Source: Cellulosimicrobium cellulans
GTDB taxonomy: Bacteria > Actinomycetota > Actinomycetes > Actinomycetales > Cellulomonadaceae
Length of the DNA stretch: 64,000 nt
Assembly (NCBI RefSeq): GCF_007679345.1
Contig: NZ_VEGH01000002.1
Span: forward strand, 124,001-188,000
Reading direction: 5' to 3'
In this document: positions 1 to 64,000 of the stretch, one piece after another
How positions within the stretch are numbered: position 1 is the first letter of the stretch
Layout of the letters: each line of letters begins with the position of its first letter
The notes under the pieces: generated by a model
Seen by the model: only the letters and a program-made list of their open reading frames with translations
What the model was told of the DNA's origin: nothing
The model's database searches: none
Made by a program: the position numbers and the translations under genes

Positions 1-322
<322 letters not shown>

Positions 323-348
323 TCAGGACCCGGCCGGCGCACGTCGCG

Positions 349-2493
349 TCAGAGCATGCAGGAGACGCAGCCCTCGACCTCGGTGCCCTCGAGTGCCATC
401 TGCCGCAGGCGGATGTAGTAGATCGTCTTGATGCCCTTGCGCCAGGCGTAGATCTGCGCCTTGTTGATGTCGCGGGTGGTGGCGGTGTCCTTGAAGAACA
501 GCGTCAGCGACAGGCCCTGGTCCACGTGCTGCGTGGCCTCGGCGTAGGTGTCGATGATCTTCTCGTAGCCGATCTCGTACGCGTCGTCGTAGTACTCCAG
601 GTTGTCGTTCGTCATGAACGGCGCCGGGTAGTACACGCGGCCGAGCTTGCCCTCCTTGCGGATCTCGATCTTCGACGCGATCGGGTGGATCGACGACGTC
701 GAGTTGTTGATGTACGAGATCGAGCCCGTCGGCGGGACCGCCTGGAGGTTCTGGTTGTAGATGCCGTGCTCGCGCACCGACTCGGCCAGCTCGCGCCAGT
801 CGTCCTGCGTCGGGATGTGCACGCCGGAGGTGGCGAACAGCTCGGCGACGCGGGCGGTCTTCGGCACCCAGGTGCCCTCGACGTACTTCTGGAAGTACTC
901 GCCGGTCGCGTACTTCGAGTCCTCGAAGCCGGCGAACGCCTGGCCCCGCTCCTTGGCGAGCAGGTTCGAGGCACGGATGGCGTGGTACGCCACCGTGTAG
1001 AAGTAGATGTTCGTGAAGTCCAGGCCCTCCTCGGACCCGTAGAAGATCCGCTCGCGCGCCAGGTACCCGTGCAGGTTCATCTGCCCGAGGCCGATGGCGT
1101 GGCCGCCGCGGTTCGCCCGCTTCACGGACGGCACCGACTCGATGTCGGTCTGGTCGGACACCGCGGTGAGCGCGCGGATCGCGGTCTCGACCGAGCGGCC
1201 GAAGTCCGGCGAGTCCATCGCCAGCGCGATGTTCATCGAGCCCAGGTTGCAGGAGATGTCGCGGCCGACGTGGTCGTACGACAGGTCCTCGTTGAAGGTC
1301 GAGGGCGTCGAGACCTGCAGGATCTCCGAGCACAGGTTCGAGTGCGTGATCTTGCCCTTGATGGGGTTGGCCTTGTTGGCCGTGTCCTCGAACAGGATGT
1401 ACGGGTAGCCCGACTCGAACTGCAGCTCAGCCAGCGTCTGGAAGAAGTCGCGGGCCTTGATCTTCTGCTTGCGGATGCGTCCGTCGTCGACCATCGCGCG
1501 GTAGTTCTCGGAGACGTTCACGTCGGCGAACGGCTTGCCGTAGACGCGCTCGACGTCGTACGGCGAGAACAGGTACATGTCCTCGTTGTTCTTGGCCAGC
1601 TCGAACGTGATGTCCGGGATGACGACGCCCAGCGACAGGGTCTTGATGCGGATCTTCTCGTCCGCGTTCTCCCGCTTGGTGTCGAGGAACCGCATGATGT
1701 CCGGGTGGTGCGCGTGCAGGTACACGGCGCCAGCGCCCTGGCGGGCACCCAGCTGGTTCGCGTAGGAGAAGGAGTCCTCGAGCAGCTTCATCACGGGGAT
1801 GACGCCGGACGACTGGTTCTCGATGTGCTTGATCGGCGCGCCGTGCTCGCGGATGTTGGAGAGCAGCAGGGCCACGCCGCCACCGCGCTTGGACAGCTGC
1901 AGGGCGGAGTTGATGCCGCGCGCGATCGACTCCATGTTGTCCTCGATGCGCAGCAGGAAGCAGGACACGGGCTCGCCGCGCTGCGCCTTGCCGAGGTTGA
2001 GGAACGTCGGGGTCGCCGGCTGGAAGCGGCCGGACACGATCTCGTCGACGAGCTGCGTCGCGAAGGTCTCGTCACCCTCGGCCAGCGCGAGCGCCACCAT
2101 GGTGACGCGGTCCTCGAAGCGCTCCAGGTACCGCTTGCCGTCGAACGTCTTGAGCGTGTACGAGGTGTAGTACTTGAACGCGCCGAGGAAGGTCTGGAAC
2201 CGGAACTTCTTCGAGTACGCGTGCTTGAACAGCGCCTTGATGAACTCCGGGGTGTACTGCGCGAGGACCTCGGCCTCGTAGTACTTGTTCTCGACCAGGT
2301 AGTCGAGCTTCTCCTCGATGTCGTGGAAGAAGACCGTGTTCTGGTTGACGTGCTGCAGGAAGTACTGCCGCGCCGCCTCCCGGTCCTTGTCGAACTGGAT
2401 CTCCCCGTTCGCGCCGTAGAGGTTCAGCATCGCGTTGAGCGAGTGGTAGTCCATCTCGGGCGTGATGGTGATGACCTCGGTCGCGTCGGTCAT
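349..2493 (-). CDS. nrdE: Class Ib ribonucleoside-diphosphate reductase alpha subunit NrdE
   Basis: Catalytic subunit reducing NDPs to dNDPs in the cytoplasm, using electrons from NrdH and a radical from NrdF. The 714-aa product is the usual NrdE length. Visible motifs are SNLCSEILQ with a reducing cysteine, the [10 protein letters not shown] stretch, [18 protein letters not shown], and a C-terminal CVSCML CxxC pair that shuttles electrons. An upstream in-frame extension to 2604 exists. I chose the ATG at 2493 because it overlaps the nrdI stop by 4 bp (ATGA), implying translational coupling, and because [20 protein letters not shown] is a normal NrdE N-terminus. Confidence 0.96.
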
Positions 2494-2906
2494 GCCGGCG
2501 TCGGTGAGTGTCGCTGCCAAAATCGTCCCCATCCCTCTCGGACGCGTCGCACGTCCTCGGTCGTTCCCATGAGCTCGAAGGCGTACAGGTACGGGACCTG
2601 GCACTTCGCCGCGATGATGTCTCCGGCCATGCAGTAGTGCGCGCCGAAGTTGGTGTTCCCCGCCGCGATGACGCCGCGGATCAGGGAGCGGTTGGTCGCG
2701 TCGTTGAGGAACTTGACGACCTGCCGCGGGACCGCGCCGCCCTCGTTGCCGCCGCCGTACGTGGGGACCACCAGGACATAGGGGTCCCGCACGTGCAGGA
2801 ACGGCTCCGTGGGGCGGAGCGGGATCCGCGTGGCGTCGATGTCCAGCTTGTCGACGAACCGGCGGGTGTTCTCCGAGACGGAGGAGAAGTAGACCAGGGA
2901 GCTCAA
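2490..2906 (-). CDS. nrdI: NrdI flavodoxin-like protein
   Basis: A 138-aa flavodoxin-like protein that, in characterised class Ib systems, supplies oxidant to assemble the Mn2-tyrosyl cofactor of NrdF. The N-terminus [18 protein letters not shown] is the FMN phosphate-binding loop, and [18 protein letters not shown] and [14 protein letters not shown] are NrdI signatures. It overlaps nrdE by 4 bp and follows nrdH by 81 bp, so it is co-transcribed with them. Length and motifs are complete. Confidence 0.95.
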
Positions 2907-2987
2907 CGCCCCACCCCTCCTCGCCCCGGGTGGATCGTGGACCCGTGCGGCCGTGCCGCCCGGGTCACCGGGCGGCGCACGGCCGCG

Positions 2988-3233
2988 TCAGGCGACGGAG
3001 ACCGCGGCGCGGTCGGCGAGCGCCTTGATCTGGTCCGGGCGGTAGCCCGACCAGTGGTTGCCGTCGGCCACGACGACCGGGGCCTGCAGGTGGCCGAGGG
3101 ACATGACGTAGTCACGCGCGTCGGCGTCCTCCGTGATGTCCACGACCTCGTACTGCAGGCCGGCCTTGTCCATGGCGCGGTAGGTCGCGTTGCACTGGAC
3201 GCAGGACGGCTTGCTGTAGACGGTGATGGTCAT
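2988..3233 (-). CDS. nrdH: NrdH glutaredoxin-like redoxin
   Basis: An 81-aa thioredoxin-fold redoxin that donates electrons to NrdE. The active-site motif CVQC lies at residues 11-14 (SKPSCVQCNAT), and the cis-Pro region is APVVVADG followed by WSGYRPDQI, a NrdH hallmark. It is the first gene of the operon, preceded by the NrdR-box region. The start ATG at 3233 has a GGGGAGAC stretch just upstream. Assignment is secure. Confidence 0.95.
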   Translation of the reverse strand: MTITVYSKPSCVQCNATYRAMDKAGLQYEVVDITEDADARDYVMSLGHLQAPVVVADGNHWSGYRPDQIKALADRAAVSVA

Positions 3234-3392
3234 CGCTGTCTCCCCGGTGTGAAAAGGCCTGGCTGGTACGTGCGCCCCCGCGCCCGCCCCGCATGCTGCT
3301 GGTGGTGCTGTGGTGCCGCTCTCGGGCCGCCCGGTCCGGGCTGCGGGCGTCTCGTCGACGTCCCGGCGCCTGGTGTCCAGCGGCGAGTCATG

Positions 3393-3440
3393 ACACTACA
3401 CCTAGTGGTGCGTCCGGCAAGAGACCACTAGGGCTGGTGT
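3393..3440 (-). promoter_or_regulatory. Pair of NrdR-box-like operators and candidate nrdH promoter
   Basis: Two 16-bp near-palindromes, ACACTACACCTAGTGG (3393-3408) and CCACTAGGGCTGGTGT (3425-3440), resemble the NrdR consensus acaCwAtATaTwGtgt. They sit 32 bp apart, about three helical turns, as usual for NrdR pairs. On the minus strand a TTGCCG/TAGTGT -35/-10 pair with a 16-bp spacer (3420-3393) overlaps the proximal box, so NrdR-ATP/dATP binding would block transcription of nrdHIEF. The nrdH start is 160 bp downstream, leaving a long leader. Confidence 0.7.
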
Positions 3441-3732
3441 TACACACATGTCGTTTCCACAGGCTGTGCACCGCCGTCCCGGTGTCCGACTTCATCCACA
3501 GGCTACGGGCGACCACTGACACTCCCGCGCGCGGCGAGGCCTGCTGGAAGGCCTGGTCGTCCACAGGTATCCCCAGGTCACGCACAGGGCGGCGCACATG
3601 TGGACGACCGTGATTCACCCGCACGGCGGGGTGACGCACGTCGCCTGCGGAGCCGGGCGGGATCTCGTCGCGGCACGGCGTGTCGTGGGCGCGTCGGCGT
3701 GTCGCGGCACGCCGACGCGGCGAGGGGGCGCC
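3441..3732. other. Gene-free stretch with three degenerate DnaA-box-like sites
   Basis: No convincing gene lies between the nrd promoter and the next coding region. Three TCCACA-containing 9-mers lie upstream of the nrd boxes: TTTCCACAG near 3454, TCATCCACA at 3492-3500, and TCGTCCACA at 3557-3565. They differ at one or two positions from the actinobacterial DnaA consensus TTGTCCACA. DnaA regulation of reductase genes is known in other bacteria, but these matches are weak. Confidence 0.3.
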
Positions 3733-4407
3733 TCACCCGGACCCGGTCAGGATCACCATGCCCTTGCTGCCGCGCGGCTCGCGGAAGCCCTCCGCCTCCA
3801 GCTCCGCCTGCTGCCGGTCGGACGCAGCCGCCGCCCCGACCGTCTCTCCCGGCCCCGCGACCGCCCGGCACAGCGCCGCGGCGTCCGCGAGCGCCGCCGC
3901 CCGGTCCGCGCCGGGGTCCCGGAGCGCGACGCGCCCGAGCCACCACGTCGTGCGCACCTGCGGCGCGATCCGGAACAGCCCGCGGCGCTCCTCGGGCGTG
4001 CGCTCGGCGCGGTTCCGGAGCCACTGCAGCACGGCGAGGGTCAGCAGGTAGCCGTAGAGCGCGCCCGCGGCGATGAACACCGCGATCGGGGGCATCCCCC
4101 CGACGAGCGGCCGGAACAGCAGCCAGATCGCGGCTCCGATCGCGATCGCGACGCCCGGGGAGATCGTGCGGCTCAGCGACACCGTCGTCCTGCGGTCGTC
4201 GCGGTGGTACCGGTTCCGGCCGACCGTGAGCACCCGGGCGGGCCAGCACCACGCCGTCAGGACGGTCCGCACGGCGCCGCGCGCGCCCCGGGGCACGCCG
4301 TCGGCCGCGAGCGTCCAGGCCACGCCCGCGAGATCGCCCGCTCGGACCGGCTGCCAGCCCACGCTCGCCGCGGCAGCTCGGCGCTCGTCCCGGCTCGGAC
4401 CCGTCAT
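3733..4407 (-). CDS. Hypothetical membrane protein, two transmembrane segments
   Basis: I do not recognise a family. The 224-aa product has a basic, Ala-rich N-terminus and two adjacent hydrophobic stretches near residues 85-130 (ISPGVAIAIGAAIWLLFRPL, then a segment containing IAVFIAAGALYGYLL). After these comes a soluble C-terminal region ending in REPRGSKGMVILTGSG. I prefer the ATG at 4407 (MTGPSRDERR); an in-frame start at 4425 is possible. Twin palindromes lie 45-76 bp upstream and may regulate it. The gene stands alone. Confidence 0.6.
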   Translation of the reverse strand: MTGPSRDERRAAAASVGWQPVRAGDLAGVAWTLAADGVPRGARGAVRTVLTAWCWPARVLTVGRNRYHRDDRRTTVSLSRTISPGVAIAIGAAIWLLFRPLVGGMPPIAVFIAAGALYGYLLTLAVLQWLRNRAERTPEERRGLFRIAPQVRTTWWLGRVALRDPGADRAAALADAAALCRAVAGPGETVGAAAASDRQQAELEAEGFREPRGSKGMVILTGSG

Positions 4408-4451
4408 GGCGGCAGCCTGCCGCAACGCGCCGCAGCCCGCACAGCGACCGC

Positions 4452-4483
4452 GCTCACGTGAGCACAGAGTCGCTCACGTGAGC
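4452..4483. promoter_or_regulatory. Twin 12-bp palindromes, candidate operator
   Basis: GCTCACGTGAGC occurs perfectly twice, at 4452-4463 and 4472-4483, centred 20 bp apart (two helical turns) in the divergent gap between the hypothetical membrane protein and the GntR gene. Such a phased pair suggests cooperative binding of a dimeric repressor. The cognate regulator is unknown. Confidence 0.5.
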
Positions 4484-4600
4484 GAAGAACGGCTCACCAC
4501 ACCCCCCCGCGCGCGGGCGCGGTGAGCAGCTGTCGACCCCCGCGCAGATCGTCACCTGCCCGCAACATCCGCCGCCACGTGCGGAAACATGTACCCGGTT

Positions 4601-4610
4601 CTGTATACAG
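4601..4610. promoter_or_regulatory. CTGTATACAG palindrome, probable GntR autoregulatory operator
   Basis: A perfect 10-bp palindrome ends two bases before the preferred GntR start codon at 4613. TGTATACA-type half-sites are common for FadR/VanR-type GntR repressors, so autoregulation of this operon is a reasonable inference. Confidence 0.5.
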
Positions 4611-4612
4611 AC

Positions 4613-5356
4613 ATGAGTACAGACGTGGTCCCCGGCGCGGGACAGGCAGCCGCGGCCGGCCCCGAGGGGTCCGGCACCTCGCGCCGCGAGCGCGTCTACC
4701 TGACCATCCGCGACGAGCTGATGAGCGGTCGGGTCTCCCCGTACGAGCGGCTGACCGAGGAGCGGCTGGCCGAGCGGCACGGCGTGTCCCGGACGCCGGT
4801 GCGCGAGGCGCTGGCCCGCCTGCTGGCCGACGGGATCGTCGTGAAGCGCGAGAGCGGCCTGCACCTGTACGTGCCGAGCTTCCACGAGCTGACCGACCTG
4901 TACGAGCTGCGGATCACGCTGGAGCTGCGGGGCCTGACCCGGGCGCTCGAGGACCCGACGGTGCACCACGACCGCACCCGCCTCGAGGGCGAGCTCGCGC
5001 ACTGGTACGGCTTCCGCGACGACCGGCCGGCGCCGGACGCCGGGTTCGTCAGCCAGGACGAGCGGTTCCACTTCACGCTGCTCGACTCCTCCGGCAACCC
5101 GGCGCTGACCCAGGCGCTGGCGCAGACGAACCGCCGGATCCGCTCGGTGCGGATGTACGACTACCTCACCGAGGACCGGATGGCCGCGACCATCGACGAG
5201 CACATCGGCATCGCCGAGCTCGTGGTGCGCGACCGGCTGCCGCAGGCGCTGGAGGCGCTGCGCGCCCACGTCGGCGCCTCGCGGGAGGTCGTGATGGAGC
5301 GCGCCGCCGCCGCGCTGGAGATGACCCGACTGATGGCCCGCGAGGAGCAGCGATGA
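4613..5356 (+). CDS. GntR-family transcriptional regulator (FadR-like)
   Basis: A 247-aa regulator with an N-terminal winged helix (RERVYLTIRDELMSGRVSPYE, then LTEERLAERHGVSRTPVREALARLLADGIV) and an all-alpha FCD-type effector domain (DLYELRITLELRGL, with histidines such as EHIGIAELVV that may bind metal). It is first in the operon with the amidase (ATGA overlap) and the ABC importer, so it probably senses that pathway's substrate. The start at 4589 is also possible, but the one at 4613 leaves the palindrome outside the coding region. Confidence 0.88.
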   Translation: MSTDVVPGAGQAAAAGPEGSGTSRRERVYLTIRDELMSGRVSPYERLTEERLAERHGVSRTPVREALARLLADGIVVKRESGLHLYVPSFHELTDLYELRITLELRGLTRALEDPTVHHDRTRLEGELAHWYGFRDDRPAPDAGFVSQDERFHFTLLDSSGNPALTQALAQTNRRIRSVRMYDYLTEDRMAATIDEHIGIAELVVRDRLPQALEALRAHVGASREVVMERAAAALEMTRLMAREEQR

Positions 5357-7149
5357 CCGCCACGACCACCACCCCCACGACCGCCGGCGGCACCGCCCTC
5401 GACCGCGTCGACCGCGCCTACGCCGCCCTGGAGGCGGCCGGTCGCCCCGACGTGTGGACGCTGGTCCGCGACCGCGCCGACGTCGAGGACGAGGCGCGTG
5501 CCGTCGACGCCCGCGTCGCCGCCGGCGAGGACCTGCCGCTGGCGGGCCTGGTGCTGGCGGTGAAGGACAACATCGACGTCGCCGGCCTGCCGACGACCGC
5601 CGCGCACCCCGCGCACCAGGTGGTCGCCGCGCGGTCCGCCACCGTCGTGGACCTGCTGCGCGCCGCCGGCGCCGTCGTCCTCGGCAAGACCAACCTCGAC
5701 CAGTTCGCGACCGGGCTCACCGGCAGCCGCAGCCCGTACGGCGCGGTGGCGAGCGCCGTGGCGCCGGACCGGGTGTCGGGTGGCTCGTCCTCGGGCTCGG
5801 CGGTCGCGGTCGCGCTGGGGATCGCCGACCTGGCGCTGGGGACCGACACCGCCGGCTCCGGCCGCGTCCCGGCCGCGTTCAACCGCGTCGTCGGCATCAA
5901 GCCGACGCTCGGGCTGGTGCCGAAGGACGGCGTCGTGCCGGCGTGCGCGTCGTACGACTGCGTGACCGTGCTGGCGCAGGACCTCGACCTGGCCCGGCGG
6001 GCGATGGCCGTGATGGCGGCGCCGAGCGCGCTCGACCCCTCGTCGCGCACCTGGCCGGCGGACGTCCGGCTGGCGGCCCCCGCTGCGCCGGTGGTCGCGG
6101 TGCCGCGCGACGCCGACCTCGCCGAGGTCGCCCCTGGCGTGCGGGCGCGGTTCGACGCCGCGGTCGCGCGGCTCGTCGAGGCGGGCGCCACCACCCGGGT
6201 CGTCGACCTGACCCCGTTCCTCGCGGCCGCCCGGCTGCTGTACGGCGGCGGGCTGGTCGCGGAGCGGTACGCCGCGTTCGGCGCGTACCTCGCGGAGCAC
6301 CCCGAGGGCGCGGACCCGTCGGTCGCCCGCATCGCCGCCGACGCCGGCCGGGTCTCCGCGGCCGAGTACCAGGCGGCGCGGGACGAGGTCGCCGCGCTGC
6401 GGGTGGCCGCGATGGCGGCGTTCGACGGCTGCGACGCCCTGCTCGTCCCGACCGCGCCGGAGCACCCGACGCTCGCCGAGGTCGCCGCCGCGCCCCTCAC
6501 CACCAACGCGCGGCTCGGGCTGTTCACCAACTTCGTCAACCTGTTCGACATGGCCGGCGTCGCGATGCCGCTCGGCCCGACCGGCGCCGGCGAGGCGGGC
6601 GTCACCGTCCTCACCCGGGCGTTCGACGACCAGGTGGCGCTCGACCTCGCCGCGCTGCTGGAGAAGGACGGCCGGGCCGACGACGCGGGATGGCGCGCGC
6701 AGCCGGCGGCCGACGCCCCGGCGCCCGCTCCCCTGCCGACGGCCGGCGTGCCGGTCGTCGTGTTCGGCGCGCACCTGCGCGGCGAGCCGCTGCACCCGGA
6801 GCTGGTGGCGCTCGGCGCCCGCTGGGTCGGCCCCGTCCGCACGGCGCCCGACTACCGGATGCTCGCGCTGGCCTCGACCCCCGCGAAGCCGCTCGTGCAC
6901 GCGGTCGCCCCCGGGACCGGTGGGGCGCTGGCGGGCGAGGAGTACCTGCTCACCCCCGACGCCCTCGGCCGGCTCCTGCTGTCGATCCCGGCCCCGCTCG
7001 GCCTCGGCCGGGTCCGGACCGACGACGGCCGTGAGCTCGTCGGCTTCGTCGGCCAACCCGGCGCCGCCCCGGACGCCGCGGACGTGACGCACCTCGGCGG
7101 GTGGCGCGCGGCCCTCGCCGCGAGCGCCGCTGTCGCCCCCACAGCCTGA
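5353..7149 (+). CDS. atzF: Allophanate hydrolase-like amidase (AtzF family)
   Basis: A 598-aa amidase-signature enzyme. The Ser-cisSer-Lys triad is visible as K71 (VLAVKDN), S145 (SGGSSSGS) and S169 (TDTAGSGRVPAAF); the 24-residue Ser-Ser spacing matches AtzF. After about residue 450 there is a second domain (PVVVFGAHLRGEPLHPEL ... LLTPDALGRLLLSIP ... LVGFVGQPG) like the C-terminal allophanate hydrolase domain. The family splits allophanate into ammonia and CO2, directly or after decarboxylation of the released carbamate. No urea carboxylase, biuret hydrolase or guanidine carboxylase is adjacent, so the source of allophanate is unclear. The 4-bp overlap with the GntR gene indicates coupling. 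Confidence 0.87.
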   Translation: MTATTTTPTTAGGTALDRVDRAYAALEAAGRPDVWTLVRDRADVEDEARAVDARVAAGEDLPLAGLVLAVKDNIDVAGLPTTAAHPAHQVVAARSATVVDLLRAAGAVVLGKTNLDQFATGLTGSRSPYGAVASAVAPDRVSGGSSSGSAVAVALGIADLALGTDTAGSGRVPAAFNRVVGIKPTLGLVPKDGVVPACASYDCVTVLAQDLDLARRAMAVMAAPSALDPSSRTWPADVRLAAPAAPVVAVPRDADLAEVAPGVRARFDAAVARLVEAGATTRVVDLTPFLAAARLLYGGGLVAERYAAFGAYLAEHPEGADPSVARIAADAGRVSAAEYQAARDEVAALRVAAMAAFDGCDALLVPTAPEHPTLAEVAAAPLTTNARLGLFTNFVNLFDMAGVAMPLGPTGAGEAGVTVLTRAFDDQVALDLAALLEKDGRADDAGWRAQPAADAPAPAPLPTAGVPVVVFGAHLRGEPLHPELVALGARWVGPVRTAPDYRMLALASTPAKPLVHAVAPGTGGALAGEEYLLTPDALGRLLLSIPAPLGLGRVRTDDGRELVGFVGQPGAAPDAADVTHLGGWRAALAASAAVAPTA

Positions 7150-7199
7150 CCACCCCGACCCCTCCCGACCCCCTGCACGCCGAGAGAGAAGAGACCCCC

Positions 7200-8183
7200 G
7201 TGCGCCTCAGCCGCCCCCTCGTGACCGCCTCCGCCGTCCTGCTCGTCGCCGGCCTCGCCGCCTGCTCCCCCGACTCCGCGGGCGCCGCCCCGGTCGACGG
7301 CGACGGCCCGACCGTGGTCACCGTCGGCACCCTCAAGGGCCAGCCGCACCTCTACGCCCCGTTCCTCTACGAGGACCTGGCCCCGGAGGGCGTCGAGTTC
7401 GAGGTCGTGCAGTTCGACACCTCGCCCGACATCAAGAACGCCGTCGTCAGCGGCAACATCGACTTCGGCGTCGCGGGTGTCCCGTCCGCCGTGTCGGGCG
7501 CCGCGGCGGGGCAGGACGTCGTCGTGGTGGCCGCCGCCGCCGACGGCGGCTCCGGCATCATCGGCCGCGAGGGCCTGGACGGCGTCGAGTCGCTGGCCGG
7601 CCTGACCGTCGGGTACCCGCAGGGCTCGTCGCAGGAGATCCTGCTCCGGCTGACCCTCGAGGCCGCCGGGATGGACGCCGACTCCGACCTCGAGCTGGTC
7701 AACCTGCCGTTCTCCGACATGGCCGGCGCGCTGGCGGCCGGGCGGATCGACGCGTTCGCCTCCGCCGAGCTGGGCCCGTCGACCGCGCTGCAGGCCGGCG
7801 CGGTCGAGGTGGCATCGCCGTACGACACCCCGGTGGGGCGCGTGAACATCGGCCTCTACACGACCGGCGAGCTCATCGAGAGCGCCCCGGAGCTCGTGCA
7901 GCAGGTCGTCGACACCCACGTGCGGGCCACCGAGCAGATGGCCGCCGACCCGCAGGCGTGGGCGGACGGCGTGGTCGCCGAGTTCGGCATCGACCAGGCC
8001 GTCGTCGACACCGCGGTGCAGAACATCTGGCCGCGCTGGGAGATCGACGACGAGTACGCGGCCCAGGTCGGGGCGCTCGTCGAGCAGATGGCCGCCCTGA
8101 AGCAGATCGACGGCGAGGTCGACGTGGACGCGCTGCTCGACACCACGTTCGTCGAGGCCACCGAGGCCGGCGGCGACTCCTGA
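7200..8183 (+). CDS. ABC transporter substrate-binding lipoprotein (NMT1/SsuA type)
   Basis: A 327-aa extracytoplasmic binding protein. It has a basic start (MRLSRP), a hydrophobic core and the lipobox VAGLAAC, giving a lipidated Cys near residue 20. The mature part has VGTLKGQPHLYAPF and GNIDFGVAGVPSAVSGAAAG, typical of nitrate/sulfonate/taurine-class binding proteins. The GTG at 7200 follows GAGAGAAGAG by a few bases. It lies 50 bp after the amidase, so its ligand is probably a nitrogen compound leading to allophanate (inference). Confidence 0.85.
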   Translation: MRLSRPLVTASAVLLVAGLAACSPDSAGAAPVDGDGPTVVTVGTLKGQPHLYAPFLYEDLAPEGVEFEVVQFDTSPDIKNAVVSGNIDFGVAGVPSAVSGAAAGQDVVVVAAAADGGSGIIGREGLDGVESLAGLTVGYPQGSSQEILLRLTLEAAGMDADSDLELVNLPFSDMAGALAAGRIDAFASAELGPSTALQAGAVEVASPYDTPVGRVNIGLYTTGELIESAPELVQQVVDTHVRATEQMAADPQAWADGVVAEFGIDQAVVDTAVQNIWPRWEIDDEYAAQVGALVEQMAALKQIDGEVDVDALLDTTFVEATEAGGDS

Positions 8184-8244
8184 CCACCCGGTGCGCCGGC
8201 CCGGCCCGCCCGGGCCGGCGCACCCCGCCCGCGAGGGAGACGAC

Positions 8245-9162
8245 ATGACCAGCACCCAGGCCACCCCGGCCGCCCCGGCCACCGCCGCGCCGGCCCGCGC
8301 CGCGCAGGCCGCCACGCCCGCCGTCCCGGCGACGGCGCGCCCCGAGCGCCGAGCCCGCCGCCGCCCCCGCGTCGGCCCGCTCCTGCTCGCCCTCCCCGTG
8401 CCCGCCCTCGTCCTGGTCCTGTGGACCGTCGGCGTCCAGCAGGCCTGGGAGCTGCCGTTCGGCATCAAGATGGGCTTCCTGCCCACCCCGCTGGAGGTCG
8501 GCCGCCGCCTGGTCGACCTGGCCGTGGGCGGCATCGTGGACGACGCGTTCAGCGGCACGCTGCTCGCCCACCTCTGGGCGTCGACGCAGCGCGTGCTCGC
8601 CGGTTTCGCCCTGGCGGTCGCGCTGGCCGTGCCGCTCGGCGTCGTGATGGGCCGGTTCTCCCTCGCGTTCCGGATGCTCGAGCCGACGGTGAACCTGGCC
8701 CGGCCGATCCCGGTCACCGCGTGGGCACCGCTGACGCTGCTGATCATCGGCTACGGCGACGGCTCGGCGATCTTCCTGGTGTTCCTCGCCGCCTTCTTCC
8801 CGGTGCTGCTCAACACGATCGCCGGCGTGCGCCAGGTGCCGGTGCGGCTCCTGGAGGCGGCGGCGATGCTCGGCACCAAGAAGGCCCAGGTGCTCTACAA
8901 GGTGGTGCTGCCCGCCTCGATGCGGTCGATCGCCAGCGGCCTGCGCGTCGCCCTCGGCCTGGCGTGGGTGATCCTCGTCGTCGGCGAGACCGTGGGCATC
9001 AACACCGGGCTCGGCGCCATGATCACGCAGGCCCGCGACCAGTCGAAGACCGACCTCATCGTCGCCGGGATGGTCGTCATCGGCCTGTGCGGCTTCGTGG
9101 CCGACCGCCTGCTCACCGGCCTCCTCGCGCTCGCGACCCGCGGCCGCCCCACCCTGACCTGA
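8245..9162 (+). CDS. ABC transporter permease (SsuC/TauC type)
   Basis: A 305-aa integral membrane permease. An Ala/Pro-rich cytoplasmic N-terminus of about 50 residues precedes six or so transmembrane segments. The EAA loop is EAAAMLGTKKAQVLYKVVLPASMRSIASGLRVALGLAW-like, the usual contact with the ATPase. Start chosen at the ATG at 8245, behind GAGGGAG. It lies between the binding protein and the ATPase gene, completing the importer. Confidence 0.88.
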   Translation: MTSTQATPAAPATAAPARAAQAATPAVPATARPERRARRRPRVGPLLLALPVPALVLVLWTVGVQQAWELPFGIKMGFLPTPLEVGRRLVDLAVGGIVDDAFSGTLLAHLWASTQRVLAGFALAVALAVPLGVVMGRFSLAFRMLEPTVNLARPIPVTAWAPLTLLIIGYGDGSAIFLVFLAAFFPVLLNTIAGVRQVPVRLLEAAAMLGTKKAQVLYKVVLPASMRSIASGLRVALGLAWVILVVGETVGINTGLGAMITQARDQSKTDLIVAGMVVIGLCGFVADRLLTGLLALATRGRPTLT

Positions 9163-9193
9163 CGCGCCCCGTCCGACCCGACAGGAGACGACC

Positions 9194-10009
9194 ATGCCCC
9201 GCATCGGCACCGTCCGTTCCCGCCAGCCCGCCGACGTCCGCGTCGCCGGCCTCGGCAAGCAGTACCCGACCCGCTCCGGCGGCGCCGTCGTCGCGATGGC
9301 CGACGTCGACCTCGACGTCCCGGCCGGCGAGTTCGTCTGCGTCGTCGGCGCCTCCGGCTGCGGCAAGAGCACCCTGCTCCGGATCCTCGCCGGCTTCGAG
9401 GACGCCACCTCGGGCACCGTCGAGGTCGCCGGGGCGCCGGTGGCCGGCCCCGACCCCGAGCGCGGCGTCGTGTTCCAGGACTACGGCCTGTTCCCGTGGC
9501 TGTCCGTCCGGGAGAACATCGCGTACGGCCCGAAGCAGGCCCGGCTGCAGCGCTCCGTCGTCACCGAGCGCACCGACCGGTTCCTCGCCGCCGTCGGCCT
9601 GACCCGGTTCGCGGACAAGTACCCGAGCGAGCTGTCCGGCGGCATGCAGCAGCGCGTCGCCATCGCCCGGGTGCTCGCCAACGACCCGTCGCTGCTGCTG
9701 ATGGACGAGCCGTTCGGCGCGCTCGACGCCCTGACCCGGTCGACGCTGCAGGGCGAGCTCTCCCGGATCCACCGCGACACCGGCACGACCGTCCTGTTCG
9801 TGACGCACTCGATCGAGGAGGCCGTGTTCCTGGCCGACCGCGTCGTGGTGATGGCGGGCGGCGCGTCCCACGGGGTCCCCGGGCACGTGAAGCAGATCGT
9901 CCCGATCGACCTCGCGGGCGACCGGGACGTGACCTCCGCAGAGTTCAACGCCCTGAAGCGCCGGATCTCCGCCCTGGTCCACGAGGAGGTCGCGGCCCCG
10001 GCGGCGTGA
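9194..10009 (+). CDS. ABC transporter ATP-binding protein (SsuB/TauB type)
   Basis: A 271-aa ATPase with Walker A GASGCGKSTLL, Q-loop FQDYGLFPW, signature LSGGMQQRVAIARVL, Walker B LLLMDEPFGALD and switch His in FVTHSIEEA. These match the nitrate/sulfonate/taurine ATPase subfamily. It ends the operon; a strong bidirectional terminator follows within 50 bp. Confidence 0.9.
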   Translation: MPRIGTVRSRQPADVRVAGLGKQYPTRSGGAVVAMADVDLDVPAGEFVCVVGASGCGKSTLLRILAGFEDATSGTVEVAGAPVAGPDPERGVVFQDYGLFPWLSVRENIAYGPKQARLQRSVVTERTDRFLAAVGLTRFADKYPSELSGGMQQRVAIARVLANDPSLLLMDEPFGALDALTRSTLQGELSRIHRDTGTTVLFVTHSIEEAVFLADRVVVMAGGASHGVPGHVKQIVPIDLAGDRDVTSAEFNALKRRISALVHEEVAAPAA

Positions 10010-10053
10010 GCCGGCCCTCGCGCGGCGGCCCGACCGCCCAGACCCGCCGAGAG

Positions 10054-10109
10054 AGGACCTGCGCGCCGAGATAGGACGCTCGAGGGCCCTATCTCGGCGC
10101 GCAGGTCCT
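10054..10109. terminator. Bidirectional terminator, 22-bp perfect inverted repeat
   Basis: Arms 10054-10075 and 10088-10109 are exact reverse complements with a 12-nt loop, placed between the convergent ABC ATPase and beta-lactamase genes. The right arm contains two bases of the beta-lactamase stop codon. There is no poly-U tail, as is common in GC-rich actinobacteria. Confidence 0.75.
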
Positions 10110-11121
10110 ATCTCGCGGCTTCGTCGTGTGCGTGCGCGTCGTAGGCGGCGAGCACCGTCGTGGCCGCCGCCGCCAGCACCGCGTCGTCCGGCTCGGCGGC
10201 CTCGTCCGGGTGGTCGGTGAGCACCGCCAGCACGATCGGGGCGCGGCCGGGCGGCCAGAGGACCGCGATGTCGTTGCGGGAGCCGTACCGGCCGGCGGTG
10301 CCGGTCTTGTCGCCGACCGTCCAGCCCTCCGGCGTCCCCGCGCGGATCGCGTCGAGGCCCGTCGTGCTCGCGGTGAGCCAGCCGACGTACGCCTGGCGCA
10401 CCGCGGGGTCGAGCGCGTCCCCGAGGGCGTACGTCGCCAGCCCTTCGGCCAGGGCGCGCGGGGTGGAGGTCCGCGCCGGGTCGCCCGGCGTGAATCGGTT
10501 GAGCTCCGGCTCGGCCGCGTCGACCAGGGTCACGGTGTCGCCGCGGGCCGCGAGCGCCGCCTCGAGCGCGGCGGGTCCGCCCAGGTGCCGGAGCAGCACG
10601 TTGAGCGCGCCGTTGTCGCTGTCGGTCACCGCCGCCGCGCCGAGCGCGCCGATCGTCAGGTCCGTGCCCGCCGCGCCGGCGGTGACCGGGGCGTGGCCCA
10701 CGTCCGCGACGTCCTCGGCGGTCACGGTCAGCGGCCGGTCGAGCACCGAGGCGGGCTGCCCCGCCAGCAGCTCGCCGGCCGCGAGCGCCTTGAGCGTCGA
10801 CGCGTAGCCGAACCGCTCGTCGGCCCGGTACGCCACCGTGTCGCCGGTGCCGGTGTCGTGGGCGTACACGCCGACCCGGCGGCCGGTCGACCGCTCGAGC
10901 GCCGCGAGGTCGGCCTCGACCGCGGCGGTGAGGTCGGCGGGCGCGACGGCGGTGGGAGTCGCGGTCGGCGTCGGTGCGGGGACCTCGGCCGCGCGTCCGT
11001 CGCGCCCGCCGGGCGGGTCGGACGTGCAGGCCGCGGCGGTCAGCGTGAGGGCCACCGCGAGCGCCGCGCGGGCCAGCGCGGCCGCGGGCAGCCCGGCACC
11101 AGCCCGGCGCGCGGCGCGCAC
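10108..11121 (-). CDS. Class A beta-lactamase, predicted lipoprotein
   Basis: A serine hydrolase of about 337 aa with class A motifs in order: STLK (SxxK, nucleophile Ser), SDN, EPELN (the omega-loop E-x-x-L-N carrying the general base) and KTG. The N-terminus has a basic patch, a hydrophobic core and the lipobox LTAAAC, so the enzyme is probably membrane-anchored outside the cell. The start is uncertain: GTG codons at 11121, 11130 and 11148 are in frame. I chose 11121 because it gives a normal signal length and clears the upstream hspR stop. It lies 16 bp after hspR on the same strand, so it may be the last gene of the heat-shock operon. Confidence 0.85.
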   Translation of the reverse strand: MRAARRAGAGLPAAALARAALAVALTLTAAACTSDPPGGRDGRAAEVPAPTPTATPTAVAPADLTAAVEADLAALERSTGRRVGVYAHDTGTGDTVAYRADERFGYASTLKALAAGELLAGQPASVLDRPLTVTAEDVADVGHAPVTAGAAGTDLTIGALGAAAVTDSDNGALNVLLRHLGGPAALEAALAARGDTVTLVDAAEPELNRFTPGDPARTSTPRALAEGLATYALGDALDPAVRQAYVGWLTASTTGLDAIRAGTPEGWTVGDKTGTAGRYGSRNDIAVLWPPGRAPIVLAVLTDHPDEAAEPDDAVLAAAATTVLAAYDAHAHDEAAR

Positions 11122-11137
11122 CCGGCGCACCCGGCGC

Positions 11138-11587
11138 TCAGCGCGCACCCGGCCGCCAGAGCACGATCGCCCCGCGCGCACCGACGGCCCGCGGGTCCTC
11201 CGAGGGCGCCCCGCCGTCCGCGGCCCCGCGGCGGCGCTGACCACGCCCCATCGCCACGACGTCGCCGGACGGGTGCGCCGTGAACACCCGGCGTCCCGGC
11301 TCGGCGAACGCGCGCAGGTACTCCACCTGGCGGCGCAGCCGCTCCACCTCGGACTCGAGCTCGAGGATCCGCTTGATGCCGGCCAGGTTCACGCCCTCCT
11401 CCTGGGAGAGCCGCTGCACCTCGCGCAGCGTGGCGATGTCGCGCAGCGAGTAGCGCCGGCCGCGCCCGCGGGTGCGGCCGGGCTGCACCAGCCCGAGCCG
11501 GTCGTACTGCCGCAGGGTCTGCGGGTGCATGCCCGCGAGCTCGGCGGCGACCGAGATCACGTAGACCTGCGCGTCCTCCGAGACCAT
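11138..11587 (-). CDS. hspR: HspR, MerR-family heat-shock repressor
   Basis: A 149-aa regulator. The MerR-type winged helix is YVISVAAELAGMHPQTLRQYDRLGLV followed by RRYSLRDIATLREVQRLSQEEG, then a coiled-coil dimerisation helix (LELESEVERLRRQVEYL) and an Arg/Gly-rich tail. HspR binds HAIR elements and needs DnaK as co-repressor in Streptomyces and Mycobacterium. Two HAIR sites lie upstream of dnaK here, closing the feedback loop. It follows dnaJ by 61 bp. Confidence 0.95.
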   Translation of the reverse strand: MVSEDAQVYVISVAAELAGMHPQTLRQYDRLGLVQPGRTRGRGRRYSLRDIATLREVQRLSQEEGVNLAGIKRILELESEVERLRRQVEYLRAFAEPGRRVFTAHPSGDVVAMGRGQRRRGAADGGAPSEDPRAVGARGAIVLWRPGAR

Positions 11588-11648
11588 CCCGCCACCTCCT
11601 CCGGTCGGTCGGTCGGCGCGCCGCGGGGGCCCCGGGCGCGCCGGCCGG

Positions 11649-12662
11649 TCAGTCCTTCGCGCGCGCCAGCAGGTCGGCCCGCGGGTCCTCGCCGGACGTC
11701 GCGATGCCGAACGCCTGCACGGCCTCCTTCGCGGCGGCGCTCAGCCGCTGCGGGACGACGACCTGCACGGTGACCAGCAGGTCCCCGGTGCCGCTCGTCG
11801 TCGTGACGCCGCGGCTCTTGACCCGCAGCGTCCGGCCCGACGGGGTGCCCGCCGGGATCTTCAGACGCACCTGACCGCCGTCGAGGGTCGGCACCGGCAC
11901 CTCCGCGCCGAGTGCGGCCTCGTCGAACGCGACCGGCAGGGTCACCCGGAGGTTGTTCCCGTCCAGCGCGAACACCGGGTGCGGCGTCACGCGCACGGTG
12001 ACCTCGAGATCGCCCGGGGGCGCGCCGTTCTCCCCGGGGCGGCCCTTGCCGCGCAGCCGGATCTTCTGCCCGTCCCGCACGCCGGCGGGGATGCGGGCCT
12101 TCACGGTCCGCCCCTCGACGCCGAGCGCCACGGTCGAGCCCTCCACGGCCTGCCGGAACGGCAGGGTGGTCACGGCCGCCAGGTCGGCGCCCCGCCGGGC
12201 GGTGCGGCCCTGGCCGAAGCCGCCGCCCCCGCCGAACAGGCCGCCGAGCAGGTCCTCGAACCCGCCGCCGCCCGCGCTCGCGCCGCCGGTGCCCGCGCCC
12301 TGCGGGAACCGCACGCGGGTGCCGCCGGCGCCGCCGCCGAACACGCCGCCGAACAGGTCCTCGAAGCCGCCGTTGGCGCCACCGGCGCCACCCGGGCCAC
12401 CCGCGCCCGCGCGGAACCGCGCGCCGCCGGCCATCGCCCGGAGCTGGTCGTACTGCTGCCGCTGCTCGGGGTCGGAGAGCACCGCGTAGGCCTCGCCGAC
12501 CTCCTTGAACCTCGCCTCCGCCGCCGCGTCCCCCGGGTTGTGGTCGGGGTGCATCGTGCGGGCGAGCTTGCGGTACGCCTTCTTGATCGTGGCCGCGTCC
12601 GCGTCCTTGGCGACGCCGAGCACGGCGTAGAAGTCCTTCTCCAGCCAGTCCTGACCGCTCAC
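11649..12662 (-). CDS. dnaJ: DnaJ-family co-chaperone (CbpA-like, no zinc finger)
   Basis: A 337-aa J-protein. The N-terminal J domain ([20 protein letters not shown]) carries the HPD motif in [10 protein letters not shown] Gly/Phe-rich region with two [14 protein letters not shown] repeats (residues about 80-155) is followed by the two C-terminal substrate-binding beta domains. No CxxCxGxG zinc-finger repeats are present, so this is a type II (CbpA-like) DnaJ. It stimulates DnaK ATPase. Third gene of the dnaK operon. Confidence 0.94.
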
Positions 12663-12737
12663 GACGCCTCCTTCCGCTCTCTCGTCCGGTTCCCCGGGGC
12701 CTGCGTCCGGCCCCGGACCGGGGTGGACCCCACGGCC

Positions 12738-12764
12738 GGGGCCGCGCCGTGACGACGCGGCCCC
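12738..12764. other. Intercistronic hairpin between grpE and dnaJ
   Basis: GGGGCCGCG and CGCGGCCCC form a perfect 9-bp stem with a 9-nt loop in the 127-bp grpE-dnaJ gap. It could act as an attenuator or mRNA-stabilising structure that lowers dnaJ-hspR expression relative to dnaK-grpE. This is inference from position. Confidence 0.45.
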
Positions 12765-12789
12765 TGCCGGTGGGTCCTGATGATGCCCG

Positions 12790-13419
12790 TCACGCCTCCG
12801 GGTCGACGACCGCCACCCGGGCGGCGCGGATCACGCGCTCGCCCATGCGGTAGCCGGGCTGCAGCACCTGCTGCACCGTCGGCTCCGTGACGTCGGCCGA
12901 GTGCCCGTGCATGAGCGCCTCGTGCACCTGCGGGTCGAACGGCTCGCCGGCGGCGCCGTAGCGCTCGATGCCGAACCGCCCCAGGGTGCCCTCGAGCTTC
13001 TCCGCGATCGACGCGAACGGCCCGACCAGGTCGCCGTGCTGGCGCGCCAGCTCGATGTCGTCGAGGACGCTGATCAGCGCCTCGGCGACCGACGCGACGC
13101 CCTGGTCCCGGGCGGTGAGCGCCTCGGCCTTGGACCGCTTCACGTACGCGGAGTACTGCTGCTCGAGGTTGAAGTAGTCGGCGTTCCGCCGCTGCAGCTC
13201 GTCGAGCCGCTCGGCGGCGAGCTTCTGCGCCTCGACCAGGCCCTCCAGCACCACGGCCTCCTCGGCGGCGGTCGCCGCCGCCTCGGCCTCGGCCAGGACC
13301 TGCTCCTCGGCGGTCGGCTCGCGCAGCTCCCCGGTCTCCGGGTCGATGCGCCGCTTGTCGGTCACGCGCGGGGCCTCCTCCTCGGGATCGCGCCCCTGCG
13401 GGTTCGGCTGGTCGGTCAC
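12790..13419 (-). CDS. grpE: GrpE nucleotide exchange factor
   Basis: A 209-aa cytoplasmic protein with an acidic N-terminus, a long coiled coil (about residues 50-105) and the conserved C-terminal beta domain, including [13 protein letters not shown] and [20 protein letters not shown]. It releases ADP from DnaK. The start is GTG at 13419, overlapping the dnaK stop as GTGA, which indicates translational coupling. Confidence 0.95.
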
Positions 13420-15278
13420 TTCTTGTCACCCTCGTCGTCGACGATCTCGGCGTCCACCACGTCGTCGTCCTGCGCGGACGACGCGTCACCCGCCGGGGCC
13501 TGGTCGGCGGCCGGCTGCTCGGCGGACTGGTTCGCCGAGTAGAGCGCCTCGCCGATCTTCTGCGACGCGGTGACCAGCGCGGTCTGCTTCGCGGTGACCT
13601 CGGCCAGGTCCTCGCCCTCGAGCGCCTTCTTCAGGTCGTCGACGGCCGAGCGGACCTCGGTCTTCACGTCGTCGGACAGCTTGTCGTCGTTGTCGGTGAG
13701 CAGCTTCTCCGTGGAGTAGACCAGCTGCTCGGCGGAGTTGCGGGTCTCCGCCTCCTCGCGACGCTTCTTGTCCTCGGCGGCGTGCGCCTCGGCCTCCTTG
13801 ACCATGCGGTCGATCTCGTCCTTCGGCAGGCCGGAGCCACCGGAGATCGTCATCGACTGCTCCTTGCCCGTGCCGCGGTCCTTGGCGGACACGTGCACGA
13901 TGCCGTTCGCGTCGATGTCGAAGGTGACCTCGATCTGCGGGACGCCGCGCGGGGCCGGGGCGATGCCGGTCAGCTCGAACGTGCCCAGCGGCTTGTTGTC
14001 CCGCGCGAACTCGCGCTCGCCCTGGAACACCTGGATCAGCACCGACGGCTGGTTGTCCTCGGCCGTCGAGAAGATCTCGCTGCGCTTGGTCGGGATGGCC
14101 GTGTTGCGCTCGATGAGCTTGGTCATCACACCGCCCTTGGTCTCGATGCCGAGGGACAGCGGGGTCACGTCGATCAGCAGGACGTCCTTGCGGTCGCCCT
14201 TGATGACACCGGCCTGCAGCGCGGCGCCGACGGCCACGACCTCGTCCGGGTTGACGCCCTTGTTGGGCTCCTTGCCGTCGGTCAGCTCGCGCACGACGTC
14301 CGCCACGGCGGGCATGCGGGTCGAGCCGCCGACGAGCACGACGTGGTCGATGTCGGCGACCTTGATGCCCGCGTCGCGGATGACCGCGTGGAACGGCGCC
14401 TTGGTCCGCTCGAGCAGGTCGGCCGTCATCTGCTGGAACTGCGCCCGGGTGAGCTTCTCGTCCAGGTGGATGGGGCCGTTCTCGCTCATCGAGAGGTACT
14501 GCAGGCTGATGTTGGTGCTGGTCGCGGACGACAGCTCCTTCTTGGCCTGCTCCGCCGCCTCGCGCAGACGCTGCACGGCGATCTTGTCCTTCGCCAGGTC
14601 GACGCCGGTGGAGTTCTTCACCTGGCCGACCAGCCACTCGACGATCCGGTTGTCCCAGTCGTCGCCGCCGAGGCGGTTGTCGCCGGAGGTCGCGCGGACC
14701 TCGATGGTCGAGAAGTCGTCGTCCTTGCCCACCTCGAGCAGGGAGACGTCGAACGTGCCGCCGCCGAGGTCGAAGACGAGGATCAGCTCGTCCTCCTTGC
14801 CCTTCTCCAGGCCGTAGGCCAGGGCCGCCGCGGTGGGCTCGTTCACGATGCGCAGGACGTTCAGGCCGGCGATCTGGCCGGCGTCCTTGGTCGCCTGGCG
14901 CTCGGCGTCGTTGAAGTACGCCGGGACCGTGATGACGGCGTCGGTGACCGGCTCGCCCAGGTACTCCTCCGCGTCGCGCTTCAGCTTGCCGAGGACGCGG
15001 GCGGAGATCTCCTGCGCCGTGTACTTCTTGTCGTCGATCTCGGTCGTCCAGTCCGTGCCCATGTGGCGCTTGACGGACGCGATGGTGCGGTCGACGTTGG
15101 TGACGGCCTGCCGCTTGGCGACCTCACCGACGAGGACCTCACCGGTCTTGGAGAACGCCACGACCGAGGGGGTCGTGCGCGCGCCCTCCGCGTTGGCGAT
15201 GACCGTGGGCTCCCCGCCCTCGAGGACGGCCACCACGGAGTTGGTGGTGCCCAGGTCGATGCCGACTGCTCGTGCCAT
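13416..15278 (-). CDS. dnaK: Hsp70 chaperone DnaK
   Basis: A 620-aa Hsp70. The ATPase domain shows [34 protein letters not shown] and [17 protein letters not shown]. The substrate-binding domain begins near [14 protein letters not shown], and the C-terminal lid ends in an acidic, Gln/Ala-rich tail ([17 protein letters not shown]). The start is the ATG at 15278 ([14 protein letters not shown]), with GGAGCACAG upstream. First gene of dnaK-grpE-dnaJ-hspR; regulated by HspR through the HAIR sites 70-150 bp upstream. In HspR systems DnaK is also the co-repressor. Confidence 0.97.
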
Positions 15279-15346
15279 GTCTGTGCTCCTTCGTTCGTGC
15301 TGCGTCGTCGGGCGCTGCGGCCGTCCCGGGGCGGGGCGGGTGGCGC

Positions 15347-15367
15347 CTTGAGCCTGCTGCACTCAAG
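15347..15367. promoter_or_regulatory. HAIR element (HspR operator) 1
   Basis: CTTGAGC-N7-ACTCAAG at 15347-15367 matches the HspR-associated inverted repeat CTTGAGT-N7-ACTCAAG with one mismatch. It lies 69 bp upstream of the dnaK start codon, in the expected promoter zone. Confidence 0.9.
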
Positions 15368-15409
15368 TCTGCGTCGCGGTCGATCACGGTGCAACTCCGC
15401 GGCTGCGAA

Positions 15410-15430
15410 CTTGAGTCCACCCCACTCAAC
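15410..15430. promoter_or_regulatory. HAIR element (HspR operator) 2
   Basis: CTTGAGT-N7-ACTCAAC at 15410-15430 is a second one-mismatch HAIR, 63 bp (six helical turns) from the first. Two sites upstream of dnaK suggest cooperative HspR binding. Confidence 0.9.
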
Positions 15431-15477
15431 TCCCGACCACCCCGGAATGTTCCCGCCCCCGCCACGGACGCTGAGGA

Positions 15478-15524
15478 CGCAGAAGATGCGGGGTTCGACG
15501 TGCGTGAACCCCGCATCTTCTGCG
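15478..15524. terminator. Perfect 19-bp inverted repeat, probable terminator
   Basis: Arms 15478-15496 and 15506-15524 (beginning CGCAGAAGATGCGGGG) are exact reverse complements around a 9-nt loop. The repeat lies just after the cold-shock gene (stop at 15558) and upstream of dnaK, so it would end that transcript and insulate the heat-shock promoter. Confidence 0.65.
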
Positions 15525-15557
15525 GTCTCGACGAGCCCGGCACGAGCCGGGCGCGGG

Positions 15558-16520
15558 TCAGATCAGCTCGACGCGGTCCGCCTGCGGGCCGCGGTCGCTC
15601 TGGCGGACCTGGTACCGGACGCGGTCCCCCTCGAAGAGCGCCTCCTCGCGCTGCAGGACCGAGACGTGCACGAACAGGTCCGGGCCGCCGTCGTCCGGCG
15701 TGATGAAGCCGAAGCCGCGCTCCGCGTCGTAGCGCGCCACGACGCCCTGGCCGCCGCGCTGCGGCGCGCGGGACGGCGCCGGGCCGCGGCCGGAGTCGCG
15801 CCGGTCCGACCCGCCGCGACCGCCGTGGCCGCCCCGGGACGGGCCGCCGACCAGCCGGACGCCCTGGGCCTGCAGGCCCTTCTCGCCCTCCGAGGCGCGG
15901 TAGGTCACCCGGTCGCCCTCGACGAGCTCGGCCAGGTCGCCGTGCAGCGAGCGCGCGTGCACGAAGATGTCCTGCTCCCCGGAGTCGGGCGTGATGAACC
16001 CGAAGCCCTTGCCCGCGTCGTACCAGGTGACGGTGCCGTCGGCCCCGTCGTTCTTCGTGGCCGCGCGGCCCGGGCCCCCCGCGGCGTCGGCACCGAGCGG
16101 CAGCAGGTGGTCGGCCTGCGGCCCCTTCTCCCCCTCGACCACGAGGAACGCGACGCGCTGGCCCTCGGCGATCACCCCGCCGCCGACGATCGCGGAGGAG
16201 TGCACGAAGATCTCGCCGTCGCCGCTGTCGGGCGTGATGAAGCCGTAGCCCTTGGCCGGCTCGTACCAGTTGACGGTGCCGAGCCGCCCCGGCGCGGCGT
16301 CGGTGGCGACGTCGCCGGTGACGCGGACCTCGCGGGCCTGCGGGCCCCGGTCGCCCTCGCCGATCTCGAACTCGACGGTCTGCCCCTCGCGCAGCGACGC
16401 CGGGCCGTCCTGGCCGACGATCTCGGACGCGTGGACGAACAGGTCCTCGGCGTCGTCGCCGAGGGCGAGGAAGCCGAACCCTCGCTCGGTGTCGAACCAG
16501 CGGACGGTTCCCTGCGGCAC
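15558..16520 (-). CDS. Protein with four tandem cold-shock domains
   Basis: A 320-aa protein in which nearly all sequence is cold-shock (OB-fold) domain. Repeats are at about residues 1-68, 80-143, 161-225 and 258-320. Each has an RNP1-like motif ([37 protein letters not shown]) and an RNP2-like motif ([36 protein letters not shown]), and ends near a GPQA or similar turn. A Gly/Arg-rich linker (226-257) precedes the last domain. Ordinary bacterial Csps have one domain of about 67 aa. The GTG start at 16520 follows GGAG and begins directly with a CSD. It probably binds single-stranded RNA or DNA with multiple contacts. Confidence 0.9.
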
Positions 16521-16623
16521 GGTGGTACTCCTCGGGTGGTGACGGCGGTTGCTGCGCACCAGTGTCCACCGGTCGGCGGCGCGGGACGAACCCCGAGGCG
16601 CCGGCGGGCGGTAGCGTCGCCGC

Positions 16624-17040
16624 GTGGTCCGCCGTCGCAAGGTCTCGTCGGGAGCGTCGCCGTCGACCCGGGCGCGGTACGCGAAGCGCCGCCGGCGCCG
16701 GGTCGCCCTCGCCGACAACGACCTCAGCACGACGGACTGGGCCGACCTCGTCGCGGCGTGGGGCGGCGCGTGCGCGTACTGCGGGGCACCGTCGACGGCG
16801 CTGCAGCGGGACTGCGTCCTGCCGATCTCGCGCGGCGGCCGGTACACCCTGGACAACGTGGTGCCGGCGTGCGCGTCGTGCAACGCGAGCAAGCACAACG
16901 ACGAGGTCACCGGGTGGCTCCGGCGGAAGAAGCTCGACGAGCGGGCGTTCCTGGTCCGGCAGGCGACGATCGTGCGGGCGCTGCGCCCGATCGGGCGCGC
17001 CGACACGGCGGACCAGGCCGACCCTGCCGGACCGGTGTGA
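16624..17040 (+). CDS. HNH endonuclease-family protein
   Basis: A 138-aa basic protein, divergent from the cold-shock gene. It has CAYC at about residues 50-53, then [28 protein letters not shown], the HNH betabeta-alpha-metal pattern with a second CxxC, so a zinc-stabilised HNH fold. The usual first His of the DHxxP motif is Cys here (DCVLP), which may alter or abolish catalysis. The N-terminus is strongly Arg/Lys-rich ([11 protein letters not shown]). GTG start at 16624. Its target and role are unknown. Confidence 0.8.
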
Positions 17041-17136
17041 CCAGACGCACCGTGGGCTCGCGGGGGTCCGCCGCGTAGGATCCTCCGGGCCCCGCGCGAC
17101 CGCGGCGCCTTCTCCCCACCCCAGGACGGACGGCGC

Positions 17137-18690
17137 ATGAGCGCGCAGACGACCACGCCCGCGCAGCACCCGGACGGGCCCGCCGACGAGGCCCTCGACC
17201 CCGCGTCCGCCGACCTCGTCGCGGCGGCCGACGCGCCCGGCGTCGACCCCGCCGAGTTCGCCACCTTCCTGCGCGTCGCCGACCAGGTCGCCGCCCTGCC
17301 GCAGACGCACCCGCAGCACGCCGCAGCCCGCCGCGCCGCGTCCGCGATGTTCAAGGCCGCCAAGAAGCACCGCCGCGGGGAGAAGCGCCGGCTGGTCGCC
17401 GAGGCCGACGCCGCCGTCGTCGCCGCGACCGCGACCGGCAGCCCGGGCCGCATCGACGACGAGACCGCCGGCATCCAGATCACCTCGTCGGCGACCGGCG
17501 CCATCGCGGGGACGCTCATCCGGCCGCGCGCCTGCTACGTCTGCAAGCAGGACTACACGGTCGTCGACGCCTTCTACCACCAGCTGTGCCCGGACTGCGC
17601 GGCGCTGCACCACGCCAAGCGCGACGCCCGCACGGACCTCGCGGGCCGCCGCGCGCTGCTGACCGGCGGCCGCGCCAAGATCGGCATGTACATCGCGCTG
17701 CGGCTGCTCCGTGACGGCGCCGACCTGACGATCACCACCCGGTTCCCCAAGGACGCGGTCCGCCGGTTCAGCGCGATGGACGACTCCGCCGACTGGATCG
17801 ACCGGTTGCACGTCGTCGGCATCGACCTCCGCGACCCGGCCCAGGTGGTGTCCCTCGCCGACCACGTCGCCGCCCAGGGCCCCCTGGACATCCTGATCAA
17901 CAACGCCGCGCAGACGGTGCGGCGGTCGCCGGGCGCGTACGCGCGGATCACGGACGCCGAGGACGCCCCGCTGGACACGCACGCCGCGCGGATGATCACG
18001 ACCTTCGGCCGCACGAGCGACGCACACCCCCGCGCGCTCGCCGGGTCGGTGAGCGACCTGACCAGCCCCGCCCTGGCGATCGAGCGGGCCGGGCGCGCCG
18101 CCGCGGAGGAGCTGACCGCGCTGTCGCTGACCGCCGAGGCCGCGAGCCTGGAGCGGCTGGTCGCGGGGACGTCGATCGACGCCGGCGGGCTCATCCCGGA
18201 CGTGGCGGAGACCAACTCCTGGGTGGCGACGGTCGACGACGTGGACCCGATGGAGCTGCTCGAGGTCCAGCTCTGCAACCAGACCGCGCCGTTCATCCTG
18301 GTCAGCCGCCTGCGCTCCGCCATGGCGGCGTCGCCGGCCCGGCGCACCTACATCGTGAACGTGTCGGCGATGGAGGGCGTGTTCGCCCGCGGGTACAAGG
18401 GCCCCGGCCACCCGCACACGAACATGAGCAAGGCCGCGCTCAACATGCTCACCCGGACCAGTGCCGGCGAGATGTTCGCCGACGGCATCCTCATGACCGC
18501 CGTCGACACCGGGTGGATCACCGACGAGCGCCCGCACCCGACCAAGGTGCGGCTCGCCGAGGAGGGGTTCCACGCGCCGCTCGACCTGGTCGACGGCGCC
18601 GCGCGCGTCTACGACCCGATCGTCCGCGGCGAGGCGGGCGAGGACCTGTACGGCTGCTTCCTCAAGGACTACGCCCGCTCCCAGTGGTGA
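17137..18690 (+). CDS. Cysteine-rich N-terminal domain fused to an atypical SDR
   Basis: A 517-aa protein. Residues 1-125 are Ala-rich and helical. A zinc-ribbon-like CYVCK...CPDC pair lies at about 132-153, followed by a short-chain dehydrogenase fold. The nucleotide-binding glycine loop is [15 protein letters not shown], and ILINNAAQT is the NNAG-like motif. Around the active site the sequence reads NVSAMEG ... [13 protein letters not shown]: the Lys of YxxxK is present but the Tyr position is Thr. The protein may therefore bind NAD(P) without standard SDR catalysis. The gene is monocistronic; convergent with the AraC gene. Confidence 0.78.
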
Positions 18691-18700
18691 CCCGAGCCCG

Positions 18701-19570
18701 TCAGGCCGGCTCCACCGGGAGCCAGAGCTCGACGGTCGCGGTGCTGAGGTCGTCGGCGCGGTCGAGGACCGCCACGACCTCCGGGCCCGGCCGCAGCCGC
18801 CACGGGTTCGACGGGAACCACTCGGTCGCGGTCGCGGCCCACACGCGCTGCAGCGTCTCCGGGTAGGGCCCGGCAGCGCGGAAGACCGCCCACGACCCCG
18901 CCGGCACCGGCAGGACGTCGAGGTCGTCCGGCACCTCGACCGCGTCCGAGACGGCGACGCCGTGCAGGTACGTCAGCTCCGTGCCCTCGCGCCGGTCCGG
19001 GTCGAGGTCGGCGCTCACGGCGAGCAGGCCGGCGGGCTCGGCGTCGCCCAGCGCCTTGAGGCGCGCGTGCTGCTCGGGCGGGAGCGACGCGACGTGCTGC
19101 TGGATCGCGGGGTTCACCCCCTCGTGCACGAGCGGGACGCGGGCGGCGTGGCCCGCGAGACGGAAGTCGGGCCGGGAGACGAGTCGGACGTCCATGGGTG
19201 CTGCTCCTTCGACGGTCAGGCGGAACCTGAGACGGGGTTGGGTCCGGAGGGGGCCGCCGTCGCGCCGGACCTGGCCCGGGCTGGCGCCGTGCACCGCGCG
19301 GAACGCGCGGCCGAACGCCTCGGCCGACCCGTAGCCGTACCGCACGCCGATCCCGAGCAGGTCGCCGCTGCCGCCGACGACCTCCGCGGCCGCGACCGTC
19401 ATCCGCCGGCGGCGCACGTACTCCGACAGCGGCATCCCGGCCAGCGACGAGAACATCCGCCGCAGGTGGTACTCGGTGGTGCCGAGCGCGGCGGCGACGC
19501 GGGGGACGTCGAGCTCCTCGTCGAGGTGGTCCTCCACGAGATCGACGAGCCGGTTGAGCGAGGCGATCAC
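18701..19570 (-). CDS. AraC-family regulator with GyrI-like effector domain
   Basis: A 289-aa regulator. The N-terminal AraC DNA-binding domain has two HTH motifs (VPRVAAALGTTEYHLRRMF, then LLGIGVRYGYGSAEAFGRAFRAVHGASPGQ). The C-terminal half from about residue 125 is a GyrI/SOUL-like small-molecule-binding domain (MDVRLVSRPDFRLAGHAARV ... AGSWAVFRAAGPYPETLQRVW). This arrangement resembles Rob/BmrR-type multidrug-sensing regulators. No target gene is evident beside it, although an ABC exporter operon starts 160 bp upstream on the other strand. Confidence 0.88.
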   Translation of the reverse strand: MIASLNRLVDLVEDHLDEELDVPRVAAALGTTEYHLRRMFSSLAGMPLSEYVRRRRMTVAAAEVVGGSGDLLGIGVRYGYGSAEAFGRAFRAVHGASPGQVRRDGGPLRTQPRLRFRLTVEGAAPMDVRLVSRPDFRLAGHAARVPLVHEGVNPAIQQHVASLPPEQHARLKALGDAEPAGLLAVSADLDPDRREGTELTYLHGVAVSDAVEVPDDLDVLPVPAGSWAVFRAAGPYPETLQRVWAATATEWFPSNPWRLRPGPEVVAVLDRADDLSTATVELWLPVEPA

Positions 19571-19664
19571 GGTGCTCCCTTCCGCTACCCAGCCTGCCGA
19601 CCGCCCCGGTGACGCCGCCCGACCATCCTGGCCCGATCCGATCAGGACTCGTAGGTATTCAGTG

Positions 19665-19703
19665 TTGCCAAGTACCGGTACCTAGCGTTACGTTGTACCG
19701 GTA
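19665..19703 (+). promoter_or_regulatory. Promoter with repeated TACCGGTA operator
   Basis: A -35 TTGCCA (19665-19670) and -10 TACGTT (19689-19694), 18 bp apart, precede the PadR gene. The palindrome TACCGGTA occurs at 19673-19680 inside the spacer and again at 19696-19703 at the likely start site, 23 bp apart. This is a probable PadR autoregulatory site. Confidence 0.6.
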
Positions 19704-19732
19704 GTCAGCGACACCGAGTACAGGAGCCCACG

Positions 19733-20140
19733 ATGGCCAACCAGATGACCGAGATGCTCAAGGGCACGCTCGAGGGCATCGTCCTCGCGATCCTCGAGGC
19801 GCGGCCGGCGTACGGGTACGAGATCACCGCGCAGCTGCGCGACGAGGGGTTCGTCGACCTGGCCGAGGGCACCGTGTACGCGCTCCTGGTCCGGATCGAA
19901 CAGCGCGGGTTCGTCGACGTCGAGAAGGTCCCGTCCGAGAAGGGACCGCCGCGCAAGGTCTACTCGCTCAACGCCGCGGGCCGCGCCCAGCTCGACGGGT
20001 TCTGGACCACCTGGGCGTTCCTCGCGGGGCGGATCGAGCACCTCCGCGCCGCGCACGCCGACCGCACCGGCACCGGCTCCACCAGCACCGACTCCGGCAC
20101 CACCCACCGCACCACCGACCGCACCGAAGGGGACGACTGA
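19733..20140 (+). CDS. PadR-family transcriptional regulator
   Basis: A 135-aa regulator with the PadR winged helix: LKGTLEGIVLAILEARPAYGYEI, then LAEGTVYALLVRIEQRGFVDVEKVPSEKGPPRKVYSLNAAGRAQL. The C-terminal tail is Thr/Asp-rich and low in complexity. PadR proteins typically repress adjacent multidrug exporters; here it heads PadR-DUF1048-ABC ATPase-permease. Confidence 0.92.
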   Translation: MANQMTEMLKGTLEGIVLAILEARPAYGYEITAQLRDEGFVDLAEGTVYALLVRIEQRGFVDVEKVPSEKGPPRKVYSLNAAGRAQLDGFWTTWAFLAGRIEHLRAAHADRTGTGSTSTDSGTTHRTTDRTEGDD

Positions 20141-20141
20141 C

Positions 20142-20507
20142 ATGGTCGCGAAGTGGATCGAGGCCCTCACCGGCTCGCTCGAGCAGAAGAAGCAGTACCG
20201 GCAGGACATGGCGCGGATCAAGGCGCTGCCGGAGCCCTACCGCACCGCCGCGAAGGCCACGCACCGGTACCTCATGTACTCCGGCGGCGTCACCGACGGC
20301 GACACGATGGTCACGATGTTCACCGACCTCGCGGACCTGTGGGAGCGCGCGGCGACCGACGGGACCCCCGTCCGCGACGTCGTGGGCGACGACCCGGTCG
20401 AGTTCGCGGAGACGTTCGCCCAGGCGTACGTCGGCGACCGGTGGATCGACAAGGAGCGCGCCCGCCTGACGAAGGCGATCGACGAGGCCGAAGGGGACGC
20501 CCGATGA
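20142..20507 (+). CDS. DUF1048 family protein
   Basis: A 121-aa helical, soluble protein (KWIEALTGSLEQKKQYRQDM ... MTMFTDLADLWERAATDG ... WIDKERARLTKAIDEAE) of the DUF1048 type, which is recurrently encoded between PadR regulators and ABC transporters in actinobacteria. Its molecular function is unknown. It starts 1 bp after the PadR stop and overlaps the ATPase gene by 4 bp. Confidence 0.85.
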   Translation: MVAKWIEALTGSLEQKKQYRQDMARIKALPEPYRTAAKATHRYLMYSGGVTDGDTMVTMFTDLADLWERAATDGTPVRDVVGDDPVEFAETFAQAYVGDRWIDKERARLTKAIDEAEGDAR

Positions 20508-21304
20508 GCGCCGGAGCCGCCGGCGCCCCGGGCCCGGCCGTCGCCGTCCGCGGCGTCGAGAAGTCGTTCGGCGACCTGCGCGTGCTGCGCGGCGTCGACC
20601 TCGAGGTGGCACCGGGGACGATCGTCGCCCTGCTCGGCTCCAACGGGGCGGGCAAGACGACCCTCGTCCGGATCCTGTCCACGCTGCTCAAGCCGGACGC
20701 GGGCACGGCGACGGTCCACGGGTTCGACGTCGTCGGCCAGGCCGCGGAGGTCCGGGAGTCGATCAGCCTCACCGGCCAGTTCGCGGCCGTCGACGGGATG
20801 CTCACCGGCCGGGAGAACCTCCGGCTGGTCGCCCGGCTCCGGCACCTGCCCGACCCGGGGGCGGTGGCGGACCGGCTGCTCGACCGGTTCGCGCTCACCG
20901 AGGCGGGCGGGCGCCGGGCGTCGACCTACTCGGGCGGCATGCGGCGCCGGCTGGACATCGCGATGAGCCTGATCGGCGACCCGCCGGTGATCTTCCTCGA
21001 CGAGCCGACGACCGGGCTGGACCCGCAGGCCCGCAACGAGGTGTGGCGGACCGTCGAAGAGCTCGCGACCAGCGGCACCACCGTCCTGCTCACCACGCAG
21101 TACCTGGATGAGGCGGAGCGCCTCGCCGACCGGATCGCGATCCTGCACGAGGGGACGATCATCCAGGACGGCACGCTCGCCGAGCTCAAGCGGCTCCTCC
21201 CGCCCGCGCGGGTCGAGTACGTCGAGAAGCAGCCCACGCTCGAGGACGTGTTCCTCGCCCTCGTCGGTGCCGGCAGCACGCCGGCCGGGAAGGACCCGCG
21301 ATGA
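20504..21304 (+). CDS. ABC exporter ATP-binding protein (DrrA-like)
   Basis: A 266-aa ATPase: Walker A GSNGAGKTTLV, Q-loop LTGQFAAVDGMLTGREN, signature YSGGMRRRLDIAMSL, Walker B VIFLDEPTTGLDPQ, switch His replaced by Gln in LLTTQYLDEAE, a known DrrA feature. It has the typical DrrA C-terminal tail (EKQPTLEDVFLALVG). It overlaps the genes on both sides by 4 bp. It likely exports a drug or lipid-like compound with the next gene. Confidence 0.9.
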   Translation: MSAGAAGAPGPAVAVRGVEKSFGDLRVLRGVDLEVAPGTIVALLGSNGAGKTTLVRILSTLLKPDAGTATVHGFDVVGQAAEVRESISLTGQFAAVDGMLTGRENLRLVARLRHLPDPGAVADRLLDRFALTEAGGRRASTYSGGMRRRLDIAMSLIGDPPVIFLDEPTTGLDPQARNEVWRTVEELATSGTTVLLTTQYLDEAERLADRIAILHEGTIIQDGTLAELKRLLPPARVEYVEKQPTLEDVFLALVGAGSTPAGKDPR

Positions 21305-22077
21305 GCGCCACCGCCACCACCCACGTCGTCGGCGACACCGTCGCCCTCACCGACCGGTCGCTGCGGCACATCCTGCGCAGCCCCGACACGATCATCACGA
21401 CCGCGGTCACCCCGGTCGCCCTGATGCTGCTGTTCGTCTACGTGTTCGGCGGCGCGATCCACGGCGGGTCCACGGCGTCGTACGTCGACTACCTGCTGCC
21501 GGGCATCCTGCTCATCACGGTCGCGTCAGGCGTCGCGTACACCGCGTACCGGCTGTTCCTCGACCTGCAGGGCGGCATCGTCGAGCGGTTCCAGTCCATG
21601 CCGATCGCCCGGCCGAGCGTCCTGTGGGCGCACGTGCTGACCTCGATGGCGGCCAACCTGACGTCGGTCGTCCTGGTCGTGGGGATCGCGCTGCTCATGG
21701 GGTTCCGCACGGGGACGACCGTCCTCGCGTGGCTCGCCGTGGCGGGCATCCTGGTGCTGTTCACGCTCACGCTGACCTGGATCGCCGTCCTCGCCGGCCT
21801 GTCCGCGAAGACCGTCGACGGGGCGAGCGCGTTCTCCTACCCGCTGATCTTCCTGCCGTTCATCAGCTCGGCGTTCGTGCCGACGGACTCGATGCCGACC
21901 GCGGTCGCCTGGTTCGCCGAGCACCAGCCGGTCACCGCCGTGGTCGACTCGATCCGGGCGCTGTTCGCCCAGGAGCCGGTCGGCGGGGACCTGTGGGTGG
22001 CGCTGGCGTGGCTGGTCGGGATCCTGGTGCTGGCGTACGCGCTGTCCGTGCGGGCGTACCGGCGCAAGGTGGGCTGA
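21301..22077 (+). CDS. ABC-2 type exporter permease (DrrB-like)
   Basis: A 258-aa membrane protein with about six transmembrane segments (ITTAVTPVALMLLFVYVFGG, YLLPGILLITVASGVAYTAY, and others) and the ABC-2 signature region FLPFISSAFVPTDSMP followed by WFAEHQPVTAVVDSIRALF. It pairs with the upstream ATPase. Convergent with the amidotransferase gene 13 bp downstream. Confidence 0.9.
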   Translation: MSATATTHVVGDTVALTDRSLRHILRSPDTIITTAVTPVALMLLFVYVFGGAIHGGSTASYVDYLLPGILLITVASGVAYTAYRLFLDLQGGIVERFQSMPIARPSVLWAHVLTSMAANLTSVVLVVGIALLMGFRTGTTVLAWLAVAGILVLFTLTLTWIAVLAGLSAKTVDGASAFSYPLIFLPFISSAFVPTDSMPTAVAWFAEHQPVTAVVDSIRALFAQEPVGGDLWVALAWLVGILVLAYALSVRAYRRKVG

Positions 22078-22090
22078 CCCCGGGCCGGGG

Positions 22091-22930
22091 TCAGGCCGTC
22101 GCCAGGACGGGCGCGAAGGGCACCAGCTCCTCGCGCCCGTCCTCGACGACGAGGCAGGTGCTCTCCGGGACCTCGAGCCAGGCGCCCTTGAGGTCGCCCA
22201 GCGGCTCCGAGACCACGATCCGGGTGTCGTCGGACAGCCCGTGCAGGACCGGGTTGTCCGGGTACTGCGCCCGCAGCACCGCGACGTCCCGGTTCCGGAA
22301 CAGCGACCGCGACCGGCCCTCGGAGGAGTACCGGAACGTCCACAGCCGCTGCCCGTCCGTCGTCGCGAACGTCCCCTGCACCGGGAACGCCACGCCGTGC
22401 CGGAGGGCGACGTCCTCGATCAGGCCGACCGCCCGGGCCACGGCGGCCGGCGGGTCGTCGGTCAGCCCGAAGGTCAGCGCCAGGTAGAACAGGGCCTCCG
22501 AGTCCGTGGAGCCCTCGATCAGCGGGTAGAGGTCCGGGTCGACGGCCATGCGCAGGTCCCGCTTCAGGGTGCTGAACCCGTTGATCACGCCGTTGTGCGC
22601 GAACAGCCACTGCCCGTGCCGGAACGGGTGGCAGTTGGTCTGCTGCACCGCGGTCCCGGTCGTCGCGCGGATGTGGGCGATGACCATGCCGGAGCGGATG
22701 TGCTGCGACAGCTCGCGCAGGTTGCGATCGCTCCACGCGGGCTCGATGCTGCGGAACAGCCCGGGGATCGGCGAGTGGTCGTCGTACCAGCCGACGCCGA
22801 ACCCGTCGCCGTTCATCGGCTCGACGCCCAGCCGGCTGTGCCGGCTCTGCATCACGAGCGAGTTCTCCGGCTTGTAGAGCAGCTCGTCGAGCGTCACCGG
22901 CGAACCCGTGTACGCGAGCCATCGGCACAT
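22091..22930 (-). CDS. Class II glutamine amidotransferase (EgtC-like)
   Basis: A 279-aa Ntn-hydrolase. The start ATG at 22930 gives MCRWLAYTGSPVTL, so the nucleophile Cys is at position 2 as the family requires; the upstream in-frame extension is therefore rejected. GVGWYDD, AHIRATTGTAVQQTNCHPF and WLFAHNGVINGF are glutaminase-domain motifs. No synthetase domain follows. Related proteins include EgtC of ergothioneine synthesis, but no other egt genes are adjacent, so the substrate is unknown. A GGGGGAGG stretch serves as ribosome-binding site. Confidence 0.87.
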   Translation of the reverse strand: MCRWLAYTGSPVTLDELLYKPENSLVMQSRHSRLGVEPMNGDGFGVGWYDDHSPIPGLFRSIEPAWSDRNLRELSQHIRSGMVIAHIRATTGTAVQQTNCHPFRHGQWLFAHNGVINGFSTLKRDLRMAVDPDLYPLIEGSTDSEALFYLALTFGLTDDPPAAVARAVGLIEDVALRHGVAFPVQGTFATTDGQRLWTFRYSSEGRSRSLFRNRDVAVLRAQYPDNPVLHGLSDDTRIVVSEPLGDLKGAWLEVPESTCLVVEDGREELVPFAPVLATA

Positions 22931-22986
22931 GGCGGCCTCCCCCTGTGGGTGGGCCCGCGCCGTCGCCGGCCCCTCGGGGCCACTGT

Positions 22987-23017
22987 GCACCGGGGCCTCG
23001 CAGGTAGGCCCCGGTGC
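22987..23017. terminator. Hairpin terminator, 12-bp stem
   Basis: GCACCGGGGCCT (22987-22998) pairs with AGGCCCCGGTGC (23006-23017) around a 7-nt loop. It follows the small membrane-protein gene on the minus strand and precedes the amidotransferase. Confidence 0.7.
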
Positions 23018-23025
23018 GCTCGGGG

Positions 23026-23241
23026 TCAGTCCTCGGTGGGCGCCTGCACGGCCGGCGCGGGCTGCCGGCGACGCATCAGGACGGAGCCGAGCGAGACCGC
23101 CGCGGCGGCGCCCATCGCGGCCAGCACGAGCCACGTGCCCGCCTCCCGCTGCATCGCGACGACGCCGAGGAGGAGCAGCAGGCCGCCGATGCCGAGGAGG
23201 GCGGTGGCCGGGTCGGTCGTGGTGTTCTTGTCGGTGTTCAT
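23026..23241 (-). CDS. Small hypothetical membrane protein (71 aa)
   Basis: The product has a polar N-terminus (MNTDKNTTTDPAT), two hydrophobic helices (LLGIGGLLLLLGVVAM and WLVLAAMGAAAAVSLGSVLM) and a basic, Pro-rich tail (RRRQPAPAVQAPTED). The layout and length suggest a real two-pass membrane protein. The dedicated terminator 9 bp downstream supports a gene. No family recognised. Confidence 0.65.
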   Translation of the reverse strand: MNTDKNTTTDPATALLGIGGLLLLLGVVAMQREAGTWLVLAAMGAAAAVSLGSVLMRRRQPAPAVQAPTED

Positions 23242-23367
23242 GCTGGTCAGCCTAGGTTCGCGCCCCGGTGCGACGCCTCGGGCGGGCGGCGGATCTTCGC
23301 GCTCGGCCGCGCGGGCGAGCCCGGCGCCGCCGGGTCCGTCCCGCGGCGGAGCGGCGGCGCGCCCGGC

Positions 23368-24036
23368 CTACGCCTCGGGGTCCCAGCGGGACGGCACGAG
23401 GTCCGCCAGCAGCGTGCGGTGCGCCCACCGGGCCCAGGCGAGCGCGCTCCACCCGCCCCGCCGCACGAGCGCGTTCCACGTCTCCGGGCCCAGTACGAGC
23501 GCCACCACGTCGGTCGCCCGCTCGACGTCGAGCCCCGGGCGCAGCACCCCGTCTCGGTCGCACGCCTCGACGAGCAGCCGGTGCACCGCGCGCCGGCGCG
23601 CCTCGTCGCGCTCCCACGCCGCGTGCAGCACCGGGTCGCCGACGGCGTGCGCGCGCACGAGGTCCTGCACCCCGGCGGCCCGCCCCAGCAGCTCGGCCGC
23701 CCCGCGCGCGTGCAGGAAGACCCGGCGGGCGGGGTCCGGCTCGGCGACGACGGCGCGCACCCACGGCTGGTCGGCGAGGTCGGGCGCGGCGTCCCGGCGG
23801 TCGGCCCCGTCGACGGCGTGGTCCAGGCAGCCGACGAGGATGTCGGACTTGGAGGGGTAGGAGTAGTAGACGGTCTGCACCCCGAGGCCGGCGGCGCGGC
23901 CGACGGCCGTGATCGTCGTCGGCCCGTACCCGTCGGTGAGGAACAGCCGGGTGGCGGCCTCGGCGATCCGCGCCCGGGAGGCGGCGGCCCGGGCGGCGCG
24001 CCCGTCCCGCGGTGGTGCGGTGTCGCTGCTGGTCAC
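23368..24036 (-). CDS. TetR-family transcriptional regulator
   Basis: A 222-aa regulator with HTH IAEAATRLFLTDGYGPTTITAVGRAAGLGVQTVYYSYPSKSDIL-like sequence, then a helical ligand domain. The GTG at 24036 (VTSSDTAPPRD) is preferred over an in-frame start at 24150, because a palindrome lies 10-24 bp upstream of it and would otherwise be coding. Its target is not evident; the next gene upstream on the same strand is mntH. Confidence 0.87.
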   Translation of the reverse strand: MTSSDTAPPRDGRAARAAASRARIAEAATRLFLTDGYGPTTITAVGRAAGLGVQTVYYSYPSKSDILVGCLDHAVDGADRRDAAPDLADQPWVRAVVAEPDPARRVFLHARGAAELLGRAAGVQDLVRAHAVGDPVLHAAWERDEARRRAVHRLLVEACDRDGVLRPGLDVERATDVVALVLGPETWNALVRRGGWSALAWARWAHRTLLADLVPSRWDPEA

Positions 24037-24045
24037 GTGGGTAAC

Positions 24046-24060
24046 CGTAGCAGCGCTACG
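24046..24060. promoter_or_regulatory. CGTAGC-N3-GCTACG palindrome, candidate TetR operator
   Basis: A perfect inverted repeat with 6-bp arms and 3-nt spacer lies just upstream of the TetR start codon, the usual location of an autoregulatory operator. Confidence 0.5.
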
Positions 24061-24234
24061 CATTCCTTTCGGTAGCGCCGCTCCCACAACCGCGCGACCC
24101 TGTCGCCGGATGAGCAGTCGATGTCCCCGTCGCGGCGATCGAAGCGACATCTCCTGCCCGCTCGGCAGGGTTCTGGCTGGTCAGAGGGCAGGCACGGGGG
24201 CGCAGGGTTGTCGGAGTTCCGCTACCGAAACAGG

Positions 24235-25473
24235 TCAGTGGCCCGTCGCCAGGAGCAGCAGCAGGGCCAGGTTGAGGGCCACGACCAGGGCGACCACGAC
24301 CACCAGGACCACCTGCAGCCGCGGGCCGTTCGCGTACCGGCCCATGAGGGACCGGTCCCGGTTCAGCCGCACCAGCGGGATCACCGCGAACGGGATGCCA
24401 AAGCTCAGCACGACCTGGCTCACCACCAGCGTCCACGTCGGGTCCGCACCGACGGCGAGCAGCACCAGCGCCGGGACCAGCGTGATCGAGCGCCGCACCA
24501 GCAGCGGGATGCGCCGGTGGATCAGCCCCTCCATCACGGCCGCGCCGGCGTAGCAGCCGACCGACGTGGACGCGAGCCCCGACGCCAGCAGCCCGATCGC
24601 GAACACCACGCCGACCACCGGGCCGAGCGCGCCGCTGATCGCCGCGTGCGCGCCCTCGATGGTGTCGGTGCCCTCGACGCCGCGCAGGTTGGCCGCGGCG
24701 AGCAGCAGGAGCCCGATGTTCACCGTGCCGGCGAGCGTCAGCGCCGCGCCGACGTCCCACCGGGTCGCCCGGAGCAGCCCGGACCGCGCCGACTCGTCGG
24801 GCACCCGACCGAACCGGTCCCGGCTCAGCGCGGAGTGCACGTAGATGGCGTGCGGCATGACCGTGGCGCCGAGCATCGACGCCGCGAGCAGCACCGAGTC
24901 CGTGCCGGCGAACCGCGGGACCAGGCCGCCGAGCATCTCGCCGGGATCGGGCGGGCCGACCAGGAGCCCGGCCAGGAACCCGACGACGATCACCAGCAGC
25001 AGCCCGACGACCACCGTCTCGAACCGCCGCTGCCCGTACCGGTTCTGGGTCGCCAGCAGCAGCATCGAGACGACGCCGACGATCAGGCCGCCGAGGACCA
25101 GCGGCAGCCCGAACAGCAGGTGGAGGGCGATCGCGCCGCCGACCACCTCGGCGATGTCGGTGGCCGCCGCGACGACCTCGGCCTGCGCCCAGTACGCCAG
25201 CCGCGACCGGCGCCGCAGCCGCTGCCCCAGCACGCCGGGCAGCGAGTCGCCGGTGACGATGCCGAGCTTGGCGGACTGGTACTGCACCAGGACCGCCATC
25301 ACGTTGGCGCCGACCAGCACCCACAGCAGCAGGTAGCCGTAGCGCGCGCCGGCAGTGAGGTTCGCCGCGACGTTCCCCGGGTCCACGTAGGCGATCGCCG
25401 CCACGAAGGCAGGGCCCAGCAGGGGCAGCACGCGGCCGCGCCGCACGGCCTGCCGATCGGTCGTGGTGGTCAC
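24235..25473 (-). CDS. mntH: Nramp-family Mn2+/Fe2+ transporter MntH
   Basis: A 412-aa transporter with about eleven transmembrane helices. The first helix has the metal-binding DPGNVAANL motif (GPAFVAAIAYVDPGNVAANL), and MPHAIYVHS is the second binding-helix motif. The GTG at 25473 is chosen over the ATG at 25494 because it has GGAGGT 3 nt upstream and leaves the palindromic operator outside the gene. It imports Mn2+ (and Fe2+) with protons. Two palindromes upstream suggest control by an MntR/DtxR-type repressor. Confidence 0.93.
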   Translation of the reverse strand: MTTTTDRQAVRRGRVLPLLGPAFVAAIAYVDPGNVAANLTAGARYGYLLLWVLVGANVMAVLVQYQSAKLGIVTGDSLPGVLGQRLRRRSRLAYWAQAEVVAAATDIAEVVGGAIALHLLFGLPLVLGGLIVGVVSMLLLATQNRYGQRRFETVVVGLLLVIVVGFLAGLLVGPPDPGEMLGGLVPRFAGTDSVLLAASMLGATVMPHAIYVHSALSRDRFGRVPDESARSGLLRATRWDVGAALTLAGTVNIGLLLLAAANLRGVEGTDTIEGAHAAISGALGPVVGVVFAIGLLASGLASTSVGCYAGAAVMEGLIHRRIPLLVRRSITLVPALVLLAVGADPTWTLVVSQVVLSFGIPFAVIPLVRLNRDRSLMGRYANGPRLQVVLVVVVALVVALNLALLLLLATGH

Positions 25474-25483
25474 CGCACCTCCA

Positions 25484-25537
25484 AGTTCGGACATCCGAAC
25501 TCAGTGTAGACACGAGAGTTCGGATACCCGAACTCTC
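25484..25537. promoter_or_regulatory. Two related palindromic operators upstream of mntH
   Basis: AGTTCGGA-CA-TCCGAACT (25484-25501) and GAGAGTTCGG-ATAC-CCGAACTCTC (25514-25537) share the core AGTTCGG-N4-CCGAACT and are centred 33 bp apart. Position before a manganese transporter suggests a DtxR/MntR-family metal-dependent repressor. The match to any specific published consensus was not checked. Confidence 0.65.
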
Positions 25538-25593
25538 CTCGGTGCCGCGCCACCGCGCACGCGGGACGAGCCGGCAGACGGCCCGCCGCCGGG

Positions 25594-26235
25594 TCAGGCC
25601 GCGGCGGGCTCGACCTCGCGGCGCCACCGGCCGTCGACCCGCGCGAACCCGACGCGCTCGAGGTACGGCCCGGTGTCCCGCGCGTCTTCGGCGACGACGA
25701 GCGACCGCAGCCCCGTCCCGGCGAACACCCCCGACCGCCGGTAGACGAACTCGCCCGGCGCGAAGTCCCGGAACCGCGGCGTCACCCAGTCCAGCTCGAC
25801 CTCGCCGACCCCGTCGCCGGCGTCCCGGACGACGACGACGCCGACGGTCTCGTCGCCGCGCAGGACCAGGTAGGCCCAGCGGGAGTCACCCGCCGCGTCA
25901 CCCGGAAGGCCGAACGACGGGTAGTACCGCGCGATGTCGTCCGCGTGCACCCCGAGCACGTGCCGCAGGTAGTGGTCGCCCGCCCCGACCGGCACCACCT
26001 CGTACACGTCGGCGTCGTGCCGCTCACGCGTCAGCCGCCACAGCCAGTACGCGTCGATCACCGCGATCACGCCGTTCATGGCCGCGAACGGCCAGATGCC
26101 GACGATCGTGTTGTACGCGGTCGCGATGACCGAGCCGGCGAAGTTGAGCCACCGGAACCGCAGGACCCGGGCCTGCATCAGCGACACCACGACGAGGACG
26201 GACCCGACCCACCCGATGATCTCCAGGACTGGCAT
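25594..26235 (-). CDS. YgjV-like membrane protein with C-terminal acetyltransferase-like region
   Basis: A 213-aa protein. Residues 1-75 hold three hydrophobic helices (VLEIIGWVGSVLVVVSLMQA, LNFAGSVIATAYNTIVGIWP, MNGVIAVIDAYWLWRL), an arrangement like the inner-membrane protein YgjV. The remainder is soluble, and WAYLVLRGDETVGVVVVRD plus VEVELDWVTPRFRDF resemble the beta strands of a GNAT domain, though no clear acetyl-CoA loop is visible. Convergence with the mntH promoter region argues for a separate unit. Function unknown. Confidence 0.68.
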   Translation of the reverse strand: MPVLEIIGWVGSVLVVVSLMQARVLRFRWLNFAGSVIATAYNTIVGIWPFAAMNGVIAVIDAYWLWRLTRERHDADVYEVVPVGAGDHYLRHVLGVHADDIARYYPSFGLPGDAAGDSRWAYLVLRGDETVGVVVVRDAGDGVGEVELDWVTPRFRDFAPGEFVYRRSGVFAGTGLRSLVVAEDARDTGPYLERVGFARVDGRWRREVEPAAA

Positions 26236-26352
26236 GGCGCGAACCGTACCCGTCGCCGGGAGGCGCGGCCCGGGACCCGGTTCCGGTAGCAGCGCTCCGG
26301 AAACCGCGGGCCTGCCGGAATTCTGTGGCCCGCCGCGACGGTCCTGACGACC

Positions 26353-27489
26353 ATGGGGGCCATGTCCGCCTCCGCCACCACCCGGCCGCACCTGGTCCCG
26401 CTCCCGGTGCCCGCGGCGCTCGACGCCCCGGACGCCTGGCTGCTGCACGGCCTGGTGGAGGCGGCGAACGCCGCCGTGCTCGACGCCTGGGGCGACCTCG
26501 ACCACGCGCGCACACCCGCCGAGGTCCTGGCGGGCCTGCGGCACCAGGAGTACGACGAGAAGCTGCGGTTCGTCGCGCTCGACGCCCCCGTCCACGACGG
26601 GCCGGCGGACCCGGCGCGCGTGCTCGGCTACGTCGCGCTCAACCTGCCCCGGCAGGACAACACCCACACCGGCTTGCTGCAGCTCGACGTCCGGCCGAAG
26701 CACCGCGGGCGCGGGATCGGCTCCGCGCTGCACGACCTCGGGGTGTCCACCGCCCGCGCGCACGGGCGCAGCATGCTGACGACGTCGACGGACCACGCGT
26801 CGGAGCCCGACGCCGCCACGGACGCCCTGGTACCCAGCACCGGCACCGGCCGCGTCCCCGCGGCGCACCCCGGCGTGACGTTCCTGGTCCGCCGCGGCTG
26901 GGACCTGGAGCAGGTGACCCGCCGCTCGGTGCTCGACGTGCCGCTCCCGGCGGAGCGCCTGGCCGCGCACACGGCGCAGGCGGCTGCGGCGGCCGGGCCG
27001 GACTACCGGGTCGTGCTCTGGGAGGGCCGGTGCCCCGACGAGCTGCTCGACCGCTTCGCCCTGCTCCAGACCCGCATGAGCACGGACGCCCCGGCGGGCG
27101 GGCTCGACCTGCGCGAGGACGTCTGGGACGGCGCGCGGGTGCGCGTCGCCGAGCGGTCGTTCGTCGAGCGCGGGATGACCTACCGGGTCGCGGCGGCGCT
27201 CCACGGGCCGACCGGCGCGCTCGCCGCGTTCACCGCGCTGGTCAGCCGACCGGACACGGACGCGTACGTGTTCCAGGACGACACGCTCGTGCTCCGGGAC
27301 CACCGCGGGCACCGGCTCGGGATGCTGGTCAAGACGGCGAACCTCGCCCGGCTGGCCGAGGTGCAGCCGGGCGCCCGCCGGGTCGGGACCTGGAACGCCG
27401 AGGAGAACGCGCACATGCTGGCGATCAACGTCGCGCTGGGCTTCCGCCCGGCAGGCGGCGCCGGCGAGTGGCAGCTCCGGCTGGGCTGA
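26353..27489 (+). CDS. GNAT N-acetyltransferase with two GNAT-like halves
   Basis: A 378-aa protein. In the N-terminal half, LQLDVRPKHRGRGIGSALHDLGVSTARAHGRS is a clear GNAT motif A with the R/Q-x-x-G-x-G/A loop. In the C-terminal half, VLRDHRGHRLGMLVKTANLARLAEVQPG and WNAEENAHMLAINVALGFRP form a second GNAT-like core. Tandem GNATs of this type are common in actinobacteria, and some act on mycothiol precursors or aminoglycosides. The substrate here is unknown. The ATG at 26362 is an alternative start. Confidence 0.85.
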   Translation: MGAMSASATTRPHLVPLPVPAALDAPDAWLLHGLVEAANAAVLDAWGDLDHARTPAEVLAGLRHQEYDEKLRFVALDAPVHDGPADPARVLGYVALNLPRQDNTHTGLLQLDVRPKHRGRGIGSALHDLGVSTARAHGRSMLTTSTDHASEPDAATDALVPSTGTGRVPAAHPGVTFLVRRGWDLEQVTRRSVLDVPLPAERLAAHTAQAAAAAGPDYRVVLWEGRCPDELLDRFALLQTRMSTDAPAGGLDLREDVWDGARVRVAERSFVERGMTYRVAAALHGPTGALAAFTALVSRPDTDAYVFQDDTLVLRDHRGHRLGMLVKTANLARLAEVQPGARRVGTWNAEENAHMLAINVALGFRPAGGAGEWQLRLG

Positions 27490-27524
27490 GGCGCGCGCCC
27501 CGCCTGACGGTGGAACGACCCGGG

Positions 27525-28580
27525 TCAGGCGCCGACGACCGCGACCGCGCCCTCCTCGGCCGCGACCCGCACCCGGTCCCCCGGCTCCGGCGCCCCGGCC
27601 CCGCCCGCGGGCAGCGCCGCGGTGACCCGGGCGTCCTCGGGCTCCAGCACCGCGACGACCTCCGCCCGGCCGCGCCGGGTCCGGCGTTCCGCGACGACGG
27701 CCGCGCGCACCGGGGTCGCCGACCCGGGCTCGGGGTCGGCGGGGCCGAGCACCCGCCAGCCGCCTGCGGCCACCGCGAGCGCCGCGCCGCCGCCCGCCGC
27801 GTCACCCGCGCCCAGGAACGTCCGGTACCCCAGGAACTCCGCCACCTCCCGCGAGGCCGGCCGCCGCCACAGCGTCTCCGGCGCGTCGACCTGCAGCAGC
27901 CGGCCCGCGGACATCACCGCGACCCGGTCGGCGACCGTCGCCGCCTCGTCCTGGTCGTGGGTCACGAACAGCGCGGTCGTTCCGGTGGCGACGAGCGCCC
28001 GGCGCAGGTCGTCGGCCAGCCGCTCGCGCAGCGACCGGTCGAGCGCGGACAGCGGCTCGTCGAGCAGCAGCAGCCGCGGCCGGGGCGCGAGCGACCGGGC
28101 GAGCGCCACCCGCTGCCGCTCGCCGCCGGACAGCGTGGCGACGGGACGCCGGCCGTAGCCGGGCAGGCCCACCAGCTCGAGCAGCTCCGCGACCCGCGCG
28201 GCCCGGTCCGCCCGCGGCAGGCCGCGCAGCCCGTAGGCCACGTTGCCCGCGACGTCCCGGTGCGGGAACAGCTGGCCGTCCTGGAACACCAGGCCGAACC
28301 CGCGCCGGTGCACCGGCACCGCGGCCAGGTCGACGTCGTCCCAGGCCACCGCGCCGGAGGTCGGCGGCTCCAGGCCGGCGACGGCGCGCAGCAGCGACGA
28401 CTTCCCGCAGCCCGACGGGCCGAGGAGCGCGAGCACCTCGCCCAGGGGGACGTCGAGCGCGACCCCGTCGACGGCCGTCACCGCCGGGGCGCCCCGGCCC
28501 GCGCCGGAGTAGCGCACGACCAGGTCGCGCACCGCCAGGCCGCGACCCGCCGGACCCGCACCGGACCCCGTCCCCGTCAC
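27525..28580 (-). CDS. Thiamine ABC importer ATP-binding protein (ThiQ-like)
   Basis: A 351-aa ATPase: Walker A GPSGCGKSSLLRAV, Q-loop FQDGQLFPHRD, signature LSGGERQRVALARSL, Walker B LLLLDEPLSALD, switch His in FVTHDQDEA. A C-terminal regulatory domain of about 100 residues (TOBE-like) follows, as in Fe3+/polyamine-type ATPases; this is longer than E. coli ThiQ. GTG start at 28580 overlaps the permease stop as GTGA, with GGAGGAG upstream. Thiamine specificity is inferred from the TPP riboswitch. Confidence 0.88.
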   Translation of the reverse strand: MTGTGSGAGPAGRGLAVRDLVVRYSGAGRGAPAVTAVDGVALDVPLGEVLALLGPSGCGKSSLLRAVAGLEPPTSGAVAWDDVDLAAVPVHRRGFGLVFQDGQLFPHRDVAGNVAYGLRGLPRADRAARVAELLELVGLPGYGRRPVATLSGGERQRVALARSLAPRPRLLLLDEPLSALDRSLRERLADDLRRALVATGTTALFVTHDQDEAATVADRVAVMSAGRLLQVDAPETLWRRPASREVAEFLGYRTFLGAGDAAGGGAALAVAAGGWRVLGPADPEPGSATPVRAAVVAERRTRRGRAEVVAVLEPEDARVTAALPAGGAGAPEPGDRVRVAAEEGAVAVVGA

Positions 28581-30349
28581 AGCTCTCCTCCCGCCGGCCC
28601 GCGGAACCGCTCCGCGAGCGCCATCACCCCGGCCGTCAGCACCGCGAGCACCACGCTCGCCGCGAGGGCCATCCCGTAGTTGTCGGCGCCCGGCTGCCCG
28701 ATGAGCCGGAAGATCACGACCGGCAGCGTCGGCAGGTCGGGCCGGGCGAGGAACGACGTCGCGCCGAACTCCCCCAGCGACACCGCGAACGCGAACCCGA
28801 CGGCCAGCCCGATCGACCGGGCGGCGAGCGCGCCGTCGACGCCGAGCAGCACCCGGCCCGGTCCCGCGCCGAGCGTGCCGGCCGCCTCGCGCAGCCGCGG
28901 GTCGATCGCCCGCAGCACGGGCAGCACGGTCCGCACCACCAGCGGCACGGCGACCACGGCCTGCACGACCGGCACCAGGATCCCGCTGCTCCGCAGGTCG
29001 GTCTGGATGCCGAACGGGTGGCCGAGCGTGAGCAGCGCGCCGAACCCGACGGTCACCGCCGACACCCCGAGCGGCAGCATGAACGCCCCGTCCAGCACGC
29101 CGACCGCGCGGCGCGCCGCCCGGGCCCGGGGTCGCCGGGACACCACGAGCGCGACCAGGCAGCCGACGAGCAGCGCCAGCAGCGTCGCGTCGACGGCGAT
29201 CCGCAGCGAGTTCCCCAGCGCCTCCCACACGGTCACCGTCAGCGCGTTCCGGCCGCCGGTGGTGCCGAGCGCCCGGTAGTGGTCGAGCCCCCACCCGTCG
29301 CCGGTGCGCAGCGACCCGAGCAGCAGCGCGCCGAGCGGCAGCGCCAGCAGCACCAGCACGACCCCGGTCACGACCGCGGGCACCGCGTGCGGGCGGGTCG
29401 GCCCCGCGCCGGACGACCCGGGCGCCACCAGCGACAGCGCCCGCTCCCGCCGCGCCCGAGCCCGGCCGGCCACCGCGAGCGCCGCGACCACGACGACCAC
29501 CTGCACCACCGACAGCACCGCGGCGGCCCGCAGGTCGAGGAACTGGGTGGTCTGGATCCAGATCTCGGTCTCGACCGTGCCGTACCGCATCCCGCCGAGC
29601 ACGAGCACCGTGCCGAACGCGGTCGCGCAGAACAGGAACACCAGCGACGCCGCCGACACGATCGCGGGCGTCAGCGCCGGCAGCGTCACCGTCCAGAACG
29701 CCCGGGCCGGCGACGCGCCGAGCGACCGCGCGGCCTGCTCGGGTCGCGGGTCGAGCCGCTGCCAGAGCCCCCCGACCGTCCGCACGACCACCGCGTAGTT
29801 GAAGAACACCAGCGCCGCGACGATCGCGGCGAACGTTCCGTCCAGGTGCAGGAAGCCGAGCGGCCCGTTCTCCCGGAGCAGCGCGCGGAACGCGACGCCG
29901 ACCACCACCGTCGGCAGCACGAACGGCACCGTCACGAGCGCCCGCAGCGCGCCCACGCCGCGGAACCGGCACCGGTACAGCACGTACGCGCCCGGCACGC
30001 CGAGCAGCACGGACAGCACCGTGCCGATCGCACCCTGGGCCAGCGTCAGCCCGACGATGCGCCAGGTGCGCGGCCGGGAGAACACGTCCGCGAACCCCGA
30101 CAGGTCGAGCGCGCCGTCCGGCAGGAAGCCCCGCCCGACCAGCGACAGCACCGGCCAGGCGAAGAACGTGCCGAGGAACAGCAGGGGAACGGCGGCGGCG
30201 AGCGCCCACGCCCCGGCGCGGCCGAGCGCCCAGCCCCGGGACGGCGCGCGGAGCGGCGGGCGCCCCGCCACGGCGCCGGCCGGCCCCGGGCGCGCGGGCA
30301 CCCCCGGCCGGCCCGTGCCGGTCGGGGGCGTCCGCGTCGCCGTGCTCAT
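28577..30349 (-). CDS. Thiamine ABC importer permease (ThiP-like, two fused permease units)
   Basis: A 590-aa membrane protein with two homologous permease halves of about six helices each, as in ThiP and FbpB. EAA loops are QAARSLGASPARAFWTVTLP in the first half and EAAGTLGAGPGRVLLGVDGA in the second. It begins 15 bp after the binding-protein stop and overlaps the ATPase gene by 4 bp. Confidence 0.9.
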   Translation of the reverse strand: MSTATRTPPTGTGRPGVPARPGPAGAVAGRPPLRAPSRGWALGRAGAWALAAAVPLLFLGTFFAWPVLSLVGRGFLPDGALDLSGFADVFSRPRTWRIVGLTLAQGAIGTVLSVLLGVPGAYVLYRCRFRGVGALRALVTVPFVLPTVVVGVAFRALLRENGPLGFLHLDGTFAAIVAALVFFNYAVVVRTVGGLWQRLDPRPEQAARSLGASPARAFWTVTLPALTPAIVSAASLVFLFCATAFGTVLVLGGMRYGTVETEIWIQTTQFLDLRAAAVLSVVQVVVVVAALAVAGRARARRERALSLVAPGSSGAGPTRPHAVPAVVTGVVLVLLALPLGALLLGSLRTGDGWGLDHYRALGTTGGRNALTVTVWEALGNSLRIAVDATLLALLVGCLVALVVSRRPRARAARRAVGVLDGAFMLPLGVSAVTVGFGALLTLGHPFGIQTDLRSSGILVPVVQAVVAVPLVVRTVLPVLRAIDPRLREAAGTLGAGPGRVLLGVDGALAARSIGLAVGFAFAVSLGEFGATSFLARPDLPTLPVVIFRLIGQPGADNYGMALAASVVLAVLTAGVMALAERFRGPAGGEL

Positions 30350-30364
30350 CGGGTCAGCCGCGCC

Positions 30365-31477
30365 TCAGCCGACGACCAGGTCGGTCCACTCGCGGACCCA
30401 GGCGTCGCGGTTCGCCGCGATGTCGTCGAGCGGCACCTCGTACGGCGCGTCCGACAGCGGCGCCCACTGCGCCCACGCCTCCGGCAGGTCGACGGTCGTG
30501 CTCACCGGGTACATGTACATCGACCCGGGGATGTCGGCCTGGACCGCGTCGGACAGCAGCCAGTCGACCAGCTGCTGCGCGCCCTCGGGGTTCTGGGCGC
30601 CGGCCAGCACGCCGGCGTACTCCACCTGCCGGAAGCAGGTGCCGAGCAGCGCGCCGGTGGTCGGCTCGCCGCCGCCCTCGGGGATCGTCTCGGGCGGGCT
30701 CGACGCGTAGGACAGCGCGATCGGCCGCGGGCCGCCCCCGCCGCCGCCGGAGAAGTCGGTGTAGTAGGCGTCCGACCAGCCCTCGGCGACCTTCAGACCG
30801 TTGGCCGTCAGGTCGGTCCAGTACTGCTGCCACCCGTCCTCGCCGAAGGCGCCGACGGTCGCCAGCAGGAAGGCCAGGCCCGGGCTGCTGGTCGCGGCGT
30901 TGGTGACGACGGTCAGGTCCTTGTACTGCGGGTCCGTCAGGTCCTCGAGCGTCGTCGGCTCCGTGATCCCCCGCTCGGCGAACCAGGCGTGGTCGACGTT
31001 CAGGCACACGTCGCCCCTGTCGACGGCGGTGAGCGAGTGCGACCCGTCGGGCGCGTACGCGGCGGCGTCGGCCGCCGCGGGCGCCTGCGACTCGTACGGC
31101 TCCAGCACGCCCTCGTCGATCGCCCGCGAGGCGAAGGTGTTGTCGATCCCGTAGACCACGTCGCCGAGCGGGGCGTCCTTGGTGAGGATCAGCTGGTTGA
31201 CCAGCGCGCCGCCGTCGCCGGGCGCGACCTGCTTCACGGTCAGGCCGGTGTCGGCCTCGAACTGCTCCAGCAGGCCGTCGCTCACGTGGAACGAGTCGTG
31301 CGTGACCAGCGTGACGGTGCCGCCGGCGGCGCCGGAGCCGTCGTCGGACGCGGCGTCGGAGCCGGAGCCCGACCCGGTCACGGAGCAGGCCGTCAGGGCC
31401 AGGACGCCGGCGAGGGCGGCGAGCCCGGCCGTGGTGGTGCGCCGGGGTGCCCGGCTGCGTGCGCGCGTGCGCGCCAT
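30365..31477 (-). CDS. Thiamine-binding periplasmic-type lipoprotein (TbpA/ThiB-like)
   Basis: A 370-aa substrate-binding protein. A twin-Arg-rich start (MARTRARSRAPRRTT), a hydrophobic core and the lipobox LALTAC give a lipid-anchored protein. The mature region has VTLVTHDSFHVSDGLLEQFEADTG-like, GDVVYGIDNTFASRA and SSPGLAFLLATVGAFGEDGW stretches, characteristic of TbpA. The ATG at 31477 is chosen for its GAGGAGGAACC ribosome-binding site and because an earlier in-frame start would lengthen the signal region. It is first in the operon below the TPP riboswitch. Confidence 0.92.
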   Translation of the reverse strand: MARTRARSRAPRRTTTAGLAALAGVLALTACSVTGSGSGSDAASDDGSGAAGGTVTLVTHDSFHVSDGLLEQFEADTGLTVKQVAPGDGGALVNQLILTKDAPLGDVVYGIDNTFASRAIDEGVLEPYESQAPAAADAAAYAPDGSHSLTAVDRGDVCLNVDHAWFAERGITEPTTLEDLTDPQYKDLTVVTNAATSSPGLAFLLATVGAFGEDGWQQYWTDLTANGLKVAEGWSDAYYTDFSGGGGGGPRPIALSYASSPPETIPEGGGEPTTGALLGTCFRQVEYAGVLAGAQNPEGAQQLVDWLLSDAVQADIPGSMYMYPVSTTVDLPEAWAQWAPLSDAPYEVPLDDIAANRDAWVREWTDLVVG

Positions 31478-31563
31478 GGTGGTTCCTCCTCGATGTGCAC
31501 CGAGGGGGTCGCACCGCACCACCGCGCCCCGGGGAGCGCGACGGCACGGGGCGACTGAGATCC

Positions 31564-31678
31564 CGACTCCCTACGCCGGTGCTAACCGGATCAGGTGCGA
31601 GGGTCTGCGGATTCCGTCCGCACTCTCAGCGTCGGTCGGGCCGCGGTGTCGCGCACGGCCCGGGACGCTCCCCTGTCG
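31564..31678 (-). ncRNA. TPP (thiamine pyrophosphate) riboswitch
   Basis: Read on the minus strand, the aptamer contains the conserved GACGCTGAGAGTGCGG element, ACCCTCGCACCTGATC and GGTTAGCACCGGCGTAGGGA blocks of the THI element, closed by a CGAC/GTCG P1 stem (31678-31675 with 31567-31564). Its P3 arm is GTGCGGACGGAATCCGCA-like. It ends 87 bp upstream of the tbpA start codon. TPP binding should reduce expression of the thiamine importer, probably by blocking translation or by termination in the intervening leader. Confidence 0.95.
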
Positions 31679-31797
31679 TTCGCCGCCGACACTACACCGG
31701 CGCGGCGCGGCCCCCGTCCGGCGCGGGCTGACCTGCGGGGGCGCACCGGCGGCGCTAGCGTGGGGCGGAGCACAGCCGTCCCGACGCAGGAGGTCCC

Positions 31798-32082
31798 GTG
31801 GCCGACGAAGAGACCCAGTCCACGTTTGCGAAGATCACCGGCCTGGTGGTCGCGGGCGCCGTCGCCTGGATCGCGGGCAAGGCCGTGGACGCGGCGTGGA
31901 AGGCGGCGTCCGGGCACAAGCCGCCCAAGCCCGAGGACGACGACGACCCGCGCATCGCCGAGGTCGTCGCGGCCGCCGCGGTCACCGCCGCCGCCGTCAC
32001 GGTCGCCCGCGTGTTCGCGACCCGCGGGACGAAGAAGTTCGTCGAGCGCGTCGACAAGAACCGCCGGCTCCCGAAGGCCTGA
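31798..32082 (+). CDS. DUF4235 small membrane protein
   Basis: A 94-aa protein with a hydrophobic helix (FAKITGLVVAGAVAWIAGKA), a charged middle (SGHKPPKPEDDDDPRIAEV) and a second Ala/Val-rich helix (AAAAVTAAAVTVARVFATRG), ending in a basic tail. The layout matches DUF4235 proteins of actinobacteria, whose function is unknown. GTG start at 31798 behind GGAGG. Divergent from the thiamine operon. Confidence 0.78.
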   Translation: MADEETQSTFAKITGLVVAGAVAWIAGKAVDAAWKAASGHKPPKPEDDDDPRIAEVVAAAAVTAAAVTVARVFATRGTKKFVERVDKNRRLPKA

Positions 32083-32197
32083 CCCGGGGCCCCTCGGCAC
32101 CGGGGTCGTCGCGCCGTCGACGGCCGGAGGTCCCGCCCGCGGGGCGCGGGCGCGCCCTAGCCTGAGCACCCCGTCCAGACGAAGGTGCAGGTCAGCC

Positions 32198-32980
32198 GTG
32201 TCCCACCCCTCCTCCCGGCCCGCCGTCGGCGCCGGCCGCTCGGTGCACACCGTCGACGACGTCCTGGCCCTCATGGACCTGCTGTTCGCCGAGCGCGCCG
32301 ACCGGTGGACCGACCGCGGCGGCGCCGACTTCTGGGACCGGTTCTACGCCGACCGCGGCCGCCCCGTGCCGTTCTTCCGCTGGGCGCCGGACGAGAGCCT
32401 CGTCGCCTGGGCCGCCGACGGCCGGCTGCCGCTCGCTCCCGGCACCCGCGTGCTCGAGCTCGGCTGCGGACCCGGCCGGAACGCCGTGTGGCTCGCGCAG
32501 CAGGGGTGCGCCGTCGACGCGCTGGACCTGTCCGCGACGGCCGTCGCGTGGGGCCGGGAGCGCGCCGCCGAGGCCGGGGTGGACGTGCGGTTCGCGCGCG
32601 CCGACATCTTCGGGTGGCAGCCGCCCGCGGAGCCGTACGACCTGGTCTACGACTCCGGCTGCTTCCACCACCTGCCGCCGCACCGCCGCGTGTCCTACCG
32701 CGCGCTGCTGGAGCGCACGGTCCGCCCCGGGGGCCGGTTCGGGATCGCGTGCTTCGCGACGGGCGAGGACGGCCACGACGACCGCGGCGGCACCGGGGCC
32801 GACGACGTCGACCTGTACCGGGAGGGCGGGCTGGGCGGCGGGCTCGCCTACCGCGCCGACGACCTGCGGCGGGCGTTCGCCTGGCTCGACGAGGTGGAGC
32901 TGCGCCGGATGCGCCCGGCCGCCGACGCGGACGACGCCTTCGGCGAGGACTTCCTCTGGGCGGGGCTGTTCCGCCGCTGA
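32198..32980 (+). CDS. Class I SAM-dependent methyltransferase
   Basis: A 260-aa methyltransferase. The N-terminal region has FWDRFYADRGRPVPFFRWAP. Motif I is VLELGCGPGRNAVWLAQQG, the acidic ribose-binding residue is in VDALDLSATAV, and YDLVYDSGCFHHLPPHRR is motif II/post-II. The overall pattern is like thiopurine/tellurite-resistance-type methyltransferases. The GTG at 32198 is preferred over far-upstream in-frame starts that run through the DUF4235 gene. Substrate unknown. Confidence 0.85.
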   Translation: MSHPSSRPAVGAGRSVHTVDDVLALMDLLFAERADRWTDRGGADFWDRFYADRGRPVPFFRWAPDESLVAWAADGRLPLAPGTRVLELGCGPGRNAVWLAQQGCAVDALDLSATAVAWGRERAAEAGVDVRFARADIFGWQPPAEPYDLVYDSGCFHHLPPHRRVSYRALLERTVRPGGRFGIACFATGEDGHDDRGGTGADDVDLYREGGLGGGLAYRADDLRRAFAWLDEVELRRMRPAADADDAFGEDFLWAGLFRR

Positions 32981-32987
32981 CGCCGCG

Positions 32988-33392
32988 TCAGCCCCGGTCG
33001 CCCGAGCCCGGTGCGTCCTCGGGCGGCGTGCCGCGCAGCGTGGCCTCGTCCTGCGCCTCGGTGAGCTCGTCGACCACCAGCAGGTCGCGGCGCACCTTGC
33101 CCGTGCGGTAGCCCGCGCGGCCGACCAGGTGCGCCGCGACGGGCGCCGTCAGCATCTGGAACAGGGCCACGAGCACCAGCGCCCACACCGCCCCGCCGGA
33201 GCGCAGCCGGAGCGACAGCCCGATGAGCACCAGGATCAGCCCGAGCACCTGCGGCTTCGTCCCGGCGTGCATCCGGGACAGCAGGTCGGGGAACCGCAGG
33301 ACGCCCACGCCGGCGGCGAGCGCGAGCAGCGCGCCCCCGATCAGGCAGATCGACGCCACGACGTCGGCGACCACGTCCCAGTCCCAGCTCAT
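32988..33392 (-). CDS. mnhG: Mrp antiporter subunit MnhG
   Basis: A 134-aa protein with three transmembrane helices, including VVASICLIGGALLALAAGVG and VLRFPDLLSRMHAGTKPQVLGL, the highly conserved MnhG core, and a longer hydrophilic tail than usual (DELTEAQDEATLRG to the end). It is the last gene of the Mrp operon, overlapping mnhF by 4 bp. The complex exports Na+ (and other cations) in exchange for protons. Confidence 0.92.
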   Translation of the reverse strand: MSWDWDVVADVVASICLIGGALLALAAGVGVLRFPDLLSRMHAGTKPQVLGLILVLIGLSLRLRSGGAVWALVLVALFQMLTAPVAAHLVGRAGYRTGKVRRDLLVVDELTEAQDEATLRGTPPEDAPGSGDRG

Positions 33393-34024
33393 CGGTCGCT
33401 CCCCTCGTCGTGCGTGCCGCGGGCGGCGGCGTCCTGGTCCGCGGCGGTGTCCTCCGCCGCCAGCTCGTCGCCGTCCGACCCGCCGCCGTGCTCGCCCGAC
33501 CCGTGCTCGTCCACGTGCGGCTCGTCACCGTGCTCGCGCCGGTCCTCGTCGGGCACGACCTCGGCGCGGCGCGCCTCGTCGCCGTGGGCGGCGTGCTCGG
33601 CGCGGACCTCCTCGGGGTCCGACGCGGGCCGGGGGGCGTCGGTCGCGGCGCCCTCGGCCTCGCGGGCCCGGCGCGCGCGGCGGGCCTCCTCGGCCTCGTC
33701 CTCGGCGCGGATCCGCTCCGCCTCCTCGGCCGCGATCTCCTCGCGGGTGCGGACCCGGCCCTCGCCCGCGGGCTCGACGGACGCGAACCGCGCGATCGTG
33801 GTGGAGCCGACGAAGCCGACCAGGGACAGCACCACGAGGATCGGCACCACGTCCGCGCGACGCTCGGCCGAGGCGTAGAGCGCGACGGCCGCGACCACGA
33901 CGGTCACGATGATGTCGAGCGCCACCGTCCGGTCCAGCATCGACGGCCCGCGCTCGGCGCGGATCAGCGCGAGGACCCCCGCGACCGTCAGCAGCGCGGC
34001 GCAGATCAGCAGCACGGCGGTCAC
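33389..34024 (-). CDS. mnhF: Mrp antiporter subunit MnhF with long charged C-terminal tail
   Basis: The first ~90 residues form a normal MnhF: ICAALLTVAGVLALIRAERG, PSMLDRTVALDIIVT, VVVAAVALYASAERRADV. The protein then continues for about 120 residues of Glu/Asp/Arg/His-rich sequence (EEIAAEEAERIRAEDEAEEA ... EHGDEPHVDEHGSGEHGGG). Typical MnhF proteins are about 90 aa. The tail contains a coiled-coil-like part and a His-rich part, and is probably cytoplasmic and disordered. GTG start at 34024 overlaps the mnhE stop. Confidence 0.9.
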   Translation of the reverse strand: MTAVLLICAALLTVAGVLALIRAERGPSMLDRTVALDIIVTVVVAAVALYASAERRADVVPILVVLSLVGFVGSTTIARFASVEPAGEGRVRTREEIAAEEAERIRAEDEAEEARRARRAREAEGAATDAPRPASDPEEVRAEHAAHGDEARRAEVVPDEDRREHGDEPHVDEHGSGEHGGGSDGDELAAEDTAADQDAAARGTHDEGSDR

Positions 34025-34602
34025 GCGCGCACCTCCTGGCGTCGGGACGACCGGCCGCCGGGCGTCAGGCCCGCCTCGCGGAGCTCGTCGTCGGAGGCGA
34101 ACGCACGCAGCACCCGCTCCTCCTGGTCGAGGACGTTCTGCCGGGCGCGCTCGACGCCGCCGGACTGCTCGACGTCGAGGACGTGCAGGTAGAGCATGCC
34201 GGTGAGCCGGTGCGCCTCGACGACCAGCGAGCCGGGCACGAGCGAGCAGAGCTCGGCGGTCATCGTGAGGTACAGGTCGGAGTGGTTCCGGAGCTGGACG
34301 CCGATCACGGCGCCGCGCGGGGTGTGCCGCGGCCGCAGCGCGACCCAGGACACCTCGACGGACGCGTGCAGCAGGTCCCAGGCGAACCGCCCGATCAGCA
34401 CGAGCAGCGGCCAGGGGCGCACGGTGCCGTGGAAGTCGATCGGCGTCATCCGGAGCAGCCCGGTCACCGCGACGGCGATCACGGCGCCGGCGAGCACGTT
34501 GCCGACGGACAGGTCGCCCCAGAGCAGCACCCAGACGACGACGAGCCAGACCATGGTCGGCCACTGGGCGGCCAGCTTCTTGCGGCGCGGGTGCAGGCTC
34601 AC
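34021..34602 (-). CDS. mnhE: Mrp antiporter subunit MnhE
   Basis: A 193-aa protein with an N-terminal pair of helices (WPTMVWLVVVWVLLWGDLSV, LAGAVIAVAVTGLLRM) and the conserved MnhE soluble segment LRNHSDLYLTMTAELCSLVPGSLVVE-like, then LTGMLYLHVLDVE. GTG start at 34602, overlapping the mnhD stop by 4 bp. Structural subunit of the Mrp complex. Confidence 0.92.
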   Translation of the reverse strand: MSLHPRRKKLAAQWPTMVWLVVVWVLLWGDLSVGNVLAGAVIAVAVTGLLRMTPIDFHGTVRPWPLLVLIGRFAWDLLHASVEVSWVALRPRHTPRGAVIGVQLRNHSDLYLTMTAELCSLVPGSLVVEAHRLTGMLYLHVLDVEQSGGVERARQNVLDQEERVLRAFASDDELREAGLTPGGRSSRRQEVRA

Positions 34603-36149
34603 GCGTCGTCACCCCCGTGCGCCACGTCGACGGACTCCCCGGAGCCGCGGCCGCCCTCCGGCAGCACCGACTGGATGTACACGGACCGGTCGGCCAGTGC
34701 CCCGGCGGCACGCTCGGCGTAGCCGTACAGCGGGCCGGCCCCGACGGTCAGCGCGAGGCCCAGCACGACGAGCGCGGCGGCGGAGCCGACCATGCCCTTC
34801 GGCAGCGTGGCGTCGGGCAGCGGCTCGGGCGGCGTCTGCCAGAACGCCTTGTTCCACGCCTTGATCAGCGCGTAGAGCGTGAGCAGCGAGGTGGCGACAC
34901 CGCCGACCACCAGGGTCAGCGCGAGCCACGAGCCGTCGGCGACGCCGGCCTGCAGCAGGCCCACCTTGCCGAGGAACCCGGACAGCGGCGGGATGCCGCC
35001 GAGGTTCATCGCCGGGATGAAGAACAGGATGGCGAGCACCGGGGCGAGCTTGGCCAGGCCGCCGAGCGAGTCGAGCGACGTGGACCCGCCCCGCCGTTCG
35101 ATCAGCCCCGCGACCAGGAACAGCCCGGTCTGCACGATGATGTGGTGCGCGACGTAGTAGATCGACGCGGACCAGCCGGCCTCCGAGGCGAGCGCGATGC
35201 CGAAGAGCATGTAGCCGATGTGGCTGACCAGCGTGAACGACAGCAGTCGCTTGAGGTCGTCCTGCGCCACCGCCCCGAGGATGCCGACCACCATCGTGGC
35301 GAGCGCCGCCCACATGAGGACGTCGTCCATCCGGCCCTCGGGGAACAGCAGGGTCTGGGTGCGGATGATCGCGTAGACGCCGACCTTGGTGAGCAGGCCG
35401 GCGAACACGGCCGTCACCGGCGCGGGCGCCGTCGGGTACGAGTCGGGCAGCCAGGCCGACAGCGGGAAGATCGCCGCCTTGATGCCGAACGCGAGCAGCA
35501 GCAGCACCTGGAGCAGCAGCCGCACCCCGGGGTCGATCTCCGGCAGCCGCTCGGCGAGCTGCGCCAGGTTGACCGTGCCCGCGGCCGCGTAGGTGAGGGC
35601 GATCGCGATGAGGAACAGCAGGGACGACAGCAGCGCCACGACCACGTAGATGCTGCCCGCGCGGATGCGCTCACCGGTCCCGCCGAGCGTCAGCAGCACG
35701 TACGAGGCGGCCAGCAGGATCTCGAAGCCGACGTAGATGTTGAACAGGTCGCCGCTGAGGAACGCGTTGGCGACGCCCGCGGCCAGGATCAGGTACGTCG
35801 GGTGGTAGATCGAGACGGGCGCGGCCTCGTCGCCGTCGGCCTCGCCCTGGGCGAGCGAGTACAGCTGGACGCAGAGCGTCACCGCCGCGGACACCGTCAG
35901 CATGAGCGCCGACAGCCGGTCCGCGACGAGGTCGATGCCGACCGGTGCGGCCCAGCCGCCGATGTCGACCACCAGCGGGCCGTCGTCGGCGAGGACCAGG
36001 AGCGTCGCGGCGACGACCAGCACGATGCTCAGCGCGATGACGCTGATGATGCGCTGCAGCCGCGGCCGCCGGTACAGGGCGAGCGCGAGGCCGGCGCCGA
36101 ACAGCGGGACCACGACGGGCAGCGGCACCAGCCAGGTGTACTCGGTCAT
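34599..36149 (-). CDS. mnhD: Mrp antiporter subunit MnhD
   Basis: A 516-aa NuoN/NuoM-like membrane subunit with about fourteen helices. It has the proton-translocation motif FGIKAAIFPLSAWLPDSYPT followed by PAPVTAVFAGLLTKVGVYAI, where the Lys and conserved charged residues are visible. It overlaps mnhC and mnhE by 4 bp each. Confidence 0.94.
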   Translation of the reverse strand: MTEYTWLVPLPVVVPLFGAGLALALYRRPRLQRIISVIALSIVLVVAATLLVLADDGPLVVDIGGWAAPVGIDLVADRLSALMLTVSAAVTLCVQLYSLAQGEADGDEAAPVSIYHPTYLILAAGVANAFLSGDLFNIYVGFEILLAASYVLLTLGGTGERIRAGSIYVVVALLSSLLFLIAIALTYAAAGTVNLAQLAERLPEIDPGVRLLLQVLLLLAFGIKAAIFPLSAWLPDSYPTAPAPVTAVFAGLLTKVGVYAIIRTQTLLFPEGRMDDVLMWAALATMVVGILGAVAQDDLKRLLSFTLVSHIGYMLFGIALASEAGWSASIYYVAHHIIVQTGLFLVAGLIERRGGSTSLDSLGGLAKLAPVLAILFFIPAMNLGGIPPLSGFLGKVGLLQAGVADGSWLALTLVVGGVATSLLTLYALIKAWNKAFWQTPPEPLPDATLPKGMVGSAAALVVLGLALTVGAGPLYGYAERAAGALADRSVYIQSVLPEGGRGSGESVDVAHGGDDA

Positions 36150-36688
36150 CGGCTGCCCTCCCCGCGGTCGTCGGTCGGTCGGTCGTGCTCCCCGGCGGCG
36201 CTCCCGACGCCGGCCGGCGAGGGGCCGCCCTCGTCCGTCTCGTCGCGGGTCTCGGCGGCCTCCTCGTCGAGGGTGGTCGTCGACTCCTCGGTGTCGTCGT
36301 CCTCGAAGGCGCGCTGGTCGCGGGCGGCGAGCCGGGCGATGCGGCGGTCCTCGACGTCGTCCTGCACCTCGTCGTGCCGGTGCAGCTGCCAGGACCGGTA
36401 GGCCATCGCGAGCAGGAACGCCGTCATGCCGAGCGTGATGACGATGGCGGTCAGCACCATCGCCTGCGGCAGCGGGTCGGCCATGTCGCGCTCGAGCTCC
36501 AGCCCGACGATCGGCGGCCGGCCGGCGGCGCCGCCCGCGACCAGGAACAGCAGGTTCGCGCCGTTGCCGATCAGGACGACCCCGATCAGCACGCGGGACA
36601 GGCTGCGCTCCAGGAGCAGGTACACGCCCGCCGTCACCAGGACGACGATGACGCCGACCAGGACGAGGTTGGGGCTCATGTCGATCAT
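36146..36688 (-). CDS. mnhC: Mrp antiporter subunit MnhC
   Basis: A 180-aa NuoK-like subunit with three helices (LVLVGVIVVLVTAGVYLLLE, RVLIGVVLIGNGANLLFLVA, DPLPQAMVLTAIVITLGMTA), followed by an acidic tail of about 70 residues (DEVQDDVEDRRIARLAARDQ, then Asp/Glu/Thr-rich) beyond the usual MnhC end. The ATG at 36688 overlaps the mnhA stop (ATGA); the ATG at 36679 is an alternative. Confidence 0.92.
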   Translation of the reverse strand: MIDMSPNLVLVGVIVVLVTAGVYLLLERSLSRVLIGVVLIGNGANLLFLVAGGAAGRPPIVGLELERDMADPLPQAMVLTAIVITLGMTAFLLAMAYRSWQLHRHDEVQDDVEDRRIARLAARDQRAFEDDDTEESTTTLDEEAAETRDETDEGGPSPAGVGSAAGEHDRPTDDRGEGSR

Positions 36689-39600
36689 CGCGGGCCCTCC
36701 CGGTCGTCGTGGTGCTGCGGGGCGACCCGCCCGGCGGCGACCGCGTCCACCCGGACCTCCTCGGCGGGCTCGGCGTCGCCGCCGACCGCCTCGGGGTCGC
36801 CGTCCTGCTCGGCCTGCCGGTCGATCTCGGCGCCGAGGCTGCGGAGGATGTCGAGCACCAGGCCGACGACGACGAGGTACACGCCGACGTCGAAGAACAG
36901 GGACGTCACCAGGTGGATGTCGCCGATCAGCGGCAGCGAGACGTCGATGATCCAGGACTGCAGCACGGTGCCGCCGAAGATGAGCGCGCCCAGGCCGACG
37001 CCCGCCGACAGGAACAGGCCGCTGCCCAGCAGCAGACCCGGCTGGACGGGGGCCGCCTCGCCGAGCTCGTACCGGCCGCCCGCGAGGTAGCGGACGATCA
37101 GCGCGATGCCCGTGACGAGCCCGGCCGCGAACCCGCCGCCCGGGGCGTTGTGCCCGGAGAACAGCAGGAACAGCGAGTACACGATCATCGTGTGGAACAG
37201 CAGCCGGACGACGACCTCGAAGACCACGGACCGGCGGCGCGGCGCCAGCGTCCGGCCGGCGCGGAGCCACTCGCGCGGCTGGTAGCCGGCGCGCGCCTCG
37301 ACCGGCTTGCGCAGCGCGGCCTGCGGGTCGTCCTCGCTGCCCCACACCGCGCGGTGCTCGGGCGCGTCGCCCGCGCGGAAGATCGCGCCCGACCGCTTGC
37401 GGAGGAACACGAGCGAGGCGACGCCGGTCGCCGCGACCAGCAGCACCGAGATCTCGCCCATCGTGTCCCAGGCCCGGATGTCGACCAGGGTCACGTTGAC
37501 GATGTTCTTGCCGCCGCCGAACGAGTAGGCCTCCTCGGCGAAGTCGACCGACACCGGGATGTGGATGCGCGCGCTCGGCACGATCAGCGCGAGCGCGCCG
37601 ACGGTCAGGCCCACCGACAGCGCCACGACCAGGCGGACCCAGCGGGACGCCACCAGGGGCCGGTCGGAGAAGTACGGGGGGAGCCGGCGCATGACGAGCA
37701 CGAACACGACGAGGGTCACCGTCTCGACCAGCACCTGGGTCAGCGCGAGGTCCGGCGCGCCCTGCAGCAGGAACAGCGCCGCGATGCCGTAGCCGGACAC
37801 GCCGAGCAGGATGACGGCCTTGAGCCGACGGCGCGCGCGGGCGACCAGCACGGCGGCCACCGCGACGAAGGCGCCGATCACGAGCTGCGCGGGCCGGTCC
37901 CAGGCCCGGGTCTCCGTCGGCAGCGAGGTGAACCGCACCAGCGGCACGCCCACGGTCACGACGAACACCACGAGGATGCCGCCGAGGTAGAACGGCAGCG
38001 AGCCACGCTGGGTGATCGCGGTGACGTCCGCGGCGACGTCGTCCAGGCGGCGCATGAACCGGCGGTAGAGCCGGTCGGCCTCGGGGACGTGCGGCACGGC
38101 GGCCTGCGCCGCCTCGACGGGGCCCCGGGCCAGGAACAGCAGCACGCCGACCGCGAGCACGACGACCGTGATCGCCAGGGTCGGGGTGAAGCCGCCCCAG
38201 AGCAGCAGGTGGCCCGGCTCGCCCTCGGGGTACCGGTCCGCCTGGGGCGCCAGCAGATCGTCGCCGACCTTCGGAGCCAGCGCGACCACGAGCCCCAGCA
38301 CCGCGAGCAGCATCGCCGGCCACACGAGGAGCAGCGACGGGCGGCCGACGGCGGCGGGCTCGGCCCGGTCGTCCTCGGCCGGGGCGTCGAGCTCGGGGAC
38401 GCTGCGCTCGTCGCGCGCGGCGGGCTCGTGCTTCGCGGCCCGCGCCTCGCGGGCGAGGGTGAGCGCCTTCACCGCGGCGGGCGACAGCACCGGCTTGGTG
38501 GCGAACGCGCCCCACCACAGACGCAGGCCGTACGCGACGGTCAGGGCCGACCCGACCGCGACGAGCACGAGCACGACGAGGTCCAGCGGGTGGCCGCCGT
38601 GACCCAGCGCCTCCAGCGCCGCCTCCTTGGCGACGTACCCGGCGAACGGCGGGGCGCCGATCATCGACAGCGTGGCGAGCGCGCCCGCGACCGCGGTGAT
38701 CGGCAAGGCCCGGCCGACGCCGGACAGCCGGCGCAGGTCGCGGGTGCCGGTCGCGGCGTCGACGACGCCGACCACGAGGAACAGGGCGGCCTTGAACATG
38801 GCGTGCGCGCCGACCAGGGCGAGGCCGGCGAGCGCCGTGGCCTTCGTGCCGTAGCCGACCAGCAGCACGATCAGGCCGAGCTGGCTGACCGTGCCGAACG
38901 CGAGGATCAGCTTGAGGTCGTGCTGGCGCAGTGCGCGGTAGCCGCCGAGCAGCAGCGTGCCGCCGCCCATGACGACCACCATCCACCGCCAGGCCGGCAG
39001 CTCGGAGTACGCCGGGGCGAACCGCGCGACCAGGTACACGCCGGCCTTCACCATCGCCGCCGCGTGCAGGTACGCGGACACCGGTGTGGGCGCGGCCATC
39101 GCGGCCGGCAGCCAGAAGTGCGTCGGGATCAGCGCGGCCTTGCTCATCGCGCCGACCAGCAGGCAGACCACCGCGGCCGTGACCATGGCGCCGTGCGGCG
39201 GGTTCGCGAGCGTCTCGGAGATCCGGTACGTGCCCGCGGCCTCGCCGAGCAGGATCACGCCGACGAGCATCGTCAGGCCGCCTGCGGTCGTGACGACGAT
39301 GGCCTGCATCGCCGCCCGGCGGCTGGCCTTGCGCTCGTGGTAGTGCCCGATGAGCAGGTAGGAGAAGACCGTGGTCAGCTCCCAGAACACGAACAGCAGC
39401 AGCGTGTCGTCGGCCGTGACCAGGCCGAGCATCGCGCCGGCGAAGGCGACCAGCACCCCGCTGAACCGGCCGAGACCGCTCGCGCCCGCCTTGAAGTAGG
39501 CCGAGCAGTAGACCAGGACGATCGCGCCGACGCCGCCGACCAGCAGCGACATCAACCACGAGAGCGTGTCCAGCCGGAACGACAGCTCCATGCCGAGGCC

Positions 39601-39786
39601 GGGGATCCACTGGACCACCTGGGTCGGCCCGTCGCCGTCCAGCACGCGGCTGGTGAGGGAGAGCGCCCACACCGCCACCGCGGCGGGGGCGAGCGCGAGC
39701 ACCCAGAACGCCTTGCGGCCGATCCACGCGACGAGCGCGGGCGCGACCAGGGCAGCGACGAGGTGCACCGCGAGGAGCTGCAGCAC
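36685..39786 (-). CDS. mnhA: Mrp antiporter fused subunit MnhA-MnhB
   Basis: A 1033-aa membrane protein. The first ~750 residues are MnhA (NuoL-like), with WELTTVFSYLLIGHYHERKAS, LIPTHFWLPAAMAAPTPVSAYLHAAAMVKAG-type motif and later helices. From about residue 830 there is an MnhB domain (VFEVVVRLLFHTMIVYSLFL, LFSGHNAPGGGFAAGLVTG, DVGVYLVVVGLVLDIL), so no separate mnhB exists. The start is GTG at 39786 with GGAG upstream. First gene of the six-gene operon mnhA(B)CDEFG, all joined by 4-bp overlaps. Confidence 0.94.
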   Translation of the reverse strand: MLQLLAVHLVAALVAPALVAWIGRKAFWVLALAPAAVAVWALSLTSRVLDGDGPTQVVQWIPGLGMELSFRLDTLSWLMSLLVGGVGAIVLVYCSAYFKAGASGLGRFSGVLVAFAGAMLGLVTADDTLLLFVFWELTTVFSYLLIGHYHERKASRRAAMQAIVVTTAGGLTMLVGVILLGEAAGTYRISETLANPPHGAMVTAAVVCLLVGAMSKAALIPTHFWLPAAMAAPTPVSAYLHAAAMVKAGVYLVARFAPAYSELPAWRWMVVVMGGGTLLLGGYRALRQHDLKLILAFGTVSQLGLIVLLVGYGTKATALAGLALVGAHAMFKAALFLVVGVVDAATGTRDLRRLSGVGRALPITAVAGALATLSMIGAPPFAGYVAKEAALEALGHGGHPLDLVVLVLVAVGSALTVAYGLRLWWGAFATKPVLSPAAVKALTLAREARAAKHEPAARDERSVPELDAPAEDDRAEPAAVGRPSLLLVWPAMLLAVLGLVVALAPKVGDDLLAPQADRYPEGEPGHLLLWGGFTPTLAITVVVLAVGVLLFLARGPVEAAQAAVPHVPEADRLYRRFMRRLDDVAADVTAITQRGSLPFYLGGILVVFVVTVGVPLVRFTSLPTETRAWDRPAQLVIGAFVAVAAVLVARARRRLKAVILLGVSGYGIAALFLLQGAPDLALTQVLVETVTLVVFVLVMRRLPPYFSDRPLVASRWVRLVVALSVGLTVGALALIVPSARIHIPVSVDFAEEAYSFGGGKNIVNVTLVDIRAWDTMGEISVLLVAATGVASLVFLRKRSGAIFRAGDAPEHRAVWGSEDDPQAALRKPVEARAGYQPREWLRAGRTLAPRRRSVVFEVVVRLLFHTMIVYSLFLLFSGHNAPGGGFAAGLVTGIALIVRYLAGGRYELGEAAPVQPGLLLGSGLFLSAGVGLGALIFGGTVLQSWIIDVSLPLIGDIHLVTSLFFDVGVYLVVVGLVLDILRSLGAEIDRQAEQDGDPEAVGGDAEPAEEVRVDAVAAGRVAPQHHDDREGPR

Positions 39787-40076
39787 GTCCGCTCCGTCCT
39801 GTCGTGGGCGGGTGGTCGGTCGGTCGGTCGCGCCGATCCGGGCCCACGGTGGGCCTGGGGCGCCCGCGGCGGTTCGACGGCTGTGGTGTTGTCAGCGGGC
39901 AGGTACAGGGACGCACGGCGGCACCGCGCGCGCAAGCGTGCGGAGGCCGACCGTGGTCGAGGGATTACCTGGACTCTATCAAGTGATGGCGCAGCACCAC
40001 CGGGCGGCGGGCGTGTGGGACCTCACCCGGGACCTCCGGTCGCGGGGTCGCCGCCCCGGGCGATTAGCGTGACCAC
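39787..40076. other. Divergent intergenic region, no gene seen
   Basis: This 290-bp gap between the Mrp operon and the Fe-S oxidoreductase holds a short GGTC tetranucleotide run (near 39810-39830) and, on the plus strand, an AT-richer patch around 39960-39985 (GATTACCTGGACTCTATCAAG) that probably contains the oxidoreductase promoter. No hairpin or conserved RNA was recognised. Confidence 0.4.
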
Positions 40077-42452
40077 GTGGACCTGCTGCGGATGACCTGC
40101 CTCGTCGTGGTGCTCGCCGCCACCGTCGTCGGGGTCGCGACGTTCGCTCTCGGCGCACGGCGGCTCACCCGCACGATCCGGGTCGGGCGACCGGCGCCCG
40201 GCCGGCTCCGGCCGGTGGGTCGGCGGGCGTGGCTCGTCGTGCGGGAGATGGTCGGGCACGGCCGGTTCCAGCACACGCCGGTGGTCCGCGCCGCGCACTG
40301 GGTCGTCATGGTGTCGTTCCCGGTGCTGTTCTTCACGCTGGTCGCCGGGTACGCGCAGGTCGTGGACCCGCGGTGGGCGCTGCCGCTGCTGGGGCACCTG
40401 GCGCCGTGGGAGTGGCTCACCGAGGGGATCGCCTGGCTGTCGCTCGCCGGGATCCTCGCGCTGATCGCGGTGCGGGTCCGCCGGACGCCGCGGGGGCTTC
40501 CGGCGACGCCCGCGCGCGCCGTGGCGGCCGTCGGCGCGGGGACCGGCGACGGATCGGGGCCGGTGGCGGACCCGGGGTCCCTGCCGCAGCGGCGGTCGCG
40601 GTTCTTCGGCTCGAGCACCGCCCAGGCCGTGGTCGTGGAGGCGACCGTGCTGCTCGTGGTCCTGGCGGTCCTGCTGCTGCGCGGCCTGGAGCACGAGCTC
40701 GCGGTACGCGACGGTTCCGCGCTGGCGAGCGCCTGGCACTTCCCGACCACCGCGTGGATCGGCGGGCTGTGGTCCGGGGCCTCGACCGGTGCGGTCGAGG
40801 CGGCCGTCGTCGTGTGCGCCACCGTGAAGATCCTGGTGTCGATGGCCTGGTTCGTCGTCGTCGGGCTCCAGCCCACGATGGGCGTCGCCTGGCACCGGTT
40901 CCTGGCCGTGCTGAACGTGTACGCCCGCCGGTCGGCGTCGGGCGCGCCGGCGCTGGGACCGCTGGAGCCGGTGCGGGTCGGCGACGTCCCGCTGGACGTG
41001 GCGGCGCTCGAGGACCTGCCGGACGACGCCCGGCTCGGCGCCCGCGCCGTCGAGGACCTGACCTGGAAGCAGCTGCTCGACGTCTCGACCTGCACCGAGT
41101 GCGGGCGGTGCCAGGACCAGTGCCCCGCGTGGGCGACCGGCAAGCCGCTGTCCCCCAAGCTGCTGACGCTGGCGCTCCGGGACCACGCCGCCGCGACGGC
41201 GCCGTACCTGCGGGCCGCGCGCGGCGGCGCCGACGTCGAGCCCGGGCACGTCGACGTCGACCTGGTCGCGTCCGGCGTCATCGACGCGGAGGCGCTGTGG
41301 GCGTGCACCACCTGCGGCGCGTGCGTCCAGCAGTGCCCCGTCGACATCGAGCACGTCGACACCATCGTCGACATCCGGCGCTACCAGACCCTCATGGAGT
41401 CGGCGTTCCCCGCGGAGCTCGGCGGCACGTTCACCAAGCTCGAGCGGCGCGGCAACCCCTGGGGCCTGCCCGCGCGGCAGCGCCTCGACTGGGCGAAGGG
41501 GCTGCCGTTCGACGTGCCCGTCGTGGGGGCGGACGTGGCCACGGCCGCCGAGGTCGACTACCTGTTCTGGGTCGGCTGCGCGGGGGCGTACGAGGAGAAG
41601 GCGAAGCGCACCACCCGGGCCGTGGCCGAGCTGCTGCACACCGCGGGCGTGACGTTCGCGGTGCTCGGCGACGGCGAGGGCTGCACCGGCGACCCGGCCC
41701 GGCGCGCGGGCAACGAGGTGCTCTACCAGATGCTGGCCTCGGCGAACGTCGAGACGCTGGCCGCGGCGGAGGCACGGGCCGTCGTCGTCACCTGCGCGCA
41801 CTGCTTCAACACGCTGTCCCGGGAGTACCCGCAGCTCGGCGGGCGGTACGACGTCGTGCACCACACCGAGCTGCTGGACCGGCTGGTCGGCGAGGGGCGG
41901 CTGACGCCGGTGGCGGCGCCGGACGCGCAGGCGCAGCGCGTGACCTACCACGACCCCTGCTACCTCGGCCGGCACAACGAGGTCTACGAGCCGCCGCGCG
42001 AGCTGCTCGCCGCGCTCCCGGGGGTCGAGGCCGTCGAGATGCCGCGCACGCGGGAGCGGTCGTTCTGCTGCGGGGCCGGCGGGGCGCGGATGTGGATGGA
42101 GGAGTCCCTCGGCACCCGCATCGGCACCGCCCGGGCCGAGGAGGCGATCGCGACCGGCGCCGACGTCGTCGCGACCGCGTGCCCGTACTGCACGGTGATG
42201 CTGACGGACGGCGTGGCGGCGGCGGGCGGCGCCGGCGCGGGCGGCGCGGCCGCGGGCGGCGCGGGCGGGGCGGACGCGGGCGGCGCGGGCGGGGCGGACG
42301 CGGGCGGCGCGGACGCGGGCGGGGCGGACGCGGGCGGCACGGCCGCGGGCGGCACGGCCGCGCAGCCGGGCGTCGACCGCGGCGCGGTCGGCGTCCCGGA
42401 GGTCACCGACATCGCCCTGCTGCTCCTGGACCGCGTGCGCGCCGCCCGCTGA
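40077..42452 (+). CDS. Membrane-bound Fe-S oxidoreductase (heterodisulfide reductase-like)
   Basis: A 791-aa protein. The N-terminal ~300 residues have five or six helices with membrane histidines ([38 protein letters not shown]), resembling a NarI-like heme-b domain. Two 4Fe-4S motifs follow: [12 protein letters not shown] and [12 protein letters not shown]. Next come two CCG domains ([12 protein letters not shown] ... HCFNTL, and [20 protein letters not shown] ... [14 protein letters not shown]). Such proteins transfer electrons between quinones and a soluble partner. Near the C-terminus, after [11 protein letters not shown], a Gly/Ala/Asp repeat of about 45 residues interrupts the last domain. 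Confidence 0.88.
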
Positions 42453-42490
42453 CCCGCTTCACCTCGCCGAGCGCTGCCATCTCGCCGAGT

Positions 42491-42511
42491 CTGCAAAACG
42501 CGCCTTTGCAG
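42491..42511. terminator. Small hairpin after the Fe-S oxidoreductase
   Basis: CTGCAAA and TTTGCAG flank a 7-nt GC-rich loop, 38 bp after the oxidoreductase stop. The stem is short (7 bp), so it may be only a weak terminator. Confidence 0.4.
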
Positions 42512-42536
42512 GAGCGGGCGCTCACAGGCCGGAAGC

Positions 42537-42592
42537 GGAGAGTCGGCGGGAGGGGTGGCGCGGGAGGAGAGTCGGCGGGAGGGGTGGCGCGG
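42537..42592. repeat. Two tandem copies of a 27-bp repeat
   Basis: A GA-rich 27-bp unit containing AGTCGGCGGGAGGGGTGG is present exactly at 42537-42563 and 42566-42592, separated by GA. It lies in the convergent gap before the small membrane-protein gene. Likely a local slippage duplication. Confidence 0.7.
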
Positions 42593-42620
42593 CGGGCATC
42601 GGGGTGGCGGGGCGCAGGGG

Positions 42621-42788
42621 TCAGCGCGGGGCGGAGCGGCGGGCGCGGACGGCCCGGACCGCCACCACCACGCCCGTCAGCACCAGCAGCACGCCGATGC
42701 CCTGCAGACCCGGGGAGTCGTCCGCCTCACCGGCGACCACCGCCGCGGCGCCGAGCAGGACGGCGAGGGCGGCGAGCACGTACGACAT
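42621..42788 (-). CDS. Small hypothetical membrane protein (55 aa)
   Basis: The product starts MSYVLAALAVLLGAAAVVAG, has a short turn (EADDSPGLQG) and a second helix (IGVLLVLTGVVVAVRAV), and ends in a basic tail (RARRSAPR). A GGAGGT ribosome-binding site precedes the ATG at 42788. Size, topology and ribosome-binding site support a real two-helix membrane protein, similar in plan to the one at 23026-23241. No function known. Confidence 0.6.
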   Translation of the reverse strand: MSYVLAALAVLLGAAAVVAGEADDSPGLQGIGVLLVLTGVVVAVRAVRARRSAPR

Positions 42789-43072
42789 GGGGACCTCCGG
42801 GACCGACGCGCGCGGCGGGTCCGCGACGCACGATCGACTGTCGACCGCGATCGATCGACGGTCAACCGATCGCACGAGACGCACGCACACCCTCCACCGA
42901 CCGCGGTGCTCCCGCCGCGCCCCACTCCCGCCGCGCACCGCACCGCCCCGCGCACCGCACCGCGCACCGCACCGCCGAGGTCGCAGAACCCGCGGGGTTC
43001 CCGCGCCCGGAAGCCCGCGCCTTCTGCACGCTCGGCGTGGGCGCCTCGCGAGAGGCCTCGCGGGAGGGCGGG

Positions 43073-44623
43073 TCAGAGGGCGGTGGCGCGGCGGAGGGTC
43101 ACGAACGAGACGAGCGCCGCGCCCACCGCGACGACCGCGCCCACCGCGGCGGCGTGCTGGGTGCCCGCGTCGAACGCCAGGCGCGCCGACTCCAGGAGCG
43201 CCTCGCCCGTGCCGGCACCGACCTCGCCCGCCACCCGGGTCGCGCCGCCGAGGGTCTCGGCCGCGGCGTGCGCCTGGTCGGTCGTCAGCGTCTCCGGGAG
43301 CGCCACGCGCGCCCGGTAGGTCGCGTTGAGCACCGAGCCGAGGATCGCGACGCCCAGGGTGGTGCCGAGCTCGTAGGCCGTCTCGGAGATGGCGGACGCG
43401 GCGCCGGCCTTCTCCGGCGGGACGGCGGTGGTGATCTGGTCGTTGGTCAGCGTCTCGGCGAGGCCGACGCCCAGGCCCATCACCACGAACGTCACGGCGA
43501 CCGTCGCCGGCGTCGGGACGTCGCCGACCAGGGTCAGGACGCCGTAGCCGACGGCGGCCAGCAGGAAGCTCGACCCGATGAGCACGCCCGGCCGGACGTA
43601 CCGCACCAGCCGCACGGCGAGCAGGCCCGCGGCGACGGACGCGACGAGCCCCGGCAGCAGCACCAGGCCCGCGTCCATCGGGCTGAGCCCGGCGGCGAGC
43701 TGGAGGAACTGGGACACGATCACCAGCAGGCCGGAGAACCCGAGCACCGACAGCAGGTTGGCGGACACCGCGCCGGAGAAGACCGGGTTCGTGAACAGCC
43801 GGACGTCGAGCATCGGGGAGGCGAGCCGCCGCTGCCGCCGGACGAACGCCCACCCCGCGACCAGGCCCACGAGCACCGAGGCGCCGGTGGTCGGCGTCAG
43901 GCCGTGCTCGCCCGTCGCGATGATCGCGTAGACCAGCGGCAGCATGGTCGCGAGCGCGAGCACGCTGCTCCACGGGTCGAGCGGGCCGGGGGCGGGGTCC
44001 TTGGACTCGGGCACGAGCGCCGCGGCGAGCGGCAGCAGCACCAGGAGCACGGGCACGTTGAGCAGGAACACCGAGCCCCACCAGAAGTGGGTGAGCAGCG
44101 CGCCGCCCACGATCGGGCCGAGCGCGGCACCGCCCGCGAAGCCGGACGCCCAGACGGCGATGGCGAGCCGCCGCTGCGCGCGGTCGAGGAACACGTTGCG
44201 GATCAGCGACAGCGTGGACGGCATCAGCGTGGCGCCGAACAGGCCCAGCGCGGCGCGGGCGGCGATCAGCATCGCCGGGCTGGTCGACCACGCCGCGAGC
44301 AGCGAGACGACCGCGAACCCGGTCGCGCCGATCATCAGCAGCCGCTTGCGCCCGACGCGGTCGCCGAGGCTGCCCATCGGGACCAGCAGGCCCGCGAGCA
44401 CCAGCGGGTACGCGTCGACGATCCACAGCAGGTCCGACCCGGACGCGCCGAGCGCGGCCGTGATCGACGGCAGCGCGAAGCTCAGGACCGTGTTGTCCAC
44501 GGAGATGAGCAGCACCGGGAGCATGAGCACGGCCAGCACCGCCCAGGGGCGGACGGGACGGCCGCGGTGCTGGAGCGGCGCCGGGACGGCGGCAGTGGGA
44601 CCGGTGGTGACCGGGGCGGACAT
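43073..44623 (-). CDS. MFS drug exporter (DHA2 family, 14 helices)
   Basis: A 516-aa transporter. The N-terminal half shows VDNTVLSFALPSITAALG, WIVDAYPLVLAGLLVPMGSL and GDRVGRKRLLMIG, the DHA2 motif A and D1 pattern, and ASGFAGGAALGPIVGGALL is motif C. About fourteen helices. The start is the ATG at 44623 (MSAPVTTGPT) rather than the ORF extension into the divergent regulator. It is likely a multidrug or antiseptic exporter (QacA/EmrB type) controlled by the divergent TetR. Confidence 0.92.
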   Translation of the reverse strand: MSAPVTTGPTAAVPAPLQHRGRPVRPWAVLAVLMLPVLLISVDNTVLSFALPSITAALGASGSDLLWIVDAYPLVLAGLLVPMGSLGDRVGRKRLLMIGATGFAVVSLLAAWSTSPAMLIAARAALGLFGATLMPSTLSLIRNVFLDRAQRRLAIAVWASGFAGGAALGPIVGGALLTHFWWGSVFLLNVPVLLVLLPLAAALVPESKDPAPGPLDPWSSVLALATMLPLVYAIIATGEHGLTPTTGASVLVGLVAGWAFVRRQRRLASPMLDVRLFTNPVFSGAVSANLLSVLGFSGLLVIVSQFLQLAAGLSPMDAGLVLLPGLVASVAAGLLAVRLVRYVRPGVLIGSSFLLAAVGYGVLTLVGDVPTPATVAVTFVVMGLGVGLAETLTNDQITTAVPPEKAGAASAISETAYELGTTLGVAILGSVLNATYRARVALPETLTTDQAHAAAETLGGATRVAGEVGAGTGEALLESARLAFDAGTQHAAAVGAVVAVGAALVSFVTLRRATAL

Positions 44624-44664
44624 GACGACCTCGTTCGTTTCGTACGTGCGGACCGACGGAACTG

Positions 44665-44680
44665 TACCGTCTGGACGGTA
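44665..44680. promoter_or_regulatory. TACCGTC-TG-GACGGTA operator between MFS and TetR genes
   Basis: A perfect 16-bp inverted repeat with 7-bp arms lies in the 85-bp divergent gap, 42 bp from the MFS start and 29 bp from the TetR start. This is the classical layout of a TetR repressor controlling both promoters. Confidence 0.8.
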
Positions 44681-44708
44681 AAGCGTCACGGCCGGTACGG
44701 TCATTCCC

Positions 44709-45227
44709 ATGTCCGCGACCCGCGACCGCCTCCTCGACGCGTTCGAGGGCCTGCTGATCGCGCACGGCCCGCGCGCCGCCACGCTGGACGCGGTCGCCGC
44801 GGCGGCCGAGGTGTCCAAGGGCGGGCTGCTCTACCACTTCCCCAGCAAGGCCGCGCTGGTCCAGGGCCAGCGCGAGCGCCTGGCGGGGCTCGGCGAGGCC
44901 GACGTCGCCGCGATGCGCGCGGCGCCCGAGGGCGCGAGCGAGTACTACCTGCGCGAGTCCCAGCAGTCCGGCGGGCCGCTCGACCGCGCGCTGATCGCCT
45001 TCGCCCGGCTCGCGGAGGAGGCGGGCGGCGACGCCACCGCCGTCCTCGACGACCTGCGCCGGCACTGGTTCGAGGCGCTGGCCGACGAGCTCGGGGACCC
45101 GGCGCTCGCCCACGTGGTCCAGCTCGTCGGCGACGGCATGTACTACAACGCGGTCACCGGGGTGCGGGACGACACCGCGCTCGCCGACGCGCGCGCGGTG
45201 CTCGGCCGGCTGCGCGGCAGGGCCTGA
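44709..45227 (+). CDS. TetR-family repressor of the divergent MFS exporter
   Basis: A 172-aa regulator with HTH LLDAFEGLLIAHGPRAATLDAVAAAAEVSKGGLLYHFPSKAAL-type N-terminus, then a helical ligand domain. Divergent to the MFS gene and separated from it by a perfect palindrome; it probably represses both genes until a transported compound binds. A strong hairpin terminator follows at 45249. Confidence 0.92.
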   Translation: MSATRDRLLDAFEGLLIAHGPRAATLDAVAAAAEVSKGGLLYHFPSKAALVQGQRERLAGLGEADVAAMRAAPEGASEYYLRESQQSGGPLDRALIAFARLAEEAGGDATAVLDDLRRHWFEALADELGDPALAHVVQLVGDGMYYNAVTGVRDDTALADARAVLGRLRGRA

Positions 45228-45248
45228 GCGCCCGCACCCGGGGACGAC

Positions 45249-45280
45249 GACGGCCCCGCGGCGGGTGCCGCGGGGCCGTC
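45249..45280. terminator. Terminator after the TetR gene, 14-bp stem
   Basis: GACGGCCCCGCGGC and GCCGCGGGGCCGTC are exact reverse complements around a GGGT loop, 22 bp after the TetR stop codon. Confidence 0.85.
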
Positions 45281-45292
45281 GGAAGCGGTGTG

Positions 45293-45319
45293 CCGCCCGG
45301 TGCGGAGGGCACCGGGCGG
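45293..45319. terminator. Terminator after the 31-codon peptide gene, 11-bp stem
   Basis: CCGCCCGGTGC and GCACCGGGCGG flank a GGAGG loop, 16 bp beyond the stop codon of the minus-strand small gene. It is distinct from the TetR terminator next to it. Confidence 0.7.
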
Positions 45320-45334
45320 GACGGGTCCGGCGCG

Positions 45335-45430
45335 TCAGATCCGCACGCGCCGGGGGTTGCTCACGCTCGTCCAGGTGATGTCGTCGAACTCGGTCTCCGA
45401 CGCCTGCTGGTCCGTCGTGCTCATCTCCAT
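45335..45430 (-). CDS. Orphan 31-residue peptide gene
   Basis: I do not recognise a family. Minus-strand reading from the ATG at 45430 gives an acidic N-terminal part (MEMSTTDQQASETEFDD), then ITWTSVSNPRRVRI with a basic C-terminus. A second ATG at codon 3 is possible. GAGGGG lies about 7-12 nt upstream as a ribosome-binding site, and the gene has its own hairpin terminator 16 bp downstream. The acidic leader-like front and short, Ser/Thr/Trp-containing basic end recall precursor peptides, but no modification enzyme is adjacent, so this is only a resemblance. It could also be a small regulatory or membrane-associated peptide. Confidence 0.5.
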   Translation of the reverse strand: MEMSTTDQQASETEFDDITWTSVSNPRRVRI

Positions 45431-45587
45431 GACTCGCCCCCCTCGATCCGGTGTGTCGGTGCCATCCTGCGTCGCCCGCCCGCCCGCCGCACCCCCGGCG
45501 GGTGAACTCCGCGTAAAACCTCCCGGCCGCTCTCACCCGCCGGACCGTGGGACCGACGTCCCGACCGATCCCGCTGACGCGCATGGC

Positions 45588-45601
45588 ATCACGCGCGTGA
45601 T
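45588..45601. promoter_or_regulatory. ATCACGCGCGTGAT palindrome upstream of the P-type ATPase
   Basis: A perfect 14-bp palindrome lies 95 bp upstream of the ATPase start and 158 bp upstream of the divergent small peptide gene. It is a candidate operator for either unit; the regulator is unknown. Confidence 0.4.
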
Positions 45602-45695
45602 CAGCGCCGCGCCGCACGGAGAAACCCGTCCCCGCTCGATCGACGGCGACGCGGCGTGCCACCATGGCTCGGACGCCGAACGGTCAGGTGGTGAC

Positions 45696-48600
45696 ATGAC
45701 GACCTCAGCCCTCACGACGCCCTCGCCCGCGGACACCGCGGGCGTGCGCTCCCCCGCGGGTCCCGCGCCCTACGCCGAGACCCCGGAGGCGGTGCTCGCC
45801 GAGCTGCGCAGCACCCCCGCGGGCCTCCGCGAGACGGACGCCGCGCGGCGCCTCGCGGAGCACGGCCCGAACCGGCTGCCGGAACCGCCGGGGAGGAGCT
45901 GGCTGCGCCGGCTGCTCGGCCACTTCGACGACATCCTCATCTACATCCTGCTCGCCTCCGCGGTGCTCAAGGCGCTCCTCGGCGACTGGATCGACTTCGC
46001 CGTCATCCTCGCCGTCGCCGTGATCAGCGCCGCGCTCGGCTTCCTGCAGGAGGGCCAGGCCGAGCGGGCGCTCAAGGGCATCCGGACCATGCTGTCGCTC
46101 GACGCCCAGGTGCGCCGGGACGGCGAGTGGCAGGTGGTCGACGCCGACTCGCTCGTCCCGGGCGACGTCGTGCGCGTGCGGTCCGGCGACCGCGTGCCCG
46201 CCGACGTGCGGCTGATCGAGTCCACCAACCTCCAGGTCGAGGAGGCGGCCCTCACCGGCGAGTCCGTCCCCGCGAGCAAGCACGTCGAGGCGGTCGGGCC
46301 CGACGCCGGCCTGGGCGACCGCGCCTCGATGCTCTACTCCAGCACGATCGTCACCGTCGGCACCGGCACGGGCGTCGTCACCGCGACCGGCGGCGGCACC
46401 GAGATCGGCCGGATCCAGTCGCTCATCGCGGACGCCTCGGACGACCTCGACACCCCGCTGTCGCGCAAGCTGGCCCAGTTCGGCAAGACCCTGTCCCTGG
46501 GCATCCTCGGCATGGCCGCGTTCATGCTGGTGGTCGGCCGCGTCATCCACGACTGGGACGTGCCGGAGCTCATCTCGGCGGCGATCGGCTTCGCGGTGGC
46601 CGCGGTGCCCGAGGGTCTGCCCGCGCTGGTCACGGTGACCCTGGCGCTCGGGGTGCAGCAGATGGCGCGGCGCAACGCGATCACCCGCAAGCTCACCGCC
46701 GTCGAGGCGCTGGGCTCGGTGACCACCATCTGCTCGGACAAGACCGGCACCCTCACGAAGAACGAGATGACGACGCGCACCGTCGTCACCGCCGCCGCGA
46801 CCTACGACGTCGAGGGTCTCGGCTACGCGCCCGAGGGCAGGATCACCCGGGACGGCGAGCACGCACCGCTGGGCGCGCACCCGGACCTCGCGGCCCTCGT
46901 CGCGACCGCTGCGTCCGCCAACGACGCCCGGATCGTCCAGGACGGCGGCCTCTGGAAGGTCGTCGGCCAGCCGACCGAGGGCGCCATCGCGACTCTGGCC
47001 CTCAAGGCCGGCGTCGACCGCGCGGGCGTCGAGCGGGTCGCGGTGCTGCCGTTCGAGTCCGCCACGAAGTACATGGCCACGCTCGACCGCGTCCCCGGCG
47101 CCGGCACCCGGATCCGCGTCGTCGGCGCCCCGGACCGGCTGCTCGACCGGTGCAGCCACCAGCGCGCCGCCGACGGCGGCACCGAGCCGCTGGACCGCGC
47201 CCGGTGGGAGGCCGTGATCGACGGGCTCGCGTCCCAGGGCCTGCGGACGCTGGCCGCCGCGGAGCGCCCCGTCGCGGACGGCACCAGCACCCTCGACGTC
47301 GCGGACGTCGAGGAGGGCCTGGTGTTCCTCGGCATGTTCGGCATCGTGGACCCGCCGCGGCCCGAGGCCGTGCAGGCCATCGCGGACTGCCACCGCGCCG
47401 GCATCCGGGTCAAGATGATCACCGGCGACCACGTCGGCACCGCCACCGCCATCGCCCGCGAGCTCGGCATCGCCGCCGCGGACGGCGACGTGCACGCGCT
47501 CACCGGCGCCGAGCTCGAGGCGATGACCCAGGAGCAGCTGCGCCAGCGGGTCCGCGACGTCGACGTGTACGCGCGCACCAGCCCGGAGCACAAGATCCGG
47601 ATCGTGCGGGCCCTGCAGTCGCACGACGAGGTCGTGGCGATGACGGGCGACGGCGTGAACGACGCCCCCGCCCTCACCCGGGCCGACATCGGCATCGCGA
47701 TGGGCATCAAGGGCACCGAGGCCACCAAGGAGGCCGCGGACATCGTCCTGGCGGACGACAACTTCGCGACCATCGAGCGGGCCGTCGAGGAGGGGCGGCG
47801 GATCTACGACAACATCGCGAAGTCCGTCGTCTTCCTGCTGCCCACCAACGGCGCGCAGTCGCTCGTCATCCTGGTCGCGGTGCTGTTCGGCCTGACGCTG
47901 CCGCTGTCCCCGGTGCAGATCCTGTGGGTCAACCTCGTCACGGCCGTCACGCTCTCGCTCGCGCTGGCGTACGAGCCGGCCGAGCCCGGCGTGATGTCCA
48001 GGCCGCCGCGCGCACCCGGAGGGTCCGTCATCTCGGGCCGGTCCCTGCGGCAGGTCGTCATCGTCTCGCTGCTCATCGGCGGCGCGACCCTGGCCGTGTT
48101 CTTCATCGAGCGCGCCCGCGGCACCGACTACGCGGTGGCCCAGACGACCGCCGTCACGATGCTCGCGCTCGGCCAGCTCGCGTACCTGTTCAACTGCCGG
48201 TTCCTGGGCGAGTCCAGCCTCACCCTGCGCGTGCTGCGCGGGAACCGGGTGGTGTGGACCGCGACCGGTGCGCTGATCGCGCTGCAGATCCTCTTCACCT
48301 ACGTGCCGTTCATGAACGCCTGGTTCGACTCGGCGCCGATCGGCCTGCGGGAGTGGGGGCTGACCCTCGGGTTCGCGATCGTGGTGTTCCTGCTCGCCGA
48401 GGGCATGAAGGCCGTGACCCGGGCGATCGACGCGCGGGGCGCGGCCCGGACCGCCGCCGCGGCGGAGACCGGGGGCGCGCTCCCGGGCGCGCCCGTGCCC
48501 GGGGCCGTGGCGCTCGACGACGCCGCGGCCCGGCTGGCCGAGCTGGTGCACGCCGTCGAGCACGGCGACGAGGTCACGCTCACCCGCGACGGACGCCCGG

Positions 48601-49106
48601 TGGCGCGGATCGTCGCGGTGGCCGGCGCCGCGCGGCGGACCAGCGGCCGGGGGACCGCCGCCGGCGCCACCGTCGCAGCCGAGGTGAGCACGACGGCGAT
48701 CCAGCTGTCGCCCCCGGACGAGTCGGGCGCGAGCCCGGCACCGGAGGCGGGGGCACCGGGCGACGGGCGGCACACGGCCGGCGACGAGACGGTCGGGGCG
48801 TCCGCTCCGGAGGCGCCCGCGGCTCCCCCCGCGTCCGCTCCGGACGTGACCCCGGCGCCCGCCGCGGAGGAGCCCGCACCGGCCGCGCCGACCCGGGTGA
48901 GCACCCGCGCGCCCGAGCCCGGGGCGCCGGCCCCGGCGGCCACGGACGCGACCATCGTCCTCGACCCGGTGCCGGCCGCCGGGCCGGGCCCCGATCCCGC
49001 CGCCGACCCGGAGCGCCCCGACCCGCCGCGGCGCCGGTCCCGGCGGGAGCTCGCCGCCCCGACCGAGCCCCTGGGCGCGGTGCGGCCGGAGACCGACGGG
49101 GACTGA
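45696..49106 (+). CDS. Ca2+-type P-type ATPase with Phd/YefM-like C-terminal segment
   Basis: A 1136-aa protein. Residues ~25-900 form a P2-type ATPase: cation N-domain ([20 protein letters not shown]), [20 protein letters not shown] in the ion-binding helix, phosphorylation site [12 protein letters not shown] (D348), [20 protein letters not shown], and six C-terminal helices. PEGLP resembles SERCA/PMR1 Ca2+ pumps. Then residues ~941-975 read [20 protein letters not shown] followed by [15 protein letters not shown], closely resembling the N-terminal DNA-binding part of Phd/YefM antitoxins. The last ~150 residues are Pro/Ala-rich and disordered. The start is the ATG at 45696, after GGTGGTGAC. 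Confidence 0.88.
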
Positions 49107-49118
49107 GCGACGACGCGC

Positions 49119-49154
49119 CGACGGGGCCGTCACCTCCGGGTGGCGGCCCCGTCG
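49119..49154. terminator. Bidirectional terminator between ATPase and SDR genes
   Basis: CGACGGGGCCG (49119-49129) pairs with CGGCCCCGTCG (49144-49154); inside it CACC/GGTG extends the stem. It lies between convergent genes, 13 bp after the ATPase stop and 20 bp before the SDR stop. Confidence 0.8.
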
Positions 49155-49173
49155 ACGTCCCGGCGGCGACGCG

Positions 49174-49974
49174 TCAGATCGTCGCGACCGACCCCGAGTC
49201 GACCCGGTAGTTCGACCCGTTGACGAAGGACGCGCGCTCGGACACCAGGAAGCCGATCACCGCGGCCACCTCGTCGGCCCCGCCCCGCCGCTTCGCGGTG
49301 AGGAACGGCCGCTCCTCGTCGAGGAACGACGCGATCGCCTCGTCCCGGTCGGTGCCGCGCTCCTCGGCCCGCTGGTCCATCATCGCGTCGGTCATCGGCG
49401 TCGCGATGAACGCCGGCGACACGGCGTTCACCAGCACGCCCTCCGGGCCGTAGGACTTCGACAGCCCCTTGGCCAGGGAGAGCACCCCCGCCTTGGACGC
49501 GCAGTACGGCAGCTCGTCGACGTAGGGCTGCACGCCGTCCTCGGACGCCAGCAGCACGACCCGGCCCCACCCGGCCGCCCGCATGGGGGCGAGGACCGCG
49601 CGCACGACGCGCACCGCCGCCAGCAGGTCGACCTCGATCGTCCGCGCCCAGCCGGCGTCGTCGATCTCGTGGAACAGCCCCTGCGCGCCCGTCACGCCGG
49701 CGGCGTGCACCAGGATCTCCGGCGCGCCGAACGCGTCGCCGGCGCGGGCCACCAGCGCCTCGACCTCCGCCGGCACGGTGACGTCGGCCAGCACCGGCAG
49801 CAGGCGGCCCGGTCCCGCGCCGAGGTCGGCGACCGCCGCCTCCAGCGCGGCCGCGTCCTGGTCGGTCAGCACGACGCGGGCGCCCTCCTCGAGCAGCAGG
49901 CGGGCGGTGGCGAGACCGATGCCGGAGTCGCCGCCGGTGACGAGCGCGACGCGGCCGGTGATGCCCAGGTCCAT
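49174..49974 (-). CDS. SDR-family oxidoreductase
   Basis: A 266-aa classical short-chain dehydrogenase. It has the glycine motif [10 protein letters not shown], the NAG-equivalent VHAAGVTGA, and the catalytic S and YxxxK (LLASEDGVQPYVDELPYCASKAGV). The C-terminus FVNGSNYRVDSGSVATI is the usual SDR end. An insertion at about 210-235 (DQRAEERGTDRDEAIASFLD) precedes the final helix. It may reduce a sugar or ketone; the substrate is not predictable. It lies 69 bp after the GH15 gene on the same strand. Confidence 0.9.
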   Translation of the reverse strand: MDLGITGRVALVTGGDSGIGLATARLLLEEGARVVLTDQDAAALEAAVADLGAGPGRLLPVLADVTVPAEVEALVARAGDAFGAPEILVHAAGVTGAQGLFHEIDDAGWARTIEVDLLAAVRVVRAVLAPMRAAGWGRVVLLASEDGVQPYVDELPYCASKAGVLSLAKGLSKSYGPEGVLVNAVSPAFIATPMTDAMMDQRAEERGTDRDEAIASFLDEERPFLTAKRRGGADEVAAVIGFLVSERASFVNGSNYRVDSGSVATI

Positions 49975-50043
49975 GGGGTCCTCCTCGGGTTCGGGTGCGG
50001 CGCGGGCCGGTGGGCGGGCGCCGGTCGTGCTGCCGCCGGCGGG

Positions 50044-51924
50044 TCAGCCCGCCGGCGGGTGGTCCTCGGCCAGCGCGGGTGCCAGCGTCAGCGCGGCCTG
50101 CACGAGCGCCAGGTGGCTCAGCGCCTGCGGGACGTTGCCGAGGAAGTCGCCCGTCGCCGGCTCGATCATCTCGGGCCACACCCCGACGTCGTTCGCGAGC
50201 GCCAGCAGCTCCGTCATCCAGTCCGCCGCCTCCCGGGGTCGCCCGACCAGCGCCAGCGCCGCCACGCCCCAGAACGCGCACGCGACGAACGCGCCCTCCT
50301 CCTCGGGCATGCCGGTGTACCGGTGCAGCAGCGGGCCGGAGCCCAGCTCGGCCCGGAGGGCGTCCACCGTGCGGCTCATCCGCTCGCCGGTGTCGAAGCC
50401 GCTGCGGGCGTGCAGCAGCACCGAGGCGTCCAGCCGGTCCGAGCCCGGGTGCATCACGTACGCGCCGCGCTCCTCGGACCAGCAGTGCTCGCCCACCCAG
50501 CGGGCGATCCGGTCGGCCTCGGCGCGCCAGCGGTCGGGCTCTCCGGGGATCTGCCCGAGCTCGGCGAGGTGCACCGCGCAGCGCAGCGCCTGCCAGCAGC
50601 CGAGCTTGGACGAGGTGTAGTGCTGCTCCTCGGTCAGCTCCCACATGCCGGCGTCCGGCCGGTGCCACGCGTCGGCGGCCTCGTCGGCGACGGCGGCGAG
50701 CAGCCGCCCGGTCTCGGCGTCCAGCAGGTTGCCGGCGTCCACGTACCCGCGGACCACCGCGAGGACGTCGCCGTACACGCCGAGCTGGAGCTGGCCGTCG
50801 GCGCGGTTGCCGGTCACGACCGGGCCGGTGCCGCGCCAGCCGGGCACGTCGTGCTGCTCGGGCGGGGGCGGGAGGGAGCCGTCGAGCCCGAAGAAGATCC
50901 GCGTGCCGTGCGCGCGCAGGGTGCGCAGGGTCCACGAGATGGCAGCGTGCACCTCCTCGCGCAGCCCGAAGCCGATCCACGCGTCCAGCGTGTACGCGGC
51001 GTCCCGCACCCAGGCGTACCGGTAGTCCCAGTTCTTCCCGCCGGACCGGCTCTCCGGCAGCGAGGTCGTGGCCGCCGCCGCGATCGCGCCGGTCGGCTCG
51101 TGCAGCAGCAGCTTCAGGGCGAGCGCGCTGCGCTGCACCGCCTTGCCCCACGGCCCGTCGTAGTGGAACTCGCGGGTCCAGGCGCGCCAGTTGTCGACCG
51201 TCCGGTCGATGCCGCGGTCGACGTCCTCCGGGTCGGGCACCAGGACCGGCTCGCGCTCGGTGCCCACCACCGCGACCAGGTGCCGGGAGCCGGGCGTCGC
51301 CTCGAACGCCCCGGCGCACGCCTGGTCGTCGACCACGGACGTCATCTCCCCGAGCGTCCGCACGGTGAGCGTCACGCCGTCGGCGCGCAGCACCGGGCCG
51401 AGGTGGGTCCGCTGCACCCACGGCGAGGCGCTGCCGAGCACCGTCCCCGGCGCCACCCGCCACGCGACCGGGACCGAGCCCGCCAGGCCCTCCACCCGGG
51501 CCGCGAGCTCGCTCCACGGCAGCCGCCCCGCCACGCCGGTGTTCATCGCCTGCGTCACCCGCACCCGGCCGCCGGCGGTGTCGTACGTCGTGACCAGCAC
51601 GTTCGTACCGACGACGTACTGCCGGCGCAGCCGGTACGGGACCGCCGGCGCGATCTCGACGTACCCGCCCGCGTCCGCGTCCAGCAGGGCCGCGAACACC
51701 GGCGGCGTGTCCAGGTCGGGCACGGGGAACCAGTCCACCCGCCCGTCGTCCGCGACCAGCGCGACCGTCCGGCCGTCGCCCAGCGCCGCGTACGCGCGCA
51801 GGTCGACGTACCCGTCGGTGCGCGGGGTCGGGTCGCGCGGCTCGTCCGCCGCCGCGTGACCCGACCCCTGCGTGCGCGTGCCGGCGTCGCCGTCGAGGTT
51901 CTCCAGCCCCGGCTGCTCCGTCAC
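50044..51924 (-). CDS. Glycoside hydrolase family 15 protein (glucoamylase/trehalase-like)
   Basis: A 626-aa (alpha/alpha)6-barrel enzyme. N-terminal beta domain YVDLRAYAALGDGRTVALVADDGRVDWF-like is the characteristic GH15 start, and GGKNWDYRYAWVRDAAYTLDAWIGFG is the catalytic-barrel signature. No signal peptide, so intracellular. Actinobacterial homologues include mycobacterial trehalases; starch-like or trehalose substrates are both possible. Upstream are two general-stress-type genes, so trehalose metabolism under stress is a plausible context. Confidence 0.87.
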   Translation of the reverse strand: MTEQPGLENLDGDAGTRTQGSGHAAADEPRDPTPRTDGYVDLRAYAALGDGRTVALVADDGRVDWFPVPDLDTPPVFAALLDADAGGYVEIAPAVPYRLRRQYVVGTNVLVTTYDTAGGRVRVTQAMNTGVAGRLPWSELAARVEGLAGSVPVAWRVAPGTVLGSASPWVQRTHLGPVLRADGVTLTVRTLGEMTSVVDDQACAGAFEATPGSRHLVAVVGTEREPVLVPDPEDVDRGIDRTVDNWRAWTREFHYDGPWGKAVQRSALALKLLLHEPTGAIAAAATTSLPESRSGGKNWDYRYAWVRDAAYTLDAWIGFGLREEVHAAISWTLRTLRAHGTRIFFGLDGSLPPPPEQHDVPGWRGTGPVVTGNRADGQLQLGVYGDVLAVVRGYVDAGNLLDAETGRLLAAVADEAADAWHRPDAGMWELTEEQHYTSSKLGCWQALRCAVHLAELGQIPGEPDRWRAEADRIARWVGEHCWSEERGAYVMHPGSDRLDASVLLHARSGFDTGERMSRTVDALRAELGSGPLLHRYTGMPEEEGAFVACAFWGVAALALVGRPREAADWMTELLALANDVGVWPEMIEPATGDFLGNVPQALSHLALVQAALTLAPALAEDHPPAG

Positions 51925-51955
51925 GCGCGCCCCGCCGGGCCGGTCGCCGCACCCG

Positions 51956-52849
51956 TCACGGGGTCGGCATCCCCCCGTTGACGTTCAGCGTCTCGCCGCT
52001 GACGTAGCTCGACTCCTGCGAGGCGAGGAACACGTACGCGGGCGCGAGCTCGGCCGGCTGACCGGCGCGGCCGTACGGCGTCTGCGTGCCGAAGTCCGGC
52101 AGCTTCTCCGGCGGCTGGCCGCCGGCGGTCTGCAGCGGCGTCCAGATCGGACCCGGCGCCACGACGTTGACCCGGATGCCCTTCGGGGCCAGCTGGCCGG
52201 CCAGCGCCTTGGAGATCGTGTTGATCGCCGCCTTGGTGGTCGCGTAGTCGACCAGGATCGGCGCCGGCTCGTAGGCCTGGATCGAGGACGTGGTGATGAT
52301 GCTCGCGCCCTTCGGCAGGTGCGGCACCGCCTCCTGGACCAGCCAGTAGAGCGCGTACACGTTCGTCTTGAACGTCTCGTCGAACGACTCCGGCGTGAGC
52401 TCGGTGATGTCCTCGACGTACTGCTGGCGCCCGGCGATGATCGCGAGCGTGTCCAGGCCGCCGAGCTCGTCGAGCGCCGTGCGGACCAGCGACCGGGTGT
52501 AGTCCTGGTCGACCACGTCACCGGGCGCGAGGACGATCTTCCGGCCGGCGTCGCGCACGAGCTGTGCGACGTGGTCGGCGTCCTCCTGCTCCTCGGGCAG
52601 GTACGACAGCACGATGTCGGCGCCCTCGCGGGCGAACGCGATGGCGACCGCGCGGCCGATGCCGGAGTCGCCGCCGGTGATGATCGCCTTGCGTCCCTCG
52701 AGCCGCCCCGAGCCGCGGTAGGTGTCCTGCCCGTGGTCGGCCTTCGGCCGCAGGTCGGCGTCGAGCCCGGGGCCGTCCTGGCTCTGCTCCGGCGGCTCGG
52801 GCATCGCGTACTGCGCGATCGGGTCCTGGAACGTGTACTGGTCGGCCAT
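51956..52849 (-). CDS. SDR-family oxidoreductase (general stress protein 39-like)
   Basis: A 297-aa SDR with the ~50-residue N-terminal extension typical of YhdF/GSP39 proteins ([20 protein letters not shown]). Motifs: [20 protein letters not shown] in place of NNAG, active-site Ser in [21 protein letters not shown] with Tyr and Lys of YxxxK, and a C-terminal [13 protein letters not shown]. The start ATG at 52849 has AAGGACG upstream. Follows a stress-related trend with the next genes; substrate unknown. Confidence 0.9.
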
Positions 52850-53020
52850 GAGGCGTCCTTCCCGTCCGGCGATGAGAGCGAAAGGCGACGCCCGCCGGTG
52901 TCGTGCAACCGGCGGGCGTCGTCCCGCGTTCATCGTGTGCCGGTGGGCCGCAGCCCGCAACCGCGGGGCGGTCCGGCGGGCCGCTGCGGCGCGGCGTGGG
53001 CCGGGGTGCGCCGGGGTCGG

Positions 53021-54118
53021 CTAGAGGTCGGCGGGGTCCACCAGGAAGCCCGCCATGTCGGCGATCTCCCCGCCCACCTCGGCGTGCACCTCGCGCGCGA
53101 CGCCGCGCACCACCCGCGCCGCGCGGCCGCGGGCGACCCGGTGCGGCAGCGACGGACGCTCGGACTCCAGCTGCTCGACGTCCGGCGCCTCCCAGCGGAC
53201 CCGGTACGCGACGACCTCGCCCTGCGCCCAGTCGACCGCGGCCAGCGCCAGGGGCACCTCCGCCTCGGCGGCCACCTCGACGACCACGATGCCGTCGACC
53301 CCGAGGTCGACCTGCAGGCCGAACGCCTCGGACGGCGGCGGGTTCTCGCGCATGTGGGCGTCGAACGCGTCCGCCTCGGCGTGCAGCCGCCGGCGCTCCT
53401 CCGCGTCGGCGACGCCCGCCCCCACCCGGTCGCGCCCGGCCAGCGCGGCACCCGCCTGCTGCGGCGACGCCCGGCGCGCGTCGGGGGCGGGCGGCACGTC
53501 CAGCGCCGCCCGGGACGACACCCGGCGGGCGGCCTCGAGGACCGTCCCGGGCTCCACCCAGCGGTCGGTGAGCACCGTGAGGTCGAGGGCGGCGTCCATG
53601 TCCGGCTCCAGCACCACCCCCGAGTCGACCCGCAGCGCACCGCCGAGCCGGCGGGCCACGGCGACGAGCCACTGCACGACGCGCTGCTCCTCGCGCACCG
53701 GGCCGGCGGTCCCGAACGCCCGGCGCAGGCCGTCCCGGTCGCCGCCGAACGCGGGCTGCTCGGCGCGCTCCCGCGGGCAGTCCACGACCCAGGCGACGCG
53801 CGCGTCGGACGGCAGCCCCCAGCGCGCGAGCTGCGCGGGCTCCAGCGCGAACGGCCCGGTGAGGGTCGACAGCCGGCCGAGCCGCAGCACCCCGGGGGTC
53901 GCCGCCGGGGCCGCGGTGCGTGCGGCCCCCGACGCGCGCCGGCCGGACGGCACGCGCGGCGGGCGCTCCCACCGCGCGGCGGCGAACCTGCTGGTCGCGA
54001 GCACGTCCAGCTCGTCCGGCACGACGCCCTCCGGCAGCACGAGCAGGTGCCGCCCGGGCGGCGGCGTGACGCCCGCCGCGGCGGGGACCTCGGGCAGCGG
54101 CGGCAGCGACGCGGTCAC
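53021..54118 (-). CDS. Hypothetical protein (365 aa)
   Basis: I do not recognise a family. It is soluble, with no signal or membrane helix. The first 70 residues are Pro/Ala-rich, followed by a structured part (RLSTLTGPFALEPAQLARWG, VAWVVDCPRERAEQPAFGGD, LRRAFGTAGPVREEQRVVQW) and another (VDLGVDGIVVVEVAAEAEVP). The repeated beta-strand/acidic pattern suggests a compact enzyme-like or binding fold. It begins 7 bp after the dcd stop codon and is therefore co-transcribed with dCTP deaminase. Confidence 0.7.
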   Translation of the reverse strand: MTASLPPLPEVPAAAGVTPPPGRHLLVLPEGVVPDELDVLATSRFAAARWERPPRVPSGRRASGAARTAAPAATPGVLRLGRLSTLTGPFALEPAQLARWGLPSDARVAWVVDCPRERAEQPAFGGDRDGLRRAFGTAGPVREEQRVVQWLVAVARRLGGALRVDSGVVLEPDMDAALDLTVLTDRWVEPGTVLEAARRVSSRAALDVPPAPDARRASPQQAGAALAGRDRVGAGVADAEERRRLHAEADAFDAHMRENPPPSEAFGLQVDLGVDGIVVVEVAAEAEVPLALAAVDWAQGEVVAYRVRWEAPDVEQLESERPSLPHRVARGRAARVVRGVAREVHAEVGGEIADMAGFLVDPADL

Positions 54119-54125
54119 GGCCGGG

Positions 54126-54701
54126 TCAGACCTGGGTGCGGTGGAAGTGCTGCCAGGAGCGGGAGGCCGTCGGCCCGCGCTGACCCTGGTACCGGGAGCC
54201 GGTGGCGCCCGAGCCGTACGGGGCGAGCGCCGGCGAGGACAGCCGGAAGAAGCACATCTGCCCGATCTTCATCCCGGGCCACAGGGTGATCGGCAGCGTC
54301 GCGACGTTCGACAGCTCGAGCGTCACGTGGCCGGAGAAGCCCGGGTCGATGAACCCCGCGGTCGAGTGCGTGAGCAGGCCGAGGCGGCCCAGCGAGGACT
54401 TGCCCTCCAGCCGGGCGGCGATGTCGTCGGGCAGCGTCACCTGCTCGAACGTCGAGCCGAGGACGAACTCGCCGGGGTGCAGGACGAAGGGCTCGTCGCC
54501 GTCGACCTCCACCAGCCGCGTGAGGTCCGGCTGGTCCTGCGCCGGGTCGATGACCGCGTACTTGTGGTTGTCGAACAGCCGGAAGAAGCGGTCGAGGCGG
54601 ACGTCGACGCTCGACGGCTGCACCATCGCGGGGTCGTGGGGGTCGAGGACCACCCGACCGGAGTCGAGCTCGGCGGTGATGTCGCGGTCGGAGAGCAGCA
54701 C
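54126..54701 (-). CDS. dcd: dCTP deaminase
   Basis: A 191-aa trimeric dUTPase-superfamily enzyme. [16 protein letters not shown] is the standard start; [35 protein letters not shown] contains the conserved SS-R-G and catalytic Glu region. It deaminates dCTP to dUTP for dTTP synthesis; some actinobacterial Dcd proteins also hydrolyse dUTP to dUMP. GTG start at 54701. Fits the ribonucleotide reductase context of the chromosome only generally, since nrd is 50 kb away. Confidence 0.95.
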
Positions 54702-54872
54702 GGGACCACGGTACCGGGGCGGGCGGGGCGGTTGAGATCGGGCTTCCGTCCCCGGACGATGCTTCGCTAGAGTGCCCCCATCGCCCGGGGAGCTGATCCT
54801 CGTGGAAGTCGAGGGCCCGAGACCCGTCCGGAGGACGTGGCGTTCGGGCCCTACGCACGTGCGGGGCGCCCC

Positions 54873-55403
54873 TCACACGTCGACGACCGCCGCCGTGAGC
54901 GGAGCGGCCCGCCGCCGCCGCTCGCCCCCGCGGGCCCAGCACCACGCCACAACGTCCGGGAGCGCGAGCAGCGGTTCCTGCCCGGCTCGCCGGTGCTCGT
55001 AGCTCAGCCCTTCTCGGCGCCCAGCCGCGCGCGTGATCTCGAGCAGGTCCCGGCGGTCGCGGGCGTCCTGGGTCTCGTCGGACTCCAGCACCAGCCGGTC
55101 GCACCCCGTAGCGAGGTCGGTGACCAGCCGCGCGAGGCAGGCGCGTCGCCTGGCGATCTGGGTCCGGGCGGGCGGTCCGCCCGCCGAGTAGATCGTCGTG
55201 CCGAGCCCGAGCTCCGCGAGGGCGCTCAGGATGATCCGACGGCGGCGGTCGGACTCGTGCTTCATGTGGACGCGCGACTGCCGCGGGAGCACCAGGCGGC
55301 GGACCTCCTGGCGGGCGCCGTGGACGCTGCCGACGTCGACGATCGTGGCCGCGAGGAGGTAGTCGCGCGCCTTCGACTCGTCGACATACGCGTGGGACGT
55401 CAC
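54873..55403 (-). CDS. DUF3800-like protein
   Basis: A 176-aa protein. The N-terminus SHAYVDESKARDYLLAATIV matches the DUF3800 pattern (YxDES followed by a hydrophobic strand), and later RLVLESDETQDARDRRDLLE and LPDVVAWCWARGG fit the conserved acidic and final helix regions. This family has a predicted RNase H-like fold with a possible nuclease role. The GTG at 55403 is preferred, because further upstream extension overlaps the cbp promoter and has no similarity. Monocistronic; divergent from the cellobiose phosphorylase gene. Confidence 0.65.
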   Translation of the reverse strand: MTSHAYVDESKARDYLLAATIVDVGSVHGARQEVRRLVLPRQSRVHMKHESDRRRRIILSALAELGLGTTIYSAGGPPARTQIARRRACLARLVTDLATGCDRLVLESDETQDARDRRDLLEITRAAGRREGLSYEHRRAGQEPLLALPDVVAWCWARGGERRRRAAPLTAAVVDV

Positions 55404-55543
55404 GACCGGCCCCGCTGGTGTCCGCGCATCCCGGGACGGTAGGCGCCCGTTCCCGGCACTGAGTGGGACCTCCGCTCCGGGCCGGGACCACCGCCCGCCG
55501 GAAGCGTTTCGACCGTGCGCTACGCTGACCGACGCACGCCGCG

Positions 55544-55557
55544 TGGGAGCGCTCCCG
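55544..55557. promoter_or_regulatory. CebR-type operator upstream of cellobiose phosphorylase
   Basis: TGGGAGCGCTCCCG matches the LacI-family CebR operator TGGGAGCGCTCCCA with one terminal mismatch, 34 bp upstream of the cbp start codon. A TACGCT -10-like element lies at 55521-55526. Cellobiose released from CebR-controlled uptake would relieve repression. Confidence 0.85.
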
Positions 55558-55591
55558 CAGCGGCCACCACTGACGACCGGAAGGCGCGACG

Positions 55592-58084
55592 ATGCGGTAC
55601 GGCCACTTCGACGACGAGGCACGCGAGTACGTCATCACGACGCCGCGCACCCCGTATCCCTGGATCAACTACCTGGGCTCGGAGGAGTTCTTCTCGCTGC
55701 TGTCGCACACCGGCGGCGGCTACTCCTTCTACCGCGACGCGAAGATGCGCCGGCTCACGCGCTACCGGTACAACAACATCCCCACCGACGAGGGCGGCCG
55801 GTACTTCTACGTCCACGACGGCGGAGACGTGTGGACGCCGGGCTGGCTGCCGGTCAAGGCCGAGCTCGACCACTACGAGGCCCGGCACGGCCTGGGCTAC
55901 TCCCGGATCACCGGCGAGCGCAACGGCCTGCGGGTCGAGACGCTGTTCTTCGTGCCGCTCGGCGAGACCGCCGAGGTCCAGCACGTGACGCTGACCAACA
56001 CCTCCGACGCCGAGAAGACGGTCAGCCTGTTCTCGTTCGTCGAGTTCTGCCTGTGGAACGCCCAGGACGACCAGACCAACTACCAGCGCAATCTGTCGCT
56101 GGCCGAGGTCGAGGTCGAGCTGGACGGCCCGCACGGGTCGGCGATCTTCCACAAGACCGAGTACCGCGAGCGCCGCGACCACTACGCGGTCTACGGCGTG
56201 AACACCCGCGCCGACGGGTTCGACACCGACCGCGACGCCTTCACCGGCCCGTACAACGGGCTGGGCGAGGCGGCCGTGCCGCACGCCGGCAGTGCCACCG
56301 GCTCGATCGCGTCCGGCTGGTACCCGATCGGCTCGCACCAGGTCGACGTCACGCTCGCCCCGGGCGAGAGCCGGTCGCTGACCTACGTCCTCGGCTACGT
56401 CGAGAACCCGCACGAGGAGAAGTGGGCGCCCGCCGACGAGGCCGCCGGCGTCCCGGCGATGCAGCGGGTGAACCGCGAGCGCGCGCACGCCCTGCTGTCC
56501 CGGTTCGCGACGACCGAGCAGACGCTCGCCGCGTTCGAGGCGCTCCGGACGTCGTGGACCGACCTGCTGTCCACCTACTCGGTGACGAGCACCGACGAGA
56601 AGCTCGACCGGATGGTCAACATCTGGAACCAGTACCAGTGCATGGTCACGTTCAACATGTCCCGCTCGGCGTCGTACTTCGAGACCGGCATCGGGCGCGG
56701 CATGGGCTTCCGGGACTCCAACCAGGACCTGCTCGGCTTCGTGCACCTGGTCCCGGAGCGCGCGCGGCAGCGGATCATCGACATCGCGTCGACCCAGTTC
56801 CCGGACGGCTCGGCGTACCACCAGTACCAGCCGCTGACGAAGCGCGGGAACAACGACATCGGCTCCGGCTTCAACGACGACCCGCTGTGGCTGATCCTCG
56901 GCGTCGCCGCGTACATCAAGGAGACCGGCGACTGGGGGATCCTCGACGAGCCGGTGCCGTTCGACAACGAGCCCGGGTCCGAGGTGCCGCTGTTCGAGCA
57001 CCTGACCCGGTCGTTCCGGTTCACCGTCGAGAACCGCGGGCCGCACGGCCTGCCCCTGATCGGGCGGGCCGACTGGAACGACTGCCTCAACCTCAACTGC
57101 TTCTCCACCGAGCCGGGCGAGTCGTTCCAGACGACCGAGAACCAGGCCGGCGGGGTCGCGGAGTCGGTGTTCATCGCCGCGATGTTCGTGCACATCGGCC
57201 CGGAGTACGCCGAGCTGGCCGAGCGCCGCGGGCTCGCGGACGTGGCCGCCGAGGCGCGCGCCGCCGTCGAGGAGATGCGCGGCGCGGTGCTGGAGCACGG
57301 CTGGGACGGCGAGTGGTTCCTGCGCGCCTACGACTTCTACGGCAACCCGGTGGGGACCGACGCCAAGCCCGAGGGCAAGATCTGGATCGAGCCGCAGGGC
57401 TTCGCGGTCATGGCCGGCATCGGCGTCGACCCCGCCGACCCCGCCTCGCCCGCCAGCCCGGCGGTCCGCGCGCTCGACTCGGTGCACGAGCACCTGGCGA
57501 CGCCGCACGGGATGGTCCTCCAGTGGCCCGCCTACACGAGCTACCAGATCGAGCTCGGCGAGGTCTCCACCTACCCGCCGGGGTACAAGGAGAACGGCGG
57601 CATCTTCTGCCACAACAACCCGTGGGTGATCATCGGCGAGACGGTCCTGGGCCGCGGGGAGCGCGCGTTCGACTACTACCGCCGGATCACGCCCGCCTAC
57701 CGCGAGGACATCTCCGACGTGCACCGGCTCGAGCCGTACGTGTACGCCCAGATGATCGCGGGCAAGGAGGCGGTGCGGCACGGCGAGGCCAAGAACTCCT
57801 GGCTGACCGGCACCGCCGCGTGGAACTTCGTGGCCGTCTCCCAGTACCTGCTGGGCGTGCGCCCCGAGCACGACGGCCTGGTCGTCGACCCGCAGATCGG
57901 GCCGGACGTGCCGTCCTTCACCGTCACCCGGGTCGCCCGCGGTGCCCGGTACGAGATCGCCGTGACCAACGCCGGCGCGCCGGGTGCGCGCGGGCGGCTG
58001 GTCGTGGACGGGGTCCCGGTCGAGGGGTCGACCGTCCCCTACGCGCCCGCGGGGACGACCGTGCGGGTGGAGGTCACCGTCTGA
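55592..58084 (+). CDS. cbp: Cellobiose phosphorylase (GH94)
   Basis: An 830-aa cytoplasmic enzyme that splits cellobiose with phosphate to glucose 1-phosphate and glucose. The start [29 protein letters not shown] is the usual GH94 N-terminus. The catalytic acid is D494 in [11 protein letters not shown], and phosphate-binding residues lie in the [18 protein letters not shown] and [11 protein letters not shown] segments. Length matches characterised Cellulomonas enzymes (about 822 aa). A GGAAGGC ribosome-binding site precedes the ATG. CebR-type operator upstream implies cellobiose induction. Confidence 0.96.
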
Positions 58085-58205
58085 GGACGCGTGACGCGCG
58101 CTCCGGGCGCCTGCGTGTGCGGGCGTCCGGAGCCGCTATGCTGGACGCGCGTCCTCCCCGAGGGGACGCGTCGACCGCCCGGCTCGAGCAGCCGGGGACG
58201 GTCAC

Positions 58206-58276
58206 GCGGGTGTAGTTCAATGGTAGAACTTCAGCTTCCCAAGCTGATAGCGCGGGTTCGATTCCCGTCACCCGCT
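58206..58276 (+). tRNA. tRNA-Gly (anticodon CCC)
   Basis: A complete cloverleaf: acceptor stem GCGGGTG/CACCCGC (58206-58212 with 58269-58275), D arm AGTTCAATGGTAGAACT, anticodon stem CAGC/GCTG around loop TTCCCAA, and T arm GCGGGTTCGATTCCCGT. The anticodon CCC reads GGG. CCA is not encoded. A TATGCT -10 box lies at 58137-58142, and a terminator follows at 58285. No integrated element is attached to the 3' end. Confidence 0.97.
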
Positions 58277-58284
58277 CTCCCGAC

Positions 58285-58317
58285 AGGGCCAGGCCGGCAG
58301 CCGCCGCGCCTGGCCCT
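58285..58317. terminator. Terminator after tRNA-Gly
   Basis: AGGGCCAGGC (58285-58294) pairs with GCCTGGCCCT (58308-58317), followed by TCGCCG, 9 bp after the tRNA. Confidence 0.8.
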
Positions 58318-58492
58318 TCGCCGTTCCCGGCGCCGCTCTCGCCCCGGCGCTCCCGTCGCCGCCACCCTCGGCCGGTCCCCCTCACACCGAATGAGGCAAT
58401 CCCGTGTAACGCGGTGATTCCCCCTACTCAACGAGCGAGGGGCTGGATCGCCGCCGCCAACCTTCCCAGGGCCAGCCCGACGGAAGGACCGC

Positions 58493-59197
58493 ATGAAGCA
58501 CGAGATCTCCCGGATCGACCTGCGCCTGCCCGAGCGGTGGCGCGGGTGGCGGCCGGGCGACGCGCCGCGGGTCGCGCAGCGGTTCGCCGCCGAGCTCACC
58601 TCGGGCCCCGTCGCCGCCGCGCGGCTCCGCTCCGCCCTCGAGGCGGTCGACCGCGCCGTCGTCGGCCTGAACGCCCGGCACGTGCGCGCCGGCGCGTGGG
58701 TGCCGGAGCCCACCGGCGACGTGGTCGCGGGGCTCGCGTGCGAGATCCTGGCCGAGGTGCCCGCCGGGCCGGCCGCGGCGACGGCGCACCTGCACCGGGT
58801 GCGGCGCAAGATCGCCCGCTCCCGGCGCACGGCGACCCGCATCACCTACCACGCGGCGTCGCTGCGGGAGGTGCCGGCCGGGGACGCGGTGGTGACGCTG
58901 CGCAGCCACGGCGTGCTGCGCCACGAGGTGATCTGGACGGTGTTCCCGCCGGGAGCCGCCGAGGCGGTGGAGCTCCGGTTCGACACCCGGTCCTCCGAGC
59001 GCTACCAGGACGTCGTCGCCCACGCGGAGACGATCGCGCTCCGGCTCCGCGTGGGCCTCACGGCGCGGCGGGCGACGTCGTCCCGCCCCCTGACGACCGC
59101 GGTGCCGCGGCAGGCCGCCCGACGCACCGGCCCCGCCGCGACGCCGCCGTCCGCCGGCTCACCGCCCCCGGGGGCCCTCCCCGCCGGCGCGCGCTGA
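58493..59197 (+). CDS. Hypothetical protein (234 aa)
   Basis: I do not recognise a family. The protein is soluble and helix-rich at the N-terminus (MKHEISRIDLRLPERWRGWR, APRVAQRFAAELTSGPVAAA, LRSALEAVDRAVVGLNARHV), with a beta-rich middle (AVVTLRSHGVLRHEVIWTVF, AVELRFDTRSSERYQDVVAH) and a low-complexity Ala/Pro/Gly tail. The ATG at 58493 follows GGAAGGACC closely, a good start. Its last 39 bp overlap the 3' end of the convergent Lrp gene. Confidence 0.65.
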   Translation: MKHEISRIDLRLPERWRGWRPGDAPRVAQRFAAELTSGPVAAARLRSALEAVDRAVVGLNARHVRAGAWVPEPTGDVVAGLACEILAEVPAGPAAATAHLHRVRRKIARSRRTATRITYHAASLREVPAGDAVVTLRSHGVLRHEVIWTVFPPGAAEAVELRFDTRSSERYQDVVAHAETIALRLRVGLTARRATSSRPLTTAVPRQAARRTGPAATPPSAGSPPPGALPAGAR

Positions 59198-59671
59198 CCG
59201 GACCGCGCCGGGCGCCGGGTCCACCCGGCGTCGGCGGATGTGCTCGAAGACGACCGAGGTCCGCACGTCCACGACCTCCGGGCGCTCGGTGAGCCGGTCG
59301 ATGACGAACCCGTAGAGCGCCTCGTTGTCCGGCACGGCCACGTGCACCAGGAAGTCCTCGGTGCCGGTCGTGACGAACACCCCGAGGGTCTCGGGCAGGG
59401 CGACGACCCACGACCGGAAGCCCTCGATGTTCCGCCGGGTCGGGGGACGGATCCGCACGGCGACGAGCGCCTGCACGGGCCGCCCGATCGCCGCGAGGTC
59501 GACGTCGAGGGTGGCACCCCGGATCACGCCGCGGTCCCGGAGCGCGCGCGTCCGGTCCAGCGCGGTGGTCGGTGCGACGCCCACCGCGGCGGCGACGTCG
59601 CGGTTGGTGCGCCGTGCGTCCGCCTGCAGCTCCCGCAGGATCGCCGTGTCGAGTGCGTCGAGATCGGCCAT
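59159..59671 (-). CDS. Lrp/AsnC-family transcriptional regulator
   Basis: A 170-aa regulator with N-terminal HTH (LDTAILRELQADARRTNRDV, AAAVGVAPTTALDRTRALRD) and a C-terminal RAM ligand domain (VQALVAVRIRPPTRRNIEGF, VTTGTEDFLVHVAVPDNEAL). It is divergent from the DUF2000 gene with an intervening palindrome, a recurring pair in bacterial genomes. The ligand is probably an amino acid or related molecule, unidentified. Confidence 0.92.
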   Translation of the reverse strand: MADLDALDTAILRELQADARRTNRDVAAAVGVAPTTALDRTRALRDRGVIRGATLDVDLAAIGRPVQALVAVRIRPPTRRNIEGFRSWVVALPETLGVFVTTGTEDFLVHVAVPDNEALYGFVIDRLTERPEVVDVRTSVVFEHIRRRRVDPAPGAVRSARAGGEGPRGR

Positions 59672-59683
59672 GACGGGAGCCTA

Positions 59684-59700
59684 TCCGTACGTCGTACGGA
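59684..59700. promoter_or_regulatory. Lrp-type operator between Lrp/AsnC and DUF2000 genes
   Basis: TCCGTACGTCGTACGGA is a perfect odd-centred palindrome, 13 bp upstream of the Lrp start. AT-poor context aside, it is well placed for an Lrp/AsnC dimer controlling both divergent genes. Confidence 0.6.
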
Positions 59701-59797
59701 GTGACTCGACATCGGTCGTACCGGTGCCTAGCGTCACTGCTCGTCGCCGGACGGCGACCGCCGCGCTCCGCGGCGCCACCCGCCTCGAGAGGTCGCC

Positions 59798-60346
59798 GTG
59801 CCCGCCACTCCTGCGCCCGCCACCGCCCCCGCGCCCGCGCCCGTCCGCACCCCCGCCACCGCCTCCCCCGCCGCCGCGGCCGCGCCGTCCGTCGGCTTCG
59901 AGCCCGACGAGATCCGCCTCGACGAGCCCACGCGCTCCGCCCGGCTGAAGTGGGTGGTCGTCGTCGACGAGCAGCTCGACCCCGGCCGCGCCGCGAACGC
60001 GGTCGCCTGCGTGACCGCCGCGACGGTCACCGGCGTGCACGGCCTGCTCGGCCCCGCCGCCGCCGACGCCGAGGGCGGCCAGCACACCGGCCTGCCCTGG
60101 ACCGGCTGCACCGTGCTGGGCGCGCCCCGCGCGGCCCTCGCGGAGCTGCGCGCGAAGGCCGCTGCCGCACCCGGCGTCCACGTGGCCGACATGCCGGCCA
60201 TCGCCCAGCAGATCCGCGTGTACACGGAGTACCTGGCGGCGATGGCCGCGCGGCCCGCGGACGCCCACGACTACCTGGCGCTGAGCATCGTGGGACCGAA
60301 GAACCGCATCGATCGCCTCGTCGGGAAGCTGCGCCTGCTGTCCTGA
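59798..60346 (+). CDS. DUF2000 family protein
   Basis: A 182-aa protein. After an Ala/Pro-rich N-terminus (residues 1-45), LKWVVVVDEQLDPGRAANAVACVTAATVTG and LPWTGCTVLGAPRAALAELRAK match DUF2000, a small Pth2-like alpha/beta fold of unknown function that often accompanies an Lrp/AsnC regulator. GTG start at 59798 behind GAGAGG. Some of the Ala/Pro N-terminus may be a start-site error, but no nearer ATG or GTG has a better ribosome-binding site. Confidence 0.85.
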   Translation: MPATPAPATAPAPAPVRTPATASPAAAAAPSVGFEPDEIRLDEPTRSARLKWVVVVDEQLDPGRAANAVACVTAATVTGVHGLLGPAAADAEGGQHTGLPWTGCTVLGAPRAALAELRAKAAAAPGVHVADMPAIAQQIRVYTEYLAAMAARPADAHDYLALSIVGPKNRIDRLVGKLRLLS

Positions 60347-60485
60347 CCGCGCCCGTCCCCAGACCGGCGCCCCGTGACCGCCGCCCGTCCCCAGCCGTGC
60401 AGCACGCGTGCACACCGCGTCCACAGCTCGCTGTGGGCGTCCCCCGCACGATCCACGGCTCCGTGCACAAGGTGGGGACAAGTCC

Positions 60486-60580
60486 TGTGGACAGATCCGG
60501 GCATATCACCCGACCGCGTGGTCCGAGGGGCTGTCCGAGCGACACGAAGATGTGGACAACCCCGACCACCCTGTGGGTAA
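60486..60580. other. DnaA-box-like cluster, left group
   Basis: Within a gene-free 874-bp region (60347-61220), three DnaA-box-like 9-mers lie here: TGTGGACAG (60486-60494), TGTGGACAA (60551-60559; exact complement of the actinobacterial consensus TTGTCCACA) and TGTGGGTAA (60572-60580). A further TCCACA site is at 60417-60425. All face the same way except the last. No gene overlaps them. Confidence 0.5.
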
Positions 60581-60600
60581 CCCCGGCCCGGGCACGGAGA

Positions 60601-60633
60601 AGGGCCCCTCGGAGTAAGCGTCCGAGGGGCCCT
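60601..60633. terminator. Hairpin, 13-bp stem with loop GTAAGCG
   Basis: AGGGCCCCTCGGA and TCCGAGGGGCCCT form a perfect stem around GTAAGCG, 254 bp after the DUF2000 stop. The same loop and nearly the same stem recur at 61158-61192. Probable terminator of the DUF2000 transcript. Confidence 0.75.
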
Positions 60634-61157
60634 CCCCGATCGTCGTCCCTACGCCCCCGACGGATCGGGGACCGGCGGCCGCTCTGACGGTGCGGCTCCG
60701 CCCCGGCACCCGGCGGCGACCTCGGGGGGCACCAGCCGCGGGCGGGGCGGCGACGATCCGACCCTCGGGGTCCTGCGGGCCGCTGCGTCGTCATCCGCAG
60801 CTCGTCGGGTCGCCCCGCCGAGGTGGTCCGTCGTTCTCCCTCCGGTCCCGACCCCGCCGGTCCCGCTCCGCCGGGCACCCGCCGAGGCGGGCCTCCCTGC
60901 GGTGGACGGTGCGTCCGTCGAGGTCGTTGGAAGAGTTCTAGACCAGCCGCGAGGACGGCCGCAAGGGCTTCCGGCGGCCAATTCTCGTCCACCGCCGGGT
61001 GCACATGTTGTCCACAGCGTCACCTGCAGGATCATGCGGTGTTCACAGGGTTGTGCACAGAATCTGTGGATGACGGCGCGATCTCGCGTCGGGCCAGGAC
61101 GGGTCCGGCGCGCCTGCCGCCGGGACGCCGGTGCGGCCCGTAGCGTCGTCCACGGAT
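60634..61157. other. Non-coding interval with the right DnaA-box-like group
   Basis: I find no supportable gene here. At the right end are TTGTCCACA (61008-61016, exact consensus), TTGTGCACA (61051-61059, one mismatch) and TGTGGATGA (61065-61073, complement TCATCCACA), within 66 bp. An AT-richer patch, GGAAGAGTTCTAGACC, is at 60930-60945. The remainder is GC-rich with no conserved RNA I can name. Confidence 0.5.
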
Positions 61158-61192
61158 CGAGGCCCCTCGGAGTAAGCGTCCGAGGGGCCTCG
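61158..61192. terminator. Hairpin, 14-bp stem with loop GTAAGCG (second copy)
   Basis: CGAGGCCCCTCGGA and TCCGAGGGGCCTCG pair around GTAAGCG, nearly identical to the hairpin at 60601-60633. It lies 28 bp after the stop of the minus-strand DinB-like gene. The half-repeat GAGGGGCCTCGCCG also recurs at 61201-61214. Confidence 0.75.
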
Positions 61193-61220
61193 CCGCGCCC
61201 GAGGGGCCTCGCCGCTCCCG

Positions 61221-61784
61221 TCAGGCGCGCACGTCGTGCAGGTGGTGCACCACGTCGTGCAGGAAGTACTGCCCCAGCGTGGTCACCGTGAACGTCGAGC
61301 CGTTCGACCGGCGCCCGACGCGGTCCCACTGGTCCGGGCGGACCGCGGCGAAGCCGGCGGCGAGCGCCGCTGCGGCGTCCGCGAGCTCGTCCGACACCCG
61401 GCCCGGGTCCTGCCGGTCGTACCGCTCGGCGACCGCGGTGGCGTCCTGGTCCCAGTTGGGGAACAGCGGGTCGTCCTCGTCGAGCATCAGGCGCAGCCGC
61501 TCCGCGAACACCCGGTGCACGTCGCGCACGTGGGCGCCGTACTCGAGCGGCGACCAGGTACCGGGGCCCGGCCGGTCCCGGACGTCCAGCCGGTTGAGCG
61601 CCGCGCGCCACCGGGGCACGAGGTCGTGCACCGTCCCGGCGATGTCGGGGCCGGCCACGTCGGTCCCCGCGAACCCGCACTCCGGGCACCGCTCGGAGAT
61701 GACCCAGGTCCAGTCCTTGGCGTCCGGGTCGGCGGGGCGGTACTCGTCGGCGGGGTCGGCGTCGGGGGGCGTCGCGGCGGTCAC
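61221..61784 (-). CDS. DinB/maleylpyruvate-isomerase-like protein
   Basis: A 187-aa four-helix-bundle protein. CPECGFAG begins the N-terminal part. PGTWSPLEYGAHVRDVHRVFAERL has the W-x-P-x-E-x-x-x-H pattern with metal-binding His, and TVTTLGQYFLHDVVHHLHDV supplies the two C-terminal His ligands of the DinB superfamily. Members include mycothiol-dependent enzymes; the substrate here is unknown. The start could be GTG 61793 instead of GTG 61784. Confidence 0.8.
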   Translation of the reverse strand: MTAATPPDADPADEYRPADPDAKDWTWVISERCPECGFAGTDVAGPDIAGTVHDLVPRWRAALNRLDVRDRPGPGTWSPLEYGAHVRDVHRVFAERLRLMLDEDDPLFPNWDQDATAVAERYDRQDPGRVSDELADAAAALAAGFAAVRPDQWDRVGRRSNGSTFTVTTLGQYFLHDVVHHLHDVRA

Positions 61785-61858
61785 GTCACGCACCGTATCC
61801 CGAGCCCCCACCGGCCGGGCGGCGACGGCGGCGGCGCGGTGCACTACCGTCCACGGAC

Positions 61859-61877
61859 GGAGGGTAGGCAATCCTTA
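61859..61877. promoter_or_regulatory. DtxR/IdeR-type iron box upstream of heme oxygenase
   Basis: GGAGGGTAGGCAATCCTTA matches the iron box TTAGGTTAGGCTAACCTAA at 13 of 19 positions, including the core TAGGC, and lies 64 bp upstream of the heme oxygenase start. Iron-dependent repression is therefore likely. Confidence 0.7.
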
Positions 61878-61940
61878 CTTGGTGCGGTACGTTCTGACGC
61901 GGCGTCATCTCGACGCCCGCCGCCGCCCCCGGGAGCACGC

Positions 61941-62639
61941 ATGACCACGACGCAGGACCTGCCCGCCGCCACGCCGCGCACCCCGGGCGCCGCCCCCACC
62001 GACGCCGTCCCGCTGTCGGCGCTGCTCCGCGAGGGCACCCGCCCGGAGCACGAGGCGGCCGAGGGCTCGACGTTCGTCGAGGACCTGCTGGGCGGGCGGC
62101 TGACGACCGCCGCGTACGTCGACCTGGCGCTGCAGCTCCACGCGGTCTACACGGCGCTGGAGGAGGTCGGCGAGCAGGTGCGCCGCACCCCGGCCGGGTC
62201 CGGCGTCGTGTTCGACGAGCTGCGGCGCGTGCCCGCGGTCGAGGCGGACCTCGCGCACCTCGCGGGTCCGGGCTGGCGCGAGCGCGCCGTGCCGCTGCCC
62301 GCCACGGCCGCCTACGCGGCGGCGATCCGGGCGGGCGGCGCCGACGTCGGCGCCTACGTCGCCCACGCCTACACCCGGTACCTCGGCGACTTGTCGGGCG
62401 GCCAGGTCATCGGCCGGATGGTCCAGCGGCACTACGGCGTCGCGGACGAGGGCGTCGGGTTCTACGCCTTCCCCGCGATCCCCAAGCCCAAGCCGTTCAA
62501 GGACCTGTACCGCGCGCGGGTCGACGCGCTGGACCTGACGGACGCGCAGCGGGCCGCGGTGGTCGACGAGGCGCGGTCCGCGTTCCGGCACAACCGCGCG
62601 CTGTTCGCCGCGCTGGCCGACGTGCACCGGGCCGCCTGA
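61941..62639 (+). CDS. hmuO: Heme oxygenase (biliverdin-producing)
   Basis: A 232-aa all-helical enzyme that cleaves heme to biliverdin, CO and Fe2+. The proximal His is in REGTRPEHEAAEGSTFVEDL, and the distal helix is AYTRYLGDLSGGQVIGRMVQRHY with the conserved GDLSGG kink. FYAFPAIPKPKPFKDLYRARVDAL and FRHNRALFAAL match the rest of the family. It probably recovers iron from heme. The start ATG at 61941 is preferred to upstream in-frame codons lying in the iron box. Confidence 0.95.
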   Translation: MTTTQDLPAATPRTPGAAPTDAVPLSALLREGTRPEHEAAEGSTFVEDLLGGRLTTAAYVDLALQLHAVYTALEEVGEQVRRTPAGSGVVFDELRRVPAVEADLAHLAGPGWRERAVPLPATAAYAAAIRAGGADVGAYVAHAYTRYLGDLSGGQVIGRMVQRHYGVADEGVGFYAFPAIPKPKPFKDLYRARVDALDLTDAQRAAVVDEARSAFRHNRALFAALADVHRAA

Positions 62640-62700
62640 CCGCGCGGGGCCGGTACTCCCGCGACACCTGCACACCCCCGTCACACGCGCCAGGGCGATG

Positions 62701-62729
62701 TGCTGACGTTTCGTGCGAGGATGTCAGCA
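62701..62729. promoter_or_regulatory. TGCTGAC-N15-GTCAGCA repeat, candidate TetR operator
   Basis: Seven-base arms TGCTGAC (62701-62707) and GTCAGCA (62723-62729) are 22 bp apart, the second overlapping the TetR start codon. Consistent with autoregulation. Confidence 0.5.
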
Positions 62730-63361
62730 TGCCCAAGATCATCGGCGGGTCGCTGCACGAGCACCGCGAGCAGACGCGGCTCCGCCTGTTCGGCGCCATG
62801 TCCCGGCTGATGGCCGAGCGCGGGTTCGACTCGATCACGCTCGCCGACATCGCGCAGGCGGCCGGCGTGGGCCGGACGGCGGTGTACAACCACTTCGCCG
62901 ACAAGGAGTCGATGCTCGTCGGCTTCATCATGCACGAGACCGGGCAGTACGTGGCCGCGCTCGAGGCCGAGCTCGCGGGCATCGACGACCCGACGGAGCA
63001 GCTCCGCGCGTACGTCCGGGCGCAGTGCGAGCTCAAGCGCGACTACCACCTGGCCCCCGGCCCGGACCTGCGCTCGGTGCTGTCGCGCGGCACCCAGCAG
63101 CGGGTCCGCGAGCACGTGGTGCTCGTCGAGGCGCTGCTGCGCCGCGTGCTGTCGGCCGGCATCGAGTCCGGCGCGTTCCCCGAGCAGGACCTGGGCACGA
63201 CGGTGTCGCTCGTCAACGCCTGCCTCAGCAGCCGGACGCTGCCGGACGACCAGCCCGCCCGCGAGCGCGCGATCGAGTCCACCGTGCTGTTCGTGCTCCG
63301 CGCCGTGGGCGCCGGGGAGCGGGCCGCGGCCGGGCTGCTCCCGGAGGCCGTGCCCGCCTGA
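62729..63361 (+). CDS. TetR-family transcriptional regulator
   Basis: A 210-aa regulator. The HTH is TRLRLFGAMSRLMAERGFDS followed by ITLADIAQAAGVGRTAVYNHFADKESML, then a helical ligand domain with a His-rich stretch. It stands 89 bp after heme oxygenase on the same strand but has its own palindrome, so it is probably a separate unit. Confidence 0.92.
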   Translation: MPKIIGGSLHEHREQTRLRLFGAMSRLMAERGFDSITLADIAQAAGVGRTAVYNHFADKESMLVGFIMHETGQYVAALEAELAGIDDPTEQLRAYVRAQCELKRDYHLAPGPDLRSVLSRGTQQRVREHVVLVEALLRRVLSAGIESGAFPEQDLGTTVSLVNACLSSRTLPDDQPARERAIESTVLFVLRAVGAGERAAAGLLPEAVPA

Positions 63362-63454
63362 CCCGCGCCGACTCCGTCGTCCCGCGTTCACCCGCACGGC
63401 GGAGCGCCGGTGCGTCCACGTGTGGCGGCGAGCCCGACACGCGATGATGTGCGC

Positions 63455-64000
63455 GTGACCGACGCCCCGCCGCCGGCCCGGACGAGCGCGCCCCGCGGTG
63501 GCGGGGACGACGCCCGGCACTTCGCGCTGCTCGCGCACCGCCTCGGGGGCGCGACCGCGCTCGGCGAGGTGCACGAGGCCGCCGTGGTCGCCGCGCGCGA
63601 CCTGCTCGACGTCGAGGTGGCCGCCGTCGCTCGGCTGGAGCAGGACGACTGGCACGTGCTCGCCGCCGAGCCCACCGACGAGCTGCCCGCGGCCGAGGAC
63701 GTGCTGCGCGACGGCGAGGCCGTGCGCGCACTGGTCCGGCGACGGGAGACCTGGCTGTCCGCGCCGGGCGACGCCCCGGGCCGGCCGCGCCCCGCGCTGG
63801 TGGCGCCCGTGGTCGTCAACGGCGACCTCTGGGGCGTGCTGTGCGCCGTGCGCGACGAGCGCGCGCCCACGTTCACCGCGGACGACGCGGCCCGCGGCGA
63901 GGTGCTGGGCGCGCTCCTGGGGGCCCAGATCGCGCGGCTCGACCTCGCGGAGCAGGTCCGGCACCTGGTGTCCGACGACGCGTTGACCGGCCTGAGCACC
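63455..64000 (+). CDS. GAF-GGDEF protein, 5' portion (probable diguanylate cyclase)
   Basis: The window ends inside the gene after 182 codons. From the GTG at 63455, residues ~20-170 form a GAF domain (FALLAHRLGGATALGEVHEA, VAAVARLEQDDWHVLAAEPT, LVAPVVVNGDLWGVLCAVRD). It ends with RHLVSDDALTGLST, the D-x-L-T-G-L start of a GGDEF domain. If complete it would make cyclic di-GMP in response to a GAF ligand; the GGDEF active site is outside the window. Confidence 0.75.
   Translation, partial: MTDAPPPARTSAPRGGGDDARHFALLAHRLGGATALGEVHEAAVVAARDLLDVEVAAVARLEQDDWHVLAAEPTDELPAAEDVLRDGEAVRALVRRRETWLSAPGDAPGRPRPALVAPVVVNGDLWGVLCAVRDERAPTFTADDAARGEVLGALLGAQIARLDLAEQVRHLVSDDALTGLST

Follow-up and report, generated by a model that had tools for sequence, protein, structure and literature searches.

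The ATPase gene and its C-terminal extension

The window analysed here, a stretch of 64,000 nucleotides, holds on its plus strand an open reading frame of 1136 amino acids (positions 45,696–49,106) that encodes a type II P-type ATPase. The ATPase core (45,696–48,428, plus strand; amino acids 1–911) carries the motifs PEGLP (residues 305–309), DKTGT (348–352) and GDGVNDAP (651–658), and E1-E2_ATPase, Cation_ATPase_N, Hydrolase, Cation_ATPase and Cation_ATPase_C all score over their Pfam cut-offs; motifs and cation-ATPase domains alike place the protein in type II. C-terminal to the last membrane helix, and behind an Ala-rich variable linker (48,429–48,506, plus strand; amino acids 912–937), lies a segment of 38 residues that matches the N-terminal half-domain of Phd/YefM-type antitoxins (48,507–48,620, plus strand; amino acids 938–975). 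Reading frame, ATPase motifs and Phd-like segment are all found at the positions given in a preliminary description of this DNA. The tail behind the segment contains four conserved islands, all on the plus strand: a basic island, AARRTSGRG (48,627–48,653; amino acids 978–986), one with TTAIQL (48,687–48,716; amino acids 998–1007), one with T-[IV]-V-L (48,942–48,974; amino acids 1083–1093), and a last one (49,023–49,076; amino acids 1110–1127) that is the least conserved of the four. Upstream of the pump, window positions 43,073–45,227 encode an MFS transporter (minus strand) and a TetR-type regulator (plus strand), and the DNA of this region is kept in relatives.

The closest solved relative of the pump is the Listeria Ca2+-ATPase LMCA1 (lmo0841; E = 1.4e-149), which aligns with amino acids 31–908, the match stopping at residue 908, ahead of the tail. 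The M6 aspartate belongs to the Ca2+ site of Ca2+ pumps, but here the NLVND motif of LMCA1 reads NLVTA (window positions 47,931–47,984), with this Asp replaced by Ala, and NLVTA is found in all 30 Cellulomonas places read, the window's copy and 29 others. The cut-offs of the SERCA equivalog TIGR01116 (594.7 against 703.4 bits) and of the PMR1 equivalog TIGR01522 (605.5 against 798.3 bits) are not reached. The ATPase had been described as Ca2+-like, which these results make doubtful; with the M6 Asp missing, the label 'Ca2+ pump' would be unsafe. Mycobacterial CtpF is presumably a relative of this pump. A structure model of the full-length protein was poor (mean pLDDT 53.5), and contacts between tail and pump are not readable from it.

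Homology and predicted fold of the Phd-type segment

The observation of a Phd-type segment on the pump is real. The NCBIfam model TIGR01552 (phd_fam), with a cut-off of 20.8 bits, is exceeded by the whole protein (30.6 bits) and by pieces of 100 (34.7 bits) and 51 amino acids (36.9 bits). For PF02604, the family against which a check had been proposed, the corresponding scores are 21.8, 26.0 and 28.1 bits (E = 1.7e-4, 8e-6 and 1.8e-6); the match is significant by E-value, but the window's copy lies slightly below the gathering score of 29.8 bits, and the match spans only profile positions 6–42 of 74. Both models match all nine members of alignment A2, which holds nine of the 13 fused copies described below. 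In a search of PDB sequences, the best relative was P1 Phd (E = 0.0018).

As a control, a profile was made from 48 stand-alone antitoxin rows and no fused ones. These rows, from which identical repeats were removed and which exclude the two antitoxins of loci L001 and L002, were picked with the fused profile, so that the choice of rows, though not their letters, depends on the fused segment; chosen by likeness to it, they are a non-random sample. With the stand-alone profile the real tail scored 54.1 bits, whereas shuffles of the same residues (5000 were run and 4798 rows reported, the real tail among them) stayed at or below 10.2 bits. The same profile gave 31.0–58.4 bits on all 13 fused copies and at best 1.9 bits on 17 non-fused ATPases. 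A chance match in Ala-rich sequence is ruled out by the shuffles and the non-fused controls.

AlphaFold, run on the tail with nine sequences, gave a model (mean pLDDT 57.8, pTM 0.27) that is confident only at model residues 31–70 (amino acids 933–972; block pLDDT 80–91), where the segment has the topology strand-helix-strand-strand; the tail beyond it is a low-confidence prediction and lacks helix. The best 20 Foldseek matches of the segment are all Phd, VapB, YefM or RelB antitoxins, none of them at E ≤0.001; the top match, VapB46 (6jqy), has E = 0.013, probability 1.00 and a TM-score of 0.90 on a 43-residue chain. VIA-align, with VapB46 and Phd among its best matches, gives Z = 6.7 over 43 aligned residues (rmsd 1.4 Å), which lies below the recommended Z = 8; the solved N-terminal fragments of VapB46 and Phd are 43–58 residues long. 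The segment is modelled like these solved domains and is predicted to have the Phd-type N-terminal fold, the case for its identity resting on sequence and predicted fold together. What it shares with the N-terminal domains of VapB46, P1 Phd and YefM is a common family (TIGR01552, PF02604) and the predicted strand-helix-strand-strand arrangement.

The Phd/YefM signature that had been read behind the ATPase is a true N-terminal half-domain, which is joined to the pump in frame and retained across a group of related genomes. A PF02604 match is present and the segment is conserved rather than free to vary, while NCBIfam, the PDB profile and the predicted fold agree with the preliminary description. 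That the domain was captured, here from an antitoxin gene, agrees with the homology (TIGR01552, PDB profile, Foldseek, VIA-align and stand-alone profile).

The segment differs from the domains of VapB46, P1 Phd and YefM in standing behind a P-type pump, in lacking both the second half and the basic DNA-contact residue, and in being acidic. Neither the second half of the antitoxin domain nor a toxin-binding C-terminus is recognisable, the profile match ending at position 42 of 74. At DNA-contact position 10, which is Arg in P1 Phd as aligned with the segment and Lys in 47 of the 48 stand-alone rows, every one of the 13 fused copies has Ala or Gly, though these copies, perhaps of one origin and with three identical segments among them, may not be independent samples. 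Over the 38 residues, fused copies carry a net charge of −1 to −3 and stand-alone ones of −2 to +3 (median +1). By its sequence the segment would no longer be an antitoxin, because the second half is unrecognisable, the basic DNA-contact residue is gone and the charge is now negative. Loss of that residue and of the positive charge also favours a putative protein-binding module, one of the options raised earlier, over DNA binding.

Conservation of the fusion in Cellulomonas

A survey of relatives found the fusion conserved in a group of Cellulomonas: 81 genomes were searched, of which 62 gave a match to the pump C-terminus, and for 13 of the 62 it continues into the Phd segment. There were 63 matching places, 30 of which were read to the C-terminus, the other 33 ending by query residue 232 of 247. 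The 30 comprise 12 in-frame fusions (one of which runs off its contig), one broken frame and 17 non-extended places, where the protein stops soon past the last helix; genome G195 has one fused and a second, non-extending match. In the broken case (G196; L050/L117), the pump frame breaks after YEPAE, before the last helices, and the next frame encodes the segment, the islands and the tail; this may reflect either a real frameshift or a sequencing error. An assembly artefact is ruled out by the presence of the fusion in 12 other genomes; the fused loci L068–L075 almost surely come from the same assemblies as eight of those 12 and add no independent cases. No start codon shortly ahead of the segment, from which a free Phd protein might be made, is common to all 13 copies.

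In wider samples, the best 11 places in 200 family genomes were all this pump, as were the best three in 396 order genomes, 104 of which had a match. Among 396 phylum genomes, a sample that did not list the other fused Cellulomonas, four gave a match at E 1e-12, of which just the window's own covers both pump and segment; in one genome of this sample (G240) the match runs to query residue 95 of 141 only beyond a stop codon and includes no Phd match. Plasmids, phages and PHROGs searched with four segments gave no match. Eight long-frame matches inspected as further fusions were rejected, three being ABC-transporter chance matches and five antitoxin-size proteins, four of these lying where long stop-free frames end. 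Two other candidates, L129 and L148, are both stand-alone antitoxins.

The window's upstream DNA is matched by all eight fused loci L068–L075 and by one of three non-fused sisters, and its downstream DNA by seven of the eight and all three sisters; in the eighth fused locus the contig ends within the tail. A separate downstream Phd gene was rejected for the three non-fused sisters and Sanguibacter, where the gap has no profile match above 3.5 bits. In L118, L119 and L120 a convergent ORF of unassigned function, beginning MGLW[EQ]RYK, occupies the tail's place behind the non-fused pump, and the convergent ORF found there in the three sisters is an unrelated one. In a 31-row tree the 13 fused copies are set apart from the other rows by a branch supported at only 30/3. 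A 34-row tree, which has long branches and in which the G196 row is not scored as fused, needs three changes and places three non-fused Cellulomonas pumps and Demequina between fused ones. A single gain of the fusion would be compatible with the pump tree.

Constraint along the protein was estimated as dN/dS from pooled pairwise Nei-Gojobori counts, which carry no error bars and leave G196 out. In six close relatives (twelve relatives in brackets), dN/dS was 0.15 (0.20) for the pump at amino acids 740–905, 0.20 (0.50) for the Phd segment (938–978), 0.00 (0.06) for ARRTSGRG (979–986), 0.09 (0.27) for the STTAIQLxPP island (998–1007), 0.13 (0.48) for the island at 1083–1093 and 0.28 (0.57) for the last island (1110–1127), as against 0.58 (0.82) for the linker (906–937) and 0.62 (0.84) for the long spacer. 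Among close relatives, protein-level change in the segment and the four islands is slow. With twelve relatives the order is unchanged and the contrast smaller, segment and islands still lying below linker and spacer. Mean identity in the linker (amino acids 912–936) is 0.33 over twelve relatives. The tail had been described as long, disordered and Pro/Ala-rich; linker and spacer are indeed variable, but four conserved islands make it more than mere filler.

Three of the four islands carry T-x-x-[ILV], an FHA-type phosphothreonine motif. The island at amino acids 998–1007 holds the best-conserved 8-residue stretch of the tail, TTAIQL being identical in 13/13 copies, and T-[IV]-V-L is likewise present in all 13, so that two T-x-x-hydrophobic motifs (TTAI and T[IV]VL) are conserved throughout. 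Near the end, T-E-x-[LIV] occurs in nine of the 12 copies that extend to their end and is absent in three mutually close relatives. Each tail has 2–4 threonines followed at +3 by a hydrophobic residue, against 0.95–2.52 expected from composition, a modest excess. T-x-x with V or other residues at +3 is given as a motif for FHA binding in M. tuberculosis in one study (PMC5549992). The pump's own genome has six FHA-domain and six protein-kinase matches. In two close relatives (L046 and L047) the DDTVVLAPV island is in tandem duplicate. By eye, R-T-F-G or R-x-P-G stands at the place of AARRTSGRG in a number of stand-alone copies, and this island may also be antitoxin-derived; past the possible R-T-x-G echo in ARRTSGR, the rest of the tail looks unlike an antitoxin.

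Possible roles of the segment and its tail

We propose, with confidence that is evenly balanced, a co-opted pairing or docking module with a phospho-switch tail that would regulate the pump. The proposal builds on the homology, predicted fold and conservation shown above, while dimerisation, phosphorylation, FHA binding and an effect on transport are what we infer from them. A type II P-type ATPase in one Cellulomonas group would have gained a cytoplasmic C-terminal regulatory tail, the folded part of which would be an N-terminal half-domain of the VapB/Phd antitoxin type, retained for pairing or docking with DNA binding and toxin binding lost. The unstructured arm behind it has a basic RR-[TA]-[ST]-x-R site and as many as three sites of the form T-x-x-[ILV]; these would be phosphorylated by Ser/Thr kinases and read by FHA-domain proteins, and kinase signalling would thereby govern the pump's activity, its oligomeric state or its position. 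The antitoxin piece now probably helps to pair or regulate the pump. The Phd N-terminal domain is the dimerisation domain, as stated in PMC4803016; a half-domain without the second helix may not dimerise, although N-terminal fragments of VapB46 and Phd no longer than 43–58 residues have been solved.

The nearest functional parallel is the plant plasma-membrane H+-ATPase (PMC10003446), in which 14-3-3 is recruited by a phosphothreonine of the C-terminal domain and dimers become hexamers. Both are P-type pumps with threonine motifs in a C-terminal tail and a possible tie to oligomeric state, but the plant enzyme is of another pump class, and here the reader would be an FHA protein and phosphorylation is putative. 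In M. tuberculosis, the FHA-bearing ABC transporter Rv1747 has phospho-Rv2623 as its partner, with pT+3 as the FHA determinant, according to PMC5549992. This is an actinobacterial transporter with the pT-x-x-hydrophobic/FHA contact that is putative in our case; the FHA domain is on Rv1747 itself, whereas here the threonine motifs are on the transporter. Only tentatively, an antitoxin-derived dimeriser might join two pumps while phosphothreonines in the tail, set by kinases and read by FHA proteins, switch activity or assembly, as a bacterial counterpart of the H+-ATPase/14-3-3 system. The pump of this Cellulomonas group would then be a P-type ATPase under regulation by a domesticated antitoxin fold.

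It is conceivable, if rather unlikely, that half-domain and tail bind another cell-envelope protein and serve docking or localisation without dimerisation. Such a role would suit Arg 946, which is invariant in the fused-copy alignments and present in only 12 of the 48 stand-alone rows, as well as the conserved linear motifs in the tail, but no partner or neighbouring gene suggests binding of this kind. We give lower credence to a neutral passenger, that is, a functionless antitoxin remnant attached by stop-codon loss or rearrangement. Related pumps in the genus without the segment, a freely varying linker and spacer and the broken pump frame in G196 speak for such a remnant; however, in the six close relatives dN/dS is 0.20 for the segment and 0.00–0.28 for the islands against about 0.6 for linker and spacer, and the hydrophobic pattern is kept at identities as low as 57%.

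A membrane-tethered DNA binder, whose Phd domain would still sit on an operator and couple ion transport to transcription, seems improbable to us. Phd/YefM N-terminal domains do bind operator DNA, as PMC4803016 reports, an R31-like Arg is retained in 11 of 12 fused copies, and the segment is followed by the basic island; yet the segment itself is acidic, in YefM-YoeB both R10 and R31 are essential for DNA binding, according to the same paper, and the R10-equivalent basic residue is gone in 13/13 copies. Phd of E. faecalis with K8, R10 and N14 mutated together also fails to bind DNA, although that report describes this protein as nearer to the AbrB/MazE fold, and its numbering may not transfer (PMC13034048).

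On contig C4, the pump's own genome has at least two ordinary stand-alone Phd-type antitoxins, each adjoining a ParE-family toxin ORF (L001 1182–1800, minus strand; L002 about 1480–2039, plus strand). No toxin gene was found by the pump among the neighbouring ORFs scanned, which encode a TetR regulator, an MFS transporter, an Fe-S protein, an SDR and a GH15 enzyme. That the tail is still an antitoxin and tethers a toxin of the ParE/RelE or VapC type to the membrane is the least probable reading, very unlikely in our view: the genome does have stand-alone Phd-type antitoxins beside ParE-family toxins, and one of the tail islands might serve as a novel peptide for toxin binding, but the PF02604 match stops at position 42 of 74, the scanned neighbours are of other kinds, and by eye the islands are unlike the acidic ends of stand-alone copies.

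We found no description of a P-type ATPase/antitoxin fusion in the open-access literature, most subscription journals lying outside the scope of the search. If a co-opted module with a phospho-switch tail is the right reading, a membrane pump would have taken over an antitoxin fold that no longer performs either of its classical functions, and a candidate phospho-regulated C-terminal domain would be at hand for a bacterial P-type ATPase.
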